Part shown: in pieces, positions 1 through 64,000 of the stretch
Position numbering within the stretch: the first letter of the stretch is position 1
How the letters are laid out: each line of letters opens with the position of its first letter
From: Pseudomonas synxantha BG33R
Lineage (GTDB): Bacteria; Pseudomonadota; Gammaproteobacteria; Pseudomonadales; Pseudomonadaceae
Direction of reading: 5' to 3'
Length of the DNA: 64,000 nucleotides
NCBI RefSeq assembly: GCF_000263715.2
Contig: NZ_CM001514.1
Coordinates: 4,529,674-4,593,673, forward strand
Translations under genes and position numbers: made by a program
The notes under the pieces: generated by a model
Databases searched by the model: none
What the model saw: the letters and a program-made list of their open reading frames with translations, nothing else
Told to the model about the DNA's origin: nothing

Positions 1-431
1 TTGATATGGGCGCTGGAGAGCCCTTCGATTTCCAGGTAACCCGGCAAACTTTTGAGCAACTCAAAGCCGTCTTCGGCACTGGCGGCCAGTAAACGCGGCC
101 CGCTGACCGGACTGAACGGCACGGCTGTCAGCAGCTTCGGATAGTAATCAATGCCGGCACGCTCGCAGGCGTCGGCCCAGCCATGGTCGAACACGTACTC
201 GCCATAAGAGTGCCACTTGCGGTAACTGGGTAATGCCGCCACCAAGCGCGGGCCTTCCCAGTGCAGCAGATGTTCCGGCTGCCAGCCTGTATGCGGGCCC
301 AGGCTGGCGCTGTCTTCCAGCGCGCTCAAGAACCCATGCCGCACAAAAGGCTGGGCCTGCGGCACCAGGGCATCCCAAGTGTGAGCAGCGATTGCGGACA
401 GGCTGTCCAGGCGTTGCAGTGGCATCGACAT
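1..431 (-). CDS. FemAB/GNAT-like acyltransferase (COG3146-type), 3' end outside window
   Basis: The reverse strand is open from an ATG at 431 to the window edge, giving at least 143 residues of an N-terminus that starts MSMPLQRLDSLSAIAAHTWD. Residues such as the LLHWEGPRLVAALPSYRKWHSYGEYVFDHGWADA segment resemble the start of the peptidogalycan-biosynthesis / DUF482 acyltransferase family, which has a GNAT fold. A second in-frame ATG lies two codons upstream at 437, and neither has a strong ribosome binding site. The gene is truncated only by the window boundary. Function beyond the family is not established, and the family call is from memory of the conserved N-terminal pattern. Confidence 0.7.
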   Translation of the reverse strand, partial: MSMPLQRLDSLSAIAAHTWDALVPQAQPFVRHGFLSALEDSASLGPHTGWQPEHLLHWEGPRLVAALPSYRKWHSYGEYVFDHGWADACERAGIDYYPKLLTAVPFSPVSGPRLLAASAEDGFELLKSLPGYLEIEGLSSAHI

Positions 432-709
432 CCTCATTGTTTCACGGCATGAAAGCCTGGGCAGTATCGCTTATCGCAGCCTGGCGTACATCTGCAAAAC
501 GCGCCGACAGACCGCGCAAGCGTTAGTTCCTTCGCGTTACAAGCTGTCATCTACATGAAATCACTTAGCCACTACTCCGTCATAAACGGTCGCGATACTG
601 ACGCCAGTTTTTAGAGCGTCCGGATCTACCGGGCGACATTTTTTCCGTCCGTCATGGGTCGGTTGTGTCCTGGATGGTTTGCCATCCCTCCTCACTTTCG
701 GAGATTGAT
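432..709. other. Intergenic region upstream of porin
   Basis: About 280 bases separate the divergent acyltransferase and porin genes. No ORF with coding character is evident. It presumably carries promoters for both genes, but I see no hexamer pair convincing enough to mark. Confidence 0.4.
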
Positions 710-2032
710 ATGCGTCTTGCTTCCACTAAAACTGCGGCGCTCCTGTGCGGCGGCCTGTTGCTGGCCCTGAGCGTACCGGCCAGCGCTGCAGTCGACGCTA
801 AATTGCTCGACATGCTCAAGGCCAACGGCCAGATCACCGCGTCGCAGTACACCGAACTGCAAGCGGAACTGGCCAAGGACCAGAAAGAACAGCAGATCGC
901 ACGCCAAGCTCAACAAGAGACCAACGAGCAGATCGCAGCCACTGCGAAAAAAACCAACGAGCTGAGCAGCTTCGACCAAAAGCTGGCCTGGGCCGCCAAG
1001 ACTCAATTCAAGGGTGATGTACGCTTCCGCCAGGAAACCATCAAGATCGATGGCGAACCCAACAACGGTGGGCGTGACAAAGACCGTCAACGTATCCGCG
1101 CCCGCCTGGGTGCCTACACCGAAATCAACCCGCAGGTGGACACCGGTATCCGTATCGCCACCGGCGGTGGTGACGATGCGCGTTCTACCAACCAGGATCA
1201 GGACGGCTACTTCGATAAAAAATCGATCTGGCTGGACCTCGGTTACATCGACTACCACCCGGACCAGATCAAGAACCTGCACGTGATCGGCGGCAAGATG
1301 CTTCAGCCTTGGGTAAACATGGGCGACGTGATCTGGGATAGCGATATCAACCCTGAAGGCCTGGCCGTCACCTACAAATACCCACTGGGCAGCAGCGCCG
1401 AACTGTTCGGCAGCCTGGGTAACTACAACCTCAAGGACAATGTCGACGGCGACGGCGTGCAGTTCCGCCACGACCTGCGCCTGACGTCCGGCCAGTTGGG
1501 TACGCGTTTCTCGGTCACCGACAACCTGAAAATGACCCTGGGCGGCAGCGTCTACGCCTACAAAAATGACGAGGACAGCCGCTGCACAACCACCACCACG
1601 CCTTGCGCGTTGGCGGTCAACGGCAACTCGGCCAACAACGAGTTCCGCCTGTATGAAGGTTTTGCCCAGGCAGACATCGGCGGCCTGGCAGTGCCACTGT
1701 CGTTCTACGGCCAATACGTGAAAAACAACGATGCCGTGACCGACCAGGACACCGCGTGGTTGCTGGGTGCCAAGTCCAAGGTGTTCGGTTTCAACCTGGA
1801 CTACAACTACCGCGATGTTCAGCGTAATGCCGTCGTAGGCGCGTTCACCGATTCGGACTTCGCCAACGGTACCACCGGTTCGCGCGGCCACAAGATGAAG
1901 GTCAGCTACGACATCGACAAGAACTTCGCCCTGGGCGCCACCTACTTCCTGACCAAGGCGGACTACGCCAGCCGTACCCAGCGGGATGCCAACACCAACA
2001 CCCTGCAGCTGGATGCTGAAGCCAAGTTCTAA
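710..2032 (+). CDS. Putative outer-membrane porin (Porin_5-like)
   Basis: The 440-residue product starts at ATG 710, preceded by CGGAG. It has a clear signal peptide: MRLASTKT, a hydrophobic core, then cleavage after VPASA. A short helical, Gln/Glu-rich stretch (about residues 30-85, KEQQIARQAQQETNEQI) could form a periplasmic coiled coil before the barrel. The rest is alternating beta-strand sequence with many aromatic and Gly/Asp residues and ends in ...LQLDAEAKF, a typical porin C-terminus closing on Phe. It probably forms a general or anion-type channel. Substrate cannot be read from sequence. An upstream in-frame ATG at 665 is rejected because it would bury the signal peptide. Confidence 0.85.
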   Translation: MRLASTKTAALLCGGLLLALSVPASAAVDAKLLDMLKANGQITASQYTELQAELAKDQKEQQIARQAQQETNEQIAATAKKTNELSSFDQKLAWAAKTQFKGDVRFRQETIKIDGEPNNGGRDKDRQRIRARLGAYTEINPQVDTGIRIATGGGDDARSTNQDQDGYFDKKSIWLDLGYIDYHPDQIKNLHVIGGKMLQPWVNMGDVIWDSDINPEGLAVTYKYPLGSSAELFGSLGNYNLKDNVDGDGVQFRHDLRLTSGQLGTRFSVTDNLKMTLGGSVYAYKNDEDSRCTTTTTPCALAVNGNSANNEFRLYEGFAQADIGGLAVPLSFYGQYVKNNDAVTDQDTAWLLGAKSKVFGFNLDYNYRDVQRNAVVGAFTDSDFANGTTGSRGHKMKVSYDIDKNFALGATYFLTKADYASRTQRDANTNTLQLDAEAKF

Positions 2033-2039
2033 CCGTTAC

Positions 2040-2079
2040 TGTAGGAGCGAGCTTGCGATGGTGAGCTCGCTCCTACATA
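2040..2079. repeat. REP-type hairpin between convergent genes
   Basis: GTAGGAGCGAGC and GCTCGCTCCTAC form a 12-bp inverted repeat between the convergent porin and anti-sigma genes. It has the core of Pseudomonas REP elements and may also act as a bidirectional terminator. Confidence 0.7.
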
Positions 2080-2306
2080 TCCTTACGGCGCTCGGCCACC
2101 AACTGTTCAGCCAGCGCATCAGCACCGTCCACCGGCTCCTGCGGCATACGCTTGAGCGTCGCCTGCAACAGGCGCATCTGCCGGATAAACCGTCGGCAGT
2201 TCGGGCAGAACATCAAGTGATGACGCACCATCAGACGTTCACGGAAGGTCAATTGACCATCCAGATAGTCACTGGAGCGCGCTACTTGCTCTTTACAGGT
2301 CAACAT
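2073..2306 (-). CDS. Zinc-finger anti-sigma factor
   Basis: The 77-residue protein has an H-x3-C-x2-C motif (HHLMFCPNCRRF, about residues 28-39), with an earlier Cys at residue 4, as in small zf-HC2 anti-sigma proteins. It has no membrane segment, so it should be a soluble redox- or metal-responsive inhibitor. Its ATG overlaps the 3' end of the upstream sigma gene by 7 bases, with GAGGAG placed inside the sigma coding sequence. This indicates translational coupling and a stoichiometric partner role for that sigma factor. Confidence 0.85.
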   Translation of the reverse strand: MLTCKEQVARSSDYLDGQLTFRERLMVRHHLMFCPNCRRFIRQMRLLQATLKRMPQEPVDGADALAEQLVAERRKDM

Positions 2307-2914
2307 TCGCCCGTCTCCTCAAAATGCTCCACCGTAGCAAAGACTTTAAGCCGTGCTCGATGCAGGAGCACACGAACGTTGGAGAGCGAAAGGCTCAGAA
2401 GATTACAGATTTCCTCCAGTTCCAGACCCTGGCGTTCACGCAACACCAGCACGCTGCTTTGCAGTTCGGACAAACTCAGAATCGTATGCTCCAGGCATTT
2501 GCGCAGTTCATCTTCGGTCAGCAGCGCTTCAGGGGTGTCCTGGTGCCAGGCATACGGTGCGACAGCCCAATGGCCATCATCCGGGCTGAAGCGATCATCA
2601 CCAATGGTGCCGTGGGGCGAAGGCAAATCGTCGAGCAGCACTTCCCGACGATTCTGTTTGTAACGTCCCTTGGCGGCGTTGGCGGTAATGGTCAATAACC
2701 ATGTCTTGAGACTCGATCGCCCTTCGAATCTGGCCAGGTTGCGTACGACCGAAACCCAGGCGTCTTGCACGATTTCGTCGGCGTGGCGCTGACCGACGAT
2801 GGCGTAGGCCACCGCCCGCATTGCGCTCTGGTAAGTGGTGACCAATTCCTTATAGGCCCGCTGCTCACCCTTGAGCAGGCGTTCAAGCAGGTGCGCGTCG
2901 TCCGCTGCTGCCAT
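2300..2914 (-). CDS. ECF-family RNA polymerase sigma factor
   Basis: The 204-residue product has region 2 (about 22-90: ELVTTYQSAMRAVAYAIVGQRHADEIVQDAWVSVVRNLARFEGRSSLKTWLLTITANAAKGR) and region 4 (about 140-195, ending in the helix-turn-helix LELEEICNLLSLSLSNVRVLLHRARLKVF). A long acidic linker separates the two domains. Region 3 is absent, which defines group IV sigma factors. It is co-transcribed with the overlapping anti-sigma gene. The same order (anti-sigma, sigma, FabH-like synthase) is what I recall for PA3284-PA3286 of P. aeruginosa. The target regulon is unknown. Confidence 0.9.
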   Translation of the reverse strand: MAAADDAHLLERLLKGEQRAYKELVTTYQSAMRAVAYAIVGQRHADEIVQDAWVSVVRNLARFEGRSSLKTWLLTITANAAKGRYKQNRREVLLDDLPSPHGTIGDDRFSPDDGHWAVAPYAWHQDTPEALLTEDELRKCLEHTILSLSELQSSVLVLRERQGLELEEICNLLSLSLSNVRVLLHRARLKVFATVEHFEETGEC

Positions 2915-2947
2915 TCAAACCTCTATTTAAAAGTGCACACCCGGTCC

Positions 2948-3033
2948 TGTGGGAGCTGGCTTGCCTGCGATGCAGACACCTCGGTGTATCAGTCACACCA
3001 CAGTGATGCCATCACAGGCAAGCCAGCCCCCAC
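2948..3033. repeat. REP doublet (REPIN-like)
   Basis: TGTGGGAGCTGGCTTGCC and GGCAAGCCAGCCCCCACA face each other about 50 bases apart and flank a less conserved middle. The same architecture recurs at 36070-36164, where the middle is also similar (GCGATGCA..C.CCTCGGT). This is the paired-REP mobile element typical of P. fluorescens. Confidence 0.8.
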
Positions 3034-3037
3034 ACAA

Positions 3038-4159
3038 TCAGCGTTTGCGCAGGATCACACTGCCAATCGAATACCCGGCGCCAAAGGAGCTGAGTACGGC
3101 AACCGAGCCCTTGGGCAAGTCATCCTGGTAAGTGTGAAACGCAATCACCGAGCCGGCCGAGCTGGTATTGGCGTAAGTATCGAGGATCACTGGCGCTTCT
3201 TCCACCGACGCGTCGCGCCCCAGCAGCTTTTTCACGATCAGGTGGTTCATGCTCAGGTTGGCCTGGTGCAGCCAGAAGCGCTTCACATCGGTCACACTCA
3301 ACTGATTTTCCGCCAGGTGCGCGCCGATCAATTCGGCCACCATCGGGCAGACATCGCGAAACACCTTGCGGCCTTCCTGCACGAACAGCTTGTCGGGGGC
3401 ACCGACACCTTCTTCCGCCGTGCGGTTGAGGAAGCCGAAATTATTGCGGATGTTGTTGGAGAATTTGGTCAGCAGCTTTGTGCTCACCACATCGAACTGG
3501 TGCTCGGACGTCGCCAGGTCAGCGCGCTCCAGGATCACCGCAGTGGCGGCGTCACCGAAGATGAAGTGGCTGTCGCGATCGCGGAAGTTCAGGTGGCCGG
3601 TGCAGACTTCCGGGTTGACCATCAGGATCGCCCGGGCCTGGCCCAACTGGATGCTGTTGGCCGCGTTCTGGATGCCGAAGGTGGCCGAAGAACACGCCAC
3701 GTTCATGTCAAAACCGAAGCCCTGGATACCCAAGGCTTCCTGGACTTCAATGGCAATCGCCGGGTAGGCACGTTGCAGGTTGGAACAGGCAACGATTACG
3801 CCATCAATGTCGGCGGCGGTCTTGCCGGCACGTTGCAGGGCTTGTTCGGCGGCACCGACCGCCATCTGGCAGAGCACCGACCATTCGTCGTTGCTACGTT
3901 CGGGCAGGCGTGGCGCCATGCGCTGCGGATCGAGGATGCCGTCCTTGTCCATCACAAAACGGCTCTTGATGCCGGATGCCTTTTCGATGAATGCCGCGCT
4001 CGACTCCGTCAGCGCCTGCACCTCGCCACGCTCGATGGCGGCGGCGTTGTCTGCGTTGAACTGTTGCACATAGGCATTGAAAGACTGCACCAGCTCTTCG
4101 TTGGAGATGCTGTTGGCCGGGGTGTACAGGCCAGTGCCGCTGATGACGACGTTATGCAC
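3038..4159 (-). CDS. Beta-ketoacyl-ACP synthase III family protein (FabH2-like)
   Basis: The 373-residue synthase has the thiolase-fold catalytic triad: Cys in NVACSSATFG, His in WLHQANLSMN and Asn in TYANTSSAGS. The start is taken as GTG 4159 (VHNVVISGTGLYTP) because AGAGGA lies 8 bases upstream. The longer ATG candidate would add a non-family N-terminus. By position next to the sigma pair it corresponds to P. aeruginosa PA3286. As I recall, that enzyme condenses medium-chain acyl-CoA with malonyl-ACP and so shunts beta-oxidation products into fatty-acid synthesis. The substrate assignment here is by that analogy only. Confidence 0.85.
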   Translation of the reverse strand: MHNVVISGTGLYTPANSISNEELVQSFNAYVQQFNADNAAAIERGEVQALTESSAAFIEKASGIKSRFVMDKDGILDPQRMAPRLPERSNDEWSVLCQMAVGAAEQALQRAGKTAADIDGVIVACSNLQRAYPAIAIEVQEALGIQGFGFDMNVACSSATFGIQNAANSIQLGQARAILMVNPEVCTGHLNFRDRDSHFIFGDAATAVILERADLATSEHQFDVVSTKLLTKFSNNIRNNFGFLNRTAEEGVGAPDKLFVQEGRKVFRDVCPMVAELIGAHLAENQLSVTDVKRFWLHQANLSMNHLIVKKLLGRDASVEEAPVILDTYANTSSAGSVIAFHTYQDDLPKGSVAVLSSFGAGYSIGSVILRKR

Positions 4160-4333
4160 GGTCGTTCCTCTAAATCTGTCAGGCAGAAGATATTGGTACC
4201 GTCGTACCAAACTTAAAGTCGTTTGATTCCGTCCAGCAGGCATCAAACTGGCGATGCTTTATTCAATCTTGTAACCGCGAAGTTTGCCACAACCCTGGAG
4301 ATTTGGCGCTATAGGCTAGACAAACACCTTGAA

Positions 4334-4378
4334 TGTGGGAGGGGCGGTGCGACGATTCGACTTGCTCCCTCCCACATT
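4334..4378. repeat. REP-like hairpin, identical core at 15122
   Basis: TGTGGGAGGG and the later CTCCCTCCCACA form a hairpin between the convergent-side spacer and the hrpA 3' end. The first 36 bases (4334-4369) are identical to 15122-15157, including the unpaired middle with GCGACGATTCGAC. Confidence 0.75.
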
Positions 4379-4411
4379 TGGCCCTGCCCGGATCGGGAAA
4401 CCGGGAAAGGT

Positions 4412-7400
4412 TCAGGGCTCTACCTGGCTCCACTGCTTGCTCAAGCGTTTATCGGAAATCGGTACCTTGGTGCCCAACTGCTGGGCAAACAACGACACCC
4501 GGTATTCCTCCAGCCACCAGCGGTAAAGCTCCAACTGTGGGTCACGCTTGCCTTCCTGGGCGTGTTTGTTCAAGCGGTTCTGGTATTGCGCCCACAGGCC
4601 GCCCAATTCGCTGCTCCACACGCGATCCTTTTGCACCTGGCTCGGCAGTTTTTCCAGACGCAGTTCGATTGCCTTGAGATAGCGCGGCAGCTCCTTGAAC
4701 CATTGCGCCGGGGTTTCGCGCACAAAACCTGGGTACACCAGGTTGCTCAGTTGCTGCTTGATATCATTCAAGGCCACCGCCTGGGCCAGGTCGATCTTGC
4801 CCTTGAAGCGCTTTTGCAGGCCGTGCCAGAGTTTCAGCACCTCCAGGGTCAGGCGTGCCAGGCGCTCGGCGTGTTCGGTCCAACCGCCACGCTTGCGCTC
4901 GGCCAGGGCAGCCAGGCCCGCGCCATCACGCGGCAGGCTTTCTTCGCCCTCAAGTACACAGGTGTCGAGGCTGGCCAGCAGAATGTCTTCCACCAACGCG
5001 TCGATACGCCCCAGTTCGCGGTACATCAAGCCCAGCTCGGTCAGGCCCGGCAATTTGCCGCGCAGGAATTTCGCCGGTTCCGCCAGTTGTTGCATCAGCA
5101 GGCGCTGCAACGCGCGGCGATGCTGGAACTCGGCTTCGGCGGCGGTGGAGAAACGCCCTTCCTTGACCGTGCCGTTCTCTTCCACCAGCGCCGGGTACAC
5201 CGTCATCGACAGGCCGGCGATGTTTTGCTGGGTCTTTTCAGCAACCGCCGCGAACACCTTGGCTTCTACCGGCTGTTGGCTTTTCGCGGTTTGCGGTACG
5301 GCCAACGCGGCCTGGCTGGCCTCTGCAAAACGTGCGGTCAGTTCGGCCAGGTCGCGGCCTTCGCCAAGGAACTTGCCTTGGCCGTCGACCACTTCCAGGT
5401 TCATCTTCAGGTGGCTTTCTACCTGCTGCGCCGCTTCAGCCCAGGCTTCATCGCTGACCCGCGCACCGGTCATGCGCAGCAACTCGCGCCCCAGCGCCTG
5501 GGGCAGCGAGCCCTGGCCGAATTCGATGCGTTGCAGCGCCGCCTTGACGAAGTCCGGCACCGGCACGAAGTTCTTGCGCAATGCCTTGGGCAGGTTGCGT
5601 ACCAACGCGATGCATTTGGCTTCGATCACGCCCGGCACCAGCCACTCCAGGCGCTCGGCCGGCAACGCCGGCAGCAACGGCGCAGGTACACGCAGGGTGA
5701 CGCCATCGCGAGGGTGGTTGGGTTCGAAGTGGTAGCTCAAGGCCAACGCCAGGTCACCCAGGTGCAAGGTGTCCGGATAATGCGCAGCGGTAACCTCACT
5801 GGCCTCGCGGGCCAGCACATCTTCTTCGCGCATGATCAGCAGGTGCGGGTCTTTCTGGCTGTTGACCTTGTACCAGCTGTCGAACGTGGCGGTCTGGTGA
5901 ATCTCCGCTGGCAGGCGCGCATCGTAGAACGCGTAGAGGGTTTCTTCGTCGGCGAGGATGTCGCGACGGCGGGCCTTGGCTTCCAATTCGTCGAGTTGCT
6001 CCAGCAGGCGCTGGTTGGCTGTCAGGCACTTGGCGCGGGACTGAATCTCACCGCGTACCAGGCCTTCCCGGATAAACAACTCGCGGGACACCACCGGGTC
6101 AATCGGCCCGTAATGCACCGGCCGGCGCCCGACCACAATCAGCCCGAACAGGGTGATCTGCTCAAACGCCACCACCTGGCCGCGCTTCTTCTCCCAATGG
6201 GGTTCGAAGTGGTTTTTCTTGATCAGGTGCCCGGCCAGCGGCTCGATCCAGTCGGCATCGATCTTCGCCACCATGCGCGCATAGAGCTTGGTGGTTTCCA
6301 CCAGTTCGGCGGTCATCAGCCATTGCGGGCGCTTCTTGCCGATACCGGAGGAGGGGTGGATCCAGAAACGCCGCTGCCGCGCACCGAGGTAATCGCCGTC
6401 TTCGGTCTTCTGGCCGATCTGGCTGAGCAGGCCGGACAGCACCGCCTTGTGCAGTTTGGGGAAGTCCGCCGGCTCTTTATTGATGTTCAGCTGCATGTCG
6501 CGGCAGATCAGGCTCAACTGGCGATGGGAGTCGCGCCACTCGCGCAGGCGCAGGTAGTTGAGGAAGTTCTTGCGACACCAGTTGCGCAGCGGGCTGGCGG
6601 TCAGTTCCTGGCGCTGCTCTTCAAAGCCACGCCACAGGTTGACCAGCCCGGCGAAGTCCGAATCCGGATCCTTCCACTGAGCGTGGGCCTGGTCGGCGGC
6701 TTGTTGACGCTCCGGTGGGCGCTCGCGCGGGTCCTGGATAGACATGGCGCTCGCGACGATCAGCACTTCCTGCAAGCTGCCCAGCTTGGCCGCTTCGAGC
6801 AACATGCGGCCCATGCGCGGGTCCACCGGCAAGCGTGCAAGCTGGCGACCCAACGGCGTGAGTTGGCTGTTACGGTCCACCGCCGAGAGTTCCTGCAGCA
6901 GGTTGAAACCGTCGCTGATCGCCTTGCCATCTGGCGGTTCGATAAACGGGAAATCGGTGATTTCGCCCAGGCGCAGGTGCAGCATCTGCAGGATCACGGC
7001 GGCGAGGTTGGTACGCAGGATTTCCGGGTCGGTGAATTCCGGGCGCCCGATAAAATCTTCTTCGCTGTACAGGCGCACGCAAATGCCCGGCTCAACCCGG
7101 CCGCAACGGCCTTTACGCTGGTTGGCGCTGGCCTGGGAGATCGCCTCGATCGGCAGGCGCTGCACCTTGGCGCGGTAGCTGTAGCGGCTGATGCGCGCCG
7201 TGCCGCTGTCGATCACATAGCGAATGCCCGGCACCGTCAGCGAGGTTTCCGCAACGTTGGTCGCCAGTACCACGCGCCGGCCTGGGTGGGATTGGAAAAT
7301 GCGCTGTTGCTCGGCCGGTGACAGCCGTGCGTACAACGGCAAAATCTCGGTGTGCTTGAGCTGGGCCTTGCGCAGCATGTCGGCGGCATCACGGATCTCG

Positions 7401-8323
7401 CGCTCACCGGGCAGAAACACCAGCACATCGCCGGGGCTGCGTCGCTCGCTGCGCTCATAGGCGGCGATTTCATCGAGAGTGGCGAGGATCGCCTGGTCGA
7501 CGGTCAAGTCATCCTCGACGCGGTTGCCCTCTTCGTCCTGTTCCAGGGTCAGTGGGCGATACCAGGTGTCCACCGGGAAGGTACGGCCCGAGACCTCGAC
7601 AATCGGCGCATCGTCGAAGTGCTTGGAAAAGCGCTCCAGGTCGATGGTCGCCGAGGTGATGATGACTTTCAGGTCGGGGCGACGCGGCAACAGGGTCTTG
7701 AGGTAGCCGAGCAGGAAGTCGATGTTCAGGCTGCGTTCGTGGGCTTCGTCGACGATGATCGTGTCGTAGCGTTCCAGATAACGGTCGTTCTGGGTTTCGG
7801 CCAGCAGGATGCCGTCGGTCATCAGCTTGATCAGGGTGTTGGAATCACTCTGGTCTTCGAAACGCACCTGATAGCCGACCAAGGCGCCCAATGGCGTGGT
7901 CAGCTCTTCAGCGACACGGCTGGCGACGCTGCGCGCTGCGATCCGGCGCGGCTGGGTGTGGCCGATCAGGCCGTACTGGCCGCGGCCGATTTCCAGGCAG
8001 ATTTTCGGCAACTGGGTGGTCTTGCCCGAGCCGGTCTCGCCGGCAATGATCAACACCTGGTGTTTGAGCAGCGCGTCCTTGATCTCATCGCGCTTGGCGG
8101 CAATCGGCAGGCTGTCGTCGTAGCGAATCACCGGCAGGCTGGCGCGCCGCGCCGTGACCTGGGCACAGGATGCCTGCATCCGCGCCACCCACTGCGCCAG
8201 CTTGTCCTCATCGGGTTTCTTGCGCAGCTCAAGCAACTGCCGGCGCAAGCGGTGGCGGTCGGCGAGCATGGCGTGATCGAGGGTTTTGAGCAGTTGGTCG
8301 ATGGTGGGTGCTTGGTCAGTCAT
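4412..8323 (-). CDS. hrpA: ATP-dependent RNA helicase HrpA
   Basis: The 1303-residue DEAH-box helicase has Walker A GETGSGKTTQ (about 93-102), DEAH in VDEAHERSLN, motif III SAT, and motif VI QRKGRCGR. OB-fold and HA2 domains follow, then the long C-terminal extension (DUF3418) that separates HrpA from shorter DEAH proteins. Length matches the family (about 1300). It acts in the cytoplasm on RNA; in E. coli HrpA is linked to mRNA processing and rescue of stalled or collided ribosomes. The gene appears monocistronic. Its start at 8323 (MTDQAPTIDQLLKTLDHAML) has a weak ribosome binding site but is the only reasonable N-terminus. Confidence 0.95.
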   Translation of the reverse strand: MTDQAPTIDQLLKTLDHAMLADRHRLRRQLLELRKKPDEDKLAQWVARMQASCAQVTARRASLPVIRYDDSLPIAAKRDEIKDALLKHQVLIIAGETGSGKTTQLPKICLEIGRGQYGLIGHTQPRRIAARSVASRVAEELTTPLGALVGYQVRFEDQSDSNTLIKLMTDGILLAETQNDRYLERYDTIIVDEAHERSLNIDFLLGYLKTLLPRRPDLKVIITSATIDLERFSKHFDDAPIVEVSGRTFPVDTWYRPLTLEQDEEGNRVEDDLTVDQAILATLDEIAAYERSERRSPGDVLVFLPGEREIRDAADMLRKAQLKHTEILPLYARLSPAEQQRIFQSHPGRRVVLATNVAETSLTVPGIRYVIDSGTARISRYSYRAKVQRLPIEAISQASANQRKGRCGRVEPGICVRLYSEEDFIGRPEFTDPEILRTNLAAVILQMLHLRLGEITDFPFIEPPDGKAISDGFNLLQELSAVDRNSQLTPLGRQLARLPVDPRMGRMLLEAAKLGSLQEVLIVASAMSIQDPRERPPERQQAADQAHAQWKDPDSDFAGLVNLWRGFEEQRQELTASPLRNWCRKNFLNYLRLREWRDSHRQLSLICRDMQLNINKEPADFPKLHKAVLSGLLSQIGQKTEDGDYLGARQRRFWIHPSSGIGKKRPQWLMTAELVETTKLYARMVAKIDADWIEPLAGHLIKKNHFEPHWEKKRGQVVAFEQITLFGLIVVGRRPVHYGPIDPVVSRELFIREGLVRGEIQSRAKCLTANQRLLEQLDELEAKARRRDILADEETLYAFYDARLPAEIHQTATFDSWYKVNSQKDPHLLIMREEDVLAREASEVTAAHYPDTLHLGDLALALSYHFEPNHPRDGVTLRVPAPLLPALPAERLEWLVPGVIEAKCIALVRNLPKALRKNFVPVPDFVKAALQRIEFGQGSLPQALGRELLRMTGARVSDEAWAEAAQQVESHLKMNLEVVDGQGKFLGEGRDLAELTARFAEASQAALAVPQTAKSQQPVEAKVFAAVAEKTQQNIAGLSMTVYPALVEENGTVKEGRFSTAAEAEFQHRRALQRLLMQQLAEPAKFLRGKLPGLTELGLMYRELGRIDALVEDILLASLDTCVLEGEESLPRDGAGLAALAERKRGGWTEHAERLARLTLEVLKLWHGLQKRFKGKIDLAQAVALNDIKQQLSNLVYPGFVRETPAQWFKELPRYLKAIELRLEKLPSQVQKDRVWSSELGGLWAQYQNRLNKHAQEGKRDPQLELYRWWLEEYRVSLFAQQLGTKVPISDKRLSKQWSQVEP

Positions 8324-8433
8324 CAGCTACTTCGACGGTCATCTATGTTATGCGCGGCCGGCAAGTGTGGCAGAAAATCGACTTATCTGGCAGGTCAAAC
8401 ATGTGGGAGCAAGCCCTCCCACAAGAGAAAGCC

Positions 8434-10143
8434 TTACAGCGGGTCTTTTCGGCGATAGGGGAATACGTCGATAACCTTGCCGGCGCGAATCGCGTCCTGC
8501 AGGCCCTTCCAGTAATCGGCGTTGTACAGCTCGCCATGCAGCTCATCGAACAACCTGCGTTGCCCGGCGTCGGCAAACAGGAACGGCGGGAACTCTTCGG
8601 GGAACACATCCAGCGGGCCGATTGAGTACCAGGGCTCTGAGGCCATTTCGTCCTCGGGGGTGCGCGGTGCGGGAATATGGCGGAAGTTGGCTTCGGTCAG
8701 AAAGCAGATTTCATCGTAGTCGTAGAACACCACGCGGCCATGACGGGTGACGCCGAAGTTTTTCAGCAGCATGTCGCCGGGGAAGATATTCGCCGCCGCC
8801 AGTTGCTTGATTGCCAGGCCGTAGTCTTCCAGGGCTTCGCGCACCTGGGCGGGGTTGGCGTTGTCGAGGTAGAGGTTGAGCGGGATCATGCGCCGCTCGG
8901 TCCAGCAGTGGCGGATCAGCACGCTGTCGCCTTCCACTTCGACCGTGCCGGCCGCGACTTCCAGCAGCTCGGCCAGGCACTCGGGCTCGAACTTGCTCAA
9001 GGGGAAACGGAAGTCGGCGAATTCCTGGGTGTCAGCCATGCGCCCTACCCGGTCGACACTTTTAACCAGCCGGTACTTCTCGATCACCGTGGCGCGGTTG
9101 ACGTTTTTCGACGGTGAAAAACGGTCCTTGATGATCTTGAACACGGTGTTGAATCCCGGCAGCGTGAACACGCTCATGACCATGCCGCGCACGCCGGGGG
9201 CCATGATGAACTGATCGTCGGTGGTGGCCAGGTGGTTGATGAGTGCGCGGTAGAATTCGGACTTGCCGTGCTTGTAGAAACCAATGGAGGTGTACAGCTC
9301 GGCAATGTGCTTGCCCGGCAGGATGCGCTTGAGAAAACCGATGAATTCGGCAGGTACCGGTACGTCGACCATGAAATAGGAGCGGGTGAACGAAAAGATG
9401 ATCGACACGTCGGCTTCGTCGGTGATCAACGCATCGATCTGGATGCCGCGCCCTTCGCGGTGCAGCAGCGGGATGACCAACGGCCACTGTTCGTCGCGGG
9501 TATAAATGCGCCCCACGAGATAGGCGCCTTTGTTGCGGTAGAGCACGGAGGAAAACAGCTCGACCTTGAGGTCCGGGTCCTTGCACACCCAATCCGGCAG
9601 GTTTTCCCGCAGTTGGGCTTCGAGGCGACGCAGGTCGGCAGGAAGGTCGGCGTAAGGCTCGCTGAAGCTGTAGTCAGAGAAAATCTGCGCCAGCATGTCT
9701 GATATTTTACCGGCCGGCGTGTAGACCCGGGTTTGCGCCGCCCGCGCCCGGCGCAGGCTCGGCCGGGTGGTGTGGATGAACATGCAGCCGTCGCTGATCA
9801 GGTCATGGCTGAACAGGCCGCAGAAGATCGAGTTGTACCAGGTCTCGGACAATTCATCGTCAAAGCGCAGGTCGATCAGGCCGATATACGCGCTTTTCAC
9901 CAGGGGCCACAGCTCGATGTCCTGCAGCGCACCCGCTTCGAAACCGGCGCGCAGGCGGGCAGTGACCTCGGCAACTTTCTCTTCATACAGGTTGATGCGT
10001 GCCGCAGACGCCGCCTGCCCTTGCTGCCACTGGGCCTTCTCGAAACGCTCGCGGGCCCCATCGGTGATCTGGCGAAAGTGCTCACGGTAATCGTCGAAAC
10101 CGTCGAGGATCATCCGGGCGATAGCGAGGGCGGGCTGCGACAT
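8434..10143 (-). CDS. aceK: Isocitrate dehydrogenase kinase/phosphatase
   Basis: The 569-residue bifunctional enzyme phosphorylates isocitrate dehydrogenase to divert carbon into the glyoxylate shunt and also reverses that modification. Family-typical blocks are visible, including [18 protein letters not shown] at the N-terminus, the kinase-like ATP region [22 protein letters not shown], and the metal/catalytic region ...[21 protein letters not shown]. It is encoded alone here rather than with aceBA, as usual in pseudomonads. Confidence 0.95.
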
Positions 10144-10296
10144 GCGGAAAACCTCGAACGGGTAGCGGGAAGCTCAGAGCTTAGCCAGTGAACGCTGGCA
10201 GGAGAAGGAGGATTTTTCAGGCGCGGCTGTACTTAGCGATTGTGTCGGCCTGAGCGCTGGGCAACACTCCCCGCCTGATTGGCGTAGGAGTTTTCC

Positions 10297-11181
10297 GTGA
10301 GACCTGTTGACACCCTCTACTTGCTGGGATTGGCTGCCATCTGGGGCGCGAGTTTCCTGTTTATGCGCATCATCGCGCCGGAAATCGGCACCGTGCCGAC
10401 CGCATTTTTCCGCGTGTCGATCGCCGCCGCCGGGTTGCTGGCGATTCTGGCTATGCTGCGCGTGAGCTGGGATTTCCAGGGCAAGTTCAAGACCGTTTTG
10501 CTGTTGGGGGTGATCAACTCCGGGATCCCAGCGACCATGTACTCGGTGGCGGCCCAGGTACTGCCGGCGGGTTATTCGGCAATTTTCAACGCCACCACGC
10601 CGCTGATGGGCGTGCTGATTGGCGGGTTGTTTTTCAGCGAGCGCCTGACACCGTCGAAAATAGCGGGCGTTGCCTTGGGGCTGTTTGGCGTCGCTGTGCT
10701 CACGCGTGCGGGGCCAGTGGCCTTTGATCTGCAATTGTTGATGGGCGCGCTGGCGTGCCTGCTGGCAACCACCTGCTACGGGTTTGCCGGTTTCCTGGCA
10801 CGACGCTGGCTGGATCAGCGCGGCGGGCTGGACAGTCGCCTGTCGGCCTTGGGCAGTATGCTCGGCGCTACCTTGTTTCTATTGCCGCTCTTTGCCTACA
10901 GCGCCATCAGCCATCCACCGGCAAGTTGGGGCGGCTGGCAGGTGTGGGCGTCGCTGCTGGGCCTGGGGCTGGTGTGTACGGCGTTCGCCTACATTTTGTA
11001 CTTCCGCCTGCTGTCATCCATCGGCCCGGTCAAGTCGATGACCGTGACCTTTATGATTCCGCCGTTCGGCGTGCTGTGGGGGGCGTTGCTGTTGGATGAG
11101 CCGCTGTCCATGGCCCACCTGTATGGCGGGGTGCTGATTGCCGGGGCGTTGTGGTTGGTGCTGCGCCCGCAAAAACTATAG
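10297..11181 (+). CDS. EamA-family (DMT) transporter
   Basis: The 294-residue protein has about ten hydrophobic segments arranged as two EamA repeats (first half about 5-140, second about 150-290). It opens with LYLLGLAAIWGASFLFMRI, a family signature. It belongs to the drug/metabolite transporter superfamily and is probably an inner-membrane exporter of small metabolites or amino acids. The substrate is unknown. No regulator is adjacent. Confidence 0.85.
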   Translation: MRPVDTLYLLGLAAIWGASFLFMRIIAPEIGTVPTAFFRVSIAAAGLLAILAMLRVSWDFQGKFKTVLLLGVINSGIPATMYSVAAQVLPAGYSAIFNATTPLMGVLIGGLFFSERLTPSKIAGVALGLFGVAVLTRAGPVAFDLQLLMGALACLLATTCYGFAGFLARRWLDQRGGLDSRLSALGSMLGATLFLLPLFAYSAISHPPASWGGWQVWASLLGLGLVCTAFAYILYFRLLSSIGPVKSMTVTFMIPPFGVLWGALLLDEPLSMAHLYGGVLIAGALWLVLRPQKL

Positions 11182-11199
11182 GAGCGTCCCCCTGCTCCT

Positions 11200-11266
11200 G
11201 GGGGTGCTTCGCCCCCCAGCGCAAGCAAGCTTGCTCGCCACGGCAAGCTTGCTCCTACAGGGGGTT
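11200..11266. repeat. REP-type hairpins between convergent EamA genes
   Basis: The spacer between the two convergent transporter genes contains AGCAAGCTTGCTC and GGCAAGCTTGCTCCTACAG, self-complementary GAGCAAGCTTGCTC cores of REP elements. They could serve as shared transcription stops. Confidence 0.6.
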
Positions 11267-12125
11267 AGTGTTTACGGAATACAAACACCAAACCGACGAT
11301 GATCAGCGCCATGCCCAACAGGCTCAACAGCGCCAGGCGGTTGCCGAAGATCAGGTAGTCCATCACCGCCGTCACCGCCGGCACCAGATAGAACAAACTG
11401 GTGACATTCACCAGGTTGCCGCGGGCGATCAGCCGATACAGCAACAGCGTCGCCAGCACCGACACCACCAACCCCATCCACAGCACCGGCAGATAAAAGC
11501 CCGCATCATGCTCAAAGTGAAATGGCTGGAACGGCACGAACACCGCACACAACAGCATCCCGGCCAGGTATTGCAGCGGCAATGTGCCCAAGGGGTTGTC
11601 GGTGATGCGCTTTTGCATGATCGAGCCGAACGTCATGCTCGCCAGCGCCAGCAGCCCGAAGAGCATCCCGGCCAGGGACATGCCCGCCAGCCCGATGCCC
11701 TGGTACACCACCATGATCAACCCGGCCAGGCCCAACCCCAGGCCGAACAGCCGGCGTAACGAGCGCTGACGCTCCATCAGCACCACGGTGAGGATCGGCT
11801 GGACGCCCATGATGGTCGCCATCACTCCGGGGGTGACTTTGAGGTCCAGGGCCAGCAGATAGAAAATCTGGTAGGCCCCCAACAACACCATGCCCGTCGC
11901 CGCCGCATACAGCATGGGCTTGCCGGGACGTGGCAGCTTCAACTTGAGGATCGGCACCAGCACCACCAACCCCACCAGGGCGATGGCAAAGCGGATCAGC
12001 AGAAAGGCAAAGGGCGAAGCATGGGCCAGGCCCAACTTGGAGAAGATCGCCCCGCTGCTCCACAGCAAGACAAACAAGCTCGTCGAGGCCGCCGCGGCCA
12101 CGGATTGTTTCGAAAGAACAGACAT
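11265..12125 (-). CDS. EamA-family (DMT) transporter
   Basis: The 286-residue membrane protein has ten predicted helices in two EamA repeats. It starts MSVLSKQSVAAAASTSLFVLLWSSGAIFSKLGL, with AGGTGGT upstream. It faces the other EamA gene convergently. The two are not close copies: the N-terminal signature here is LWSSGAIFSKLGL versus IWGASFLFMRI. Inner-membrane metabolite export is the family role; the substrate cannot be deduced. Confidence 0.85.
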   Translation of the reverse strand: MSVLSKQSVAAAASTSLFVLLWSSGAIFSKLGLAHASPFAFLLIRFAIALVGLVVLVPILKLKLPRPGKPMLYAAATGMVLLGAYQIFYLLALDLKVTPGVMATIMGVQPILTVVLMERQRSLRRLFGLGLGLAGLIMVVYQGIGLAGMSLAGMLFGLLALASMTFGSIMQKRITDNPLGTLPLQYLAGMLLCAVFVPFQPFHFEHDAGFYLPVLWMGLVVSVLATLLLYRLIARGNLVNVTSLFYLVPAVTAVMDYLIFGNRLALLSLLGMALIIVGLVFVFRKH

Positions 12126-12545
12126 GAGTTACCACCTGTTATCAGGCAAAAAAGCCGATTCAGTAAGGACTGAATTTCAGTAGGTTTTTTTCAGGCAGGC
12201 ACAGGGCAACAGCAAACAGCTGATCAGCCCGAAATGCCAACGCCCGGCGGTGATACGACTGCGTACACCGGCGTGCTACTGACAGGTGGGGGGTAGTGAC
12301 TGATCTGCGCAGGCTGCTTTGCGCCGCACGGCACGACCACAGCGTTGACCGCTGAATCGACTACCGCTATGCGCTGGGAAGCTGGCATGTGCTGATCTTT
12401 TGAAGGGAGAAAGACGCGACGACTATAACCAGCCGCAAACATACTTTGCAATCCTTTCCCCCTTGCCTCGTACGTGGAGGCGTTTTCATGCCCTCGAACC
12501 AGACCACTCGCTATAATGCCGCCCTGTTTTTGTTAAGGATTTCAC
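12126..12545. other. Intergenic region, no confident gene
   Basis: About 420 bases between divergent genes. A 75-codon reverse ORF is present but has no family resemblance and no good start. A TATAAT at 12512-12517, about 30 bases before the protease gene, is a plausible -10 element for it, though the -35 is poor. Confidence 0.4.
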
Positions 12546-13337
12546 ATGATTGCTCTGCCCTGGCTGTACCTCACACTACTTTGCATTGGCTATGTCACGG
12601 CCTTGATCTACGGCCAACTGGGCATACTGGCGGCGGTGTCAGTAGCACTGTTGCTGGTGGCCGGCTACGCCGTACGCCAGCAACGCACTCCTTGGGCACG
12701 CTACCTGGGCCACGGCTTGTTTATCGTCCTGGCTCTGGGGCTGGCGATGCACTGGCTGCCGGGTTTCTACAATGGCCGAGGTATTGCGCCCCAGCGTTTC
12801 ACTCCGGACTCGGTGCCCTTCTCGATGTACCTGAACCAGGACAAACCCCTGATCGGCTTCTGGCTGTTGCTGGCCTGCCCGTGGATTGTGGCGCGACGCT
12901 CATTGCGCCTGTCGATCTGCGTCACCACCCTGGCACTGACCCTGACCGCCATCGCTGCCCTGGGTGGCGCGGCCCTGATGGGGATGATCAGTTGGGCCCC
13001 CAAATGGCCGGACCAGGCATGGCTGTGGGTGCTCAATAACCTGCTGCTGGTGACGCTGGTGGAGGAAGCGCTGTTTCGTGGCTATGTTCAGGGTGGCCTG
13101 AGCCAGCGTTTCAAACACCTGCCCTACGGCGAGAACCTCGCGCTGCTGCTGGCCTCGCTGTTATTCGGCCTGGCGCATTTTGGTGCGGGTTGGCAGTGGG
13201 TAATGCTGGCGAGTATTGCCGGGGTCGGTTACGGCCTGGCGTATCGCTTTGGCGGGCTGGGCGCAGCGATTGCCACGCACTTTGGCTTGAATCTGCTGCA
13301 CTTCGGGCTGTTCACCTACCCGATGCTGGCCGGCTGA
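12546..13337 (+). CDS. CPBP-family intramembrane glutamic endopeptidase
   Basis: The 263-residue polytopic protein carries the CPBP/ABI catalytic motifs: LVEEALFRGYVQG (EExxxR, about residue 173), FGLAHFGAGW and HFGLNLLHFG. These supply the Glu and His residues that activate water within the membrane. Roughly seven to eight hydrophobic segments are present. AAGGATTTCAC precedes the ATG. In bacteria such proteins are intramembrane proteases, some linked to bacteriocin self-immunity or stress. The substrate is not known. Confidence 0.85.
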   Translation: MIALPWLYLTLLCIGYVTALIYGQLGILAAVSVALLLVAGYAVRQQRTPWARYLGHGLFIVLALGLAMHWLPGFYNGRGIAPQRFTPDSVPFSMYLNQDKPLIGFWLLLACPWIVARRSLRLSICVTTLALTLTAIAALGGAALMGMISWAPKWPDQAWLWVLNNLLLVTLVEEALFRGYVQGGLSQRFKHLPYGENLALLLASLLFGLAHFGAGWQWVMLASIAGVGYGLAYRFGGLGAAIATHFGLNLLHFGLFTYPMLAG

Positions 13338-13351
13338 GCCTTTCTTACTGT

Positions 13352-13402
13352 AGGAGCGAGCTGTTGTGGCGAGGGAGCTTGCTCCCTCGCCACAGCCAGC
13401 CC
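13352..13402. repeat. REP-type palindrome
   Basis: TGTGGCGAGGGAGC and GCTCCCTCGCCACA form a 14-bp perfect inverted repeat just downstream of the CPBP gene. The same arm is reused at 20946-21045 and near 59310-59338. Confidence 0.75.
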
Positions 13403-13488
13403 ACTGCTCCCAGGATTGTTGCAAAAATAAGTTAAATAAATGCCCGCCATGGCCGATACCCCCTGAAAGCCTTGCGGATTGAACAATC

Positions 13489-15054
13489 ATGCGTAATAAC
13501 CAACCCGTTACCCAGCGCGAACGTACCTTCCCCGCTCAGCAACGGTTGATCTCCACCACAGATGCCAAGGGTGTCATTACCTACTGCAACGACGCGTTTG
13601 TCGAAATCAGTGGGTTCACCCGCGACGAACTGATCCGTGCCCCGCACAACCTGGTGCGCCACCCGGATGTGCCCTCGGCCGTGTTCGCGCACATGTGGTC
13701 CACGCTCAAACAAGGCTTGCCATGGATGGGCATTGTCAAGAATCGCTGCAAGACCGGTGACCATTACTGGGTTAACGCCTATGTGACTCCGGTGTTCGAC
13801 GGCAACCAGGTGATCGGCTACGAATCGGTGCGCATCAAGCCCACCGCCGAGCAGATCCGCCGGGCCGAGGCGCTCTATCAACGCATCAACCAGGGCAAGT
13901 CGGCCATCCCCCAGCGCGACAAATGGCTGCCGGTGCTACAGGACTGGCTGCCGTTTATCCTGGTCAGCCAACTGAGCTTTATGATCGGCGCCACCCTCAC
14001 CTCCCAGTGGGGCTTTGCCCTGGCGGCAGCGCTGTCGGTGCCGTTGGGCCTGCTGGGCCTGAGCTGGCAGCAGCGCGGCCTCAAGCGCTTGCTGCGCCTG
14101 GCCGAGCAGACCACCTCCGATCCGTTGATCGCGCAGATGTACACCGACAGCCGTGGCGCCCAGGCCCGACTGGAAATGTCGATCCTCAGCCAGGAAGCGC
14201 GTCTGAAGACCTGTCTTACACGCTTGCAGGACACCGCCGAACACCTCAACGACCAGGCGGCGCGCTCCAACACCCTGGCGCACAACAGCTCCAGCGGCCT
14301 GGAACGCCAGCGCGTGGAGACCGAACAGGTGGCCACTGCGGTCAACCAGATGGCCGCGACCACCCAGGAAGTCGCCAGCCATGTGCAGCGCACCGCCGAT
14401 GCCACCCAGGAAGCCAACCGCCTGACCGGTCGCGGCCGCGATATCGCCGGGGAAACCCGCGAGGCGATTCAGCGGCTGTCGGTTGCGGTGGGCGAGACGG
14501 GTGTGACCGTCACCCAACTGGCCAAGGACAGCGATGAAATCGGCGGCGTGGTCGATGTGATCAAAGGCATCGCCGACCAGACCAACCTGCTGGCGCTCAA
14601 TGCCGCTATCGAAGCCGCGCGGGCCGGTGAGATGGGCCGTGGATTTGCAGTGGTCGCCGATGAAGTGCGCCAACTGGCACAGCGTACGGCCGAATCCACC
14701 GGGCAGATCCATACCCTGATCGCCAAGCTGCAACACACGGCGGCTGCAGCTGTGCAAACCATGGACGCCGGGCATCGCCAGGCTGAAGAGGGTGTGGCGC
14801 GGGTGATGGAAGCGGATCAGGCGTTGGTGGGCATCAGTGAGGCGGTGGCCAATATCACCGACATGACCACCCAGATTGCCGCTGCTACCGAAGAGCAAAG
14901 CGCCGTGGCCGAGGAGATCAGCCGCAATATCAGCACCATTGCGCTGTTGGCGGATCAGACTTCAGAGCAGGCCATGAACTCGGCGCAGTTGAGTGAAGAG
15001 CTGACTCATACGGCGAATACTCAGTACTCGCTGGTGGAGCGTTTTAACCGGTAG
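13489..15054 (+). CDS. aer: Aerotaxis receptor Aer-type methyl-accepting chemotaxis protein
   Basis: The 521-residue receptor has an N-terminal PAS domain (about 10-120, [26 protein letters not shown]...NLVRHPDVP...[13 protein letters not shown]) that would bind FAD as in E. coli Aer. A hydrophobic membrane anchor follows (about 145-195), then HAMP-like and signalling regions with the conserved hairpin tip [38 protein letters not shown] (about 363-400). It has no periplasmic ligand domain, consistent with sensing of internal redox or energy state. Pseudomonads often carry several Aer paralogues, so which one this is remains open. Confidence 0.9.
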
Positions 15055-15121
15055 ACCCGCTATCGGGGCAAGCCCCCGATAGACATAGGTATCTACACAA
15101 CTTCTGGTATGGCGCTGTACC

Positions 15122-15157
15122 TGTGGGAGGGGCGGTGCGACGATTCGACTTGCTCCC
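15122..15157. repeat. 36-bp repeat identical to 4334-4369
   Basis: Exact second copy of the sequence downstream of hrpA, but here the closing arm CTCCCACA is missing and the sequence runs into GATGGCGGCC. It is a half of the REP-like hairpin. Confidence 0.75.
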
Positions 15158-15372
15158 GATGGCGGCCTCAGGGCCGACCAGGATTTCGGATCCGACCGAG
15201 TACATAGCCATTCCTGCGGCAACGGAAGCTATTGGTTCCGCCCTGACGGCGGCTCACTTTGCAAAAGCCGGGATGCCGGCCCAGGCCAAAGTAAGCAAAC
15301 GCTCTTGCCCCACCACTCGGCACCTCGCTTAGGCTCGGTGTGCCCGTAATCCGCCATGGAACAGGCGCCGAG

Positions 15373-15455
15373 AAACCCAGCCACTTGCACCGCCGCAGCC
15401 TCCAAATGCTGCTCATGACTGAACCCGAACGCCTTCAATGGCTTCAAGTCATGAT
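15373..15455 (-). pseudogene. Diverged 3'-end remnant of the alpha/beta hydrolase gene
   Basis: On the reverse strand this stretch encodes [25 protein letters not shown], matching the C-terminus [25 protein letters not shown] of the intact hydrolase at 16982-17668. Base identity is about 80% without gaps. No 5' part is present. It is evidently a displaced 3' end, separated from the intact copy by two unknown genes. Confidence 0.8.
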
Positions 15456-15692
15456 CCTGAAGCGCATATTATCAACGGCCATATACACTCGAACGACCTA
15501 TCACCAAACAGTCTATCAAACTGTCATTATTCACAGGTTACCGCCCCCTCTCTGCGCTCTTACTCTACGGCATCACGCCAAAAAGAGTAAAAGCCCATGT
15601 CTCAGTCGTCACTGAAACCACTCTCTAGGACAATCGGCCACGTACAATTGAGAGAAAAACAACACGGAACAACCCCACTGAAAGGTTGGGCC

Positions 15693-16418
15693 ATGCCAAT
15701 ACATCAGTCACACGACAATCAATATTGCATGAAGATAACACTTCAGGGTCCAGACACCCGACACTCATTACTATTGAAAAGCCCCTTTCCCCCTCAAACA
15801 CTCAAGCAAAATCCTGACCGCTTCGAATACATCCACATCCTGCACACAAATAATAATTGCGCGGAGACTGAGGAGCACTTGGGACTGCCAGGCGAATTCA
15901 AGATAAACATTGACGAAATGACTGGCCGGACAACGCTAGACTTCGTATGCAGCATCATCGAGAAACAATCAGGATTACGTGAAATCAAAGGCCGCTGCGA
16001 GTGGAGTGGAGAAACTACCACATCGCAAATTTCTGCAGTTTTCCGCTGGAAAGAGGGAGACATCCAATATGAATCAGAAGGTTGGCTATTCTACAGTGAG
16101 CAGCCCAACGGAGGTGGCGCATGGTATCTAGTCGGCGAAGAGGGACAACCGGACACACATGATTACCGTGATTGGGCAATCATAATTTATAGCAACGATG
16201 AAAACGCAACGATCACTGATAAAACCTTTGTGCACCTTGACGGAAAGTCAAACTTTTTCTACTCCCCCTATTTTGGAGGTGGTTACGAAGGTGAATACAA
16301 CATCACCCTCACATTGACTCAAGATCCTCTGCAATGTAAAGCCGTCTTCCAGCACACAATCAGGGACGTTGTAAGTATGACTCATGGTAATTTTTATACT
16401 GCGCCCTCCGAAAACTGA
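15693..16418 (+). CDS. Hypothetical protein, AT-richer than surroundings
   Basis: The 241-residue product starts at ATG 15693 with AAAGG 7 bases upstream. An in-frame ATG at 15597 would add 32 residues but has a weak binding site. It has no signal peptide or membrane segment. The sequence is rich in aromatic and polar residues with alternating strand-like character (GGGYEGEYNITLTLTQ near residue 200), suggesting a beta-rich soluble fold. I do not recognise the family. It is followed 49 bases later by a smaller gene with a similar GEY...FTL ending. Both lie between the intact and displaced 3' ends of the hydrolase gene and have lower GC than neighbours, which points to acquisition. Confidence 0.6.
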   Translation: MPIHQSHDNQYCMKITLQGPDTRHSLLLKSPFPPQTLKQNPDRFEYIHILHTNNNCAETEEHLGLPGEFKINIDEMTGRTTLDFVCSIIEKQSGLREIKGRCEWSGETTTSQISAVFRWKEGDIQYESEGWLFYSEQPNGGGAWYLVGEEGQPDTHDYRDWAIIIYSNDENATITDKTFVHLDGKSNFFYSPYFGGGYEGEYNITLTLTQDPLQCKAVFQHTIRDVVSMTHGNFYTAPSEN

Positions 16419-16467
16419 AAACCGATTTAAAAATCAATCCCTCAACTTCTATGAGAAGGACTAGACG

Positions 16468-16920
16468 ATGAACGGAGAATATATTTTCTTCCCTGATGCT
16501 GCCAAACGCCAAAACACTGACAATGAATTTAATTGGACAGTGAACGGTTCCCCCGTCGTCATAACTGCGGAACAAACTGTATTTGGCCATTTAACACATG
16601 AGAAATTATGGTTATTCATGGGATCAGTAGGACATACCAGTCAAAGAAACTTATTTGCGTTTCAATTTTTCATTCCCTATATAGATGAAAACCCGATAGA
16701 CACGATCTATGAACTGGGCAGCCTGTTCAAGTATCACCACAGCATCGCGGGCCCTGCTGGGCAACCTGGAATCAGAGTTGTCAGCGCAGTCCGCGCAGAA
16801 CTTGCCATCAAGCTTAATCCGGCTGAAGGCACCGCCAGCGGCACCTTCAATGCCACTTTCAGCGGCGAGTACAGCGCTCTCCATCCACAGGGAAGCTTCA
16901 CATTAATCAAGGATCGCTAA
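16468..16920 (+). CDS. Hypothetical protein, partner of the preceding gene
   Basis: The 150-residue product has AGAAGGA 7 bases before the ATG. It is soluble by composition and predicted beta-rich. Its closing motif FNATFSGEYSALHPQGSFTLIKD recalls GGGYEGEYNITLTL of the upstream product, so the two may share a fold. No known domain is recognised. Same strand and close spacing suggest one transcription unit with the preceding gene. Confidence 0.6.
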   Translation: MNGEYIFFPDAAKRQNTDNEFNWTVNGSPVVITAEQTVFGHLTHEKLWLFMGSVGHTSQRNLFAFQFFIPYIDENPIDTIYELGSLFKYHHSIAGPAGQPGIRVVSAVRAELAIKLNPAEGTASGTFNATFSGEYSALHPQGSFTLIKDR

Positions 16921-16981
16921 GGTGTGCACCTCACAAGAAGTGCTCCCCGGATGCCCCTAGACCACAGAGCGCCGCGAAGCG

Positions 16982-17668
16982 TCAGCCTAGAAATCCTGAC
17001 GCTTTGACGGCCGCAGTCTCCAAATGCTGCTCATGACTGAAGCCCGACGCCTTCAACGGCTTCAAATCATGATCCCCCGCCACCAGCCACATCAGCTCGA
17101 TGTTCGGCGACAAGTCATACCCCTCAACCGCCGCTCGATTGCCTAGCGCATCGCGCTCACCCTGCACAATCAACGTCGGCGTCTTCAACCCGGCCAGATG
17201 CTCGACCCGTGGTTTCTCCGGTTTACCCACTGCATAGAAGGGATAACCCAGGCACACCAGCCCGTCAGCACCCAACTCATCGGCCAAAAGACTCGCCATC
17301 CGCCCGCCCATGGACTTGCCGCCAACTGCCAGTTTCCCAGCGACATGACGTCGCACCTCGCCATACACCTCACGCCACGCCTCCAGCAGTTTCGGCGCCG
17401 GATTCGGCGGGCGCTTGCCGCCATCCACACGGCGCTGGGCCATGTACGGGAACTCGAAGCGCAACACGCTCACGCCATGCCCGGCAAGGCGTGCCGCCAT
17501 GTCGTTCATGAACGCCGAGTCCATCGGTGCCCCGGCGCCGTGGGCCAGGATCAGCGTGACCGGCTCGCCCGAAGCCGTGCCCGTGGCGGCATCCCACAGC
17601 CAGCCGCGTTCACGCACACACTGCGCCCATTGATCCCCGTCAATACTGGCCTTGTGCTCTTTGCCCAT
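16982..17668 (-). CDS. Alpha/beta-hydrolase (dienelactone-hydrolase-like / KANL3-Tex30 type)
   Basis: The 228-residue hydrolase has the nucleophile elbow [11 protein letters not shown] (Ser about residue 107), the oxyanion region [13 protein letters not shown], an acid in VQGERDALG, and a catalytic His in GDHDLKPL near the C-terminus. The start is ATG 17668 with GAGGC upstream. A long hydrophobic strand before HGAG is typical. The substrate is unknown. The gene diverges from ccoN1 across 79 bases. Its 3' end exists a second time as a remnant at 15373-15455. Confidence 0.85.
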
Positions 17669-17705
17669 GCTTGCCTCGCTTTTTAGTCTGCCTATAACTC
17701 CAGCC

Positions 17706-17720
17706 CAAGTGCCGCACTTG
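17706..17720. promoter_or_regulatory. Palindrome upstream of ccoN1
   Basis: CAAGTG-CCG-CACTTG is a perfect 6-bp-arm palindrome, itself nested inside CCCAAG...CTTGGG (17704-17726), within the short spacer between the hydrolase and ccoN1. It could be an operator or a small hairpin in the leader. No known factor is matched. Confidence 0.35.
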
Positions 17721-17747
17721 CTTGGGTTGAACCGTGGATGGGGAACC

Positions 17748-19172
17748 ATGAACACTACTTTAAGTACCGCCTATAACTACAAGGTGGTCCGCCAATTCGC
17801 CATTATGACGGTGGTGTGGGGCATCGTCGGCATGGGGCTCGGGGTTTTTCTCGCCGCCCAATTGGTTTGGCCTGCGCTCAACTTCGATTTACCCTGGACC
17901 AGCTTCGGCCGCCTGCGCCCGTTGCACACCAATGCGGTGATTTTCGCCTTCGGTGGCTGCGCGCTGTTCGCCAGCTCCTTCTACTCGGTACAACGTACCT
18001 GCCAGACTCAGCTGTTCGCACCAAAAGTGGCTGCGTTCTGCTTCTGGGGCTGGCAGCTGGTAATTTTGCTGGCCGCAATCAGCCTGCCGCTGGGCTACAC
18101 CAGTTCCAAGGAATACGCCGAGCTGGAATGGCCGATCGATATCCTGATCACCATCGTCTGGGTCGCCTATGCCATCGTGTTCTTCGGCACGATCATGAAG
18201 CGCAAGACCAAGCACATCTACGTCGGTAACTGGTTCTTCGGTGCGTTCATCATCACCGTGGCCATCCTGCATATCGTCAATAACCTGGAAATCCCGGTCA
18301 GCCTGACCAAGTCCTACTCGCTGTACGGCGGTGCGACGGATGCCATGGTGCAGTGGTGGTATGGGCATAACGCGGTAGGCTTTTTCCTCACCGCAGGCTT
18401 CCTGGGGATGATGTACTACTTCGTACCCAAGCAGGCCGAGCGTCCGGTGTATTCCTATCGCTTGTCCATCGTGCACTTCTGGGCGCTGATCACCCTGTAC
18501 ATCTGGGCCGGCCCTCACCACTTGCACTACACCGCCTTGCCGGACTGGGCGCAGTCCCTGGGCATGGTGATGTCACTGGTGCTGCTGGCGCCAAGCTGGG
18601 GCGGCATGATCAACGGCATGATGACCCTCTCGGGTGCCTGGCATAAGTTGCGCAGCGACCCGATCCTGCGCTTCCTCGTTGTGTCCCTGGCCTTCTACGG
18701 CATGTCGACCTTCGAAGGTCCGATGATGGCGATCAAGACCGTCAACGCTCTCTCCCACTACACCGACTGGACCATCGGCCACGTACACGCCGGGGCGCTG
18801 GGCTGGGTGGCGATGATCTCCATCGGCGCGCTGTACCACATGATCCCGAAAGTCTTCGGTCGCGAGCAGATGTACAGCCTCGGCCTGATCAACGCGCACT
18901 TCTGGCTGGCCACCATCGGCACCGTGCTCTACATCGCCTCGATGTGGGTCAACGGCATCGCCCAGGGCCTGATGTGGCGTGCGGTCAACGAAGACGGCAC
19001 CTTGACCTACTCCTTCGTCGAAACCCTGGTGGCCAGCCACCCTGGCTTCATCGTGCGGCTGGTGGGCGGTGCGATCTTCCTCACCGGCATGTTGCTGATG
19101 GCTTACAACACGTGGCGCACCGTGCGTTCGGCGCAGCCAGCCGAAATCAGCGCCGCAGCGCAGATGGCCTGA
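17748..19172 (+). CDS. ccoN: Cytochrome cbb3 oxidase subunit I, first copy
   Basis: The 474-residue catalytic subunit of the high-affinity cbb3 terminal oxidase has about twelve membrane helices. It carries the His ligands for the low-spin haem b and the haem b3/CuB centre, for example in [48 protein letters not shown] and [16 protein letters not shown]. It begins [20 protein letters not shown] after GATGGGGA. It heads the complete ccoNOQP operon and is very similar to the second copy at 21356. In P. aeruginosa the corresponding first operon is expressed fairly constitutively. No ANR box is visible upstream here, consistent with that. Confidence 0.95.
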
Positions 19173-19182
19173 GGAGTCGATG

Positions 19183-19791
19183 ATGAAACACGAAACGATT
19201 GAAAAAAACGTCGGCCTGCTGATGCTGCTGATGGTGCTCGCCGTGAGCATCGGCGGCCTGACCCAGATCGTCCCGCTGTTCTTCCAGGACGTGACCAACA
19301 AGCCGGTGGAAGGCATGAAGCCCTACACCGCGCTGCAGCTGGAGGGCCGCGACATCTACATCCGCGAAGGCTGCGTGCAGTGCCACTCGCAGATGATCCG
19401 CCCGTTCCGCGCCGAGACCGAGCGCTACGGTCACTACTCGGTGGCCGGCGAAAGCGTGTGGGACCATCCGTTCCTGTGGGGCTCCAAGCGCACCGGGCCG
19501 GACCTGGCCCGCGTCGGCGCGCGCTACTCGGACGACTGGCACCGCGCGCATTTGTACAACCCGCGCAACGTGGTGCCGGAGTCGAAAATGCCGGCCTATC
19601 CGTGGTTGGTCACCGCCGCCGTCGACAGCAGCCACACCGAGACCAAATTGAAAGTGATGCGCACCCTCGGCGTGCCGTACACCGACGACGACATCAACGG
19701 CGCGGTCGCCAGCCTCAAGGGCAAGACCGAGATGGACGCGCTGGTTTCCTACCTGCAAGTGCTCGGCACTGCCATCAAGAGCAAGAGGTGA
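19183..19791 (+). CDS. ccoO: Cytochrome cbb3 oxidase subunit II (mono-haem c), first copy
   Basis: The 202-residue membrane-anchored cytochrome c has one N-terminal helix (about 10-35) and a single haem site CVQCH (in [18 protein letters not shown]). A distal Met ligand lies in [13 protein letters not shown] sits 6 bases before ATG 19183; the adjacent ATG at 19180 is too close to it. The product passes electrons from CcoP or soluble donors to CcoN. Confidence 0.95.
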
Positions 19792-19794
19792 GCC

Positions 19795-19995
19795 ATGGGA
19801 TTTGAATTCGATGCGGGCACCATCCGCGGCCTCGGCACGCTGGTGGTCGCCATCGCCTTTATCGGCCTGTCGCTGTGGGTGTTCAGCCCACGGCGCAAGT
19901 CGGAGTTTGAGGATGCGACCATGCTGCCGTTTGCCGATGAACCCTCCCCAACCGACGCTCAAGCAGAGCCAGCAACAAGGAGCACTCGGCCATGA
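19795..19995 (+). CDS. ccoQ: Cytochrome cbb3 oxidase assembly/stability subunit, first copy
   Basis: The 66-residue single-helix protein ([39 protein letters not shown]) has the FSPRRKxEFxDA signature of CcoQ/FixQ, which stabilises the oxidase core. It begins 3 bases after the ccoO stop and overlaps ccoP by 4 bases (ATGA). Its C-terminal tail is longer than that of the second copy. Confidence 0.9.
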
Positions 19996-20939
19996 CTACT
20001 TTTTGGAGTACATGGATCTGCGTATTGACCCTCGGCAGCCTGATCGGCCTGACCTGGCTGTTGGTCGGCACCCGCAAGGGCGAAACCAAGGGTAGCGTCG
20101 ACCAGACCATGGGCCATGCCTTCGACGGTATCGAGGAGTACGACAACCCGCTGCCCCAGTGGTGGTTCATGCTGTTCGCCGGCACGCTGGTATTTGCCGT
20201 CGGCTACCTGATTCTCTACCCGGGCCTGGGCAACTGGAAAGGCGTGCTGCCGGGCTATGAAGATGGCTGGACCCAGACCAAGGAATGGGACAAGGAAATG
20301 GCCAAAGCCGACGCCAGGTTCGGGCCGATCTTCGCCAAGTTCGCGGCGATGCCCGTGGAAGAAGTCGCCAAGGACCCACAAGCGTTGAAGATGGGCGGTC
20401 GCCTGTTCGCCTCCAACTGCGCGGTGTGCCACGGCTCGGATGCCAAGGGCGCCTATGGCTTCCCGAACCTGGCAGACAGCAACTGGCGCTGGGGTGGTTC
20501 GGCCGAAGCGATCAAGGCTACCATCATGGCCGGTCGCCACGCGGCCATGCCGGCCTGGGGTGAAGTGCTGGGTGAGGACGGGGTGAAAAACGTCGCCGCC
20601 TATGTGCGCCACGACCTGGCCAAGCTGCCCTTGCCGGCGGACAACACCGCTGACCTGGCCGCGGGCCAAGCCGCATTCAGCACCACCTGCGTGGCTTGCC
20701 ACGGCCCACAAGGCCACGGCGTGGAAGCCATGGGCGCGCCGAACCTGACCGAACCAAGCGGGTTTATCTACGGCACCAGCCTGGCGCAGTTGCAGCAGAC
20801 CATCCGCCATGGTCGCCAGGGCCAGATGCCGGCCCAGGAAGTGCTGCAGGGTAATGACAAGGTGCATCTGCTGGCGGCGTACGTGTATAGCCTGTCCCAT
20901 AATGCTGATGGTGCAACGCCAGACAGCCAACCGCAGTAA
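19992..20939 (+). CDS. ccoP: Cytochrome cbb3 oxidase subunit III (di-haem c), first copy
   Basis: The 315-residue subunit has two N-terminal membrane helices and two cytochrome c domains with CAVCH (about residue 142) and CVACH (about residue 235). It accepts electrons from periplasmic cytochromes for the CcoN/CcoO core. It lacks the roughly ten-residue [17 protein letters not shown] insertion that the second copy carries between membrane and haem domains, one of the few clear differences between the isoforms. Confidence 0.95.
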
Positions 20940-20945
20940 AAGCTC

Positions 20946-21045
20946 TACCTGTGGCGAGGGAGCTTGCTCCCGCTGGAGTGCGAAGCGCTCCCAAGATCTT
21001 GGGGCCGCTGCGAAGCCCAGCGGGAGCAAGCTCCCTCGCCACAGG
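20946..21045. repeat. Long REP inverted-repeat element
   Basis: TGTGGCGAGGGAGCTTGCTC at one end and GAGCAAGCTCCCTCGCCACA at the other are perfect 20-base inverted arms flanking a second pair built on GCGAAGCGC and CAAGATCTTGG. It lies after ccoP1 and may terminate the first operon. Confidence 0.8.
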
Positions 21046-21258
21046 CATAAGTCGCGACCAAGTGTCGCACCCTCGCGACACCCAACTTTCCCCCCCTCAT
21101 ATTCGGGTCTACGCTTGTTCCCACAGTGGAGCAATTCTGGCGTAGGCGACGGTATCCGTTGCGCCCCCTAAAATTCCTGTCCACTTGATCAGCTTTCTAT
21201 TTCGGATTTAATCCTTACGCCAAACATGGAAAGGGCGCAGAATCTGGCGTGGAACGCA

Positions 21259-21272
21259 TTGATACAGGTCAG
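21259..21272 (+). promoter_or_regulatory. Candidate ANR box upstream of second cco operon
   Basis: TTGATACAGGTCAG matches the FNR/ANR consensus TTGAT-N4-ATCAA perfectly in the left half and 3 of 5 in the right. It is 84 bases before ccoN2 and absent from the first operon. ANR control of the second cbb3 oxidase is established in P. aeruginosa. An adjacent perfect hairpin GCCATTGC-GTT-GCAATGGC (21272-21290) begins at its last base. Confidence 0.6.
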
Positions 21273-21355
21273 CCATTGCGTTGCAATGGCCCATCGCTTT
21301 CTACATACTTGCGACCGATTTTACCTATAAAAAACCTAAACCGTGGAACCTTAGA

Positions 21356-22798
21356 ATGAGCACAGCAATCAGTCCGACTGCTTATAACTATAAGGTAGTC
21401 CGCCAGTTCGCCATCATGACGGTGGTCTGGGGGATCCTTGGCATGGGGCTCGGGGTGTTCATCGCCTCGCAACTGGTCTGGCCGCAATTGAATTTCGACC
21501 TGCCCTGGACGACCTTCGGTCGTTTGCGCCCGCTGCACACCAACCTGGTGATCTTCGCCTTCGGTGGCTGTGCACTGTTTGCCACCTCCTACTACGTGGT
21601 GCAACGCACCTGCCAGACGCGATTGATCTCCGATGGCCTGGCCGCGTTCACTTTCTGGGGTTGGCAGGCGGTTATCGTCGGCGCCATCATCAGCCTGCCG
21701 CTGGGCTACACCACCACCAAGGAATACGCCGAGCTGGAATGGCCGATCGCGATTCTGCTCGCCATCGTCTGGGTGACCTACGCAGTGGTGTTCTTTGGCA
21801 CCATCGTCAAGCGCAAGACCAAGCACATCTATGTGGGTAACTGGTTCTACGGTGCGTTTATCCTGGTCACGGCGATGCTGCACATCGTCAACCACGCCTC
21901 GTTGCCGGTCAGCCTGTTCAAGTCCTATTCGGCCTACTCGGGCGCGACGGATGCGATGATCCAATGGTGGTACGGCCACAACGCCGTCGGGTTCTTCCTC
22001 ACCACCGGCTTCCTGGGAATGATGTATTACTTCGTGCCCAAGCAGGCCGAGCGCCCGATCTACTCCTATCGCCTGTCCATCGTGCACTTCTGGGCGCTGA
22101 TCACCCTGTACATCTGGGCCGGCCCCCACCACCTGCACTACACCGCCTTGCCGGATTGGGCACAGTCCCTGGGCATGGCGATGTCGATCATCCTGCTGGC
22201 ACCAAGCTGGGGCGGCATGATCAACGGCATGATGACCCTGTCGGGCGCCTGGCATAAGCTGCGCACCGACCCGATCCTGCGCTTTCTGGTGGTGTCGCTG
22301 GCGTTCTACGGCATGTCGACCTTTGAAGGGCCGATGATGGCGATCAAGACCGTCAACTCGCTGTCCCACTACACCGACTGGACCATCGGCCACGTACATG
22401 CCGGCGCACTGGGCTGGGTAGCGATGATCTCCATCGGCGCGCTGTACCACATGATCCCCAAACTGTTCGGCCGCGCTCAGATGCACAGCGTCGGGCTGAT
22501 CAATGCGCACTTCTGGCTGGCGACCATCGGCACCGTGCTCTACATCGCTTCGATGTGGGTCAACGGCATCACCCAGGGCCTGATGTGGCGTGCGATCAAT
22601 GATGACGGCACCCTCACCTACTCCTTCGTCGAAGCGCTGCAAGCCAGCCACCCGGGCTTTATCGTGCGAGCCCTGGGCGGAGCGTTCTTTGCCAGCGGCA
22701 TGCTGCTGATGGCCTACAACGTCTGGCGCACCGTGCGTGCCTCTGACCCTGTAGAAGCCGAAGCCGCCGCCAAGATCGCCGTTGTGGGAGCCCACTGA
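21356..22798 (+). CDS. ccoN: Cytochrome cbb3 oxidase subunit I, second copy
   Basis: The 480-residue subunit is nearly collinear with the first copy and keeps all haem and CuB ligand segments ([60 protein letters not shown]). It starts [21 protein letters not shown]. Its stop overlaps the next ATG (ATGA), showing translational coupling with ccoO. A candidate ANR box upstream suggests induction at low oxygen, unlike the first copy. Confidence 0.95.
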
Positions 22799-23406
22799 TG
22801 AAGCATGAAGTAGTCGAGAAGAATATCGGCCTGCTGGCCTTCTTCATGGTCATTGCCGTGAGTATCGGCGGCCTGACCCAGATCGTCCCGCTGTTTTTCC
22901 AGGACGTGACCAACAAGCCGGTCGAAGGCATGAAGCCGCGCACCGCCCTTGAACTGGAGGGCCGTGACGTCTACATCGCCAACGGTTGCGTGGGCTGTCA
23001 TTCGCAGATGATTCGCCCGTTCCGCGCCGAAACCGAACGCTACGGCCACTACTCGGTCGCCGGTGAAAGCGTGTGGGACCACCCGTTCCTGTGGGGCTCC
23101 AAGCGCACCGGCCCGGACCTGGCCCGTGTGGGCGGGCGTTACTCCGATGACTGGCAGCGTGCGCACTTGTACAACCCGCGCAACGTGGTGCCGGAGTCGA
23201 AAATGCCGGCGTACCCGTTCCTCGTGGAAAACAAGCTCGACGGCAAGGACACCGCGAAGAAGATGGAAGTCTTGCGCACCCTGGGCGTGCCCTACACCGA
23301 CGAAGACATCGCCGGTGCAGCGGCCGCTGTGAAGGGCAAGACCGAAATGGACGCATTGGTGGCCTACCTGCAAGGCCTTGGCACCATCATCAAAAGCAAA
23401 CGGTGA
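22798..23406 (+). CDS. ccoO: Cytochrome cbb3 oxidase subunit II (mono-haem c), second copy
   Basis: The 202-residue cytochrome has one N-terminal membrane helix and a haem site CVGCH, against CVQCH in the first copy. The rest is closely similar, including [39 protein letters not shown]. The divergence is concentrated in the segment around [18 protein letters not shown]. It functions in electron transfer to CcoN2. Confidence 0.95.
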
Positions 23407-23411
23407 CCTAC

Positions 23412-23597
23412 ATGGATATCGGGATGATTCGTGGCCTGGGCACCGTTGTGGTGATGGTGGCCTTTGTCGGCCTGGCGCTGTGGGTGTTCAGCCCGCGGCG
23501 CAAGTCGGAGTTTGACGACGCGACCATGCTGCCCTTTGCAGATGATCCCGAAGCCATCAAGCACGTCGAGCAAGCTTCTAGGAGTAACAAAGAATGA
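23412..23597 (+). CDS. ccoQ: Cytochrome cbb3 oxidase subunit CcoQ, second copy
   Basis: The 61-residue single-helix protein has the same [20 protein letters not shown] signature as the first CcoQ. ATG 23412 is preferred; an in-frame GTG at 23403 would overlap the ccoO stop. It overlaps ccoP2 by four bases, as in the first operon. Confidence 0.85.
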
Positions 23598-24571
23598 CTA
23601 CGTTCTGGAGTCTGTACGTCACAGTCCTCAGTCTGGGTACCATCTTCGCCCTGACCTGGCTGCTGCTGTCGACCCGCAAGGGCCAGCGCACCGAGCAGAC
23701 GGACGAGACCGTCGGCCACTCGTTCGATGGCATCGAGGAGTACGACAACCCACTGCCCAAATGGTGGTTCATGCTGTTTGTCGGCACCATCGTCTTCGCC
23801 CTCGGCTACCTGGTGCTCTACCCCGGCCTGGGTAACTGGAAGGGCCTGCTGCCGGGCTATAACTACCTGGACAACGACAAGCAAACCGCCTTTGCCAACG
23901 GCCAGACCGGCTGGACCGGCGTGCACGAATGGGAAAAGGAAATGGCCAGATCGGAAGCCAAGTTCGGGCCGATCTTCGCCAAATTCGCATCGATGCCCAT
24001 TGAAGAGGTGGCCAAGGACCCGCAAGCCCTGAAGATGGGAGGCCGCCTGTTTGCCTCCAACTGCTCGGTGTGCCACGGCTCCGACGCCAAAGGCGCCTAC
24101 GGTTTCCCTAACCTGACCGACGCTGACTGGCGCTGGGGCGGCGAGCCAGAGACCATCAAGCAAACCATCATGCAAGGCCGCCACGCAGTAATGCCAGGCT
24201 GGGCCGAAGTCATCGGCGAGCAAGGCGTGGCTGACGTAGCAGGCTTTGTGGTGACCAACCTCGATGGCCGCAAACTGCCCGAAGGCGCCAAGGCCGACGT
24301 TGCCAACGGCGAGAAACTTTTCGCCGCCAACTGCGTGGCGTGCCACGGCCCGGCCGGTAAAGGCACGCCAGCCATGGGCGCCCCCGACCTGACGCACCCG
24401 GGCGCATTCATCTACGGTTCAAGCTTCGCGCAACTGCAGCAGACCATTCGTTACGGCCGTCAAGGCCAGATGCCTGCGCAGGAGTTGCTGCAAGGCAATG
24501 ACAAAGTGCACTTGCTGGCGGCGTATGTGTACAGCCTGTCCCATGGGGATAAGAAGGCAGAAGAGCAATAA
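23594..24571 (+). CDS. ccoP: Cytochrome cbb3 oxidase subunit III (di-haem c), second copy
   Basis: The 325-residue subunit has two membrane helices and haem sites CSVCH (about residue 157) and CVACH (about residue 248). It is ten residues longer than the first copy because of the [17 protein letters not shown] segment before the [19 protein letters not shown] helix. The operon is closed by a strong terminator 13 bases downstream. Confidence 0.95.
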
Positions 24572-24583
24572 ATCCTCGCACAC

Positions 24584-24623
24584 AAAAAAGCCCCGCCCAG
24601 CGAAAACTGGCGGGGCTTTTTTG
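24584..24623 (+). terminator. Rho-independent terminator of second cco operon
   Basis: AAAAAAGCCCCGCC and GGCGGGGCTTTTTT form a perfect GC stem with a short loop flanked by A and T runs, so it can act in both directions. It lies directly after ccoP2. Confidence 0.9.
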
Positions 24624-24683
24624 TTTCTGGCTTCCGAGTGACTCGTCGATTGCCGCAACCGCTCTGGTTCATGGCTTACCGTG

Positions 24684-24803
24684 GTCACACGCAACGTCAG
24701 CGATTTCAAGTCCAGCGGCGTTGCGCTGATCAATCCATGGGACGAATGACCGTCTTGCGAACAAAAACCGTCCGTACTTCACAAGTCAATTGATCGAGAC
24801 AAC
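24684..24803 (+). repeat. Duplicated 3'-end segment, left copy
   Basis: This stretch aligns without gaps over 98 bases (24697-24794) to 25651-25748. In one shared frame both encode a C-terminus of the form R-(N/H)-(V/I)-SDF-x-x-SG-x-x-LI-(N/D)-P-x-DE followed by TGA, then a conserved downstream tail ending CACAAGTCAATTGAT. It looks like the displaced 3' end of a coding sequence whose body is missing. Confidence 0.7.
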
Positions 24804-24844
24804 GTCCACCAACTGCAACAGATCATTCGCTCTGCTCGCTGAGA

Positions 24845-25342
24845 TTAATACATAACCATCTTATTAAACTCCCGTCGGCGATTACGCAACGGCGCATGAA
24901 AATTATCCAGCCGTTCCAAATCAAACTTATCAATACTGCCATCCGATGAGGGAGCACCTACTTTATCAACACCCTGGGCACTACAAAGCTTATTCAAAAG
25001 TCCGGGCATTAGAAAAATCATCTTAACCAACTCGACGTTCCTTTCCGACACCTCAGGCTTAAACCCGCAAAGCACTTCAACCAAACTCCCAACCGTAATG
25101 CGTCCTGGAGAGCCTGGATCTTCAAACACGTTGAAGTTTTGCAGCAGTCGTTCCACCACCTCGCCCTCTATCACCTTCGAGTCATCAGGCACTCGATTGC
25201 CAGCAAAGGATGGTTGAACGGCAAAACTACGCAACGTCATCGCGCTCGCGGGTACAGCATGATCTGAAGTTGGCAGCCCCAAGATAGAGCGCAGATTAAA
25301 AACCCCGGAACTTGGAGCAGTAAAAACATTATCACTTATCAT
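24845..25342 (-). CDS. Hypothetical protein between duplicated segments
   Basis: The 165-residue soluble protein is AT-richer than the surrounding cco genes and has no signal peptide or membrane helix. Near the C-terminus GAPSSDGSIDKFDLERL resembles a degenerate EF-hand loop (D-G at positions 5-6, Ile at 8, acidic residue at 12), but positions 1 and 3 are not acidic, so calcium binding is doubtful. The N-terminus (MISDNVFTAPSSGVFNL) is Ser/Asn-rich. It lies between two copies of the same 3'-end segment, suggesting it arrived as cargo. Family not recognised. Confidence 0.6.
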   Translation of the reverse strand: MISDNVFTAPSSGVFNLRSILGLPTSDHAVPASAMTLRSFAVQPSFAGNRVPDDSKVIEGEVVERLLQNFNVFEDPGSPGRITVGSLVEVLCGFKPEVSERNVELVKMIFLMPGLLNKLCSAQGVDKVGAPSSDGSIDKFDLERLDNFHAPLRNRRREFNKMVMY

Positions 25343-25640
25343 CTAACACCTCAAAAAGCAGATAAGACCAGAAAAAACAAACCACACACCCATTAGTGAA
25401 TACCACTTACCAAACAGTTCAATCCGCAGAGCAAAAACATGTAAATGCATGTATACATGCTTGGCGACTGGCCATCAGTGGAAACTTCAAGCGGAGCAAA
25501 TAGTAAGCAACCAATCGCACTTGATGCTTGCCTATATATTTACAATTTATGCCATGGCTATAAAACAGCCGAGCCAGCCTGACACGGCAATATAAAAATA
25601 TTGCCAAACTTGATCTGCGCTTTTCCGTGACTCACCCTGC

Positions 25641-25757
25641 TCACGCCACATCAGCGACTTCTGGCCCAGCGGCGCGCCACTGATTGACCCGAGGGACGAA
25701 TGACCGGCACACCAACCAAAACCGTCCATACTTCACAAGTCAATTGATCCAGGTCAC
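25641..25757 (+). repeat. Duplicated 3'-end segment, right copy
   Basis: Counterpart of 24684-24803. It carries the same frame and stop, and ends with an ANR-like motif adjacent to the ccoG upstream region. Confidence 0.7.
25744..25757 (+). promoter_or_regulatory. Candidate ANR-like site upstream of ccoG
   Basis: TTGATCCAGGTCAC matches the left half of the ANR consensus fully and 3 of 5 in the right half. It is about 150 bases from the ccoG start, so a direct class II promoter would require a long leader. Confidence 0.4.
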
Positions 25758-25907
25758 GTACACCATCATTTGATTTCTCCCAACGCGACCAAAGGTCGCA
25801 CCCTTTGCACAACATCGGGGGCGTATCATTAGGCCACTGCAACACCCCCCATTTGACCCTGGCTGGCACGTACTGGCCGAGGCAAATCTCCACCGCCGTG
25901 GGATGCA

Positions 25908-27326
25908 ATGATGAGCAACCAGATACCGGTACATGACGTTACCCCGCCTGCCAAAAACGCGAGCAACAGCGTCGACCTCTACGCCTCGCGAGAGAAAATC
26001 TATACCCGTGCCTTCACCGGCCTGTTCCGCAATTTGCGCATGCTCGGTGGCGCCGGCCTGTTCCTGCTTTACTTCGGCACCGTGTGGCTGAACTGGGGCG
26101 GCCACCAGGCGGTGTGGTGGAACCTGCCGGAGCGTAAGTTCTTCATTTTTGGCGCCACCTTCTGGCCCCAGGATTTCATCCTGCTCTCGGGCATTCTCAT
26201 TGTTGCGGCCTTTGGCCTGTTCTTTATCACCGTGTACGCCGGACGGGTGTGGTGCGGCTATACCTGCCCGCAAAGCGTGTGGACGTGGATTTTCATGTGG
26301 TGCGAGAAGGTCACCGAAGGCGACCGCAACCAGCGCATCAAGCTGGACAAGGCGCCCATGGGCGCCAACAAGTTCCTGCGCAAGTTCAGCAAACACACGC
26401 TGTGGCTGTTGATCGGTTTCGCCACCGGCATGACCTTCGTCGGCTACTTTTCGCCGATCCGCGAGCTGGTGTTCGATTTCTTCACCGGCCAGGCCGACGG
26501 CTGGTCGTATTTCTGGGTCGGCTTCTTCACCCTCGCCACCTACGGCAACGCCGGCTGGCTGCGCGAGCAGGTGTGTATCTATATGTGCCCTTACGCGCGC
26601 TTCCAGAGCGTAATGTTCGACAAAGACACCCTGATCGTTTCCTATGACCCGCGCCGTGGCGAAGTGCGCGGCCCGCGTAAAAAGGGCGTCGACTACAAGG
26701 CCCAGGGCCTGGGCGACTGCATCGATTGCACCATGTGCGTGCAGGTGTGCCCGACCGGCATCGATATCCGCGACGGCCTGCAAATCGAGTGCATCGGCTG
26801 CGCCGCCTGTATCGATGCCTGCGATAACATCATGGACAAGATGGACTACCCACGCGGCCTGATCAGCTACACCACCGAGCACAACCTGTCCGGGCAGAAG
26901 ACCCACAAGTTGCGCCCACGGCTGATCGGCTACGCGCTGGTGCTGCTGGCGATGATCGGCTTGCTGGTCGGCGCATTCTTCATGCGCTCGCTGGTGGGTT
27001 TCGATGTCAGCAAGGACCGCGTGCTGTACCGGGAAAACGCCGAAGGGCGCATCGAAAACGTCTACAGCCTGAAGATCATGAACAAGGACCAGCACGACCA
27101 CACCTACGTGCTCGACGCCGCCGGCCTGCCGGACCTCAAGTTGCAGGGGCGACGCGAAATCAAGGTGGCCGCCGGCGATATCGTCAGTATGCCGGTGGAG
27201 TTGTCGAGTGCGCCGGAGCAACTGCCGTCGAGCACCAACGAGGTGACTTTCATCCTCAAAGATGCCGATGACACCAGCGTTCATATTGAAGCCAAGAGCC
27301 GATTCATCGGCCCACAAGTTCGTTAA
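25908..27326 (+). CDS. ccoG: Cytochrome c oxidase accessory protein CcoG (RdxA/FixG)
   Basis: The 472-residue inner-membrane ferredoxin-like protein has several helices and cysteine clusters for two [4Fe-4S] centres: CIDCTMCVQVCP and CIGCAACIDACD (about 265-310). An earlier GYTCPQSVWTWIFMWCEK motif sits after the third helix. A C-terminal Ig-like domain (about 370-470) is periplasmic or cytoplasmic by family. CcoG is a cupric reductase that supplies Cu(I) for CuB of the cbb3 oxidase. Two adjacent ATGs (25908, 25911) are equally possible starts. It heads the ccoGHIS assembly operon. Confidence 0.93.
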   Translation: MMSNQIPVHDVTPPAKNASNSVDLYASREKIYTRAFTGLFRNLRMLGGAGLFLLYFGTVWLNWGGHQAVWWNLPERKFFIFGATFWPQDFILLSGILIVAAFGLFFITVYAGRVWCGYTCPQSVWTWIFMWCEKVTEGDRNQRIKLDKAPMGANKFLRKFSKHTLWLLIGFATGMTFVGYFSPIRELVFDFFTGQADGWSYFWVGFFTLATYGNAGWLREQVCIYMCPYARFQSVMFDKDTLIVSYDPRRGEVRGPRKKGVDYKAQGLGDCIDCTMCVQVCPTGIDIRDGLQIECIGCAACIDACDNIMDKMDYPRGLISYTTEHNLSGQKTHKLRPRLIGYALVLLAMIGLLVGAFFMRSLVGFDVSKDRVLYRENAEGRIENVYSLKIMNKDQHDHTYVLDAAGLPDLKLQGRREIKVAAGDIVSMPVELSSAPEQLPSSTNEVTFILKDADDTSVHIEAKSRFIGPQVR

Positions 27327-27341
27327 ACAGGGAATACAAGA

Positions 27342-27881
27342 ATGCCCGCAACCACTGCTGCAAGCCCTTGGTACAAGCACCTCTGGCCCTGGATCATCAT
27401 CGCGATCCTGGCCTGCTCGGTGACGCTGACCCTGTCCATGGTGACCATCGCGGTCAACAACCCGGACAACCTGGTCAACGACAATTACTACGAGGCCGGC
27501 AAAGGCATCAACCGCTCCCTGGACCGTGAACGCCTGGCCCAGACCCTGCAACTGCGTGCCAGGTTGCACCTGGATGAACTGACCGGCGAAGTCGAGTTGC
27601 ACCTGACCGGCAACAGCGGCCCTGCAACCCTGGAACTGAACCTGATTTCCCCGACCCAGCCGGAGAAGGATCGCAAGATCGTCCTGGCCCGCAGTGATAG
27701 CGAGCAGGGCCGCTACATCGGCCAGGTCACCGACAAGGTCGAAGGCCGGCGTTTCGTGGAACTGCTTGGCGTGGAAGGCAGCAACACCTGGAGGATGTTC
27801 GAGGAAGAAGAGGTCAGCCACGACAAAGACTTGCTGTTGGGTGACGAACCATTGCAGGGTGCCGAAGACCTGAAAAAATAG
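27342..27881 (+). CDS. ccoH: CcoH/FixH-family cbb3 assembly protein
   Basis: The 179-residue protein has one N-terminal membrane helix (PWIIIAILACSVTLTLSMVTIAV) followed by the NPDNLVNDNYYEAGKGIN motif characteristic of FixH, then a periplasmic beta domain. It is needed for stable assembly of cbb3 oxidase. It begins 15 bases after ccoG and ends 8 bases before ccoI. Confidence 0.92.
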   Translation: MPATTAASPWYKHLWPWIIIAILACSVTLTLSMVTIAVNNPDNLVNDNYYEAGKGINRSLDRERLAQTLQLRARLHLDELTGEVELHLTGNSGPATLELNLISPTQPEKDRKIVLARSDSEQGRYIGQVTDKVEGRRFVELLGVEGSNTWRMFEEEEVSHDKDLLLGDEPLQGAEDLKK

Positions 27882-27889
27882 CAGCGCCC

Positions 27890-30340
27890 ATGACCAGCCC
27901 AATCCCCTGCTACCACTGCGCCCTGCCCGTCCCGCCCGGCAGCCGGTTCACCGCCCGGATCCTCGGCGAACGCCGCGAACTCTGCTGCCCCGGCTGCCAG
28001 GCCGTGGCTGAAGCGATTGTGGCCGGTGGGCTGGAAAGCTATTACCAGCACCGCAGCGAAGCCTCGGCCAACCCCGAGGCGCTCCCGGTGCAACTGGTGG
28101 ATGAGCTGGCGCTGTACGACCGCGCCGATGTGCAAAAACCCTTTGTGCGCCATCAAGGCGACTTGGCCGAAACCACCCTGTTGATGGAAGGCATCAGCTG
28201 CGCCGCCTGCGGCTGGTTGATCGAGAAACACCTGCGCAGCCTGCCCGCGGTGGCCGAGGCGCGGCTGAACCTGTCCAACCATCGCCTGCATGTGCGCTGG
28301 GCCGATGGGCAATTGCCATTGAGCCAACTGCTCAGCGAGCTGCGCCATATCGGTTACGCCGCCCATCCCTACCAGGCCGACCGCGCCGCCGAACAATTGG
28401 CCGGCGAAAACCGCCTGGCCCTGCGTCAACTGGGGGTTGCCGGCTTGCTGTGGTTCCAGGCGATGATGGCAACCATGGCGACCTGGCCGGAATTCAATAT
28501 CGACCTGAGCCCGGAGTTGCACGTGATCCTGCGCTGGGTTGCGATGTTTCTCACCACACCCATCGTGTTCTACAGCTGCGCGCCGTTCTTCAAAGGGGCG
28601 CTGCGTGACATACGCACGCGACACCTGACCATGGACGTATCGGTATCCCTGGCAATTGGCGGTGCGTACCTGGCGGGGATCTGGACCGCGATCACCGGCG
28701 TGGGCGAATTGTATTTCGATGCCGTGGGCATGTTTGCGCTGTTCCTGCTGGCCGGGCGTTACCTTGAGCGCCGTGCCCGGGAGCGCACCGCCGCAGCCAC
28801 CGCTCAATTGGTCAACCTGTTGCCCGCCTCCTGCTTGCGCCTCAAAGACGATGGCCAGAGCGAACGCATCCTGCTCAGTGAACTGGCATTGGGTGATCGT
28901 GTACTGGTGCATCCCGGCGCGGTGCTGCCGGCGGATGGCGTGATCCTCGACGGCCAATCCAGCATCGATGAATCCCTGCTGACCGGCGAGTACCTGCCAC
29001 AACCGCGGCGGGTCGGCGACAGCGTTACGGCTGGCACGCTGAATGTCGAGGGCGCACTGACCGTCGAGGTGCGCGCCCTGGGCCACGAGACGCGCCTGTC
29101 CGCCATTGTGCGCCTGCTGGAGCGCGCCCAGGCCGAGAAACCACGCCTGGCGCAAATCGCCGACCGTGCCGCGCAGTGGTTCCTGCTGTGCTCGCTGATC
29201 GCCGCCGTGCTGATCGGCCTGCTGTGGTGGGAACTGGACCCGTCACGCGCATTCTGGATTGTGTTGGCGATGCTGGTGGCGACGTGCCCGTGTGCACTGT
29301 CCCTGGCCACCCCAACCGCCCTGACCGCTGCCACCGGCACCTTGCACACCCTGGGGTTGCTACTGACCCGTGGCCATGTGCTTGAAGGCCTGAACCAGAT
29401 CGACACAGTAATTTTCGACAAGACCGGCACCCTCACCGAAGGGCGCCTGGTGTTGCGCACAATCCGGCCCCTGGGCGCGCTGGACAGCGACCAGTGCCTG
29501 GGCCTCGCCGCCGCCCTGGAGAACCGCTCGGAACACCCGATTGCTCGTGCCTTTGGGCGTGCGCCACTGGCCGCTGATGAAGTGTTGAGCACCCCTGGCC
29601 TGGGCCTGGAGGGTCGGGTGGGGGACCGCCTGTTGCGTATCGGCCAACCGGGTTTTGTCTGCGAACTCAGTGGCTGCGCGATTCCCGCCTCACCGGACGA
29701 CGCCGGGCAATGGCTGCTGTTGGGTGACAACAGCGGCGCCCTCGCCTGGTTCGTACTCGACGACCGCCTGCGCAGCGACGCCCCTGCCCTGCTCGCAGCG
29801 TGCAAGGCACGCGGCTGGCGTACGCTGCTGCTCTCGGGCGACAGCTCACCGATGGTCGCCAGTGTGGCCCTTGAGCTGGGCATCGACGAAGCCCACGGCG
29901 GCCTGCGCCCTGATGACAAGTTGCAGGTGCTGCAAAACCTGCATAGGCAAGGCCACAAGGTGCTGATGCTGGGCGATGGCGTCAATGATGTGCCGGTGCT
30001 GGCCGCCGCCGATATCAGCGTGGCCATGGGCTCGGCCACTGATCTGGCGAAAACCAGCGCCGACGCGGTGCTGTTGTCCAACCGCCTGGAGGCACTGGTG
30101 CAAGCCTTCAGCCTGGCGCGGCGCACCCGTCGAGTGATCATTGAAAACCTGCTGTGGGCCGGGCTGTACAATGGCCTTATGCTGCCGTTTGCGGCCCTGG
30201 GCTGGATCACACCAATCTGGGCAGCCATCGGTATGTCCCTCAGTTCGTTGACCGTGGTACTTAACGCATTGCGCCTGACTCGCCTGCCGAGCGCACACGC
30301 TAAAGGTACCGCCCCAGTAACCCGCCCGCTGCCGGCCTGA
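27890..30340 (+). CDS. ccoI: Copper-transporting P1B-type ATPase CcoI
   Basis: The 816-residue copper pump has an N-terminal Zn-ribbon-like CYHCALPVP...CCPGC, an HMA domain with GISCAACGW (about 100), and membrane metal motif CPCALSLATP. TGEYLPQPR is the actuator region, DKTGTLTEG holds the phosphorylated Asp, and GDGVNDVPVLAAADISVAMG closes the P domain. It exports Cu(I) toward assembly of the CcoN binuclear centre (FixI/CtpA class), not bulk copper resistance. The N-terminal cysteine pair before HMA is typical of this subclass. Confidence 0.94.
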   Translation: MTSPIPCYHCALPVPPGSRFTARILGERRELCCPGCQAVAEAIVAGGLESYYQHRSEASANPEALPVQLVDELALYDRADVQKPFVRHQGDLAETTLLMEGISCAACGWLIEKHLRSLPAVAEARLNLSNHRLHVRWADGQLPLSQLLSELRHIGYAAHPYQADRAAEQLAGENRLALRQLGVAGLLWFQAMMATMATWPEFNIDLSPELHVILRWVAMFLTTPIVFYSCAPFFKGALRDIRTRHLTMDVSVSLAIGGAYLAGIWTAITGVGELYFDAVGMFALFLLAGRYLERRARERTAAATAQLVNLLPASCLRLKDDGQSERILLSELALGDRVLVHPGAVLPADGVILDGQSSIDESLLTGEYLPQPRRVGDSVTAGTLNVEGALTVEVRALGHETRLSAIVRLLERAQAEKPRLAQIADRAAQWFLLCSLIAAVLIGLLWWELDPSRAFWIVLAMLVATCPCALSLATPTALTAATGTLHTLGLLLTRGHVLEGLNQIDTVIFDKTGTLTEGRLVLRTIRPLGALDSDQCLGLAAALENRSEHPIARAFGRAPLAADEVLSTPGLGLEGRVGDRLLRIGQPGFVCELSGCAIPASPDDAGQWLLLGDNSGALAWFVLDDRLRSDAPALLAACKARGWRTLLLSGDSSPMVASVALELGIDEAHGGLRPDDKLQVLQNLHRQGHKVLMLGDGVNDVPVLAAADISVAMGSATDLAKTSADAVLLSNRLEALVQAFSLARRTRRVIIENLLWAGLYNGLMLPFAALGWITPIWAAIGMSLSSLTVVLNALRLTRLPSAHAKGTAPVTRPLPA

Positions 30341-30362
30341 GCCGCGTGGGCATGGAGTGCAG

Positions 30363-30575
30363 ATGCCAGCCTTATACGTAATGATTCCAGCGGCGCTGCT
30401 GTTAGTGGGTGTGGCCATCTATATCTTCTTCTGGGCCGTGGACAGCGGCCAGTACGAAGATCTCGATGGCCCGGCCCACAGCGTGCTGTTTGACGACCAG
30501 GACCCTAACCACCTGGCCGCCATTGACGAAGCCAACGGCCCCGAACAACCGCCCAAGGACCCACCTCATGCTTGA
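30363..30575 (+). CDS. ccoS: cbb3 oxidase maturation protein CcoS
   Basis: The 70-residue single-helix protein (MPALYVMIPAALLLVGVAIYIFFWAVDSGQYEDLDGPAHSVLFDDQD) has the FxWAVxSGQ(Y/F)(D/E)DLxGP signature. It is needed to insert haem b and CuB into CcoN. GGAG lies 5 bases before ATG 30363. It overlaps the next gene by 8 bases. Confidence 0.93.
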   Translation: MPALYVMIPAALLLVGVAIYIFFWAVDSGQYEDLDGPAHSVLFDDQDPNHLAAIDEANGPEQPPKDPPHA

Positions 30576-31251
30576 GCTGGCGCCCCTGCTGGTTTCGGCA
30601 TTGATTCTGGGCCTGCTCGGCGGCGGCCATTGCCTGGGCATGTGCGGCGGGTTGATGGGCGCGCTGACCCTGGCGATCCCCAAGGAGCAACGCAGCCGCC
30701 GCTTTCGCCTGCTGCTGGCGTACAACCTGGGGCGCATCCTCAGCTATGCCACGGCAGGGCTGCTGATCGGCCTGGCCGGCTGGGCGGTGGCCAACAGCCC
30801 GGCGGCGATGTTCATGCGCGTGCTCGCCGGGTTACTGCTGATTTGCATGGGCCTGTACCTGGCCGGTTGGTGGAGCGGCCTGACCCGCATCGAAAGCCTC
30901 GGACGCGGCCTGTGGCGGCATATCCAGCCGCTGGCCAACCGTTTGCTGCCGGTGTCGAGCCTGCCGCGCGCCTTGATGCTGGGCGCGCTGTGGGGCTGGT
31001 TGCCGTGCGGGTTGGTCTACAGCACCCTGCTGTGGGCCGCGAGCCAGGGCAATGCGCTGGACAGCGCGTTGCTGATGCTCGCATTCGGCCTCGGCACCTG
31101 GCCGGTGCTGCTGGCCACCGGGCTGGCGGCGGAGCGTGTCACCGCGCTCTTGCGTAAACGCAGCGTGCGCATGGCCGGCGGCCTGTTGGTGATCATCTTC
31201 GGTATCTGGACCTTGCCGGGCCCGCATCAGCACTGGCTCATGGGTCATTGA
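30568..31251 (+). CDS. SafE/TauE-like membrane protein of the cbb3 locus
   Basis: The 227-residue polytopic protein has six predicted helices and the GGGHCLGMCGGLMGAL and WGWLPCGLVYSTLLWA motifs, with paired Cys as in DsbD-like and sulfite-exporter-like proteins. Homologues are regularly found after ccoS. A role in copper or thiol supply for oxidase assembly is inferred from context. Its start overlaps ccoS, indicating coupled translation. Confidence 0.85.
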   Translation: MLELAPLLVSALILGLLGGGHCLGMCGGLMGALTLAIPKEQRSRRFRLLLAYNLGRILSYATAGLLIGLAGWAVANSPAAMFMRVLAGLLLICMGLYLAGWWSGLTRIESLGRGLWRHIQPLANRLLPVSSLPRALMLGALWGWLPCGLVYSTLLWAASQGNALDSALLMLAFGLGTWPVLLATGLAAERVTALLRKRSVRMAGGLLVIIFGIWTLPGPHQHWLMGH

Positions 31252-31280
31252 AAGCCCCTGTGGCATAGCGCCGCTCCCCG

Positions 31281-31294
31281 TTGATGCAAATCAA
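31281..31294 (+). promoter_or_regulatory. Perfect ANR box of hemN
   Basis: TTGATGCAAATCAA matches the FNR/ANR consensus at all ten specified bases. A -10-like TAGACT at 31317-31322 places a start near 31329. The box centre would then be at about -41.5, the classical class II activator position. Confidence 0.92.
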
Positions 31295-31354
31295 CATGCC
31301 TTGCCAGCCCTGCCCCTAGACTCGGCCCACTAGCCAATCCGGGGGACCGCCCGC

Positions 31355-32737
31355 ATGCTCGACGCCATTCGTTGGGACACAGATCTGATTCACCGCTACG
31401 ACTTGGCGGGGCCGCGCTACACGTCCTACCCTACCGCCGTCCAGTTGGACAGCCAGGTCGGCACCTTCGACCTGCTCCATGCCCTGCGCGAAAGCCGCAA
31501 GGCGGTACGGCCGTTATCGGTGTATGTGCACGTACCGTTCTGCGCCAACATTTGCTACTACTGCGCCTGCAACAAGGTGGTCACCAAGGACCGTGGTCGC
31601 GCCCAGGCCTACTTGCAACGCCTGCAGCAGGAAATCCAGCTGGTGGCCTGCCACCTCGATCCGAAGCAGCCAGTGGAGCAATTGCACTTTGGCGGCGGCA
31701 CACCGACTTTTCTCAGCCACGATGAACTGCGCCAGGTGATGAATTGCCTGCGCCAGCATTTCAATTTGCTCGATGATGATTCGGGCGACTATGGCATTGA
31801 AATCGACCCTCGCGAAGCCGACTGGGCCACCATGGGCCTGCTGCGCGAGCTGGGTTTCAACCGCGTAAGCATCGGCCTGCAAGACCTTGACCCCGAGGTG
31901 CAACGAGCGGTCAATCGCCTGCAAAGCCTGGAAGAGACCCGCGCAGTGATCGATGCGGCGCGTACCCTGCAATTTCGCTCGATCAATATCGATTTGATCT
32001 ACGGCTTGCCCAAGCAATCACCGCTGAACTTCGCGCGTACTGTGGAAGAAGTCATCCGCTTGCAGCCGGACCGCTTGTCCGTATTCAACTACGCCCATCT
32101 GCCGGAACGTTTCATGCCCCAACGGCGGATCAACACCGACGAGCTGCCCTCGCCGGCCGAAAAACTGCTGATGCTGCAAACCACCATTGAACAACTGACC
32201 CAGGCCGGCTACCGCTATATCGGCATGGATCACTTTGCCCTGCCGGACGACGAACTGGCCATCGCCCAGGAGGAAGGCAAGCTGCAGCGCAACTTCCAGG
32301 GCTATACCACCCACGGGCATTGCGATCTGATTGGGTTGGGCGTTTCAGCGATCAGCCAGATTGGCGACTTGTATTGCCAGAACAGCAGCGACCTCACCCA
32401 ATACCAGAACGCCTTGGCGGGCGCACAACTGGCGACCAGCCGTGGTTTGGTCTGCACCACCGACGATCGCCTGCGACGGGAAGTGATCCAGCAGTTGATC
32501 TGCAATTTCAGCCTGGGCTTCGAGACGATCGAACAGGCGTACAACATCGACTTTCGTGGCTACTTTGCCGATTTATGGTCGCAGTTGGAGACGATGGCCA
32601 CCGACGGCCTGATCGAGTTGGACGCCCAGGGCATTCGTGTGCTGCCGGCCGGGCGCTTGCTGGTGCGTTCAGTGTGCATGGTGTTCGATGCCTATCTGGA
32701 GCACCAGAACAGGCAACGATTTTCGCGGGTCATCTAG
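31355..32737 (+). CDS. hemN: Oxygen-independent coproporphyrinogen III oxidase
   Basis: The 460-residue radical-SAM enzyme has C-x3-C-x2-C in FCANICYYCACNK (about 62-70) and the GGGTPTF glycine-rich motif. It decarboxylates coproporphyrinogen III to protoporphyrinogen IX without oxygen, sustaining haem synthesis for the cbb3 oxidases next door. GGGGGACC precedes the ATG. The perfect ANR box upstream and the anr gene downstream form one anaerobic regulatory unit. Confidence 0.95.
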   Translation: MLDAIRWDTDLIHRYDLAGPRYTSYPTAVQLDSQVGTFDLLHALRESRKAVRPLSVYVHVPFCANICYYCACNKVVTKDRGRAQAYLQRLQQEIQLVACHLDPKQPVEQLHFGGGTPTFLSHDELRQVMNCLRQHFNLLDDDSGDYGIEIDPREADWATMGLLRELGFNRVSIGLQDLDPEVQRAVNRLQSLEETRAVIDAARTLQFRSINIDLIYGLPKQSPLNFARTVEEVIRLQPDRLSVFNYAHLPERFMPQRRINTDELPSPAEKLLMLQTTIEQLTQAGYRYIGMDHFALPDDELAIAQEEGKLQRNFQGYTTHGHCDLIGLGVSAISQIGDLYCQNSSDLTQYQNALAGAQLATSRGLVCTTDDRLRREVIQQLICNFSLGFETIEQAYNIDFRGYFADLWSQLETMATDGLIELDAQGIRVLPAGRLLVRSVCMVFDAYLEHQNRQRFSRVI

Positions 32738-32743
32738 ACGTTC

Positions 32744-33217
32744 TTACTTCATGGCCAGGGTCGCGGCCTTGGCTGCATCACCCGCGCTCATGTCTTTCAT
32801 CGCCTTGGTGAGAGACGCCTGGGCGCTGGTCAAGCTGGCTTGCAGCGCACCCAAGGCCGATTGCAGCCCGGAAAGCCGGGCACGGGCCTGTTCAGGGCTG
32901 AGACTTCTGTCGGCCATTACCGCTGCCATCTCAGCCTGTTTCTCGGCAATCTGCTTTTTGATCTCACGAATCATCTTGAGCAGATTCTTGACGTTGTCCG
33001 CCAGGCCGCTTTCGTCGATGTCACTGTTTGAGGTTTTTTCCGCCGCGGCAGCTTTCATCGCGGCGCCGGAAATGGTCACCGAAACGGCAGGCTTGGCTTC
33101 ATCCGCCGTCGGAATCGCGGCGACATCGGAATCGGCAGCTTTCTTGGTTTCGGGTTGTGCCTGGATCTGAGTACGCGAAGCGAGTTGGGTACTGAGGGCT
33201 AACATGGTTTGAGCCAC
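32744..33217 (-). CDS. Hypothetical helical protein
   Basis: The 157-residue product starts at GTG 33217, or ATG 33205 four codons in. It has an Ala/Lys/Gln-rich helical composition: about 75-150 reads as a coiled coil with KKQIAEKQAEMAAVMADR and LQSALGALQASLTSAQASL. There is no signal peptide or membrane span. It sits convergent to hemN and divergent from anr. Function unknown. Confidence 0.7.
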   Translation of the reverse strand: MAQTMLALSTQLASRTQIQAQPETKKAADSDVAAIPTADEAKPAVSVTISGAAMKAAAAEKTSNSDIDESGLADNVKNLLKMIREIKKQIAEKQAEMAAVMADRSLSPEQARARLSGLQSALGALQASLTSAQASLTKAMKDMSAGDAAKAATLAMK

Positions 33218-33359
33218 CGTGTTTGTAGTCGATGGCAGTACTATCGGCGGTTTTAGCCAGATCTTTATATACCGGCAGGTTTTTGTACACGCTGGCCTCC
33301 ATACCCCCCAGTGCGTTACCCTTACGTCTTATGTGTGTTTTCCCACAAGGATTTAAGAA

Positions 33360-34094
33360 ATGTCCGAGCCAGTTAAACTGCGCGCTCACAGCCAGGCCCA
33401 TTGCAAGGATTGCAGCCTGGCTCCCCTCTGCCTGCCACTTTCGTTGAATCTGGAAGACATGGATGCGCTGGACGACATCGTCAAACGCGGCCGCCCACTG
33501 AAAAAAGGCGAGTTTTTGTTTCGCCAGGGCGACAAGTTTGATTCCGTCTATGCAGTACGTTCGGGCGCATTGAAGACGTTCAGCCTCAGCGACGGCGGCG
33601 AAGAACAAATCACCGGCTTCCACCTGCCCAGCGAGTTGGTCGGGCTGTCGGGAATGGACACCGAGATTCACCCGGTGTCGGCCCAGGCCCTGGAGACAAC
33701 GTCGGTGTGCGAAATTCCTTTCGAGCGCCTGGACGAATTGGCCCTGCAATTGCCACAACTGCGCCGCCAGTTGATGCGCGTGATGAGCCGCGAGATTCGT
33801 GACGATCAACAAATGATGCTGCTGCTGTCGAAGAAAACCGCCGACGAGCGCATCGCAACGTTCCTGGTCAACCTGTCGGCGCGCTTCCGTGCCCGTGGCT
33901 TCTCGGCCAACCAGTTCCGCCTGAGCATGTCGCGCAATGAAATCGGCAATTACCTGGGCCTGGCGGTTGAGACTGTGTCCCGCGTGTTTACCCGCTTCCA
34001 GCAGAACCAGTTGATTGCTGCCGAGGGCAAGGAAGTGCATATCCTCGACCCGATCCAGCTGTGCGCATTGGCCGGTGGCTCACTGGAGGTCTGA
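33360..34094 (+). CDS. anr: Anaerobic regulator ANR (FNR family)
   Basis: The 244-residue regulator has an N-terminal cysteine cluster ([11 protein letters not shown], Cys near residues 20, 23 and 29) and a distant Cys in TTSVCEIPF, together able to hold an oxygen-labile [4Fe-4S]. A cyclic-nucleotide-binding-like barrel follows, then a dimer helix and a helix-turn-helix with the recognition segment [11 protein letters not shown]. It activates genes with TTGAT-N4-ATCAA boxes when oxygen is low; local targets would be hemN and probably the second cco operon. Confidence 0.95.
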
Positions 34095-34172
34095 TCCAGA
34101 CACTGCGGCCGCGCCAATCGGCAAGGCCGCAGGTATACTTCGAGTCCGTTTTCCGCCCAGGACTCTGCGACG

Positions 34173-34721
34173 ATGACCTTCGATTCGTTCGACATCAAAT
34201 CCCTGATTCGCCCTGTCATCGACTTCCCCAAGCCTGGGGTTATCTTTCGTGACATCACCCCGCTGTTCCAATCACCCCGCGCCCTGCGCCTGGTAGCCGA
34301 CAGCTTTGCCCAGCGCTATGTCGAAGCCGATTTCACGCATATCGGTGCGATGGATGCCCGCGGTTTCCTGATAGGTTCGATCATCGCCTACCAGCTCAAC
34401 AAGCCGCTGATCCTGTTTCGCAAGCAAGGCAAGCTGCCGGCGGATGTGCTGGCCGAGGGTTACCAGACCGAGTACGGCGAAGCCTTCCTGGAAGTACACG
34501 CCGACAGCCTCTGCGAAGGTGATTCGGTGCTGATATTCGATGACCTGATCGCCACGGGTGGCACCCTGATTGCTGCGGCCAACCTGGTACGGCGCATGGG
34601 CGCGCAGATCTTTGAAGCGGCGGCGATTATTGATTTACCGGAACTGGGTGGTTCGCAGCGGTTGGAAGACATGGGGATTCCCACGTTTTGCCTGACGCAG
34701 TTTGGGCTGACCGAAAGGTAA
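34173..34721 (+). CDS. apt: Adenine phosphoribosyltransferase
   Basis: The 182-residue enzyme has the PRPP-binding motif [13 protein letters not shown] (about 118-130) and the N-terminal [14 protein letters not shown] motif. It converts adenine plus PRPP to AMP in purine salvage. It follows anr by 78 bases on the same strand, a common pseudomonad order. Confidence 0.95.
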
Positions 34722-34736
34722 GGGTCTTCAGTACTG

Positions 34737-34812
34737 CCGTCATCGCGGGCAAGCCCGGCTCCCACCTTGGAATGCATTCCCCTGTGGGAGCCGGGCTTGC
34801 CCGCGATGAGGC
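34737..34812. repeat. REP palindrome
   Basis: CATCGCGGGCAAGCCCGGCTC and GAGCCGGGCTTGCCCGCGATG are inverted 21-base arms about 30 bases apart, between the convergent apt and acyl-CoA dehydrogenase genes. Confidence 0.85.
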
Positions 34813-34829
34813 CCGAGAGAACACCCGGT

Positions 34830-35978
34830 TCATAACCCCATCTGCTTGCTGATGATTTCGTTCATTACCTCCCGCGTCCCCCCACCAATCGACAGAATCC
34901 GATTATCCCGATACAGCCGCTCCACCAGGCTACCCCGCATGTACCCCTGCCCGCCCAACATCTGCACCGCGTCATAGGTCACCCGGTCAGCTGTATCCGT
35001 GGCCAGGTTCTTGGCCATGGAAATCTCCTTGATCACGCTCTTGCCAGCGGCCATCTTCGCCGCCTGACGGTAAGTGAACTCACGGGACACTTCCACGGCG
35101 GTGGCCATTTCCGCCAGGCGGTGCTTGAGCACTTGGAACTTGCCGATGGGTTTACCGAACGCTTCGCGCTGGGCGGCCCACTTGAGGCTTTCTTCCAGGG
35201 CCAGTTGCGCGGTCATGTTGGCCATCAGCGCCAGCGCCAGGCGCTCGCTCTGGAAGTTGCCCATGATGCAGGCAAACCCCATGTTTTCAGCGCCGATGAG
35301 GTTGCCGACGGGCACGTGGCAGTCGTTGAAAAATAACTCGGCCGTGTCCGACGCCCACCAGCCCATCTTCTTCAACGGCTGGCCAACGGTGAAACCGGGG
35401 GTGTCTTTTTCAATCAGCAACAGGCTGATACCGCCGAAGCCCGGCCCGCCGGTGCGCACCGCCACAGTATAGAAATCCGCCCGAATGCCGCTGGTGATAA
35501 AGGTCTTGGCACCGCTCACACGGTAGTGCTCACCGTCACGCACGGCGCGGGTGTGCAGGTTGGCGACATCCGAGCCGCCACTCGGTTCGGTAACCGCCAG
35601 GGCGATGATCTTCTCGCCGGCCAGCACCAGGGGCGCTATACGCTCCCGCACGTCAGGCCGGGCCCATTTGACGATGGGCGGCAGGCCGATATCCAGGGAG
35701 CCGAGCCCGGCCACCACACCACCGGAACCGCAACGCATCAGTTCTTCGCTGGCGGCGACCTTGGCGAACAGATCGCCTTCGTGGCTTCCACCCAATGCCT
35801 CGGGGTAACCGATCCCGAGAATGCCCGCCGCTCCGGCTTTGAGGTAAAGCTCACGAGGAAAGCTCTCAGCCTCCTCCCAGTGCTCGATGCCCGGCAACAT
35901 CTCACGCTCGACAAACCGGCGCACGCTGTCGCGGACCAATTGGTGGCTGGGGTCGAAGTATTCCTGATAGGCAGACAT
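34830..35978 (-). CDS. Acyl-CoA dehydrogenase family protein
   Basis: The 382-residue flavoprotein has the family signatures ALAVTEPSGGSDVANLHTRA (FAD contact) and KNLATDTADRVTYDAVQMLGGQGYMRGSLVERLYRDNRILSIGGGTREVMNEII at the C-terminus. It catalyses alpha-beta dehydrogenation of acyl-CoA. Chain or branch specificity cannot be read. The start ATG 35978 has GGAG 7 bases upstream. Confidence 0.92.
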   Translation of the reverse strand: MSAYQEYFDPSHQLVRDSVRRFVEREMLPGIEHWEEAESFPRELYLKAGAAGILGIGYPEALGGSHEGDLFAKVAASEELMRCGSGGVVAGLGSLDIGLPPIVKWARPDVRERIAPLVLAGEKIIALAVTEPSGGSDVANLHTRAVRDGEHYRVSGAKTFITSGIRADFYTVAVRTGGPGFGGISLLLIEKDTPGFTVGQPLKKMGWWASDTAELFFNDCHVPVGNLIGAENMGFACIMGNFQSERLALALMANMTAQLALEESLKWAAQREAFGKPIGKFQVLKHRLAEMATAVEVSREFTYRQAAKMAAGKSVIKEISMAKNLATDTADRVTYDAVQMLGGQGYMRGSLVERLYRDNRILSIGGGTREVMNEIISKQMGL

Positions 35979-36069
35979 CGGCAAGCTCCATGGCGAGATG
36001 GAGCGAACTTACCAAGCGCTTGCTTGGTTTTCAAGCTGTACACGATTTTCACCGACACCACAAAACCAA

Positions 36070-36164
36070 TGTGGGAGCCGGGCTTGCCCGCGATGCAAGC
36101 GCCTCGGTTTTTCAGTTACACCGTGGTGATGCTATCGCAGGCAAGCCAGCTCCCACATTGGGGC
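36070..36164. repeat. REP doublet (REPIN-like)
   Basis: ATGTGGGAGCCGGGCTTGCC faces GGCAAGCCAGCTCCCACAT with an intervening GCGATGCAAGCGCCTCGG segment like the copy at 2948-3033. It lies between the acyl-CoA dehydrogenase and recR. Confidence 0.85.
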
Positions 36165-36175
36165 TGCAATGGGCG

Positions 36176-36778
36176 TTAGAGGGCGATCGGCTTGCGGCCT
36201 GCGAACGAGTGCGCCAAGGTACCGCCGTCCACCAATTCCAGCTCGCCACCCAACGGCACGCCGTGGGCGATCCTTGAAGTGATCAAGCCTTTATTGGTCA
36301 GCAGTTGGGCGATGTAATGCGCCGTGGCTTCACCTTCCACCGTCGGGTTGGTCGCCAGGATCACTTCGCTAAAGGTGCCCTGTTCTTCAATGCGCGCGAC
36401 CAGTTGCGGGATACCGATGGCTTCCGGCCCCAAACCGTCGAGCGGCGACAGGTGGCCCTTGAGCACAAAGTAGCGGCCGCGATAACCGGTCTGCTCCACT
36501 GCATACACATCCATCGGCCCCTCCACCACGCAGAGCAACGTGTCGTCGCGACGGGGGTCGGCGCATTGCGGGCAAAGTTCTTCTTCGGTGAGGGTGCGGC
36601 ACTGACGGCAGTGGCCCACGCCTTCCATGGCCTGGCTCAGAGCCTGGGCCAGGCGGGTGCCGCCACTGCGATCACGCTCCAGCAGTTGCAGCGCCATGCG
36701 CTGGGCAGTTTTCTGGCCAACACCTGGCAAGGTACGCAGGGCGTCGATCAGTTGGCGAATCAGGGGGCTGAAGCTCAT
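36176..36778 (-). CDS. recR: Recombination mediator RecR
   Basis: The 200-residue protein has a helix-hairpin-helix ([19 protein letters not shown]), a four-Cys zinc finger ([22 protein letters not shown]) and a Toprim domain ([37 protein letters not shown]). With RecFO it loads RecA onto SSB-coated DNA. Starting at ATG 36778 gives the usual family length. Confidence 0.95.
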
Positions 36779-36844
36779 GGGCGAAGGGTCCGACAAAACA
36801 ACGAGACGCGGTTTATACCCGCGCCCCGGATTAGCGTCAAATAC

Positions 36845-37879
36845 TCAATCTTGCGCGACGCGCACCACCAACTTGCCGAGGTTGCGTCCCTCCAGCAAGC
36901 CGATAAAGGCTTCAGGCGCTTGCTCCAGGCCATCGACCACATCCTCGCGGAACTTGATCTTGCCATCGCGCACCCACGGCGCCATAGCGCTGAGGAATTC
37001 CGGCTGGCGGTCGCCATAGTCGTCGAACACGATAAAGCCCTGGATACGCACACGCTTGGTCAGCAAGGTGCGCTGCAGTGCCGGCAGGCGATCAGGGCCG
37101 CTGGGGGTTTCATGGGCGTTATAACCGGCGATCAACCCGCACAGCGGCACGCGCGCCTTGGCGTTGAGCAGCGGCAGCACCGCATCGAAGACCTTACCGC
37201 CAACGTTTTCGAAGTAGATGTCCACGCCTTTGAAACACGCCAGGGCCAATTCGTTGGCAAAGTCCGCGCTCTTGTGGTCGATACAGGCGTCAAAGCCCAG
37301 CTTATCCACCACATAGCGGCACTTGTCGGCACCGCCAGCAATCCCTACCACGCGCAAGCCCTTGAGCTTGGCCACCTGCCCCACCACCGAGCCCACCGCG
37401 CCGGACGCAGCCGCCACCACCAGGGTTTCCCCGGCCTTCGGCTGACCGATATCCATCAGGCCCATGTAAGCGGTCATGCCTGGCATACCCAACACGCCCA
37501 GGGCCATCGACGGGCTCGCAAGCCCCTTGGGCAAAGGCATCAGGTTCTTGCCGTCGCAGATACTGTGGCTCTGCCAGCCGGTGGCACCGACCACCAGATC
37601 ACCTACCTCGAATTTCGGGTTGCGTGATTGCTCGACACGGCTGACAGCACCACCGGTCATCACTTCGCCGATTTCCACAGGCGCGGCGTAGGACGGCGCG
37701 TCACTCATGCGTCCACGCATGTAGGGGTCCAAAGACAGGTACAGCGTCTTGAGCAGCACCTGACCGTCTGCCAGATCGGGCAGGCTTACACGTTCCAGGC
37801 GGAAGTTTTCGGGCGTGGGTGCGCCTTGAGGGCGTGAGACCAGAACGATGCGTTGGTTGAGCGTCATGTCTTGAGGCAT
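36845..37879 (-). CDS. NADP-dependent medium-chain oxidoreductase (curcumin-reductase/leukotriene-dehydrogenase type)
   Basis: The 344-residue enzyme belongs to the zinc-free MDR branch. It has the Rossmann motif AAASGAVGSVVGQVAKLKGLRVVGIAGG (about 158-185), VDYCxxx-like substrate region DIYFENVGGKVFDAVL, and the N-terminal RPQGAPTPENFRLE typical of this group. It would reduce alpha,beta-unsaturated ketones or aldehydes with NADPH. AGGAG lies 8 bases before ATG 37879. It is inserted between recR and ybaB, which are usually adjacent. Confidence 0.88.
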   Translation of the reverse strand: MPQDMTLNQRIVLVSRPQGAPTPENFRLERVSLPDLADGQVLLKTLYLSLDPYMRGRMSDAPSYAAPVEIGEVMTGGAVSRVEQSRNPKFEVGDLVVGATGWQSHSICDGKNLMPLPKGLASPSMALGVLGMPGMTAYMGLMDIGQPKAGETLVVAAASGAVGSVVGQVAKLKGLRVVGIAGGADKCRYVVDKLGFDACIDHKSADFANELALACFKGVDIYFENVGGKVFDAVLPLLNAKARVPLCGLIAGYNAHETPSGPDRLPALQRTLLTKRVRIQGFIVFDDYGDRQPEFLSAMAPWVRDGKIKFREDVVDGLEQAPEAFIGLLEGRNLGKLVVRVAQD

Positions 37880-38018
37880 CAGCGGGGCTCCTTTTATCGA
37901 TGAGAATTCAGCGGTATAGGGTGCAGACCATGAGCAACGGGCTGGGGTTCGATGTTTCGTGCGCGCAAAAAAAATGCCAGGCGCAATGCCCGGCATTTGA
38001 GTCTAGCCAAGGTTTGTA

Positions 38019-38357
38019 TCAGAACGGCAGTTTCATGCCCGGTGGCAGCTGCATGCCAGCCGTCACGCCGGACATTTTGTCCTGGCTATTGGCTTCGATC
38101 TTGCGCACAGCATCGTTGACGGCTGCGGCGAACAACGCTTCGAGCATTTCCAGGTCATCTTCGCCCACGCCAGGCAACACGCTCGGGTCGATGCTGACAC
38201 GCTTGATGTCGTGGCGACCGGTCATCACCACGCTGACCATATCGCCACCGGCTTTACCGGTGACTTCGGCGTTGGCCAGTTCTTCCTGCATCTTGGCCAT
38301 TTTTTCCTGCATCTGCTGTGCCTGCTTCATCAGGCCGGCCATGCCACCTTTCATCAT
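38019..38357 (-). CDS. YbaB/EbfC nucleoid-associated protein
   Basis: The 112-residue protein begins [38 protein letters not shown], the Met/Gln-rich helix and conserved turn of the YbaB/EbfC family. It binds DNA as a dimer. It follows dnaX by 43 bases on the same strand and is likely co-transcribed. Confidence 0.95.
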
Positions 38358-38400
38358 GGGAATCACCTCAAAAGTACGTGGATCAATAAATAGCCCGGTG

Positions 38401-40500
38401 TCATGACGCTTGGGGCACCGGGGCTTCGACAGGTTCAATAGTATCGTGGCGGACGACCGCACCGAACTGTTGCATCATTTGTTGGATAAGCGGATCAGCG
38501 TGGATCGAATCCTCAGCCTCGCGCTGGCGGTTCAGACGCCGACGGGTCGCGGCCTGGGCCGGGGTTTCCTGCTCCGGCTTGATCAGTTCGATGGCGATGG
38601 TCAGCGTGCGCCCATGGTATTGGTTGAGCGCATCGTTGAGCCGACGCTGCTGGGTCGCATTGAACAAGGCGCTGTGGGCCGGGTCCAGGTGCAGCAGCCA
38701 ATGGTCGCCCTCGATGGAGATCAGTGTGCAGTTGGCGGCGATACTCCCGGTCATGCCGGAGATCGGCAATTTCGGAAACAATTCCAGCCATTGCAGGGCC
38801 AGGCCGGTAGCCGGCGCCGCAGCCGGTTCGGCTTCGGGCTCGGGTGCCGGTTCGGCGGTGTGCTCGCTGGCCAATTCGTCCAGGTAGCTGTAGGCCGAAT
38901 CCATGTCCGGCTCGATGTAGTCTTCGTCCAGCGGCGGTTCGTCGTCCAGGTCAATGCCGGGGGTCGCGGCCTCGACCTGGGCTACCGTCGGCTCGGGAAC
39001 CGGCGCCGATACCCACTCAGGGGCATCCGGCACCACGCTGTCCGGGGTCGGCGCAGGCATCGGCGTCAGCTCGGGCTGCTCGCCGGCAGTTTCCAGTACG
39101 GGTTCCACGGCGGGCTGTTGCTCAGGCTCGGGCTCAGCCTCTGCTTCGACCGGATCGTTCCAGGGCAGGTCGACCACGGGGGCGGGCTCGATAACCGGCT
39201 CGGGCTCAACCACAGGTGCCACTGCAACCGGCGCGGATTCGGGCTCAGGTGCCACTGCAACCGGCGCGGATTCGGGCTCAGGTGCCGGCGCCACCGGCGC
39301 AGGCGCAGCCACTGCTGGCGCGACAACGGCCGCGCCAGCCACTGGTTTGGCGGAATCAACTGTGGCCTGGCTGATCCCCACTGGCTTTAGCGGCTGTCTC
39401 GGCGCGTCTGCCGAATCCGCCGGCCGGAACGCCAGCATCCGCAGCAGCACCATTTCAAAGCCACCTCGCGGGTCCGGCGCCAGGGGCAGGTCACGGCGGC
39501 CGATCAGGCCCATCTGGTAGTAAAACTGCACATCCTCGGCCGGCAATGCCTGGGCCAGGGCCAACACGCGGTCGCGATCGCCATGGCCGTTATCCACGCC
39601 TTCCGGCAAGGCCTGGGCGATAGCGACGCGGTGCAGCACATTGAGGATTTCCGAAAGCACGCCATTCCAGTCCGGGCCTTGCTCCGACAGGTGGCGCACG
39701 GCCTCAAGCAATGCCTTGGCGTCGCCCTCGATCAGCGCGTGCAGCACGTCGAAGACCTGGCCGTGGTCCAGGGTACCGAGCATGGCGCGCACATCGGCAG
39801 CCATCACCTTGCCTTCGCCAAAGGCGATGGCCTGGTCGGTGAGGCTCATGGCGTCGCGCATCGAACCGTCGGCGGCGCGGCCCAGCAACCACAGGGCGTC
39901 GTCTTCGAACGGTACGTTCTCGACACCCAGCACATGGGTCAAATGCTCGACCACGCGCTCGGGCGTCATGTTCTTCAGCGAGAACTGCAGGCACCGCGAC
40001 AAAATGGTTGCAGGAAGTTTCTGCGGGTCGGTGGTGGCCAGGATGAACTTAACGTAGGGCGGCGGCTCTTCCAGGGTTTTCAACAGCGCATTGAAGGAGT
40101 GGCTGGACAGCATGTGCACTTCGTCGATCAGGTAGACCTTGAAGCGCCCACGGCTCGGCGCGTACTGCACGTTGTCGAGCAGCTCGCGGGTGTCTTCGAC
40201 CTTGGTGCGGCTTGCGGCGTCGATCTCGATCAGGTCGACGAAACGCCCTTCGTCGATCTCGCGGCAGACCGAACAGGTGCCGCAAGGCGTTGACGTGATA
40301 CCGGTCTCACAGTTCAGGCACTTGGCGATGATGCGCGCAATCGTGGTCTTGCCCACCCCGCGAGTACCGGTGAACAGATAGGCGTGGTGCAGCCGCTGGC
40401 TGTCCAAGGCATTGATCAGAGCCTTGAGCACATGGGTCTGGCCGACCATTTCGCGGAACGAGCGCGGGCGCCATTTACGTGCAAGAACCTGATAACTCAT
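38401..40500 (-). CDS. dnaX: DNA polymerase III subunit gamma/tau
   Basis: The 699-residue clamp-loader subunit has Walker [12 protein letters not shown] (about 45), a zinc module CLNCETG...CGTCSVC, DEVHMLS, and SRC sensor [11 protein letters not shown] long Pro/Glu/Ala/Val-rich linker (about 390-580) precedes the C-terminal tau domain that binds the polymerase alpha subunit. The linker contains a perfect tandem 33-bp repeat encoding [11 protein letters not shown] twice. No A-rich slippery site like the E. coli frameshift signal was noticed. Start is ATG 40500 ([15 protein letters not shown]). Confidence 0.95.
39208..39276. repeat. Tandem 33-bp repeat inside dnaX linker
   Basis: Two identical 33-base units encode the 11-residue motif [11 protein letters not shown] in the disordered linker of tau. 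The length keeps frame, so copy number can vary without breaking the gene. Confidence 0.8.
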
Positions 40501-40577
40501 CGAAAACCGTCGCAACTGGGAAGCGGAAGCCGGTAATGCTAGCGGAGCAGGGGGGAAATTGCATCCGGCACGCTCGT

Positions 40578-41519
40578 CTAATCTGACGAAGCTGGCTTGA
40601 TTGCCCGTCCAGATGGCGTCTGCGGGTGTGCTGGCCGCACGATTGAGCGCCAGCGCCCCTCCAGGCTGATAGCGGCGACGCTGGTCAGCACGATCACCGC
40701 ACCCAGCATCACCTGCAGGGTCACCTGTTCACCGAGCAGGGTGGCGGCCATCACCATGGCAACCGGCGGAATCAGGTACATCGCCACCGAAGCGCGGCTG
40801 ACTTCGACGTGCTTGAGCACATAACCCCAGGCCAGATAGGCCAACGCGCTGGGAAAGATGCCCAGCACCAGCACCGCGAGGTTCTCCCGCAACGGCGCCT
40901 GCACGATAGCGGCAGGCAGGCCCGGCAGGTTCACGCACAGCATCAAGGTGCCGGACCAGACCATGTAGCACGCCATCGTCAACGGACTGTAGCGATGGGC
41001 GTAATGCCTCTGGATGGCGAAGTACACGCTCCATGAGCAGGCCGCCAGCAGGATCAACAAGCCGCGCGGGTCGATATCGCCTACGCCATGATCGCTCCAG
41101 ATCACCACCAGCACGCCGACCAACCCCAACAGCACACAACTCCAACGCCACATGCTGACGCGCTCCTGCAAACAGAAAAAAGCGATCAACACACTGAACA
41201 GCGGCGCCGATTGTGCCAACACACTCGACGCCGCCGCTGTCACCCATTGCTGCCCGTGATTGAGGCTGGTGTGGTGCAGGAACACCCCGAAGAAACCCAG
41301 CACCAGCAGCCACGGCAGGTCGCGCACCTGGGGCCGGCCAATGCCGACTACCCAGGCCACAGCCGCCATGAATAGCGACGCAATCAAAAAACGCAGCAAC
41401 GCCAATTGGCCAGGGCTGTAGCTGTGCAGCCCCATATGCACGCCTATGGGTGAATAAGCCCAACAGAGGATGACGCTGGCAATGACTAGCGTAAGCTTGA
41501 GCGGTGACGGGGTACTCAT
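40578..41519 (-). CDS. EamA-family (DMT) transporter
   Basis: The 313-residue protein has two EamA repeats with ten helices, for example LTLVIASVILCWAYSPIGVHMGLHSYSPGQLALLRFLIASLFM. The start is chosen at ATG 41519 with GGAT upstream. It is divergent from a LysR regulator 100 bases away, a classical arrangement in which the regulator controls the exporter. The substrate is unknown; LysR-EamA pairs often export amino acids or aromatic compounds. Confidence 0.85.
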   Translation of the reverse strand: MSTPSPLKLTLVIASVILCWAYSPIGVHMGLHSYSPGQLALLRFLIASLFMAAVAWVVGIGRPQVRDLPWLLVLGFFGVFLHHTSLNHGQQWVTAAASSVLAQSAPLFSVLIAFFCLQERVSMWRWSCVLLGLVGVLVVIWSDHGVGDIDPRGLLILLAACSWSVYFAIQRHYAHRYSPLTMACYMVWSGTLMLCVNLPGLPAAIVQAPLRENLAVLVLGIFPSALAYLAWGYVLKHVEVSRASVAMYLIPPVAMVMAATLLGEQVTLQVMLGAVIVLTSVAAISLEGRWRSIVRPAHPQTPSGRAIKPASSD

Positions 41520-41618
41520 CGATGGCATCCATAAAAGAACGAGTGCCGTCAGTCTTGGCCCGGGCCTGGCGTAGGACAATTAAGCGTTTCTGACTTCTGA
41601 AATCACTGGAGCTGAGCA

Positions 41619-42482
41619 ATGGAACTGGCCCAACTGAAAATGGTGCGAGCCGTGGCGCAAACCGGCAGCGTGGCCCAGGCCGCCCTGCAACTGCACTGTG
41701 TGCCGTCCAACATCACCACGCGCATCAAGCAGCTGGAAAGCGAGTTGGGCACACCGTTGTTTATCCGCGCCGGCCGCGGGCTGGCGATCAGTGCTGCGGG
41801 TGAGATCTTCCTGGATTACTGCGAGCGCATCCTGGCGTTGGTGGATGAGTCCAAGCGTGCGGTGGATGCCAGCGCGATTCCCCGTGGCACCTTGCGCATC
41901 GGCGCGGTGGAATCCAGCGCCAGCGGCCGCCTGCCGCCGCTGTTGGCGGAGTATCACCGGCGTTATCCCGAGGTCAGCCTGGAGTTGGTGACCGGCGCCT
42001 GGGCGCAACTGCTGGACGACCTGCAACACCATCGTCTGGATGTGGCGCTCGTGGCCGCCAGTGGCAAACACACGAAGCTGGAGCACAGCGTGGTCTACAG
42101 CGAACGCCTGGTACTGATCGCCAGCGCGTCCAGCGCGCCCATCCACAGCCCCGAAGACCTGGCTGGCCGCACACTATTGGTGTGGCCGCCCGGCTGCCCC
42201 TATCGCGCAGCACTGGAACACTGGCTCAAGCCCCAGGACTTCAAGCCGGCGATTGCCAGCTATACCAGTTGGGGCACGATCATCGGCTGCGTCAGCGCGG
42301 GGATTGGCGTGGCGTTGGCGCCGGAGGGCATCCTGGCGCGTTATGAGCAGGCCAATCAGCTGGCATCGTATCGGTTCGACGAACTGGCAGCGGTAGACAA
42401 CTTGCTGTTCTGGCACAAAGATACCCAGCGGCATCTGGCACGGGATGCATTCTCCGGGCTACTGCGCGAAACCTTCGGCTAA
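41619..42482 (+). CDS. LysR-family transcriptional regulator
   Basis: The 287-residue regulator has an N-terminal winged helix (MELAQLKMVRAVAQTGSVAQAALQLHCVPSNITTRIKQLESELGTPLFIRAGRGLAISAAG) followed by the two-lobe periplasmic-binding-like effector domain (about 90-285). GGAG lies in the short leader. It likely regulates the divergent EamA exporter and itself. Confidence 0.92.
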   Translation: MELAQLKMVRAVAQTGSVAQAALQLHCVPSNITTRIKQLESELGTPLFIRAGRGLAISAAGEIFLDYCERILALVDESKRAVDASAIPRGTLRIGAVESSASGRLPPLLAEYHRRYPEVSLELVTGAWAQLLDDLQHHRLDVALVAASGKHTKLEHSVVYSERLVLIASASSAPIHSPEDLAGRTLLVWPPGCPYRAALEHWLKPQDFKPAIASYTSWGTIIGCVSAGIGVALAPEGILARYEQANQLASYRFDELAAVDNLLFWHKDTQRHLARDAFSGLLRETFG

Positions 42483-42508
42483 CACCCCCTCCCACATTTC
42501 AGAGCTTC

Positions 42509-43099
42509 TCAGGGCTTCGGCGCATCCAACCGTGCGTACTGGCCCTGGCTGATCCACCCCGTGAACGAACGGTCGTCAGCATTGATAAACTCCACCTGCG
42601 CCCAGCCGTCCTTGAACGCCAGCACACCCACTACATCACCCTTGACGATATAGGGACGCTTGACCGCCTTGGCCCCCGGAGTTTTCAGCAGGTAAGCCTT
42701 GTCGGCAGACACCGTCACCAGCCCGATCCACTTTTTGCTGGCAGTCTGGGTCAGGTCCAGACCCGTGGCGATTTCCGGCATCAACACGTTGATGCAGCCG
42801 GGGTGTTGCCGGCCCTGCTCCACTGTCAGGACCACACCGTCGGACGCCACTGCCACACTCCCAGGGTAGGCAGCATCCAGCCAGGTGGTAAGCGCCTCTG
42901 GCTTGCCTTGCAGGTAGAAGGTGCAACGGCGGCTAACGCCCTCGCCCATCGCTTCGGAATAAAAGCCTTCAACCTGATTCGCGGGCGTCACCGCCAGCAT
43001 CAACCCTTCGTACTTGCCTGAATGCAAAGCGGCCGAACCCGCAAACGCGGGGGCCACGGCGCACAACGACAGCATTCCCATCGCCAGAAAACGAATCAT
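42509..43099 (-). CDS. Periplasmic protein with SH3-like C-terminus, candidate muramidase immunity protein
   Basis: The 196-residue product has a signal peptide (MIRFLAMGMLSLCAVAPAFAG) and lipocalin-like strands (SGKYEGLMLAVTPANQVEGFYSE). Its C-terminal segment, KAYLLKTPG...YIVKGDVVGVLAFKDGWAQVEFI...GWISQGQYARL, resembles a bacterial SH3 domain. Three or so Cys could form a disulphide. ATG 43099 comes one base after the stop of the upstream muramidase gene and its ribosome binding site (GGGAAG) lies inside that gene, so expression is coupled. Periplasmic location plus coupling to a peptidoglycan hydrolase suggests an immunity or inhibitor role. This is inference from context. Confidence 0.7.
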   Translation of the reverse strand: MIRFLAMGMLSLCAVAPAFAGSAALHSGKYEGLMLAVTPANQVEGFYSEAMGEGVSRRCTFYLQGKPEALTTWLDAAYPGSVAVASDGVVLTVEQGRQHPGCINVLMPEIATGLDLTQTASKKWIGLVTVSADKAYLLKTPGAKAVKRPYIVKGDVVGVLAFKDGWAQVEFINADDRSFTGWISQGQYARLDAPKP

Positions 43100-43100
43100 C

Positions 43101-44147
43101 TTATTTCTTCCCTTCAAAGGCTTCGTAGGCTTGTTTCATCAGCACGTCATAGTTGCCGTAGTCCTCGCCGTTATAGTTACGAGCCATGGCTGTGAAATCC
43201 TTGTTTTTCATCGCACTCATCAGCGCCGTGCTCTTGCTGCAAAAACTGAGGTAGGCCTTGAGTTGATTACCGGCGTTTACTTTTAACGCCGCTGCAAACT
43301 CGAACACCGTCTTGAACCCGCACGACGCGAAGTTGAACCCCATGACCTGAAACATCCCCCAGGACGCCGACATCAGTGCCGCTTCCTGGTCGAGAGCAAA
43401 AGCGGTGGCCATGGTTTCCCAGGCCTTGACCTGGTCCTTGTTGTTGGTCTGCCACTGCGGCCCGGCTTTTTTCTTGTAGATGTACGACAGCAGAGGGTGC
43501 GACTGGTCGTAGATATGCTTGGTGTACTTGCGAAAGTGATGACCTTCGAAGGCGATGATCGGCAGCCTGGCCGGCCCGAACCCCACCTTCCCGCCCGACT
43601 CGATGGTGGCGAACGCCTTGACCACATTCACCGAGATGCCGTTGCCCAATTGCTTGGCAGCATTCTGGAAGTCCGTATCGCTCAGCGTCGTGCCGCCATC
43701 GCAGGTGGCCTGCAACATTAATTGGCGGTTGCGCCGCTCGGCCTCGATCACCGCACGCACCTGGTTCAGGTAGACATTGACCGTGGCTTGCACCGCATCG
43801 ACGTTGTTATTACCCAATGCGTTGAGAAAGCTCGGAATACGCATGGTCGGGAAGGCCCGTACCGGGACTTTCACCGCTTCCTCGATCAAGCTGTTGAACG
43901 TACGCCCCGTGGGGTCGATCACCCCATCGGGATGAGCATATTTGAGATGGCGGAACTGATACTGGCTGATGCACTGCACCAACTGGCCATCGCACTTGCC
44001 GTTTTCCAGCAAGGCAAAGCCCATTTTGGGAATGATCAGGTTGAATAAGTATTGGATGCACTGCACATCGGCGGGCAAGTTGCGGGCTTTGCCGGGAGCG
44101 CCGACTGAGGCACTGATAAGTCGAGGCAACCCTTGCAGGCTTTTCAT
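43101..44147 (-). CDS. N-acetylmuramidase-family protein, candidate secreted effector
   Basis: The 348-residue protein has a C-terminal N-acetylmuramidase domain (about 165-345, PF11860/DUF3380 type) with the likely catalytic Glu in VVKAFATIESGGKVGFG. It also shows IIAFEGHHFRKYT and SWGMFQVMGFNFASCGFKTVFEF, typical of this lysozyme-like family. An N-terminal region (about 20-100) resembles a peptidoglycan-binding module. There is no signal peptide, so export would need a special route such as type VI secretion or phage-type lysis. ATG 44147 is preferred because AAGGAT is 8 bases upstream. The family occurs both in phage endolysins and in T6SS effectors. The coupled periplasmic protein favours the latter. 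Confidence 0.78.
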   Translation of the reverse strand: MKSLQGLPRLISASVGAPGKARNLPADVQCIQYLFNLIIPKMGFALLENGKCDGQLVQCISQYQFRHLKYAHPDGVIDPTGRTFNSLIEEAVKVPVRAFPTMRIPSFLNALGNNNVDAVQATVNVYLNQVRAVIEAERRNRQLMLQATCDGGTTLSDTDFQNAAKQLGNGISVNVVKAFATIESGGKVGFGPARLPIIAFEGHHFRKYTKHIYDQSHPLLSYIYKKKAGPQWQTNNKDQVKAWETMATAFALDQEAALMSASWGMFQVMGFNFASCGFKTVFEFAAALKVNAGNQLKAYLSFCSKSTALMSAMKNKDFTAMARNYNGEDYGNYDVLMKQAYEAFEGKK

Positions 44148-44305
44148 GACAGACATCCTTGTAAGTTAGAGAAGCGATAGCACTTCAATATCAAGTCCAT
44201 GCCCTTGTCATGCTCTGAAACAAGTGGCCGGCGCAAGCTAACAAGGCGGTCTGGGGGTTGTCCAGAGGGCTTTTCCAAAGTTGTGAAACAGCTGGATTAA
44301 ACCCT

Positions 44306-46267
44306 TCAGTAACCGTGTAATTCGCGGGTTTTCTGATACTTGTGATAGTCGAGCCACTCAACCACATCGTAGGGCAGATAGAGCTGCTGGGTGGCTCGCG
44401 AAATTGCGATGTACACCGCACACAGTCGCTGGTCGAACGCGTAGGCATCCTGGAACTTTACGTTGGTCAACAACGCTGGTGTGAGCAACACCCGGTTGAA
44501 CTCCATGCCACCGGCGTCTTGCGCCAACATCAAGAGGCAGCGCTCATCCGGATGGCCGCTTTGCCTGTTCAAGCGCGTGACATCCGCCAGATTAAAGCCT
44601 TTTTGCAGCTCAGCTTCGACCCAGAGAAACGCCTCATCGAACTGGCAGGCCGCGCGTACTTGCTGCCAATCGGCCATATCGCTGAAAAACGGATGGGGCC
44701 CGCTGTCATTGAACTCGCTGCTGTAGAAGTCAGGCTTGAACAACGCGACCACGGTGTCCATAAAGTACTTGAGCGATTGCTGCGCTTCTTTACTGGCCAG
44801 GCTGAACGCACAACGGGCTTCGCTCAACTGGATGGCCCACTTCATTGTGTCCCAGTGGGATGCGGTCAATACCACGCAGCCTTGCGGCGGTACAAAGCCC
44901 AGCGGATAAAACTCGATACCGACGTCGGCATCCCGAGCCCCCTCGAAAAGCACTTTGCTCTTATCCGAATGCTGGCTGATCAAGGGATTGACCAGGCGCT
45001 CGACATTGCGTCCGGAGCGCACGGAGTAACACACATCCGTATGGCGCACCTCACGGGCGCGCCTGACCATGACTCCACTGGCCTGCTGATACTCATCCCC
45101 CAGGGTTATCAGCACCTGCCGGCCCCGCTCGATGATTTGCAGCAGCGGCGCCGGAATATCCTGGCTCTCGTCGATAAGGACGTGGGTATAACGCTCGGGC
45201 ACCACGCAGCCGGCGAGGCTGGCGCGCTTGATCATCAGCAAGGCTTCAAACCCAGTCTGGCTGCCCCAGGCCGGATTCGCTTCGAGATAGCTCCATAGCC
45301 GGCTGGCATATTCGAGCAGTGCCCTGGCATCAACGCTGGACAGCGGCTGTTTGAAATGCGGCAAGTGCTTCGCCGACAGGCTGTATTCCCAGGAGCGGCA
45401 GTAGGCTTGCAATACGTTGAGGCAAACGTCGACCACAGCCGGCCCTTGCAGGCCACGAAAGCCGAAGATATTCAGCTCCTGAGCCAGTGCCTGCTTGCTC
45501 GGCGCCCTCACCTGCGCAGTCAGCGGCTTGGCTCTGGGCCCCTGCATCAAGGCGTGGGCGAATGCATGGAAGGTGTGCCCGGCCTTTCGCTCGCGTACAC
45601 CCACCATACGGGCACGCAGGGTTTCCAGCTTTGCCGGGGTACGCGCCAGCAACAAAGTCTTTTCCGGGCGCAGGTGCTCCATCAGCGCCACCAGCAGGTG
45701 ACTCTTGCCGATACCTGCATAGCCCTGAACATGCAGGTCTTCGTTCAAGTTGGCGCGGAAGGTTCTGACCAACTTGTCTTGCTCGGCACTCAACCAGCGC
45801 TCGCGATGCCTGGGCGTGACCATCTGCTTGCTGAAGGGATCATTGGCCTTGAGATGGCGGACTTTGTATTCAAAGTCCCACTTGCCGCTAGGCAACAGAT
45901 AGTCGCGCGCCTGCACTTCCTCCGCTAACAGAAAACGCAGCTTCAGGCTTTTGACCACATTGAGGCCGAAGTACAGCTTCCTTTGGTCGAACAGCCGCTG
46001 CGCCTCGGAGAGTAGGGAAACGCTTGCCGAATGGCTGGCCTCTACCGCCCAGTCAATCAGCTTGGTCAACACTTTTTCGGCACCATTGGCGCTCAGGTCG
46101 CTTTCGGGCACCTGAGCCAGGTTCTGGATCACCAGCACCGCCGCCAACTCCGGTTCACTCAGGGCTACCAGCGCTGCTGCACCGTCACCGCTCAGCAAAC
46201 CCGCACAGGCTTGCTCGGTGATCGGCAAGAACACAGGGCTGGACAAATCAAAATGTTCCGAGTGCAT
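44306..46267 (-). CDS. UvrD/Rep-like superfamily 1 helicase
   Basis: The 653-residue protein has Walker A GYAGIGKSHLLVAL (about 205), Walker B VLIDESQD, motif III LGDEYQQASG, motif IV-like VRSGRNVERLVNPLI, and motif VI VYIAISRATQQLYL near the C-terminus. The N-terminal 180 residues lack known motifs. It is shorter than UvrD and lacks the 2B-type insertions, so it resembles the DNA/RNA helicases found singly in accessory regions, some of which serve in defence. ATG 46267 follows GAGG by 6 bases. It ends up next to the left end of the ffs island but outside it. Confidence 0.8.
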   Translation of the reverse strand: MHSEHFDLSSPVFLPITEQACAGLLSGDGAAALVALSEPELAAVLVIQNLAQVPESDLSANGAEKVLTKLIDWAVEASHSASVSLLSEAQRLFDQRKLYFGLNVVKSLKLRFLLAEEVQARDYLLPSGKWDFEYKVRHLKANDPFSKQMVTPRHRERWLSAEQDKLVRTFRANLNEDLHVQGYAGIGKSHLLVALMEHLRPEKTLLLARTPAKLETLRARMVGVRERKAGHTFHAFAHALMQGPRAKPLTAQVRAPSKQALAQELNIFGFRGLQGPAVVDVCLNVLQAYCRSWEYSLSAKHLPHFKQPLSSVDARALLEYASRLWSYLEANPAWGSQTGFEALLMIKRASLAGCVVPERYTHVLIDESQDIPAPLLQIIERGRQVLITLGDEYQQASGVMVRRAREVRHTDVCYSVRSGRNVERLVNPLISQHSDKSKVLFEGARDADVGIEFYPLGFVPPQGCVVLTASHWDTMKWAIQLSEARCAFSLASKEAQQSLKYFMDTVVALFKPDFYSSEFNDSGPHPFFSDMADWQQVRAACQFDEAFLWVEAELQKGFNLADVTRLNRQSGHPDERCLLMLAQDAGGMEFNRVLLTPALLTNVKFQDAYAFDQRLCAVYIAISRATQQLYLPYDVVEWLDYHKYQKTRELHGY

Positions 46268-46402
46268 ACAGCCTCGTAGCCAGGGGAAAGAGACGCTTGG
46301 GAGTATGCCACTAGTCGTGGAGTGGCCGTCGTGCACTGTGCGATAAGGGTCACAGATGACTGGCTGACTATATGGATTCAGGAATAGGTAAAACAGAAGG
46401 GA

Positions 46403-46482
46403 GCGTTATGGAGGCAACCCCACCAGCCACACCCCGGCACACAATGTTCCCGCTGTGGCTGCTGCCTTCCGGCTCTGACCAG
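46403..46482. repeat. attL: displaced 3' fragment of ffs (80-bp direct repeat)
   Basis: This 80-base sequence is identical to 57816-57895. On the reverse strand it is the 3' portion of 4.5S RNA, from CTGGTCAGAGCCGGAAGGCA through the apical loop to the closing GGGGTTGCCTCC, but without the 5' strand. It marks the left end of the integrated island. Confidence 0.93.
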
Positions 46483-46612
46483 ATGGCATGCAAGCATGCT
46501 CGGATATCGTTGAAAGCCATATGGGATAAGGGTAACAGGCTTTTGAGGTTGTCTCTAATCTTCCGTGCCAATACCCGGTACGGACAGTCAGAAATCGGGG
46601 TGTAGCCAGCAC

Positions 46613-46717
46613 TGTCACACATCGGTGTCACACATATGGCCTACATAATCCGTCGCGGGGCTTACTACTATCTGAATCTGCGACTGCCCAAACATCTCTT
46701 CCCGAGCTGTCACACAT
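46613..46717. promoter_or_regulatory. Three TGTCACACAT repeats, candidate integrase arm sites
   Basis: TGTCACACAT occurs at 46613-46622, 46626-46635 and 46708-46717, with a 9/10 match (TGTCACACTT) at 57765-57774 near the other end. Repeats of this size close to both ends of an element are typical of tyrosine-integrase arm-type binding sites. The second copy ends at the base before the integrase ATG and the third lies inside the gene. Confidence 0.55.
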
Positions 46718-47928
46718 TGCGCTTGAGTTTGAATATCAGCACCCGACAACCGGCAACCTTCCTTGCGTCCTCGCTGGCTCAACGAGTCCATCACTACCTG
46801 ACAGAACATCCCACAGCCGAGCTTGAGACGCTTCGCTTGCTCTGTTCTCAGTGGCGTGACACTAGCCCCACACCTTCAGTTCCTGAGCGCCCAAGCGGCT
46901 CCACAGAGCCTCAAACGCTTCGCAGAAAAGGTGGGCCGACTCTCGCTGAGCTCGCGAAGAAGTACATCAAGGAAGGCAAGGCTGGGGGCACATGGCGAGA
47001 GGTCAGCACTCACGAAGTTGAGCGCTCATTGCGGGACCTGTTCGAGCTGATGGGCGACATGTCCGTTTCCGCGTTCGACGCGCAGCAAGCTCGCCTACTG
47101 AAAGATCGTCTAAGCCTTTGCCCTCAGTATTTCGCCCTCCTCCCTCAGTTCAAGGGCAAGACGTTAGCTGAAGTCATTGAAGCAGGCGGCACGTACAAAA
47201 CCATCACCGCCGTGACCGTGAATAACCGTCTACGCAAGCTCTCGGCATTCATGAATTGGTGCAAGTCGAATGGTTACGTTACCGAGAATCCATTGATGGG
47301 ACTCAAGGTGATGACGGGTTCAGCCAAGGAAGCACGTCTGTCTTTTGAACAACATGACCTAAGAACCCTGCTCAATTTGGAAGCACTCAAGGCTGAAGCC
47401 CTTAAACATCCTTGGCGGTACTGGTTGCCGCTCCTCGGAAGGTTCACAGGTGCCAGATTGGAAGAACTCTGTCAGTTACACGTTGCTGACTTCATCAAGT
47501 TGCAAGGAGTAGATTGCATACGGATCGACGATGGTCACGAGTCTCAGAAACTCAAGAACAGCAGCAGTCGCCGGACGCTACCAATACATCCCGCGCTGAT
47601 TGAGCTTGGAATGCTCGACTACGTGAACGCTCAGCGTACTCAAAACTCAGATCGTTTATTCCCCGAGCTGGAACCTGTACGCGGAAAACTGGGCCACGCC
47701 CCGTCAAAGTGGTTCAGTCGGTATCGGACCAAAATGGGTATTAACGACCCCAAGAAATCATTCCATAGCTTTCGTCACACAATGATTGATGATCTGCGTG
47801 AAGCACAGGTACAAGACTCCCTAATCAAGCGTATAGCGGGGCACGAAGACGCCGCTGTGACCTTTGGTGTTTACGGTAGTCGTGTTCCCATCAAAGCAAT
47901 GGCCGAAGCTTTGGCACACATATCTTGA
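46636..47928 (+). CDS. Tyrosine site-specific integrase
   Basis: The 430-residue recombinase has an N-terminal arm-binding region and a core-binding domain. Its catalytic domain shows Arg in FTGARLEELCQL, HxxR in FHSFRHTMID, a second His in AGHEDAAVTFGVYG, and Tyr in the same FGVYG segment as the nucleophile. It starts at ATG 46636, 154 bases inside attL. It should mediate insertion at and excision from ffs. A directionality factor of the AlpA type was not found. Confidence 0.93.
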   Translation: MAYIIRRGAYYYLNLRLPKHLFPSCHTLRLSLNISTRQPATFLASSLAQRVHHYLTEHPTAELETLRLLCSQWRDTSPTPSVPERPSGSTEPQTLRRKGGPTLAELAKKYIKEGKAGGTWREVSTHEVERSLRDLFELMGDMSVSAFDAQQARLLKDRLSLCPQYFALLPQFKGKTLAEVIEAGGTYKTITAVTVNNRLRKLSAFMNWCKSNGYVTENPLMGLKVMTGSAKEARLSFEQHDLRTLLNLEALKAEALKHPWRYWLPLLGRFTGARLEELCQLHVADFIKLQGVDCIRIDDGHESQKLKNSSSRRTLPIHPALIELGMLDYVNAQRTQNSDRLFPELEPVRGKLGHAPSKWFSRYRTKMGINDPKKSFHSFRHTMIDDLREAQVQDSLIKRIAGHEDAAVTFGVYGSRVPIKAMAEALAHIS

Positions 47929-47941
47929 GCCTCGCCCTAAC

Positions 47942-47961
47942 TTGACTGAGTAATCCTTGAG
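47942..47961. repeat. 20-bp repeat shared with the right end of the island
   Basis: TTGACTGAGTAATCCTTGAG lies just after the integrase stop. The sequence at 57783-57802 differs by a single base. Position near both ends hints at a second protein-binding site for excision or integration. Confidence 0.55.
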
Positions 47962-48015
47962 GATGCGGAAAATCAGATCTAGATCACCAAAGTCAGCCAA
48001 GTCAACAAATATTTA

Positions 48016-48044
48016 TTGCAATGCGAACAAAACACAAGTATAAT
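48016..48044 (+). promoter_or_regulatory. Sigma-70-type promoter of the helicase leader
   Basis: TTGCAA and TATAAT are separated by exactly 17 bases, a strong housekeeping promoter upstream of the structured leader at 48074-48132. Confidence 0.7.
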
Positions 48045-48073
48045 ACGACCCGTTATTAGATAGGCCGACATTG

Positions 48074-48132
48074 AAAGCCTCCACGCGACCGTCAAACCGA
48101 TTCGAGTTTGGCGCCTTGCAAGGGGGCTTTTT
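48074..48132 (+). ncRNA. Structured leader RNA, possibly C4/CI-like antitermination-type element
   Basis: AAAGCCTCC (48074-48082) pairs with GGGGGCTTT (48122-48130), which is followed by T residues. Inside it CGTCAAAC (48090-48097) pairs with GTTTGGCG (48106-48113). Together they form a closed hairpin structure ending like a terminator, about 30 bases downstream of a strong promoter and 80 bases before the gene start. The layout recalls small immunity RNAs of phage P1 (C4) and P4 (CI), which lie in the leader of the gene they control. That identity is a suggestion, not shown. Confidence 0.5.
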
Positions 48133-48211
48133 AACGCCTGCGATTTACTAAAACCAATCGGCAATACCCGAGGTAACGCCAATGAATTGAACTAACTAAG
48201 GAGAACATGGA

Positions 48212-49660
48212 ATGAATTGCATCACCCGCATTAAACCAATCTTTACCGCTATCGCTGCCCCTGGAGCAGGTAAAACTGAAGCGTTGCTGTCGAGCCTTCC
48301 AGCCATTCAAAAAACAGGGCGGCCAGTAGTTCTAGCTCTTCCGACTCTCGTCCTTATCGACCACATCGCAGAACGCGCTTCACAGGCTGGTATCCCCTTT
48401 CGGATCGTAGATAATCGCAACGGGGAACGCGTTGCTCCTGAGCTGGAGGCCGCCCTTCAAGATAAGTGTAATTCCTTCATCATATGCACTCAGGAGGCCA
48501 TTAGACGAGTACGGCATTCGCTGCTGCATGACTGGACTCTCATTATTGACGAAGTGCCCAAGGTGGTTGACTACCCTGACTACGCCCTGAATCCGACAGA
48601 ACTCAGCCGTGTACTCGATTACACCGAGGAGGCAAACGGTCAGCTTTGGATCAAGGAGGAGTTCAAACAAGACGTCAGGGACCAAGTGAGCACCAATCGT
48701 GCAGATTCGGTGGGGATTGATTGCTCCACCCTAGGCACCCCAGCAGCCCACATCTTCCGATTGCTATTGAGCGAAGTAACCGTCTTCATCGATCAGCCTC
48801 AGAAAAACGGCATTCGCCACGTACGTGCAGTGGAGGAATTTCTGGATTGGTGGGACATCTTGTCCTCAGCAGATGAAGCACACGTACTGGCTGCGAACAT
48901 CGCTGGGGGCGAGTTTGAGCTGCTCGCCCAACTCCACGGGTTCACCTTCAAGAAGTCGATGTACGCACCTGAGACCGGACACTACACCAGTCCAGTGACC
49001 ATCTACCCGATCATGCCGAAGGGGCAAATTTTCAGTAAAGCGAAGATGAACGCCGATCAGGAGAACAACAAGCTCTATGACCTTGCACTGGATGCCATCC
49101 TCAGGGAAACCAGTAGCAATCCGCTCCTCTTTGCAAACTCATGGGTCAGACACAAAGAGAAAGGGCGAGTGCAGCAGGTTCAAATGGACTGTCGCGGTCT
49201 GAACGGATACGACTCCGCGACGGAAGCCATCCTGTTATTTGGTGGCAACCCTAGCCCTTCAGACATGAAGGGGCTGGAGTACCTGAGCAAAAAATATAGC
49301 CAAGATTTGCAGGTGATGCAGACCGCATTCGTCACCACCAGACTACTGGAACCGTCCCTGCAAGCGGTGACCCGAACGGCCATCCGCCGTATGGACACCA
49401 CAAGCTCGATCCGGCTGTATGTACAGGACGAGCGAGTTGCACGATATCTGATGGAAACGTATATGCCTCATGCAGTGGTTGATTGGTCCGTGAGCAAGAA
49501 AATCCCAGTCAAACCGGATGGCAGGAGAAAGGAGCACTCTCAGAAGCAGGCAGCACTAGCGCTCGTCAAAAAAGACGTTCCGGATAAAGAGATTGCACGC
49601 AGACTAGCTGTTAGCCCAAAGACCATCAGAAACTGGAAAAGGGGCTCAATTGCAGCCTGA
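48212..49660 (+). CDS. DEAD/DEAH-like ATPase with C-terminal helix-turn-helix
   Basis: The 482-residue protein has Walker A in IAAPGAGKTEALL (about 15-27) and Walker B IIDEVPK (about 112). The C-terminus, ALVKKDVPDKEIARRLAVSPKTIRNWKRG, is a helix-turn-helix of the resolvase/transposase type. The combination suggests a replication or origin-melting protein of the island, or a regulator with ATPase activity. AAGGAG stands 8 bases before ATG 48212. Two two-codon reading frames (ATG AAT TGA at 48182 and ATG GAA TGA at 48207) precede it, the second overlapping its start. The leader carries a structured RNA. Confidence 0.75.
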   Translation: MNCITRIKPIFTAIAAPGAGKTEALLSSLPAIQKTGRPVVLALPTLVLIDHIAERASQAGIPFRIVDNRNGERVAPELEAALQDKCNSFIICTQEAIRRVRHSLLHDWTLIIDEVPKVVDYPDYALNPTELSRVLDYTEEANGQLWIKEEFKQDVRDQVSTNRADSVGIDCSTLGTPAAHIFRLLLSEVTVFIDQPQKNGIRHVRAVEEFLDWWDILSSADEAHVLAANIAGGEFELLAQLHGFTFKKSMYAPETGHYTSPVTIYPIMPKGQIFSKAKMNADQENNKLYDLALDAILRETSSNPLLFANSWVRHKEKGRVQQVQMDCRGLNGYDSATEAILLFGGNPSPSDMKGLEYLSKKYSQDLQVMQTAFVTTRLLEPSLQAVTRTAIRRMDTTSSIRLYVQDERVARYLMETYMPHAVVDWSVSKKIPVKPDGRRKEHSQKQAALALVKKDVPDKEIARRLAVSPKTIRNWKRGSIAA

Positions 49661-50484
49661 GACATTACTCAAATAAGGGGGACCTTTCCTAAGTAGTCCT
49701 TTAGGATTGCTCCCCCCCCCAATTTCAGATCAAAAGCTGTGGTGGGCTTCGCTTTCCCACCTCTGTAAAAGCATTCGCCTTCGGCTCACTTGCGTACACT
49801 GATTGCTGGAGATTTAAAAATCTCTAGAGTTCACTTCTGATTGCCAATCAGAACATGTCAGCAATCCCCTGTGTGAGAACATACAAAAATAAGTTTGAAT
49901 AAGCTTCAGGGAGTCTAACCTAAATAGATATTCGGGAAGGGCAAAAAGGAGATGGGTAAACAAGCATTAGCTCTTGCTGTTAACTCCTAACCTTTAGCAA
50001 TGAGTAAAATAAGTTCTATATCCCATATACGATGACGACACCTGCTAGCCCCTGTGACCATACATGAGACCAATTACAGCCAAAGCCACACCATCCATCA
50101 TCTGACCAACTATCGGCACCCAGTTGCGCTCAGAGAGCCTCCGTGAAAGTGGTGTACCAATATGGCGAACAACTCACAATCAGGCGGTATATCAGGAGAG
50201 TTATCAGGAGTGACAGTGATAGCTACATACCAGAATCGATGCCTAAGCATCGCTGCAGCCTTGACTTTTACTGATCTTCAGACTTTTTAGGTTAAGCACG
50301 ACTGCGTTCCTCCCTGACTCCAATGTTTACGCTTACATTCGGTTGAAAGCAGGAAGAAATTCGCGAGCCCAATACGAAGATGAAGGTTGAAATACAACCC
50401 TGTAGATTATTACGCTCAGTCCTCGCGACGATAATGACAACAGCAGGTGAGGCTGTTGTCATGGGCAGAATATAAATGCTAGCT
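49661..50484. other. About 820 bases without a gene, hairpin-rich
   Basis: No ORF with coding character is seen on either strand. Right after the helicase there is a stem TCCTAA...TTAGGA within GGGGGA...CTCCCCC (about 49677-49715), a plausible terminator with a run of C. Hairpins at 49741-49761 (GGTGGG...CCCACC) and the nested set at 49801-49866 follow. The remainder (49870-50484) shows scattered short repeats of TATCAGGAG but nothing I can name. Confidence 0.5.
49801..49866. other. Nested hairpin cluster (three-way-junction-like)
   Basis: GATTGCTG (49801-49808) pairs with CAGCAATC (49859-49866). Between them lie two perfect hairpins: GAGATTT-AA-AAATCTC (49809-49824) and TTCTGATTG-C-CAATCAGAA (49835-49853). 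The arrangement could be a replication origin, a recombination site or a structured RNA. Confidence 0.55.
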
Positions 50485-50841
50485 CTACATGAAGTCCTTG
50501 GAGGGAATGTACGAGTTGACGATAGGTGCGCTATAGCTCCGGCTAGAGCAGGTCACCTTGTAGACAAGCTCATTTTCCTTATCGCGCTCATTAGCCTTCA
50601 TGAGGGCAAGCCCTTTTCCCGTCTGAGTGCAAGACAAAATATCGTGCATGTAGATATGACTTGTTTTCTCCGTGACTGGAAACTCTGTGCAGTAGGAATT
50701 ATCAGGCACGCAGAGTTCAAGCTTGAGAGAATACAGGTCTGTAGCGCCTTGTACGGATGAAAGCTTATTACCGGCTTGTGCTGCTTGAGCACACAAGATA
50801 GTGATGCCCAACGTTATTGCTACAGCTGAGGAGTTTTTCAT
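50485..50841 (-). CDS. Small secreted hypothetical protein
   Basis: The 118-residue product has a signal peptide (MKNSSAVAITLGITILCAQAAQA) and a mature part with four or so Cys (LELCVPDNSYC, ILSC, VTC), which suits periplasmic disulphides. ATG 50841 with AAGGAAC upstream is preferred over an ATG five codons earlier. It is divergent from the XRE regulator, and the shared spacer contains the tandem operator. No family recognised. Confidence 0.65.
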   Translation of the reverse strand: MKNSSAVAITLGITILCAQAAQAGNKLSSVQGATDLYSLKLELCVPDNSYCTEFPVTEKTSHIYMHDILSCTQTGKGLALMKANERDKENELVYKVTCSSRSYSAPIVNSYIPSKDFM

Positions 50842-50901
50842 AATTGTTCCTTTCATGACTGGCTGCCGCCCTCACCGATGACTGCGCAAAAAACTCATAA
50901 T

Positions 50902-50931
50902 ATCTGAAAATCAGATATCTGGAAATCAGAT
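50902..50931. promoter_or_regulatory. Tandem palindromic operator
   Basis: Two abutting 15-base units, ATCTGAAAATCAGAT and ATCTGGAAATCAGAT, each have perfect 5-base arms ATCTG/CAGAT. They lie between the divergent secreted-protein gene and the XRE regulator gene and are a good candidate for the autoregulatory binding site. Confidence 0.7.
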
Positions 50932-50968
50932 ATATCTTTCGAGGCTGACCTTTCCGAGACAGCCCGCC

Positions 50969-51220
50969 GTGCCCAAGACAATCTATAGACCGGAACACGC
51001 TGCACTGCTTTCACTCCTGAGAAAATATAGGAAGGCATCCGGACTGACTCAGGTGGAGTGCTCAAAGGCGCTGAATCGCCCACAATCGTTTATGAGTGAC
51101 GTCGAAAGCGGCACACGCCGTTTAGATATCGTACAACTGCGGGATCTCTGTGCGGTGCTAGGAGTCAGTCTTTGCGAATTGGTGGAGGAGTTGGAGAAGG
51201 CGATTAAGGCGAGCAATTGA
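50969..51220 (+). CDS. XRE-family (Cro/CI-like) transcriptional regulator
   Basis: The 83-residue protein is essentially one HTH_3 domain (LLRKYRKASGLTQVECSKALNRPQSFMSDVESGTRRLDIVQLRDLCAVLGVSLCELVEEL). It starts at a GTG at 50969, the only start that keeps the full domain. The tandem palindrome 38 bases upstream suggests autoregulation and control of the divergent gene. Confidence 0.85.
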   Translation: MPKTIYRPEHAALLSLLRKYRKASGLTQVECSKALNRPQSFMSDVESGTRRLDIVQLRDLCAVLGVSLCELVEELEKAIKASN

Positions 51221-51401
51221 TTCGGCCAATGATGGCTGAATTATGATCACCAATTCTGCGACGCGACAAGCCACAGTGGAACCTTATGGATAAACATCCT
51301 TCGATCACTTCCGCCCCCCCCCAAAGCTTCGTCACTTAGCATTATCAAAGGACTCTAGCTCTCCGATAGTCAGCAGTCAGTCCAGCGCCCCTGCATTTAT
51401 T

Positions 51402-51434
51402 TATCAAAAATCTATTCAAAATAGACTATTGATA
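51402..51434. repeat. 33-bp imperfect palindrome upstream of resolvase
   Basis: TATCAAAAATCTATT and AATAGACTATTGATA are inverted arms (13 of 15 paired) around CAA, 46 bases before the recombinase start. Size and position fit a resolvase binding site (res subsite) or its operator. Confidence 0.6.
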
Positions 51435-51480
51435 ATTTATCATTGCTCTATCAACTTAATAAACCAAAGGATAGTCAGCC

Positions 51481-52101
51481 ATGAATGCCCACCTTTATCT
51501 CAGAGCCTCGACCAAAGACCAAGATGCCAATCGTGCGAAAGCAGCCCTTGAGTTGTTCGCTGCCGAGAAAGGGTTGAGCATCGTTGGCGTGTATGCGGAG
51601 AACATCAGCGGAACCAAGCTAAATCGTCCTCAACTGCTTGCTCTGCTCGATACTGCCGAGAGTGGAGACATGCTATTGGTAGAGTCTGTAGACCGCCTGA
51701 GTCGCCTCTCACAAGCTGACTGGGACACGCTCAAGGGCACGATCAAGGTTAAGGGGTTGCGGCTTGTTGTAGCTGACTTGCCTACCAGTCACATGCTGGT
51801 TGAAGCGAAGGGAATAACTGGGCAAATCATGGATGTGATCAACAACATGTTAATTGATCTTATGGCGACCATGGCACGGCTAGATCAAGACAAACGTGTG
51901 GAACGAATCAAGCAAGGGTTAGAGAACAAAAAGCTTGCAGAGCCGAATTGGAAACCATTGGGTAAGGGGCGGAATACCAAGTTGTGGAATCAGGTGAAGT
52001 CACTGATGGCTCAGCATCCAACAATGTCTGCTGAGCAGGTTGCAAAGCTCGCTGATTGTGGTATTGCAACGGTGTACCGGATCAAGCGCGAGTTCGCCTA
52101 A
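51481..52101 (+). CDS. Serine recombinase (resolvase/invertase family)
   Basis: The 206-residue resolvase has the catalytic Ser in YLRASTKDQDANRAKAAL (Ser10), the VESVDRLSRLSQADW motif with conserved Asp-Arg-Leu-Ser-Arg, and a C-terminal helix-turn-helix (MSAEQVAKLADCGIATVYRIKREF). The size is typical for small resolvases that act on adjacent res sites. It may resolve dimers of the excised island or invert DNA. No inverted gene pair was noted. CCAAAGGATAG precedes the ATG. Confidence 0.9.
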   Translation: MNAHLYLRASTKDQDANRAKAALELFAAEKGLSIVGVYAENISGTKLNRPQLLALLDTAESGDMLLVESVDRLSRLSQADWDTLKGTIKVKGLRLVVADLPTSHMLVEAKGITGQIMDVINNMLIDLMATMARLDQDKRVERIKQGLENKKLAEPNWKPLGKGRNTKLWNQVKSLMAQHPTMSAEQVAKLADCGIATVYRIKREFA

Positions 52102-52468
52102 GTCTCAGAGTGCGGTGATAAAGACTAGGCGCAGTAGTGGCTTCGGGATCAATTACAAGTAATCCATACTCGATCTACCAAGGCTCACACACAGAATGAA
52201 ACAGCTACCACTCAGGGATTTGGTGATTATGAGGCCGTCCCCGTGTATATAGTAAGCCCCCGTCAAGCGCTGGCGACCAACATCCAATTCCCCTACACCC
52301 ATCTGCTGGATTTCAATACTTCGAACATATGCGCTCAACCTGAAATCAGGCTTTCAAATTCGAAGGGATTTAATCTCTTGAGGAGCATGTGACGTCGTGA
52401 GCAAAATTTAGCTCCACCGCTCAGTGTTTGAGTAATATATCGAATGTGTTCTGACCTGCATCTTAGTA
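52102..52468. other. Spacer between resolvase and reverse transcriptase
   Basis: About 370 bases between convergent genes. A 61-codon reverse ORF is present but has no coding features. No strong terminator was identified. Confidence 0.35.
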
Positions 52469-54199
52469 TCAACCTACTACGAGTGTTGATTGATATTCCT
52501 TGAGAACCTTAAAAACTTCGGAAGTGCACACAAACTCGTTCGTCCCTTCTGGATCACCAGCGGCGCCACGCCTAATCACGCCCACAACGTGCTGATTAGA
52601 ATTTACTAGTGGTCCTCCGCTATTTCCGCTATAAACCACTTTATCGATACTGCCGCATTCGATGGTAGACCTAATATATTTACCACTTACCGCGGCCCAG
52701 AATCTACAAACATCAGTAGACCCAATTTTGAAATTAGGGAACCCCAGTACCGATACCTTATCCCCTATCTCGACTTCCAAATTTTCCTCCAAACGGAAAA
52801 ACTCAAATCTTTCGTCTGTCTGATCTATAGACACTATAGCTAGATCACGATGCTTGTCTAAAAATATCGCTTTTGCTGAATATTTTTTTGCTCTCTCATT
52901 CACCCGATGTACTACGCAATCTTTAAATAAAACCTCATCGCAATTATTTTCAATCGCGTACTCTATATCTGAGTCAATCTTTTCACTCAATTTATAATTA
53001 AATGCGTGCGCACAAGTAATCATTAGATTATTTTCAAGCATGAATCCTGTTGCCTGAGTCCCCCATTGTTCATTTTCAATAACCCAACAGCGACGTATAT
53101 TCAACTGATTGTGTTTCATCCCTGCATCTTCATGCACTTCAACGAACTTCGCTAGAGGGGCTTTGTAAGGCGTCTCAAGCTGATTGAAGCGCATCGCCAA
53201 ACGCCTATACACCGGAGAGTCCACACCTTTAACCTGATGAATAAATAAAAGTCGACCAAAAACATGCGCAGATAACTCGCTGGACGACTCAGGCGACTTC
53301 GCTTTATGAATAATATTCGCTTTATCCACACCAATAATGAAAAGCGAATGGATCATAGCTGAAGTTTTACGTATGTATCGTCGATCAACATTAACTTTTT
53401 GATTAACAACCAAACCAGTGACAACCTGTTTTTCATCTCGTCGCTGAAGTCTTACTTTTTTAGAGTTTATCTTAAAGCCTTTCTTTGAAATAATCTCGCT
53501 CAGCACGGTACCGACAGAAACTACGTGATGTGTTTTCCCACCCTCTTTATCATCCAGCACTACAATATCTTCTGGCAAATAAAGCATAGGAACATAAAAA
53601 GAAAAGGTAATATCATCTGCATATCTAGTATAGCTCGCCTTATGTTTCTTCGCGAGAGTGCGCAACTGCGTATCTAGAGAAGCGCAAATCATGTTAGATA
53701 TAACAGGAGAACAAGGTGAGCCTTGTGGAAGCTTTCCATCAACGGTTGCTAAGTGCGCAATTACTGTCGCGGTTTCCGGGGTTAAGCTATAGGGCTTACT
53801 TATTAGCATAGCTCGCACGCGAGCGAATGTGATAGAAGGAAAAAAATCCTTCAGATCTATATTGAATACAAATTTCTTACGAGTGTGAAAGGTTGCATTA
53901 CGAACAATTGAGGAATTACTTAAAAATGCAGTAGCACGCGGATTGGGTTTATATAGAAATGAAAGTTGGCGAGCCAGTCTCTTTTGAAGAACCTTTAAAT
54001 GATTGTCTGGTGCCGAAATTTGTCGTTTGCCACCGTTTTTTTTAGGAATGGAGAACGTACTATAGTGGCTCGCCACGCGCCTACTATAGTAAAAATATTT
54101 AATCTTTGGATAAGTCGTGCCAAGAATATTAGCTAGGTCATCTACATCTGACTCACTAGTCAGCCTCAAACTCTCGTCGACTGAAGAGCCCTCGTCCAT
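52469..54199 (-). CDS. Retron-type reverse transcriptase fused to trypsin-like serine protease
   Basis: The 576-residue fusion has a reverse-transcriptase half (about 1-320) with the retron-specific NAxxH motif (RNATFHTRKKF), palm motifs FNIDLKDFFPS, QGSPCSPVISNMI and catalytic YADD in TRYADDITFSF. It also has the retron VTG motif in KQVVTGLVVNQ. The C-terminal half (about 375-570) is a trypsin-like protease with a complete triad: His in MITCAHAF, Asp in HRDLAIVSID and Ser in VYSGNSGGPLVNS. Retron RTs make msDNA from an adjacent RNA and act in anti-phage toxin systems; RT-protease fusions are known in that group. The upstream spacer holds a candidate msr-msd RNA. All catalytic residues are intact. 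Confidence 0.9.
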   Translation of the reverse strand: MDEGSSVDESLRLTSESDVDDLANILGTTYPKIKYFYYSRRVASHYSTFSIPKKNGGKRQISAPDNHLKVLQKRLARQLSFLYKPNPRATAFLSNSSIVRNATFHTRKKFVFNIDLKDFFPSITFARVRAMLISKPYSLTPETATVIAHLATVDGKLPQGSPCSPVISNMICASLDTQLRTLAKKHKASYTRYADDITFSFYVPMLYLPEDIVVLDDKEGGKTHHVVSVGTVLSEIISKKGFKINSKKVRLQRRDEKQVVTGLVVNQKVNVDRRYIRKTSAMIHSLFIIGVDKANIIHKAKSPESSSELSAHVFGRLLFIHQVKGVDSPVYRRLAMRFNQLETPYKAPLAKFVEVHEDAGMKHNQLNIRRCWVIENEQWGTQATGFMLENNLMITCAHAFNYKLSEKIDSDIEYAIENNCDEVLFKDCVVHRVNERAKKYSAKAIFLDKHRDLAIVSIDQTDERFEFFRLEENLEVEIGDKVSVLGFPNFKIGSTDVCRFWAAVSGKYIRSTIECGSIDKVVYSGNSGGPLVNSNQHVVGVIRRGAAGDPEGTNEFVCTSEVFKVLKEYQSTLVVG

Positions 54200-54262
54200 A
54201 TTTCACCCTATTCACTTCGAGTTATCCATTCAGCGGACCATTAGCAGAACGCTGAGCAGTTG

Positions 54263-54514
54263 CTTGTAGCATTGTTCCTTATGGTCGCATTTAAATCAAC
54301 CAAGTTTAATCCCGGACGAGGGCAATGAGACGTTAGCATGAAAGCTTCAGCAAATCTAGAACTACAGAGCCACCGGTAGAAAAGATTTCACTCTCGCAGA
54401 AGTCGCCACAGTGCCCCAGCGATCAGGAGCACGATGGCGTAGCTCCACCTAAGATGCTCCGGACCGACAGCGGGCCGCGACTACAGAGTACAACCCAGCC
54501 TTAACAACTACAAT
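54263..54514 (-). ncRNA. Candidate msr-msd retron RNA
   Basis: The 380-base gap upstream of the RT, on its strand, has no ORF but strong structure. Segment 54402-54481 folds into a long hairpin with paired GTCGC/GCGAC, GCCC/GGGC and GGAGCA/TGCTCC. AACAACTACAAT (54503-54514) can pair with CTTGTAGCATTGTT (54263-54276), apart from a 2-base bulge and one end mismatch, like the a1/a2 repeats that bracket retron RNAs. AT-rich AATATATTATATAG at 54545-54558 (reverse strand) would be a -10 region. The hairpin is flanked by a direct repeat ACTACAGAG (54361, 54480). Boundaries are approximate. Confidence 0.6.
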
Positions 54515-54579
54515 AGCTAGTAAAGAAGCGACTGAACCATTTCTATATAATATATTGCTCGGTAGTCCGTCGCTGGATT

Positions 54580-54933
54580 CTAGCTTGTAAACCAAACATT
54601 CTCCCTCCCGTTGTAACCATAATATTTTTCTTTGAAAGCTGCCATGCCTGCAACATATTGAGAAAGCATCAAGACAACATCACTATTCTGAGGAATATCA
54701 TCCTCATCAAATAAATCTAGAAAATCCATTGACGCTTCTCCGACCAAAACCTCGCGCACGCGCTCAAGAAGCCTATTAACAATTTTTACTTTCCCTTTAC
54801 TGAGAGCCGCCTCAGGCTTTTTCTTACTCAACTCCTTAAACTCTTCGTACATTGATTGCAACAGCGGCTTGGTAACTTCGTACAGTTCCGCCTGCTGATT
54901 ACTGATCGTTAACTCACCTTTCTTCATACTCAA
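54580..54933 (-). CDS. Small hypothetical protein, paralogue of the next upstream gene
   Basis: The 117-residue soluble protein is helix-rich (LYEVTKPLLQSMYEEFKELSKKKPEAALSKGKVKIVNRLLERVREVL) with the motif FDEDDIPQNSDVVLMLSQYVAGM. Its neighbour at 54930 carries the same pattern (LSKKSPNDALNKFKLKFVNSLL, FDVDDIPQNSDVVFILAQYIQ), so they arose by duplication. Start ATG overlaps the upstream stop by 4 bases. Last gene of the four-gene operon. Family not recognised. Confidence 0.8.
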   Translation of the reverse strand: MSMKKGELTISNQQAELYEVTKPLLQSMYEEFKELSKKKPEAALSKGKVKIVNRLLERVREVLVGEASMDFLDLFDEDDIPQNSDVVLMLSQYVAGMAAFKEKYYGYNGRENVWFTS

Positions 54934-55334
54934 TCCTTAAGATTTTTTGGTTTTACGGTGCGGATCCATATATGGCCTTTGTCATCACCTACTTCCCCTG
55001 GAGCCGCTTCCAGTCGCCAACTCCATCCACCATTACGGAGAGCGACATTGTCTGCACGTAGCTTTTCAAAACATTGGATATATTGAGCGAGAATAAAAAC
55101 CACATCACTATTCTGGGGAATATCATCCACATCAAAGACTTCAAAGTCTAGAAATGGTCTATACCTATCAGTTAAAAACACGTTACTTTCTGCCAACAAC
55201 GAATTAACAAACTTCAATTTAAATTTATTCAGAGCATCGTTTGGGCTTTTCTTTGAAAGAACGGACAATTCCTCATACGTACTGATTAATTGACCAGAGA
55301 GCTTTTCAAACACATCCACGTCTTTTCTATTCAT
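54930..55334 (-). CDS. Small hypothetical protein, paralogue of the next downstream gene
   Basis: The 134-residue protein shares the SKKxPxxAL, VNxLL and DDIPQNSDVV motifs with the downstream gene product. It then has an extra C-terminal segment with aromatic and charged residues (NGGWSWRLEAAPGEVGDDKGHIWIRTVKPK). It starts 11 bases after the nuclease gene stops. The pair could form a heterodimer, for example regulator and effector. No known domain seen. Confidence 0.8.
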   Translation of the reverse strand: MNRKDVDVFEKLSGQLISTYEELSVLSKKSPNDALNKFKLKFVNSLLAESNVFLTDRYRPFLDFEVFDVDDIPQNSDVVFILAQYIQCFEKLRADNVALRNGGWSWRLEAAPGEVGDDKGHIWIRTVKPKNLKD

Positions 55335-55345
55335 AAATACTCACC

Positions 55346-56716
55346 TCAAGATGGGCATGCACGTCGAAATTCGATATACTTTTTCTTTAAAACATCTAAG
55401 GGGCTACGCTGCTTACTTTCGTAAAGTGCAACCATTAAAGTTAGGTCAGCGTCAGTAACGGCGATAATACACTTTCTCTGCGCCGACCATAAATCGATGG
55501 TATTTTGAAACATCACTTTGGGGAGATCATTCCGAGTTAAAAACACACCGAAAGACCCAAAGCCTCCTTGCAAATATCGATTCAGCTGGTTTATATGATC
55601 ACGTTCTATTTTCGCAACGTTTTTCATTTCAAACACCAATTGCCGACTGCCGAACTCCGAAAAAACCTCGTCTAAAAAATCCACATCTCTATTATTATAG
55701 AACACCAAGTCTCTCACATGTCTGCCGGACTCAGTTCTGCTTTGCTCTACCGCAAAGTCCAGATTAGGGTAAAACAATGAGGCGAGGAGCTCAGAGCAGA
55801 GTTTTTCGTACTTCCAATCAGCACCATCTTCCTTACCTGATTTTAGTTTAAGTATTTCGTCCAATTTCCTTTTAGCTGACAATACAGGTATCTGGCTAAA
55901 CAAAGGATCATTAACACAGTCCGCTGACTGCCTAACTCTATTTGCTACGTAATCTTCAACCACGCCATAATTGTCTCGATTGTAATTTAAAACCTGAACA
56001 CGCTCGACAGCTTCGCCCGGGTTAAAAATTTCATCACGAGGGCAATATGACTGGAAATAGTTATCGTAATTTATCCACGGAGAAAATCGAAGCCACCTCT
56101 TCGGAGTAAATATAATAGGCTCTTTTGTCTCAGGATTGACAGGCAAATAAACTTTTTGATTAACCAAGAGCTTATTCTCTCGGTAACCGTATATCGAATC
56201 AAGAACCACCCCTTCTAATGGTATACCATGAACTTCACACTGAGAAACCGTATAATCAATTAAAAACGACTTTATGAAATTACAAGCTATATCACTCACC
56301 CGATCTTTTGAAACGCCACTCACATACAACTGAATAACTTCAAAATGCGTAAAACCAAACTTACTATAGCTTTCAATTCGTGAAAACAAATTAAGTACCT
56401 CTTGAGCATAGCTTCTACCCAAACGTACTCCGCGCCTATTTTTTGAAACCCCCAATCCAACCTCAGGACACTCTGAGATGTTAATTAACAGCTCTAAAGC
56501 ATCTGTTTCTTTTCCTTTCTTCAAAAGGAAGTTTAGGTGATTAAACGAATTTACAATGGTTGTATGTAGTGATTGATCCTGCAGAGAAGGAGACTTCCAA
56601 AGTAAAAAGGGATCAATATAAAGAGGAATATCTTCATCAAAAAACTGAACAGCAAAATCTAATTCGGACTGCCCCTTGTAAATACCATGATAATCCGTCA
56701 AACGTGGCCTCAACAT
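55346..56716 (-). CDS. PD-(D/E)xK-nuclease-like protein of the four-gene operon
   Basis: The 456-residue protein has a long N-terminal region without known motifs (opening MLRPRLTDYHGIYKGQSELDF). The C-terminal part (about 300-440) reads like a Mrr-type PD-(D/E)xK fold: Glu in DWKYEKLCSELLASLF, Asp in GRHVRDLVFYNN, ExK in QLVFEMKNVAKIERDHINQLNRYL, and the Q/N-helix after it. ATG 56716 follows GGGGTG with 4-5 base spacing and is 14 bases after the upstream stop. A longer in-frame start would overlap that gene. It may be the DNA-cutting effector of a defence operon. Confidence 0.72.
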   Translation of the reverse strand: MLRPRLTDYHGIYKGQSELDFAVQFFDEDIPLYIDPFLLWKSPSLQDQSLHTTIVNSFNHLNFLLKKGKETDALELLINISECPEVGLGVSKNRRGVRLGRSYAQEVLNLFSRIESYSKFGFTHFEVIQLYVSGVSKDRVSDIACNFIKSFLIDYTVSQCEVHGIPLEGVVLDSIYGYRENKLLVNQKVYLPVNPETKEPIIFTPKRWLRFSPWINYDNYFQSYCPRDEIFNPGEAVERVQVLNYNRDNYGVVEDYVANRVRQSADCVNDPLFSQIPVLSAKRKLDEILKLKSGKEDGADWKYEKLCSELLASLFYPNLDFAVEQSRTESGRHVRDLVFYNNRDVDFLDEVFSEFGSRQLVFEMKNVAKIERDHINQLNRYLQGGFGSFGVFLTRNDLPKVMFQNTIDLWSAQRKCIIAVTDADLTLMVALYESKQRSPLDVLKKKYIEFRRACPS

Positions 56717-56729
56717 AAACACCCCGAGC

Positions 56730-57551
56730 TTATTCCAACCTATACTTTCTAAAGGCCACGTACTTTGTAAATCCAAACTTTATATATGGCTTCCCATTAC
56801 TTGCTTGAAACGCAACGCCCACCACAATAAAATCAGCGCCTTGCAACTCATCAACATCCTTCAATCGAAAATCCTCAATGAGCTGATCTTCCAGCTCATC
56901 ATCATCAATTAAAATACTTGGCTCACGTTTATAGTTACCACAGTTCAGCCAAAGAACTCCATTCTGCCTATTGACATTATTTATTCTTCCCCAAAATATT
57001 TTTGGCTCACCTAGAGGTGCGACTGATATATTGCTCTGTGAAACTATATGATCTGCAAGCGGCCCCTCAAGGACAACCCTCCCGCCATCCGCAACCATTC
57101 TTACAAGTTTATCAGAGCTTGGGAAATCGGGGTCACGACCAAGGCTTGTCAGTATTTGTCGAAGTGACTTGTTTTCTGGGTAATCACCAACGCTTGAATA
57201 CTTTCTAGTAACACCCCAATTAGATTCTTTCTTCGACTTTGACTGAGGCACAGCGACATCAATGGTTTGCTTACGCTGCTTATCTAAATCTATATTAATT
57301 GCAGATAAAGCACCTGGAGACGCAATACCGTCATCATCTGGAATTAGGGTTATCTTATTACCACACCCATCGATATGATGGGCTGCGAAGCAAGGCGCTC
57401 GATAATACTTTTCAGTCGTAAATCCTTTAACAAACCACGATTTTTCTTGGCAAATATCGCACGCAATATTGCCCCGATAAAGCTCGGGGTTTTGTTGATA
57501 CAACAGAACGGTACATTCCGTTTGATCTGGCACGTAACAAACGTATTCCAC
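56730..57551 (-). CDS. Zn-ribbon-containing hypothetical protein, first gene of the operon
   Basis: The 273-residue protein has a putative zinc site, CDICQEKSWF...CFAAHHIDGCGN (about 31-65), followed by a basic Ser/Lys linker (QSKSKKESNWG). A domain of about 130 residues follows with segments such as GRVVLEGPLADHIV and PKIFWGRINNVNRQNGVLWLNCGN, consistent with nucleic-acid or nucleotide binding, though no named fold is recognised. The start is GTG 57551 and no ATG in this frame lies close by. It is the promoter-proximal gene of a four-gene unit running toward the retron. Confidence 0.7.
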   Translation of the reverse strand: MEYVCYVPDQTECTVLLYQQNPELYRGNIACDICQEKSWFVKGFTTEKYYRAPCFAAHHIDGCGNKITLIPDDDGIASPGALSAINIDLDKQRKQTIDVAVPQSKSKKESNWGVTRKYSSVGDYPENKSLRQILTSLGRDPDFPSSDKLVRMVADGGRVVLEGPLADHIVSQSNISVAPLGEPKIFWGRINNVNRQNGVLWLNCGNYKREPSILIDDDELEDQLIEDFRLKDVDELQGADFIVVGVAFQASNGKPYIKFGFTKYVAFRKYRLE

Positions 57552-57815
57552 TTAGCCATCCCCGCCAAATGACGCCAGAGGCGTTCAAATTGTTACTTAA
57601 TCGGGATATGCAAATCCCTGCATAGCGCAAGGTTAACAGCTACACAGTGAAAGCGATATGCCATCGCCAGTGACGGTAGGAGGAATCTTCGATGACAGGA
57701 TAGGGTTAGTCTGAGCCATGGGTTAGCATGTTCAGAGATGCACCACTTAGGTGTACTTAGACGTTGTCACACTTCGAGATTTTTGACTGAGAAATCCTTG
57801 AGAATTCAAGGACTT
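57552..57815. other. Right end of the island, candidate recombination sites
   Basis: This 260-base spacer has no gene. It holds TGTCACACTT (57765-57774), the 20-base end repeat (57783-57802), and a perfect inverted repeat TCCTTGA-GAAT-TCAAGGA (57795-57812) directly before attR. Confidence 0.55.
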
Positions 57816-57895
57816 GCGTTATGGAGGCAACCCCACCAGCCACACCCCGGCACACAATGTTCCCGCTGTGGCTGCTGCCTTCCGGCTCTGACCAG
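57816..57895. repeat. attR: 80-bp direct repeat within the complete ffs
   Basis: Identical to 46403-46482. It forms the 3' part of the intact 4.5S RNA gene, whose 5' part continues to about 57933. Confidence 0.93.
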
Positions 57896-57933
57896 GTTCA
57901 CGGGTAATCGTTGCGGGGGGACCGATGGGGTCA
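57824..57933 (-). ncRNA. ffs: Signal recognition particle 4.5S RNA
   Basis: The reverse strand reads GACCCCATCGG...CTGGTCAGAGCCGGAAGGCA...GTGTGCCGGGGTGTGGCTGG...GGGGTTGCC. The segments GGTCAG, GGAAGGCAGCAGCC and GTGTGCCGGG match the conserved asymmetric loop and tip of bacterial 4.5S RNA that bind Ffh. The 5' ACCCC and 3' GGGGT strands close the helix. It pairs with Ffh to target membrane proteins. The gene is essential, and the island has supplied its 3' end, keeping it intact. Ends are approximate. Confidence 0.9.
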
Positions 57934-58062
57934 CCATAACGACGCAAGCCTCTCGGCAAGCCGCGCCATTGTACCGATCTGATCGGAAGTTACAACCGTA
58001 AAAAATGAGAAGCTTCAAGTACTTGCCATGGCCCTCTGCAATTACCCCTCCCACGGAAGCAA

Positions 58063-59229
58063 TCACTGAGCCTGCAGAACCTCGTCCGCTCTGCCGCCCT
58101 CTTCCTGGATGACCAGGTGGATAAAGTGCAACTTGGCTATCACCGCCGGCGGCAGCACGAAGGGGTAGAAATCCGGCTGGCCCATGGCGCGGGACAGTTC
58201 GTTGAGCATACCGGCCAGCTCGATCCAGGCATTGACGAACGAGAGGAACGCCGGGCCGCCGGGGTGTGCCGGGTCATACAGCGTTGTCAGCGGGAACGGC
58301 TGGTAGTCCAGGTCCATCTCGCGGGCGCTCATGCCAAAGCCCAACGCGGTGTCCACCGCGTCCATCATGTGCAGGTAATGGGCCCAGGTTTCAGCCCAGT
58401 CTTCCCAGGGATGCATGGTGGCATAGGCGCTGACGCAGGTTTGCTGCCAGTCCGGGCGCGGGCCGTTCTGATAATGCTGGTCGAGCGCTTCGGCGTAACT
58501 GGCGCGCTCATCGCCGAACAAGGTGCGAAAAGCGTCAAGCCAGTGGCTGTTGGCAATCAGCCGATCCCAGTAATAGTGGCCGACTTCATGGCGAAAATGA
58601 CCGAGCAAGGTGCGGTAAGGCTCGCGCATCTGTACGCGGACTTTTTCGCGGTGAGCATCGTCGGCTTCCTTGATATCGAGGGTGATCAGGCCGTTGGCAT
58701 GGCCAGTGGTCGGCGCATTGCCTGCCAGGTCAGTCCCGATGAAGTCGAAGGCCAGGCCAGTGTCTTCGTCAACGCTCTTGGGCACCACCTGCAGGCCCAG
58801 ACTGATCAGTTGTGCCACCAGCCGACGCTTGGCAGTTTCGACCTTGCGCCAGCGTTCGGGGTTTTCCGGGATGGATAGATCAGGAATAGTGCGATTCAGG
58901 CTGCAGGCCACGCACAGCGACCCAGTGCTGTGGGCGGGGATCAGCCAGTTGCACGCGGCCGGTGAGTCGAGGTTGGCGCAGCGACGCCAGGTGCCGGCAT
59001 CGGGCGCGTCATCCGCCAGCCAAGTGTCAACGACAGGGCCGGGTTGCAGGGAAGACAGGCGGCTTTGCTGCGGCAGATAACCCAGCACTGCCTGGCAGGC
59101 CAGGCATTGGCTGTTGCGAAAGAATAAAGACTGGCCGCAGCGGCATTGCCACACCTTGCTGTTGCGCGAGGTTTGAGCCATGAACGGGGCGGCGATGCGC
59201 GAACTGAGTTGCTCGAAGTAACGGAACAT
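58063..59229 (-). CDS. Putative zinc-binding metallopeptidase (DUF2248/zinc-ribbon type)
   Basis: The 388-residue protein starts MFRYFEQLSSRIAAPF. It has an N-terminal zinc ribbon (QCRCGQSLFFRNSQCLACQAVLGYL, about residues 28-52) and a further CVACSLNRTIP pair. A putative protease motif HEVGHYYWDRL lies near residue 215 with a later His in CVSAYATMHPWEDWAETWAHYLH. The family is annotated as putative zinc-binding metallopeptidase, and the substrate is unknown. GGGAGAG precedes the ATG. It flanks the right end of the island and is chromosomal. Confidence 0.85.
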   Translation of the reverse strand: MFRYFEQLSSRIAAPFMAQTSRNSKVWQCRCGQSLFFRNSQCLACQAVLGYLPQQSRLSSLQPGPVVDTWLADDAPDAGTWRRCANLDSPAACNWLIPAHSTGSLCVACSLNRTIPDLSIPENPERWRKVETAKRRLVAQLISLGLQVVPKSVDEDTGLAFDFIGTDLAGNAPTTGHANGLITLDIKEADDAHREKVRVQMREPYRTLLGHFRHEVGHYYWDRLIANSHWLDAFRTLFGDERASYAEALDQHYQNGPRPDWQQTCVSAYATMHPWEDWAETWAHYLHMMDAVDTALGFGMSAREMDLDYQPFPLTTLYDPAHPGGPAFLSFVNAWIELAGMLNELSRAMGQPDFYPFVLPPAVIAKLHFIHLVIQEEGGRADEVLQAQ

Positions 59230-59346
59230 GGCGATCTCTCCCTGGGGTGACAGAGACTAGATCATTTCTCGCTCGAGATCGTTCCGCTTTCTTGAGGGGC
59301 TGCTGCGCAGCCCGACGGGAGCAAGCTCCCTCGCCACAGGAAGAGG

Positions 59347-61752
<2,406 letters not shown>

Positions 61753-61800
61753 TCAATATGTTAGTGCATGGATTCTACAGACAACGCTTATGATCGAACC

Positions 61801-62664
61801 TCAGCGTTTCTGTGTCAGGGCACGACGCTCGAACTCGACGATGCGCTGACGATAATGCTCGATGGTCTGGGCGGTCAGGACGCTGCGTTGGTCGTCCTTG
61901 AGCTCGCCGTTCAATTCCTGGGACAGCTTGCGGGCTGCGGCCACCATCACATCAAACGCTTGCTTGGGGTGACGCGGGCCTGGCAAGCCGAGGAAGAAAC
62001 TCACCGCCGGAGTGCTGAACAGGTCGATATCGTCCAGATCGAAAGTGCCGGGTTTGACCGCATTGGCCATGGAGAACAGCACTTCGCCATTACCGGCCAT
62101 GCTCTCGTGACGGTGGAAAATATCCATCTCGCCAAAGCGCAGGCCGCTCTCAAGGATGTTCTGCAACAGCGCAGGGCCCTTGAAGCCACCGGCATCGCGG
62201 CAGATCACACTGATAACCAGGACTTCCTCGGCGGCCGGCTGATCGTTTACCGATTGGCGTGGCGCGCTTTTGGTCGGGGTCTCGTCGGGGAAGTCGTCAT
62301 CACGGCTGCTGAAGCTCGGGCCATCATCGACGTCCAGGTTCAGGTCGCCTTGATGCGGCTCGGCAACCGCCGCGCCACCACGCTTGCCGCGCTTGGAGGA
62401 CGGCTCGCGGGCTTCGCGCAACGGCGCGCTCATTGACGGCAAATCATGCTCATCCAGTTGCGGCTCTTTGTGGGTATCCAGCACACGGGGCGGCCCCAGC
62501 AGCTCGGCGGCGCCGTCGTCGTCAGGCAAGTTGGACAGGTTTCGGTCCAAACGGAACTTGAGCTTGCCCTTGCCACCGCGCATGCGGCGCCAGCCATCGA
62601 AAAGAATACCGGCAATGACAATGATGCCGATGACGATCAGCCACTCGCGCAGACCGATTTCCAT
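61801..62664 (-). CDS. zipA: Cell division protein ZipA
   Basis: The 287-residue protein has an N-terminal membrane helix ([26 protein letters not shown]), a charged and Pro-rich linker, and the C-terminal FtsZ-binding domain (about 145-280: [42 protein letters not shown]...). It tethers FtsZ to the inner membrane at the division site. smc-zipA-ligA is the standard gammaproteobacterial order. Confidence 0.95.
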
Positions 62665-62923
62665 GTAATCCCGTGCCTCTAATAAAAAATGCTGAAAAAT
62701 AAGGGGTTTAGCACCGTGCAAACCGCTTTAAAACGTGGCGCCAACTCTATGTTCTGACTGACGTTTTGCCCACGCATACGAAAAATTGACATTAAACTAG
62801 CACGACCAAAGATAACTTTACACCGTCTGTCAAAATGCCTTGAACAAATATGTCCATTTGCCACTTTCGCCAGACCGGTAAATCGCCCTACGACGTGCCG
62901 TAAATTCTCTCTCCTGGCATGGT
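62665..62923. other. Spacer between smc and zipA
   Basis: About 260 bases, AT-rich near zipA. No gene seen, and no clear promoter hexamers were marked. Confidence 0.35.
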
Positions 62924-64000
62924 TCAGGATTCCACCATTGCCATCGCCTCTTCCACATCCACTGCGACCAAACGCGAACAGCCCGGCTCGTGCATCGTGA
63001 CCCCCATCAACTGGTCCGCCATTTCCATGGCGATCTTGTTGTGGGTGATGTAGATGAACTGCACAGTCTGGGACATCTCTTTGACCAACCGAGCGTAGCG
63101 TCCAACGTTAGCGTCATCCAGCGGCGCGTCAACTTCGTCGAGCATACAGAACGGCGCCGGGTTCAACTTGAAGATGGCAAATACCAAGGCCAATGCGGTC
63201 AGGGCTTTTTCGCCACCGGACAACAAATGGATGGTGCTGTTCTTCTTGCCCGGAGGCCGCGCCATGATCGTTACCCCTGTATCGAGTAGATCTTCGCCCG
63301 TCAGTTCCAAGTAGGCACTGCCACCACCGAAAACTTTTGGGAATAACGCCTGTAAACCGCCATTAATCTGATCAAAGGTATCTTTGAAGCGGTTGCGGGT
63401 TTCCTTGTCGATCTTGCGGATCACGTTTTCCAGGGTGTCCAGGGCTTCGACCAGATCGGCATCCTGAGCATCCAGATAACGTTTGCGCTCGGACTGCTGC
63501 TGGTACTCATCGATCGCCGCAAGGTTGATGGCGCCAAGGCGTTGAATGCGCGCGGCAATCCGCTCAAGTTCTTCTTCGGCGTCCTTCTCATTGGCCTGGG
63601 CGGTCAGGGTGTTGAGCACGCCATGCAGGTCATAACCGTCTTCGAGCAACTGGTCCTGCAAGGTCTTGCGGCGCACGGTGAGGGCTTGCCACTCCATGCG
63701 CTGTTGTTCGAGTTGGCCGCGGATCAATTGGGATTGCTGCTCGGCCATGGTGCGGCGCTTTTCAGCGTCACGCAGTTCGCGGTCGGCATCTTCCAGGGCG
63801 ATCTGCGCGGTCTTGAGCTCTACGTCGACGGTCATGCGCTTGTCGAGCAGTTCCTCAAGCTTGAGGCGCAGCTCTTCCAACGGCGCCTCGCCCTCCTCCA
63901 GGTTGAGGCTCAGTTGCTCACGTTTTTCGGTGAGGCGTTCGGACTGCATCTCCAGGCGCTCAAGGGCCTGGCGCGTGGAATCATGCTGGGCCCGCAGAGA
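62924..64000 (-). CDS. smc: Chromosome segregation protein SMC, C-terminal part
   Basis: The reverse strand is open to the window edge, giving the last roughly 358 residues of the condensin ATPase. A coiled-coil stretch ([31 protein letters not shown]...) is followed by the C-terminal ATPase head with signature [43 protein letters not shown] (about 240-290 of this fragment). The N-terminal head and hinge lie outside the window. Confidence 0.95.

Follow-up and report, generated by a model that had tools for sequence, protein, structure and literature searches.

The DNA analysed here, a 64,000-nucleotide stretch of the Pseudomonas synxantha BG33R genome (the window; all coordinates are positions within it), contains on its reverse strand a gene for a reverse transcriptase (RT) fused to a trypsin-like protease. 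Genes of this RT-protease kind are already recognised in bacterial phage defence but have been little studied. The gene and its parts are as follows:

52469-54199, reverse strand: RT-protease fusion gene, 576 amino acids, ATG start, retron type XI (ORF, Pfam, PADLOC)
53150-54199, reverse strand: RT half, about residues 1-350
53612-53623, reverse strand: YADD catalytic motif, residues 193-196
52490-53122, reverse strand: protease domain of HtrA/Deg-like trypsin fold, about residues 360-570
53006-53008, reverse strand: codon of catalytic His398 (role by homology)
52844-52846, reverse strand: codon of catalytic Asp452 (role by homology)
52619-52621, reverse strand: codon of catalytic Ser527 in the motif GNSGG (role by homology)

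The earlier note on this DNA had placed a retron RT with NAxxH, YADD and VTG signatures and a protease with a full His-Asp-Ser triad in a single chain, and all of this was borne out. The open reading frame occupies exactly 52469-54199, and Pfam assigned RVT_1 to residues 51-253 (E 3.5e-17) and Trypsin_2 to residues 383-541 (E 1.9e-15). The RT motifs are NATFH (101-105), YADD (193-196) and VTG (260-262), a set of the type given as a retron hallmark in PMC12405507, and the triad His398/Asp452/Ser527, assigned by homology, sits in the C-terminal trypsin-fold domain.

On the other hand, the novelty implied in that note was too strong. The best PADLOC match was RT-Protease_XI (E 4.5e-174, residues 14-567 of 576), while the RT-TIR (XII) and RT-Toprim (I-C) models matched the RT part only. 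Because the type XI model spans the fusion nearly end to end, the architecture was already known, and PMC12405507 lists a protease among the domains fused to retron RTs. Judged by its sequence, the gene is a member of retron type XI, an established type and not a new kind. It shares with that type the organization as a single gene (retron RT plus C-terminal trypsin-like protease), the RT motifs, the intact C-terminal triad, the protein profile and the lack of a constant partner gene, and we found no difference at the protein level. An adjoining ncRNA with a1/a2 inverted repeats and an msr hairpin is also predicted; PADLOC includes msr-msd models, as stated in PMC9252829. What is added here is where the predicted RNA lies and that it overlaps the RT start codon, both read from sequence.

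The predicted structure of the fusion (mean pLDDT 89, pTM 0.62) consists of two well-predicted domains joined by a short low-confidence linker (residues 354-359). The RT half matched retron Eco2 and the remainder matched HtrA/Deg proteases (DegP, DegS, Deg2 and Deg9, with 14-23% identity in those structure matches); in contrast to HtrA proteases, the BG33R protein has no PDZ match (Pfam, E 0.001) and its protease is fused to an RT. In Eco2 (Ec67; type I-C, RT-Toprim), the nearest relative to have been characterised, the effector is a Toprim RNase, whereas here the C-terminal Toprim is absent and Trypsin_2 stands in its place. Residues that contact msDNA or catalyse in Eco2, as given in PMC12405507, have counterparts in the alignment (Eco2/here: F46/F49, H281/H284, K245/K248, R247/R250, Y199/Y193 and D201-D202/D195-D196), but the msDNA contact R184 is not conserved, with Q178 in the BG33R fusion.

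To describe conservation we used the best 120 of the 6611 proteins that reached E 0.001 or better among 7995 scored candidates. His398, Asp452 and Ser527 were identical in 120/120 of these relatives, both YADD aspartates were kept in 119/120 (the remaining one is a fragment), and N101 and H105 in 118/120 (the exceptions are fragments). In a narrower alignment of 84 sequences, the BG33R protein and 83 of the listed relatives, VTG, the two YADD aspartates and the NAxxH residues N and H were kept in 84/84, the Y and A of YADD in 83/84 and the A of NAxxH in 81/84. As many as 116 of the 120 listed relatives exceed 520 amino acids, and full-length fusions among the matches listed reach down to 42% identity, which argues that the fusion is not a chance product. 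Pseudomonas accounts for most of the names given among the listed relatives; relatives beyond these 120 will include RTs without a protease.

The position six residues before Ser527 varies among the aligned relatives (E, V, T, D, N, M), and the pocket therefore does not point to one P1 specificity of the protease. We found no report in the open-licence PMC literature of what the protease cuts or what triggers it, in agreement with the earlier statement that its substrate is not established. One candidate substrate would be the fusion itself: the main target of the protease might be its own chain or the RT complex, for example if it cut the linker for protease release or complex turnover. A low-confidence linker between two well-predicted domains is what such a reading would expect, but the linker is variable among aligned relatives and no cleavage site was identified, and we consider this role quite improbable.

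The gene is carried by an integrative element at the SRP RNA gene (57831-57927), and one of the repeats that bound the element lies partly inside that gene:

46403-57895, no strand assigned: integrative element with the retron, 11.4 kb, between 80-bp perfect direct repeats (46403-46482 and 57816-57895)

The integrase of the element is encoded at 46636-47928. GC content is about 38-53% inside the element versus about 55-63% on either side, and is lowest around the retron and the PDC-M36 genes. One relative (L189) lacks the element: both of its flanks and a single copy of the repeat fall within 4.2 kb, with about 0.6 kb unmatched between the flanks. In another (L190), the sequence after one repeat copy has no match in the element.

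Several other genes of this region were noted. PDC-M36A and two tandem PDC-M36B genes, candidate defence genes in PADLOC with no Pfam match, lie directly upstream of the retron (54580-56776), and the two PDC-M36B genes have a common 57-bp stretch at 86%. The start of PDC-M36A is overlapped by a gene for a 273-aa protein (56730-57551) without a match in Pfam, PADLOC, NCBIfam or PHROGs. A Resolvase-type serine recombinase (51481-52101) is encoded next to the retron, in addition to the tyrosine integrase of the element. A DEAD-helicase-like protein with a C-terminal HTH (48212-49660) matches phrog_2467, a family with no function assigned there, and two short stretches, at 49707-49722 and 51309-51324, resemble each other and contain runs of nine C.

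RT-protease genes are rare. They were present in 5 of 398 genomes of the genus (E 1e-120) and in 5 of 398 genomes of the family (E 1e-80; one of 19 genera), BG33R's own being counted in both, and further genome draws gave no new match. Neither plasmids (limit E 1e-90) nor phage records (limit E 1e-60) contained a match to the RT-protease. Ten of the 41 RT-protease loci compared below are on viral contigs, and an eleventh entry, L086, corresponds to locus L167; the genes on viral-classed contigs are L086-L090, L096, L099, L100, L103, L105 and L107. These copies suggest that RT-protease genes are carried by prophages.

To look for a partner gene, 493 ORFs from 41 RT-protease loci were compared all against all. 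The set omits duplicates or shorter copies (L001, L082-L086, L174, L175, L176 and L186) as well as L170-L173 and L177-L185. Searches (tblastn, span, Pfam) confirmed the protease domain for 40 loci; in the remaining one, L055, the tested piece ends before the domain, whose assignment rests on the span. The loci are not all independent, L090/L100 and L048/L055/L099 being close relatives, and both L051, which is apparently split over two ORFs, and L168, which has an internal TAG, were kept. No neighbour family was common to more than 3 of the 41 loci. Two groups occurred in three loci each, one adenine methylase-like and the other including recombinase-like proteins (judged by eye), and 15 groups were common to two loci. 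None of BG33R's 13 neighbouring ORFs had a homologue next to the RT-protease gene at any of the 40 other loci. PDC-M36A and both PDC-M36B genes were thus rejected as parts of the retron.

Of 120 nearest-neighbour proteins listed for these loci, 106 were also scanned, and 25 of 91 Pfam and 25 of 194 PADLOC families are listed. Among these, the commonest Pfam family was Resolvase (3), and the PADLOC families, with one member each, included restriction-modification, Gabija, CBASS, short Argonaute, DISARM, PD-T7-1 and other retrons. Such neighbours bear on whether the RT, RNA and protease might be conserved to serve housekeeping or a mobile element instead of phage defence. That reading could draw on the position of the gene inside an integrative element with its own integrase and on the fact that no phenotype is known, but the neighbours across loci include unrelated defence systems and the distribution is rare and scattered, and it appears very improbable to us.

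Because no neighbour family recurs in more than 3 of the loci, the fused protease alone qualifies as a constant effector candidate, and no conserved neighbour can be its substrate. This weighs against another alternative, that the protease is not itself the killer but a proteolytic switch: once triggered, it would cleave and so activate a proenzyme from a separate gene, in the manner of the trypsin-nuclease pairs known from Hachiman, AVAST, Lamassu and DRT. According to PMC12799240, fused trypsin-like domains do act so in other defence systems, and the PDC-M36A/B genes upstream are candidates for such a partner in the BG33R locus. The likeness lies in a trypsin-like domain fused to a defence protein; in those pairs the protease is N-terminal and beside a nuclease gene, whereas here it is C-terminal with no constant partner found. 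No metallo-beta-lactamase match was present in nine window proteins (Pfam, E 0.001), and for the other loci a rare case could be hidden, since the view covers 25 of 91 matched families. With the PDC-M36 genes lacking homologues at the other loci, the substrate would need to be encoded elsewhere, and we find this switch unlikely.

Directly upstream of the gene we identified a 136-nt element with the predicted plan of a retron RNA, namely a1/a2 repeats, one msr hairpin and a variable msd:

54188-54323, reverse strand: predicted retron ncRNA (msr-msd), a1 to a2, 136 nt (covariation, covariance model)
54314-54323, reverse strand: repeat a1, 10 nt
54188-54197, reverse strand: repeat a2, 10 nt, comprising the G of the RT start codon (54197-54199) and codons 2-4
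54283-54301, reverse strand: msr hairpin, 5-bp stem and 9-nt loop, nearly invariant in the Pseudomonas set
54226-54259, reverse strand: variable hairpin, presumed part of the msd (fold; role by analogy to Eco2)

An upstream RNA had merely been assumed in the earlier note, and the covariation now supplies a candidate. In the upstream alignment of seven Pseudomonas loci, a conserved block of about 125-140 nt ends at the RT start, and an eighth locus shows the same. Over these eight loci a1 and a2 pair in 98.7% of 79 cells, a percentage biased towards structure because the two arms were picked by eye for complementarity before the count. Seven of the ten a1/a2 pairs have two-sided changes, and choosing arms by eye does not by itself create matched two-sided changes at fixed columns. 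None of 500 shuffles reached the values for pairing or two-sided changes, and sliding the partner by 1-3 columns as a control cut the pairing to 35-56%. RNAalifold recovered a1/a2 and the msr hairpin unaided from the trimmed Pseudomonas alignment. Since the msr hairpin is almost invariant over the eight loci, covariation says little about it. The branch G and the limits of the msd are inferred from position and from Eco2.

A covariance model recovered the eight loci on which it was trained. It also gave weak matches at the expected place in L087 (E 0.059) and in L004 (E 3.1); weak matches in L088 (E 0.99) and L014 (E 1.8) were not at the gene start where expected and were rejected. In a scan for stems at the gene start, 27 of the 41 RT-protease loci, including Bacillota and Alphaproteobacteria, had a repeat reached by no more than 1 in 100 shuffles, and 14 missed this cut. 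The BG33R locus itself (3/100 shuffles), L002 (12/100) and L187 (13/100) did not pass this single-sequence test; the true arms of L187 contain a bulge and differ from the stem chosen by the scan. For six alphaproteobacterial loci, the RNAalifold consensus comprised a1/a2 plus two hairpins, one with two compensatory pairs and the other long, in an alignment where parts of a1 are out of register. The same stem scan on other RT loci (120 of 124 evaluable) gave 66 of 120 at 0/50 shuffles, as expected for retrons generally.

The whole upstream region, folded alone, was no more stable than shuffled sequence (z -0.56), and no msr was matched in Rfam at gathering thresholds. At a1 of the BG33R locus we saw no convincing promoter; scored matches lay beside a1 in three of the eight loci (L166, L169 and L187), and a conserved promoter at this place was therefore rejected. 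DNA patterns of the element were also sought: in viral contigs the msr-hairpin pattern gave four matches without an RT (L170-L173) and one known locus, and the 3'-end pattern gave nine loci without an RT (L177-L185) and the same known locus.

Taken with the fused protease, the predicted RNA points to a standalone type XI retron, in which an RT-RNA-DNA complex would cage the protease, a phage trigger would free it, and proteolysis would stop the phage. We consider this reading likely. The transcript would begin near a1 and contain the msr-msd RNA followed by the RT-protease frame. By position and comparison with Eco2, the RT would bind the folded RNA, prime from a G beside a1 and copy about 65-75 nt into msDNA, and the HtrA-like protease would be held inactive or caged by the resulting complex. 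A phage product might then degrade, modify or bind the msDNA and release the protease, which, again by analogy, would cut host or phage proteins so that phage growth stops. The earlier proposal of an effector freed when phage disturbs the msDNA-RT complex thus finds its backing in the analogy with Eco2.

Proteolysis is the likely final act. HtrA relatives serve protein quality control as well, so an HtrA-like fold is no proof of a killing role. In Eco2, as described in PMC12405507, msDNA holds three fusions together as a self-inhibitory trimer; the effector domain is toxic by itself but not within the full fusion, and DenB, a phage nuclease, is the proposed trigger. HtrA proteases also work as trimers, and a DegP trimer was among the structure matches of the predicted model. 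By analogy, a threefold RT-msDNA frame with three HtrA-like heads is an attractive, if hypothetical, arrangement. With its likely RNA partner located, the mode of action of a protease retron becomes testable, and the RNA interval obtained from covariation is what is needed to express the complete unit.

The position of a2 relative to the gene adds a further aspect. In the BG33R locus and in L166, L167, L168, L002 and L003, a2 starts at the last base of the start codon and covers codons 2-4; in L169 and L187 it immediately precedes a TTG, the likely start, and L169 also has an upstream GTG. With a2 inside the frame, compensatory changes fall in coding positions. This would account for M-[DNSG]-[GE]-G as a recurring start of the protein; of the 116 long relatives, 61 fit a loose version of this pattern. 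RNA folding may in addition hinder translation of the fusion, as far as computed pairing indicates: opening the ribosome site costs 14.4-23.6 kcal/mol in the eight loci and 7.4-13.4 kcal/mol with a1 held unpaired. The effect of freeing a1 was small in L167 (2.2 kcal/mol) and L002 (1.1 kcal/mol), and for L002 and L187 the computed probability of the expected a1/a2 register was low (0.01 and 0.40, respectively).

It is possible, though on balance doubtful, that in this lineage the retron RNA acts as a translational gate for its own toxin, the a1/a2 fold giving the msDNA template with the start closed and the unfolded form being translated. The N-terminus M-[DNS]-[GE]-G would then be kept as a2 instead of for protein function, and antitoxin template and toxin synthesis would be tied in cis. 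If true, such a gate would show co-regulation of a toxin and an antitoxin RNA that act via one polypeptide. The distance from a2 to the start, taken as the in-frame ATG nearest a2, had a median of 5 nt in 34 type XI loci (hand-picked from 42, with L034 added, eight weak-stem loci dropped and the weak-scoring L002 kept) versus 18 nt in 74 other RT loci, which were chosen by stem score and not individually typed. In L168, the RT-protease relative with the internal TAG stop, the RNA element is apparently intact.
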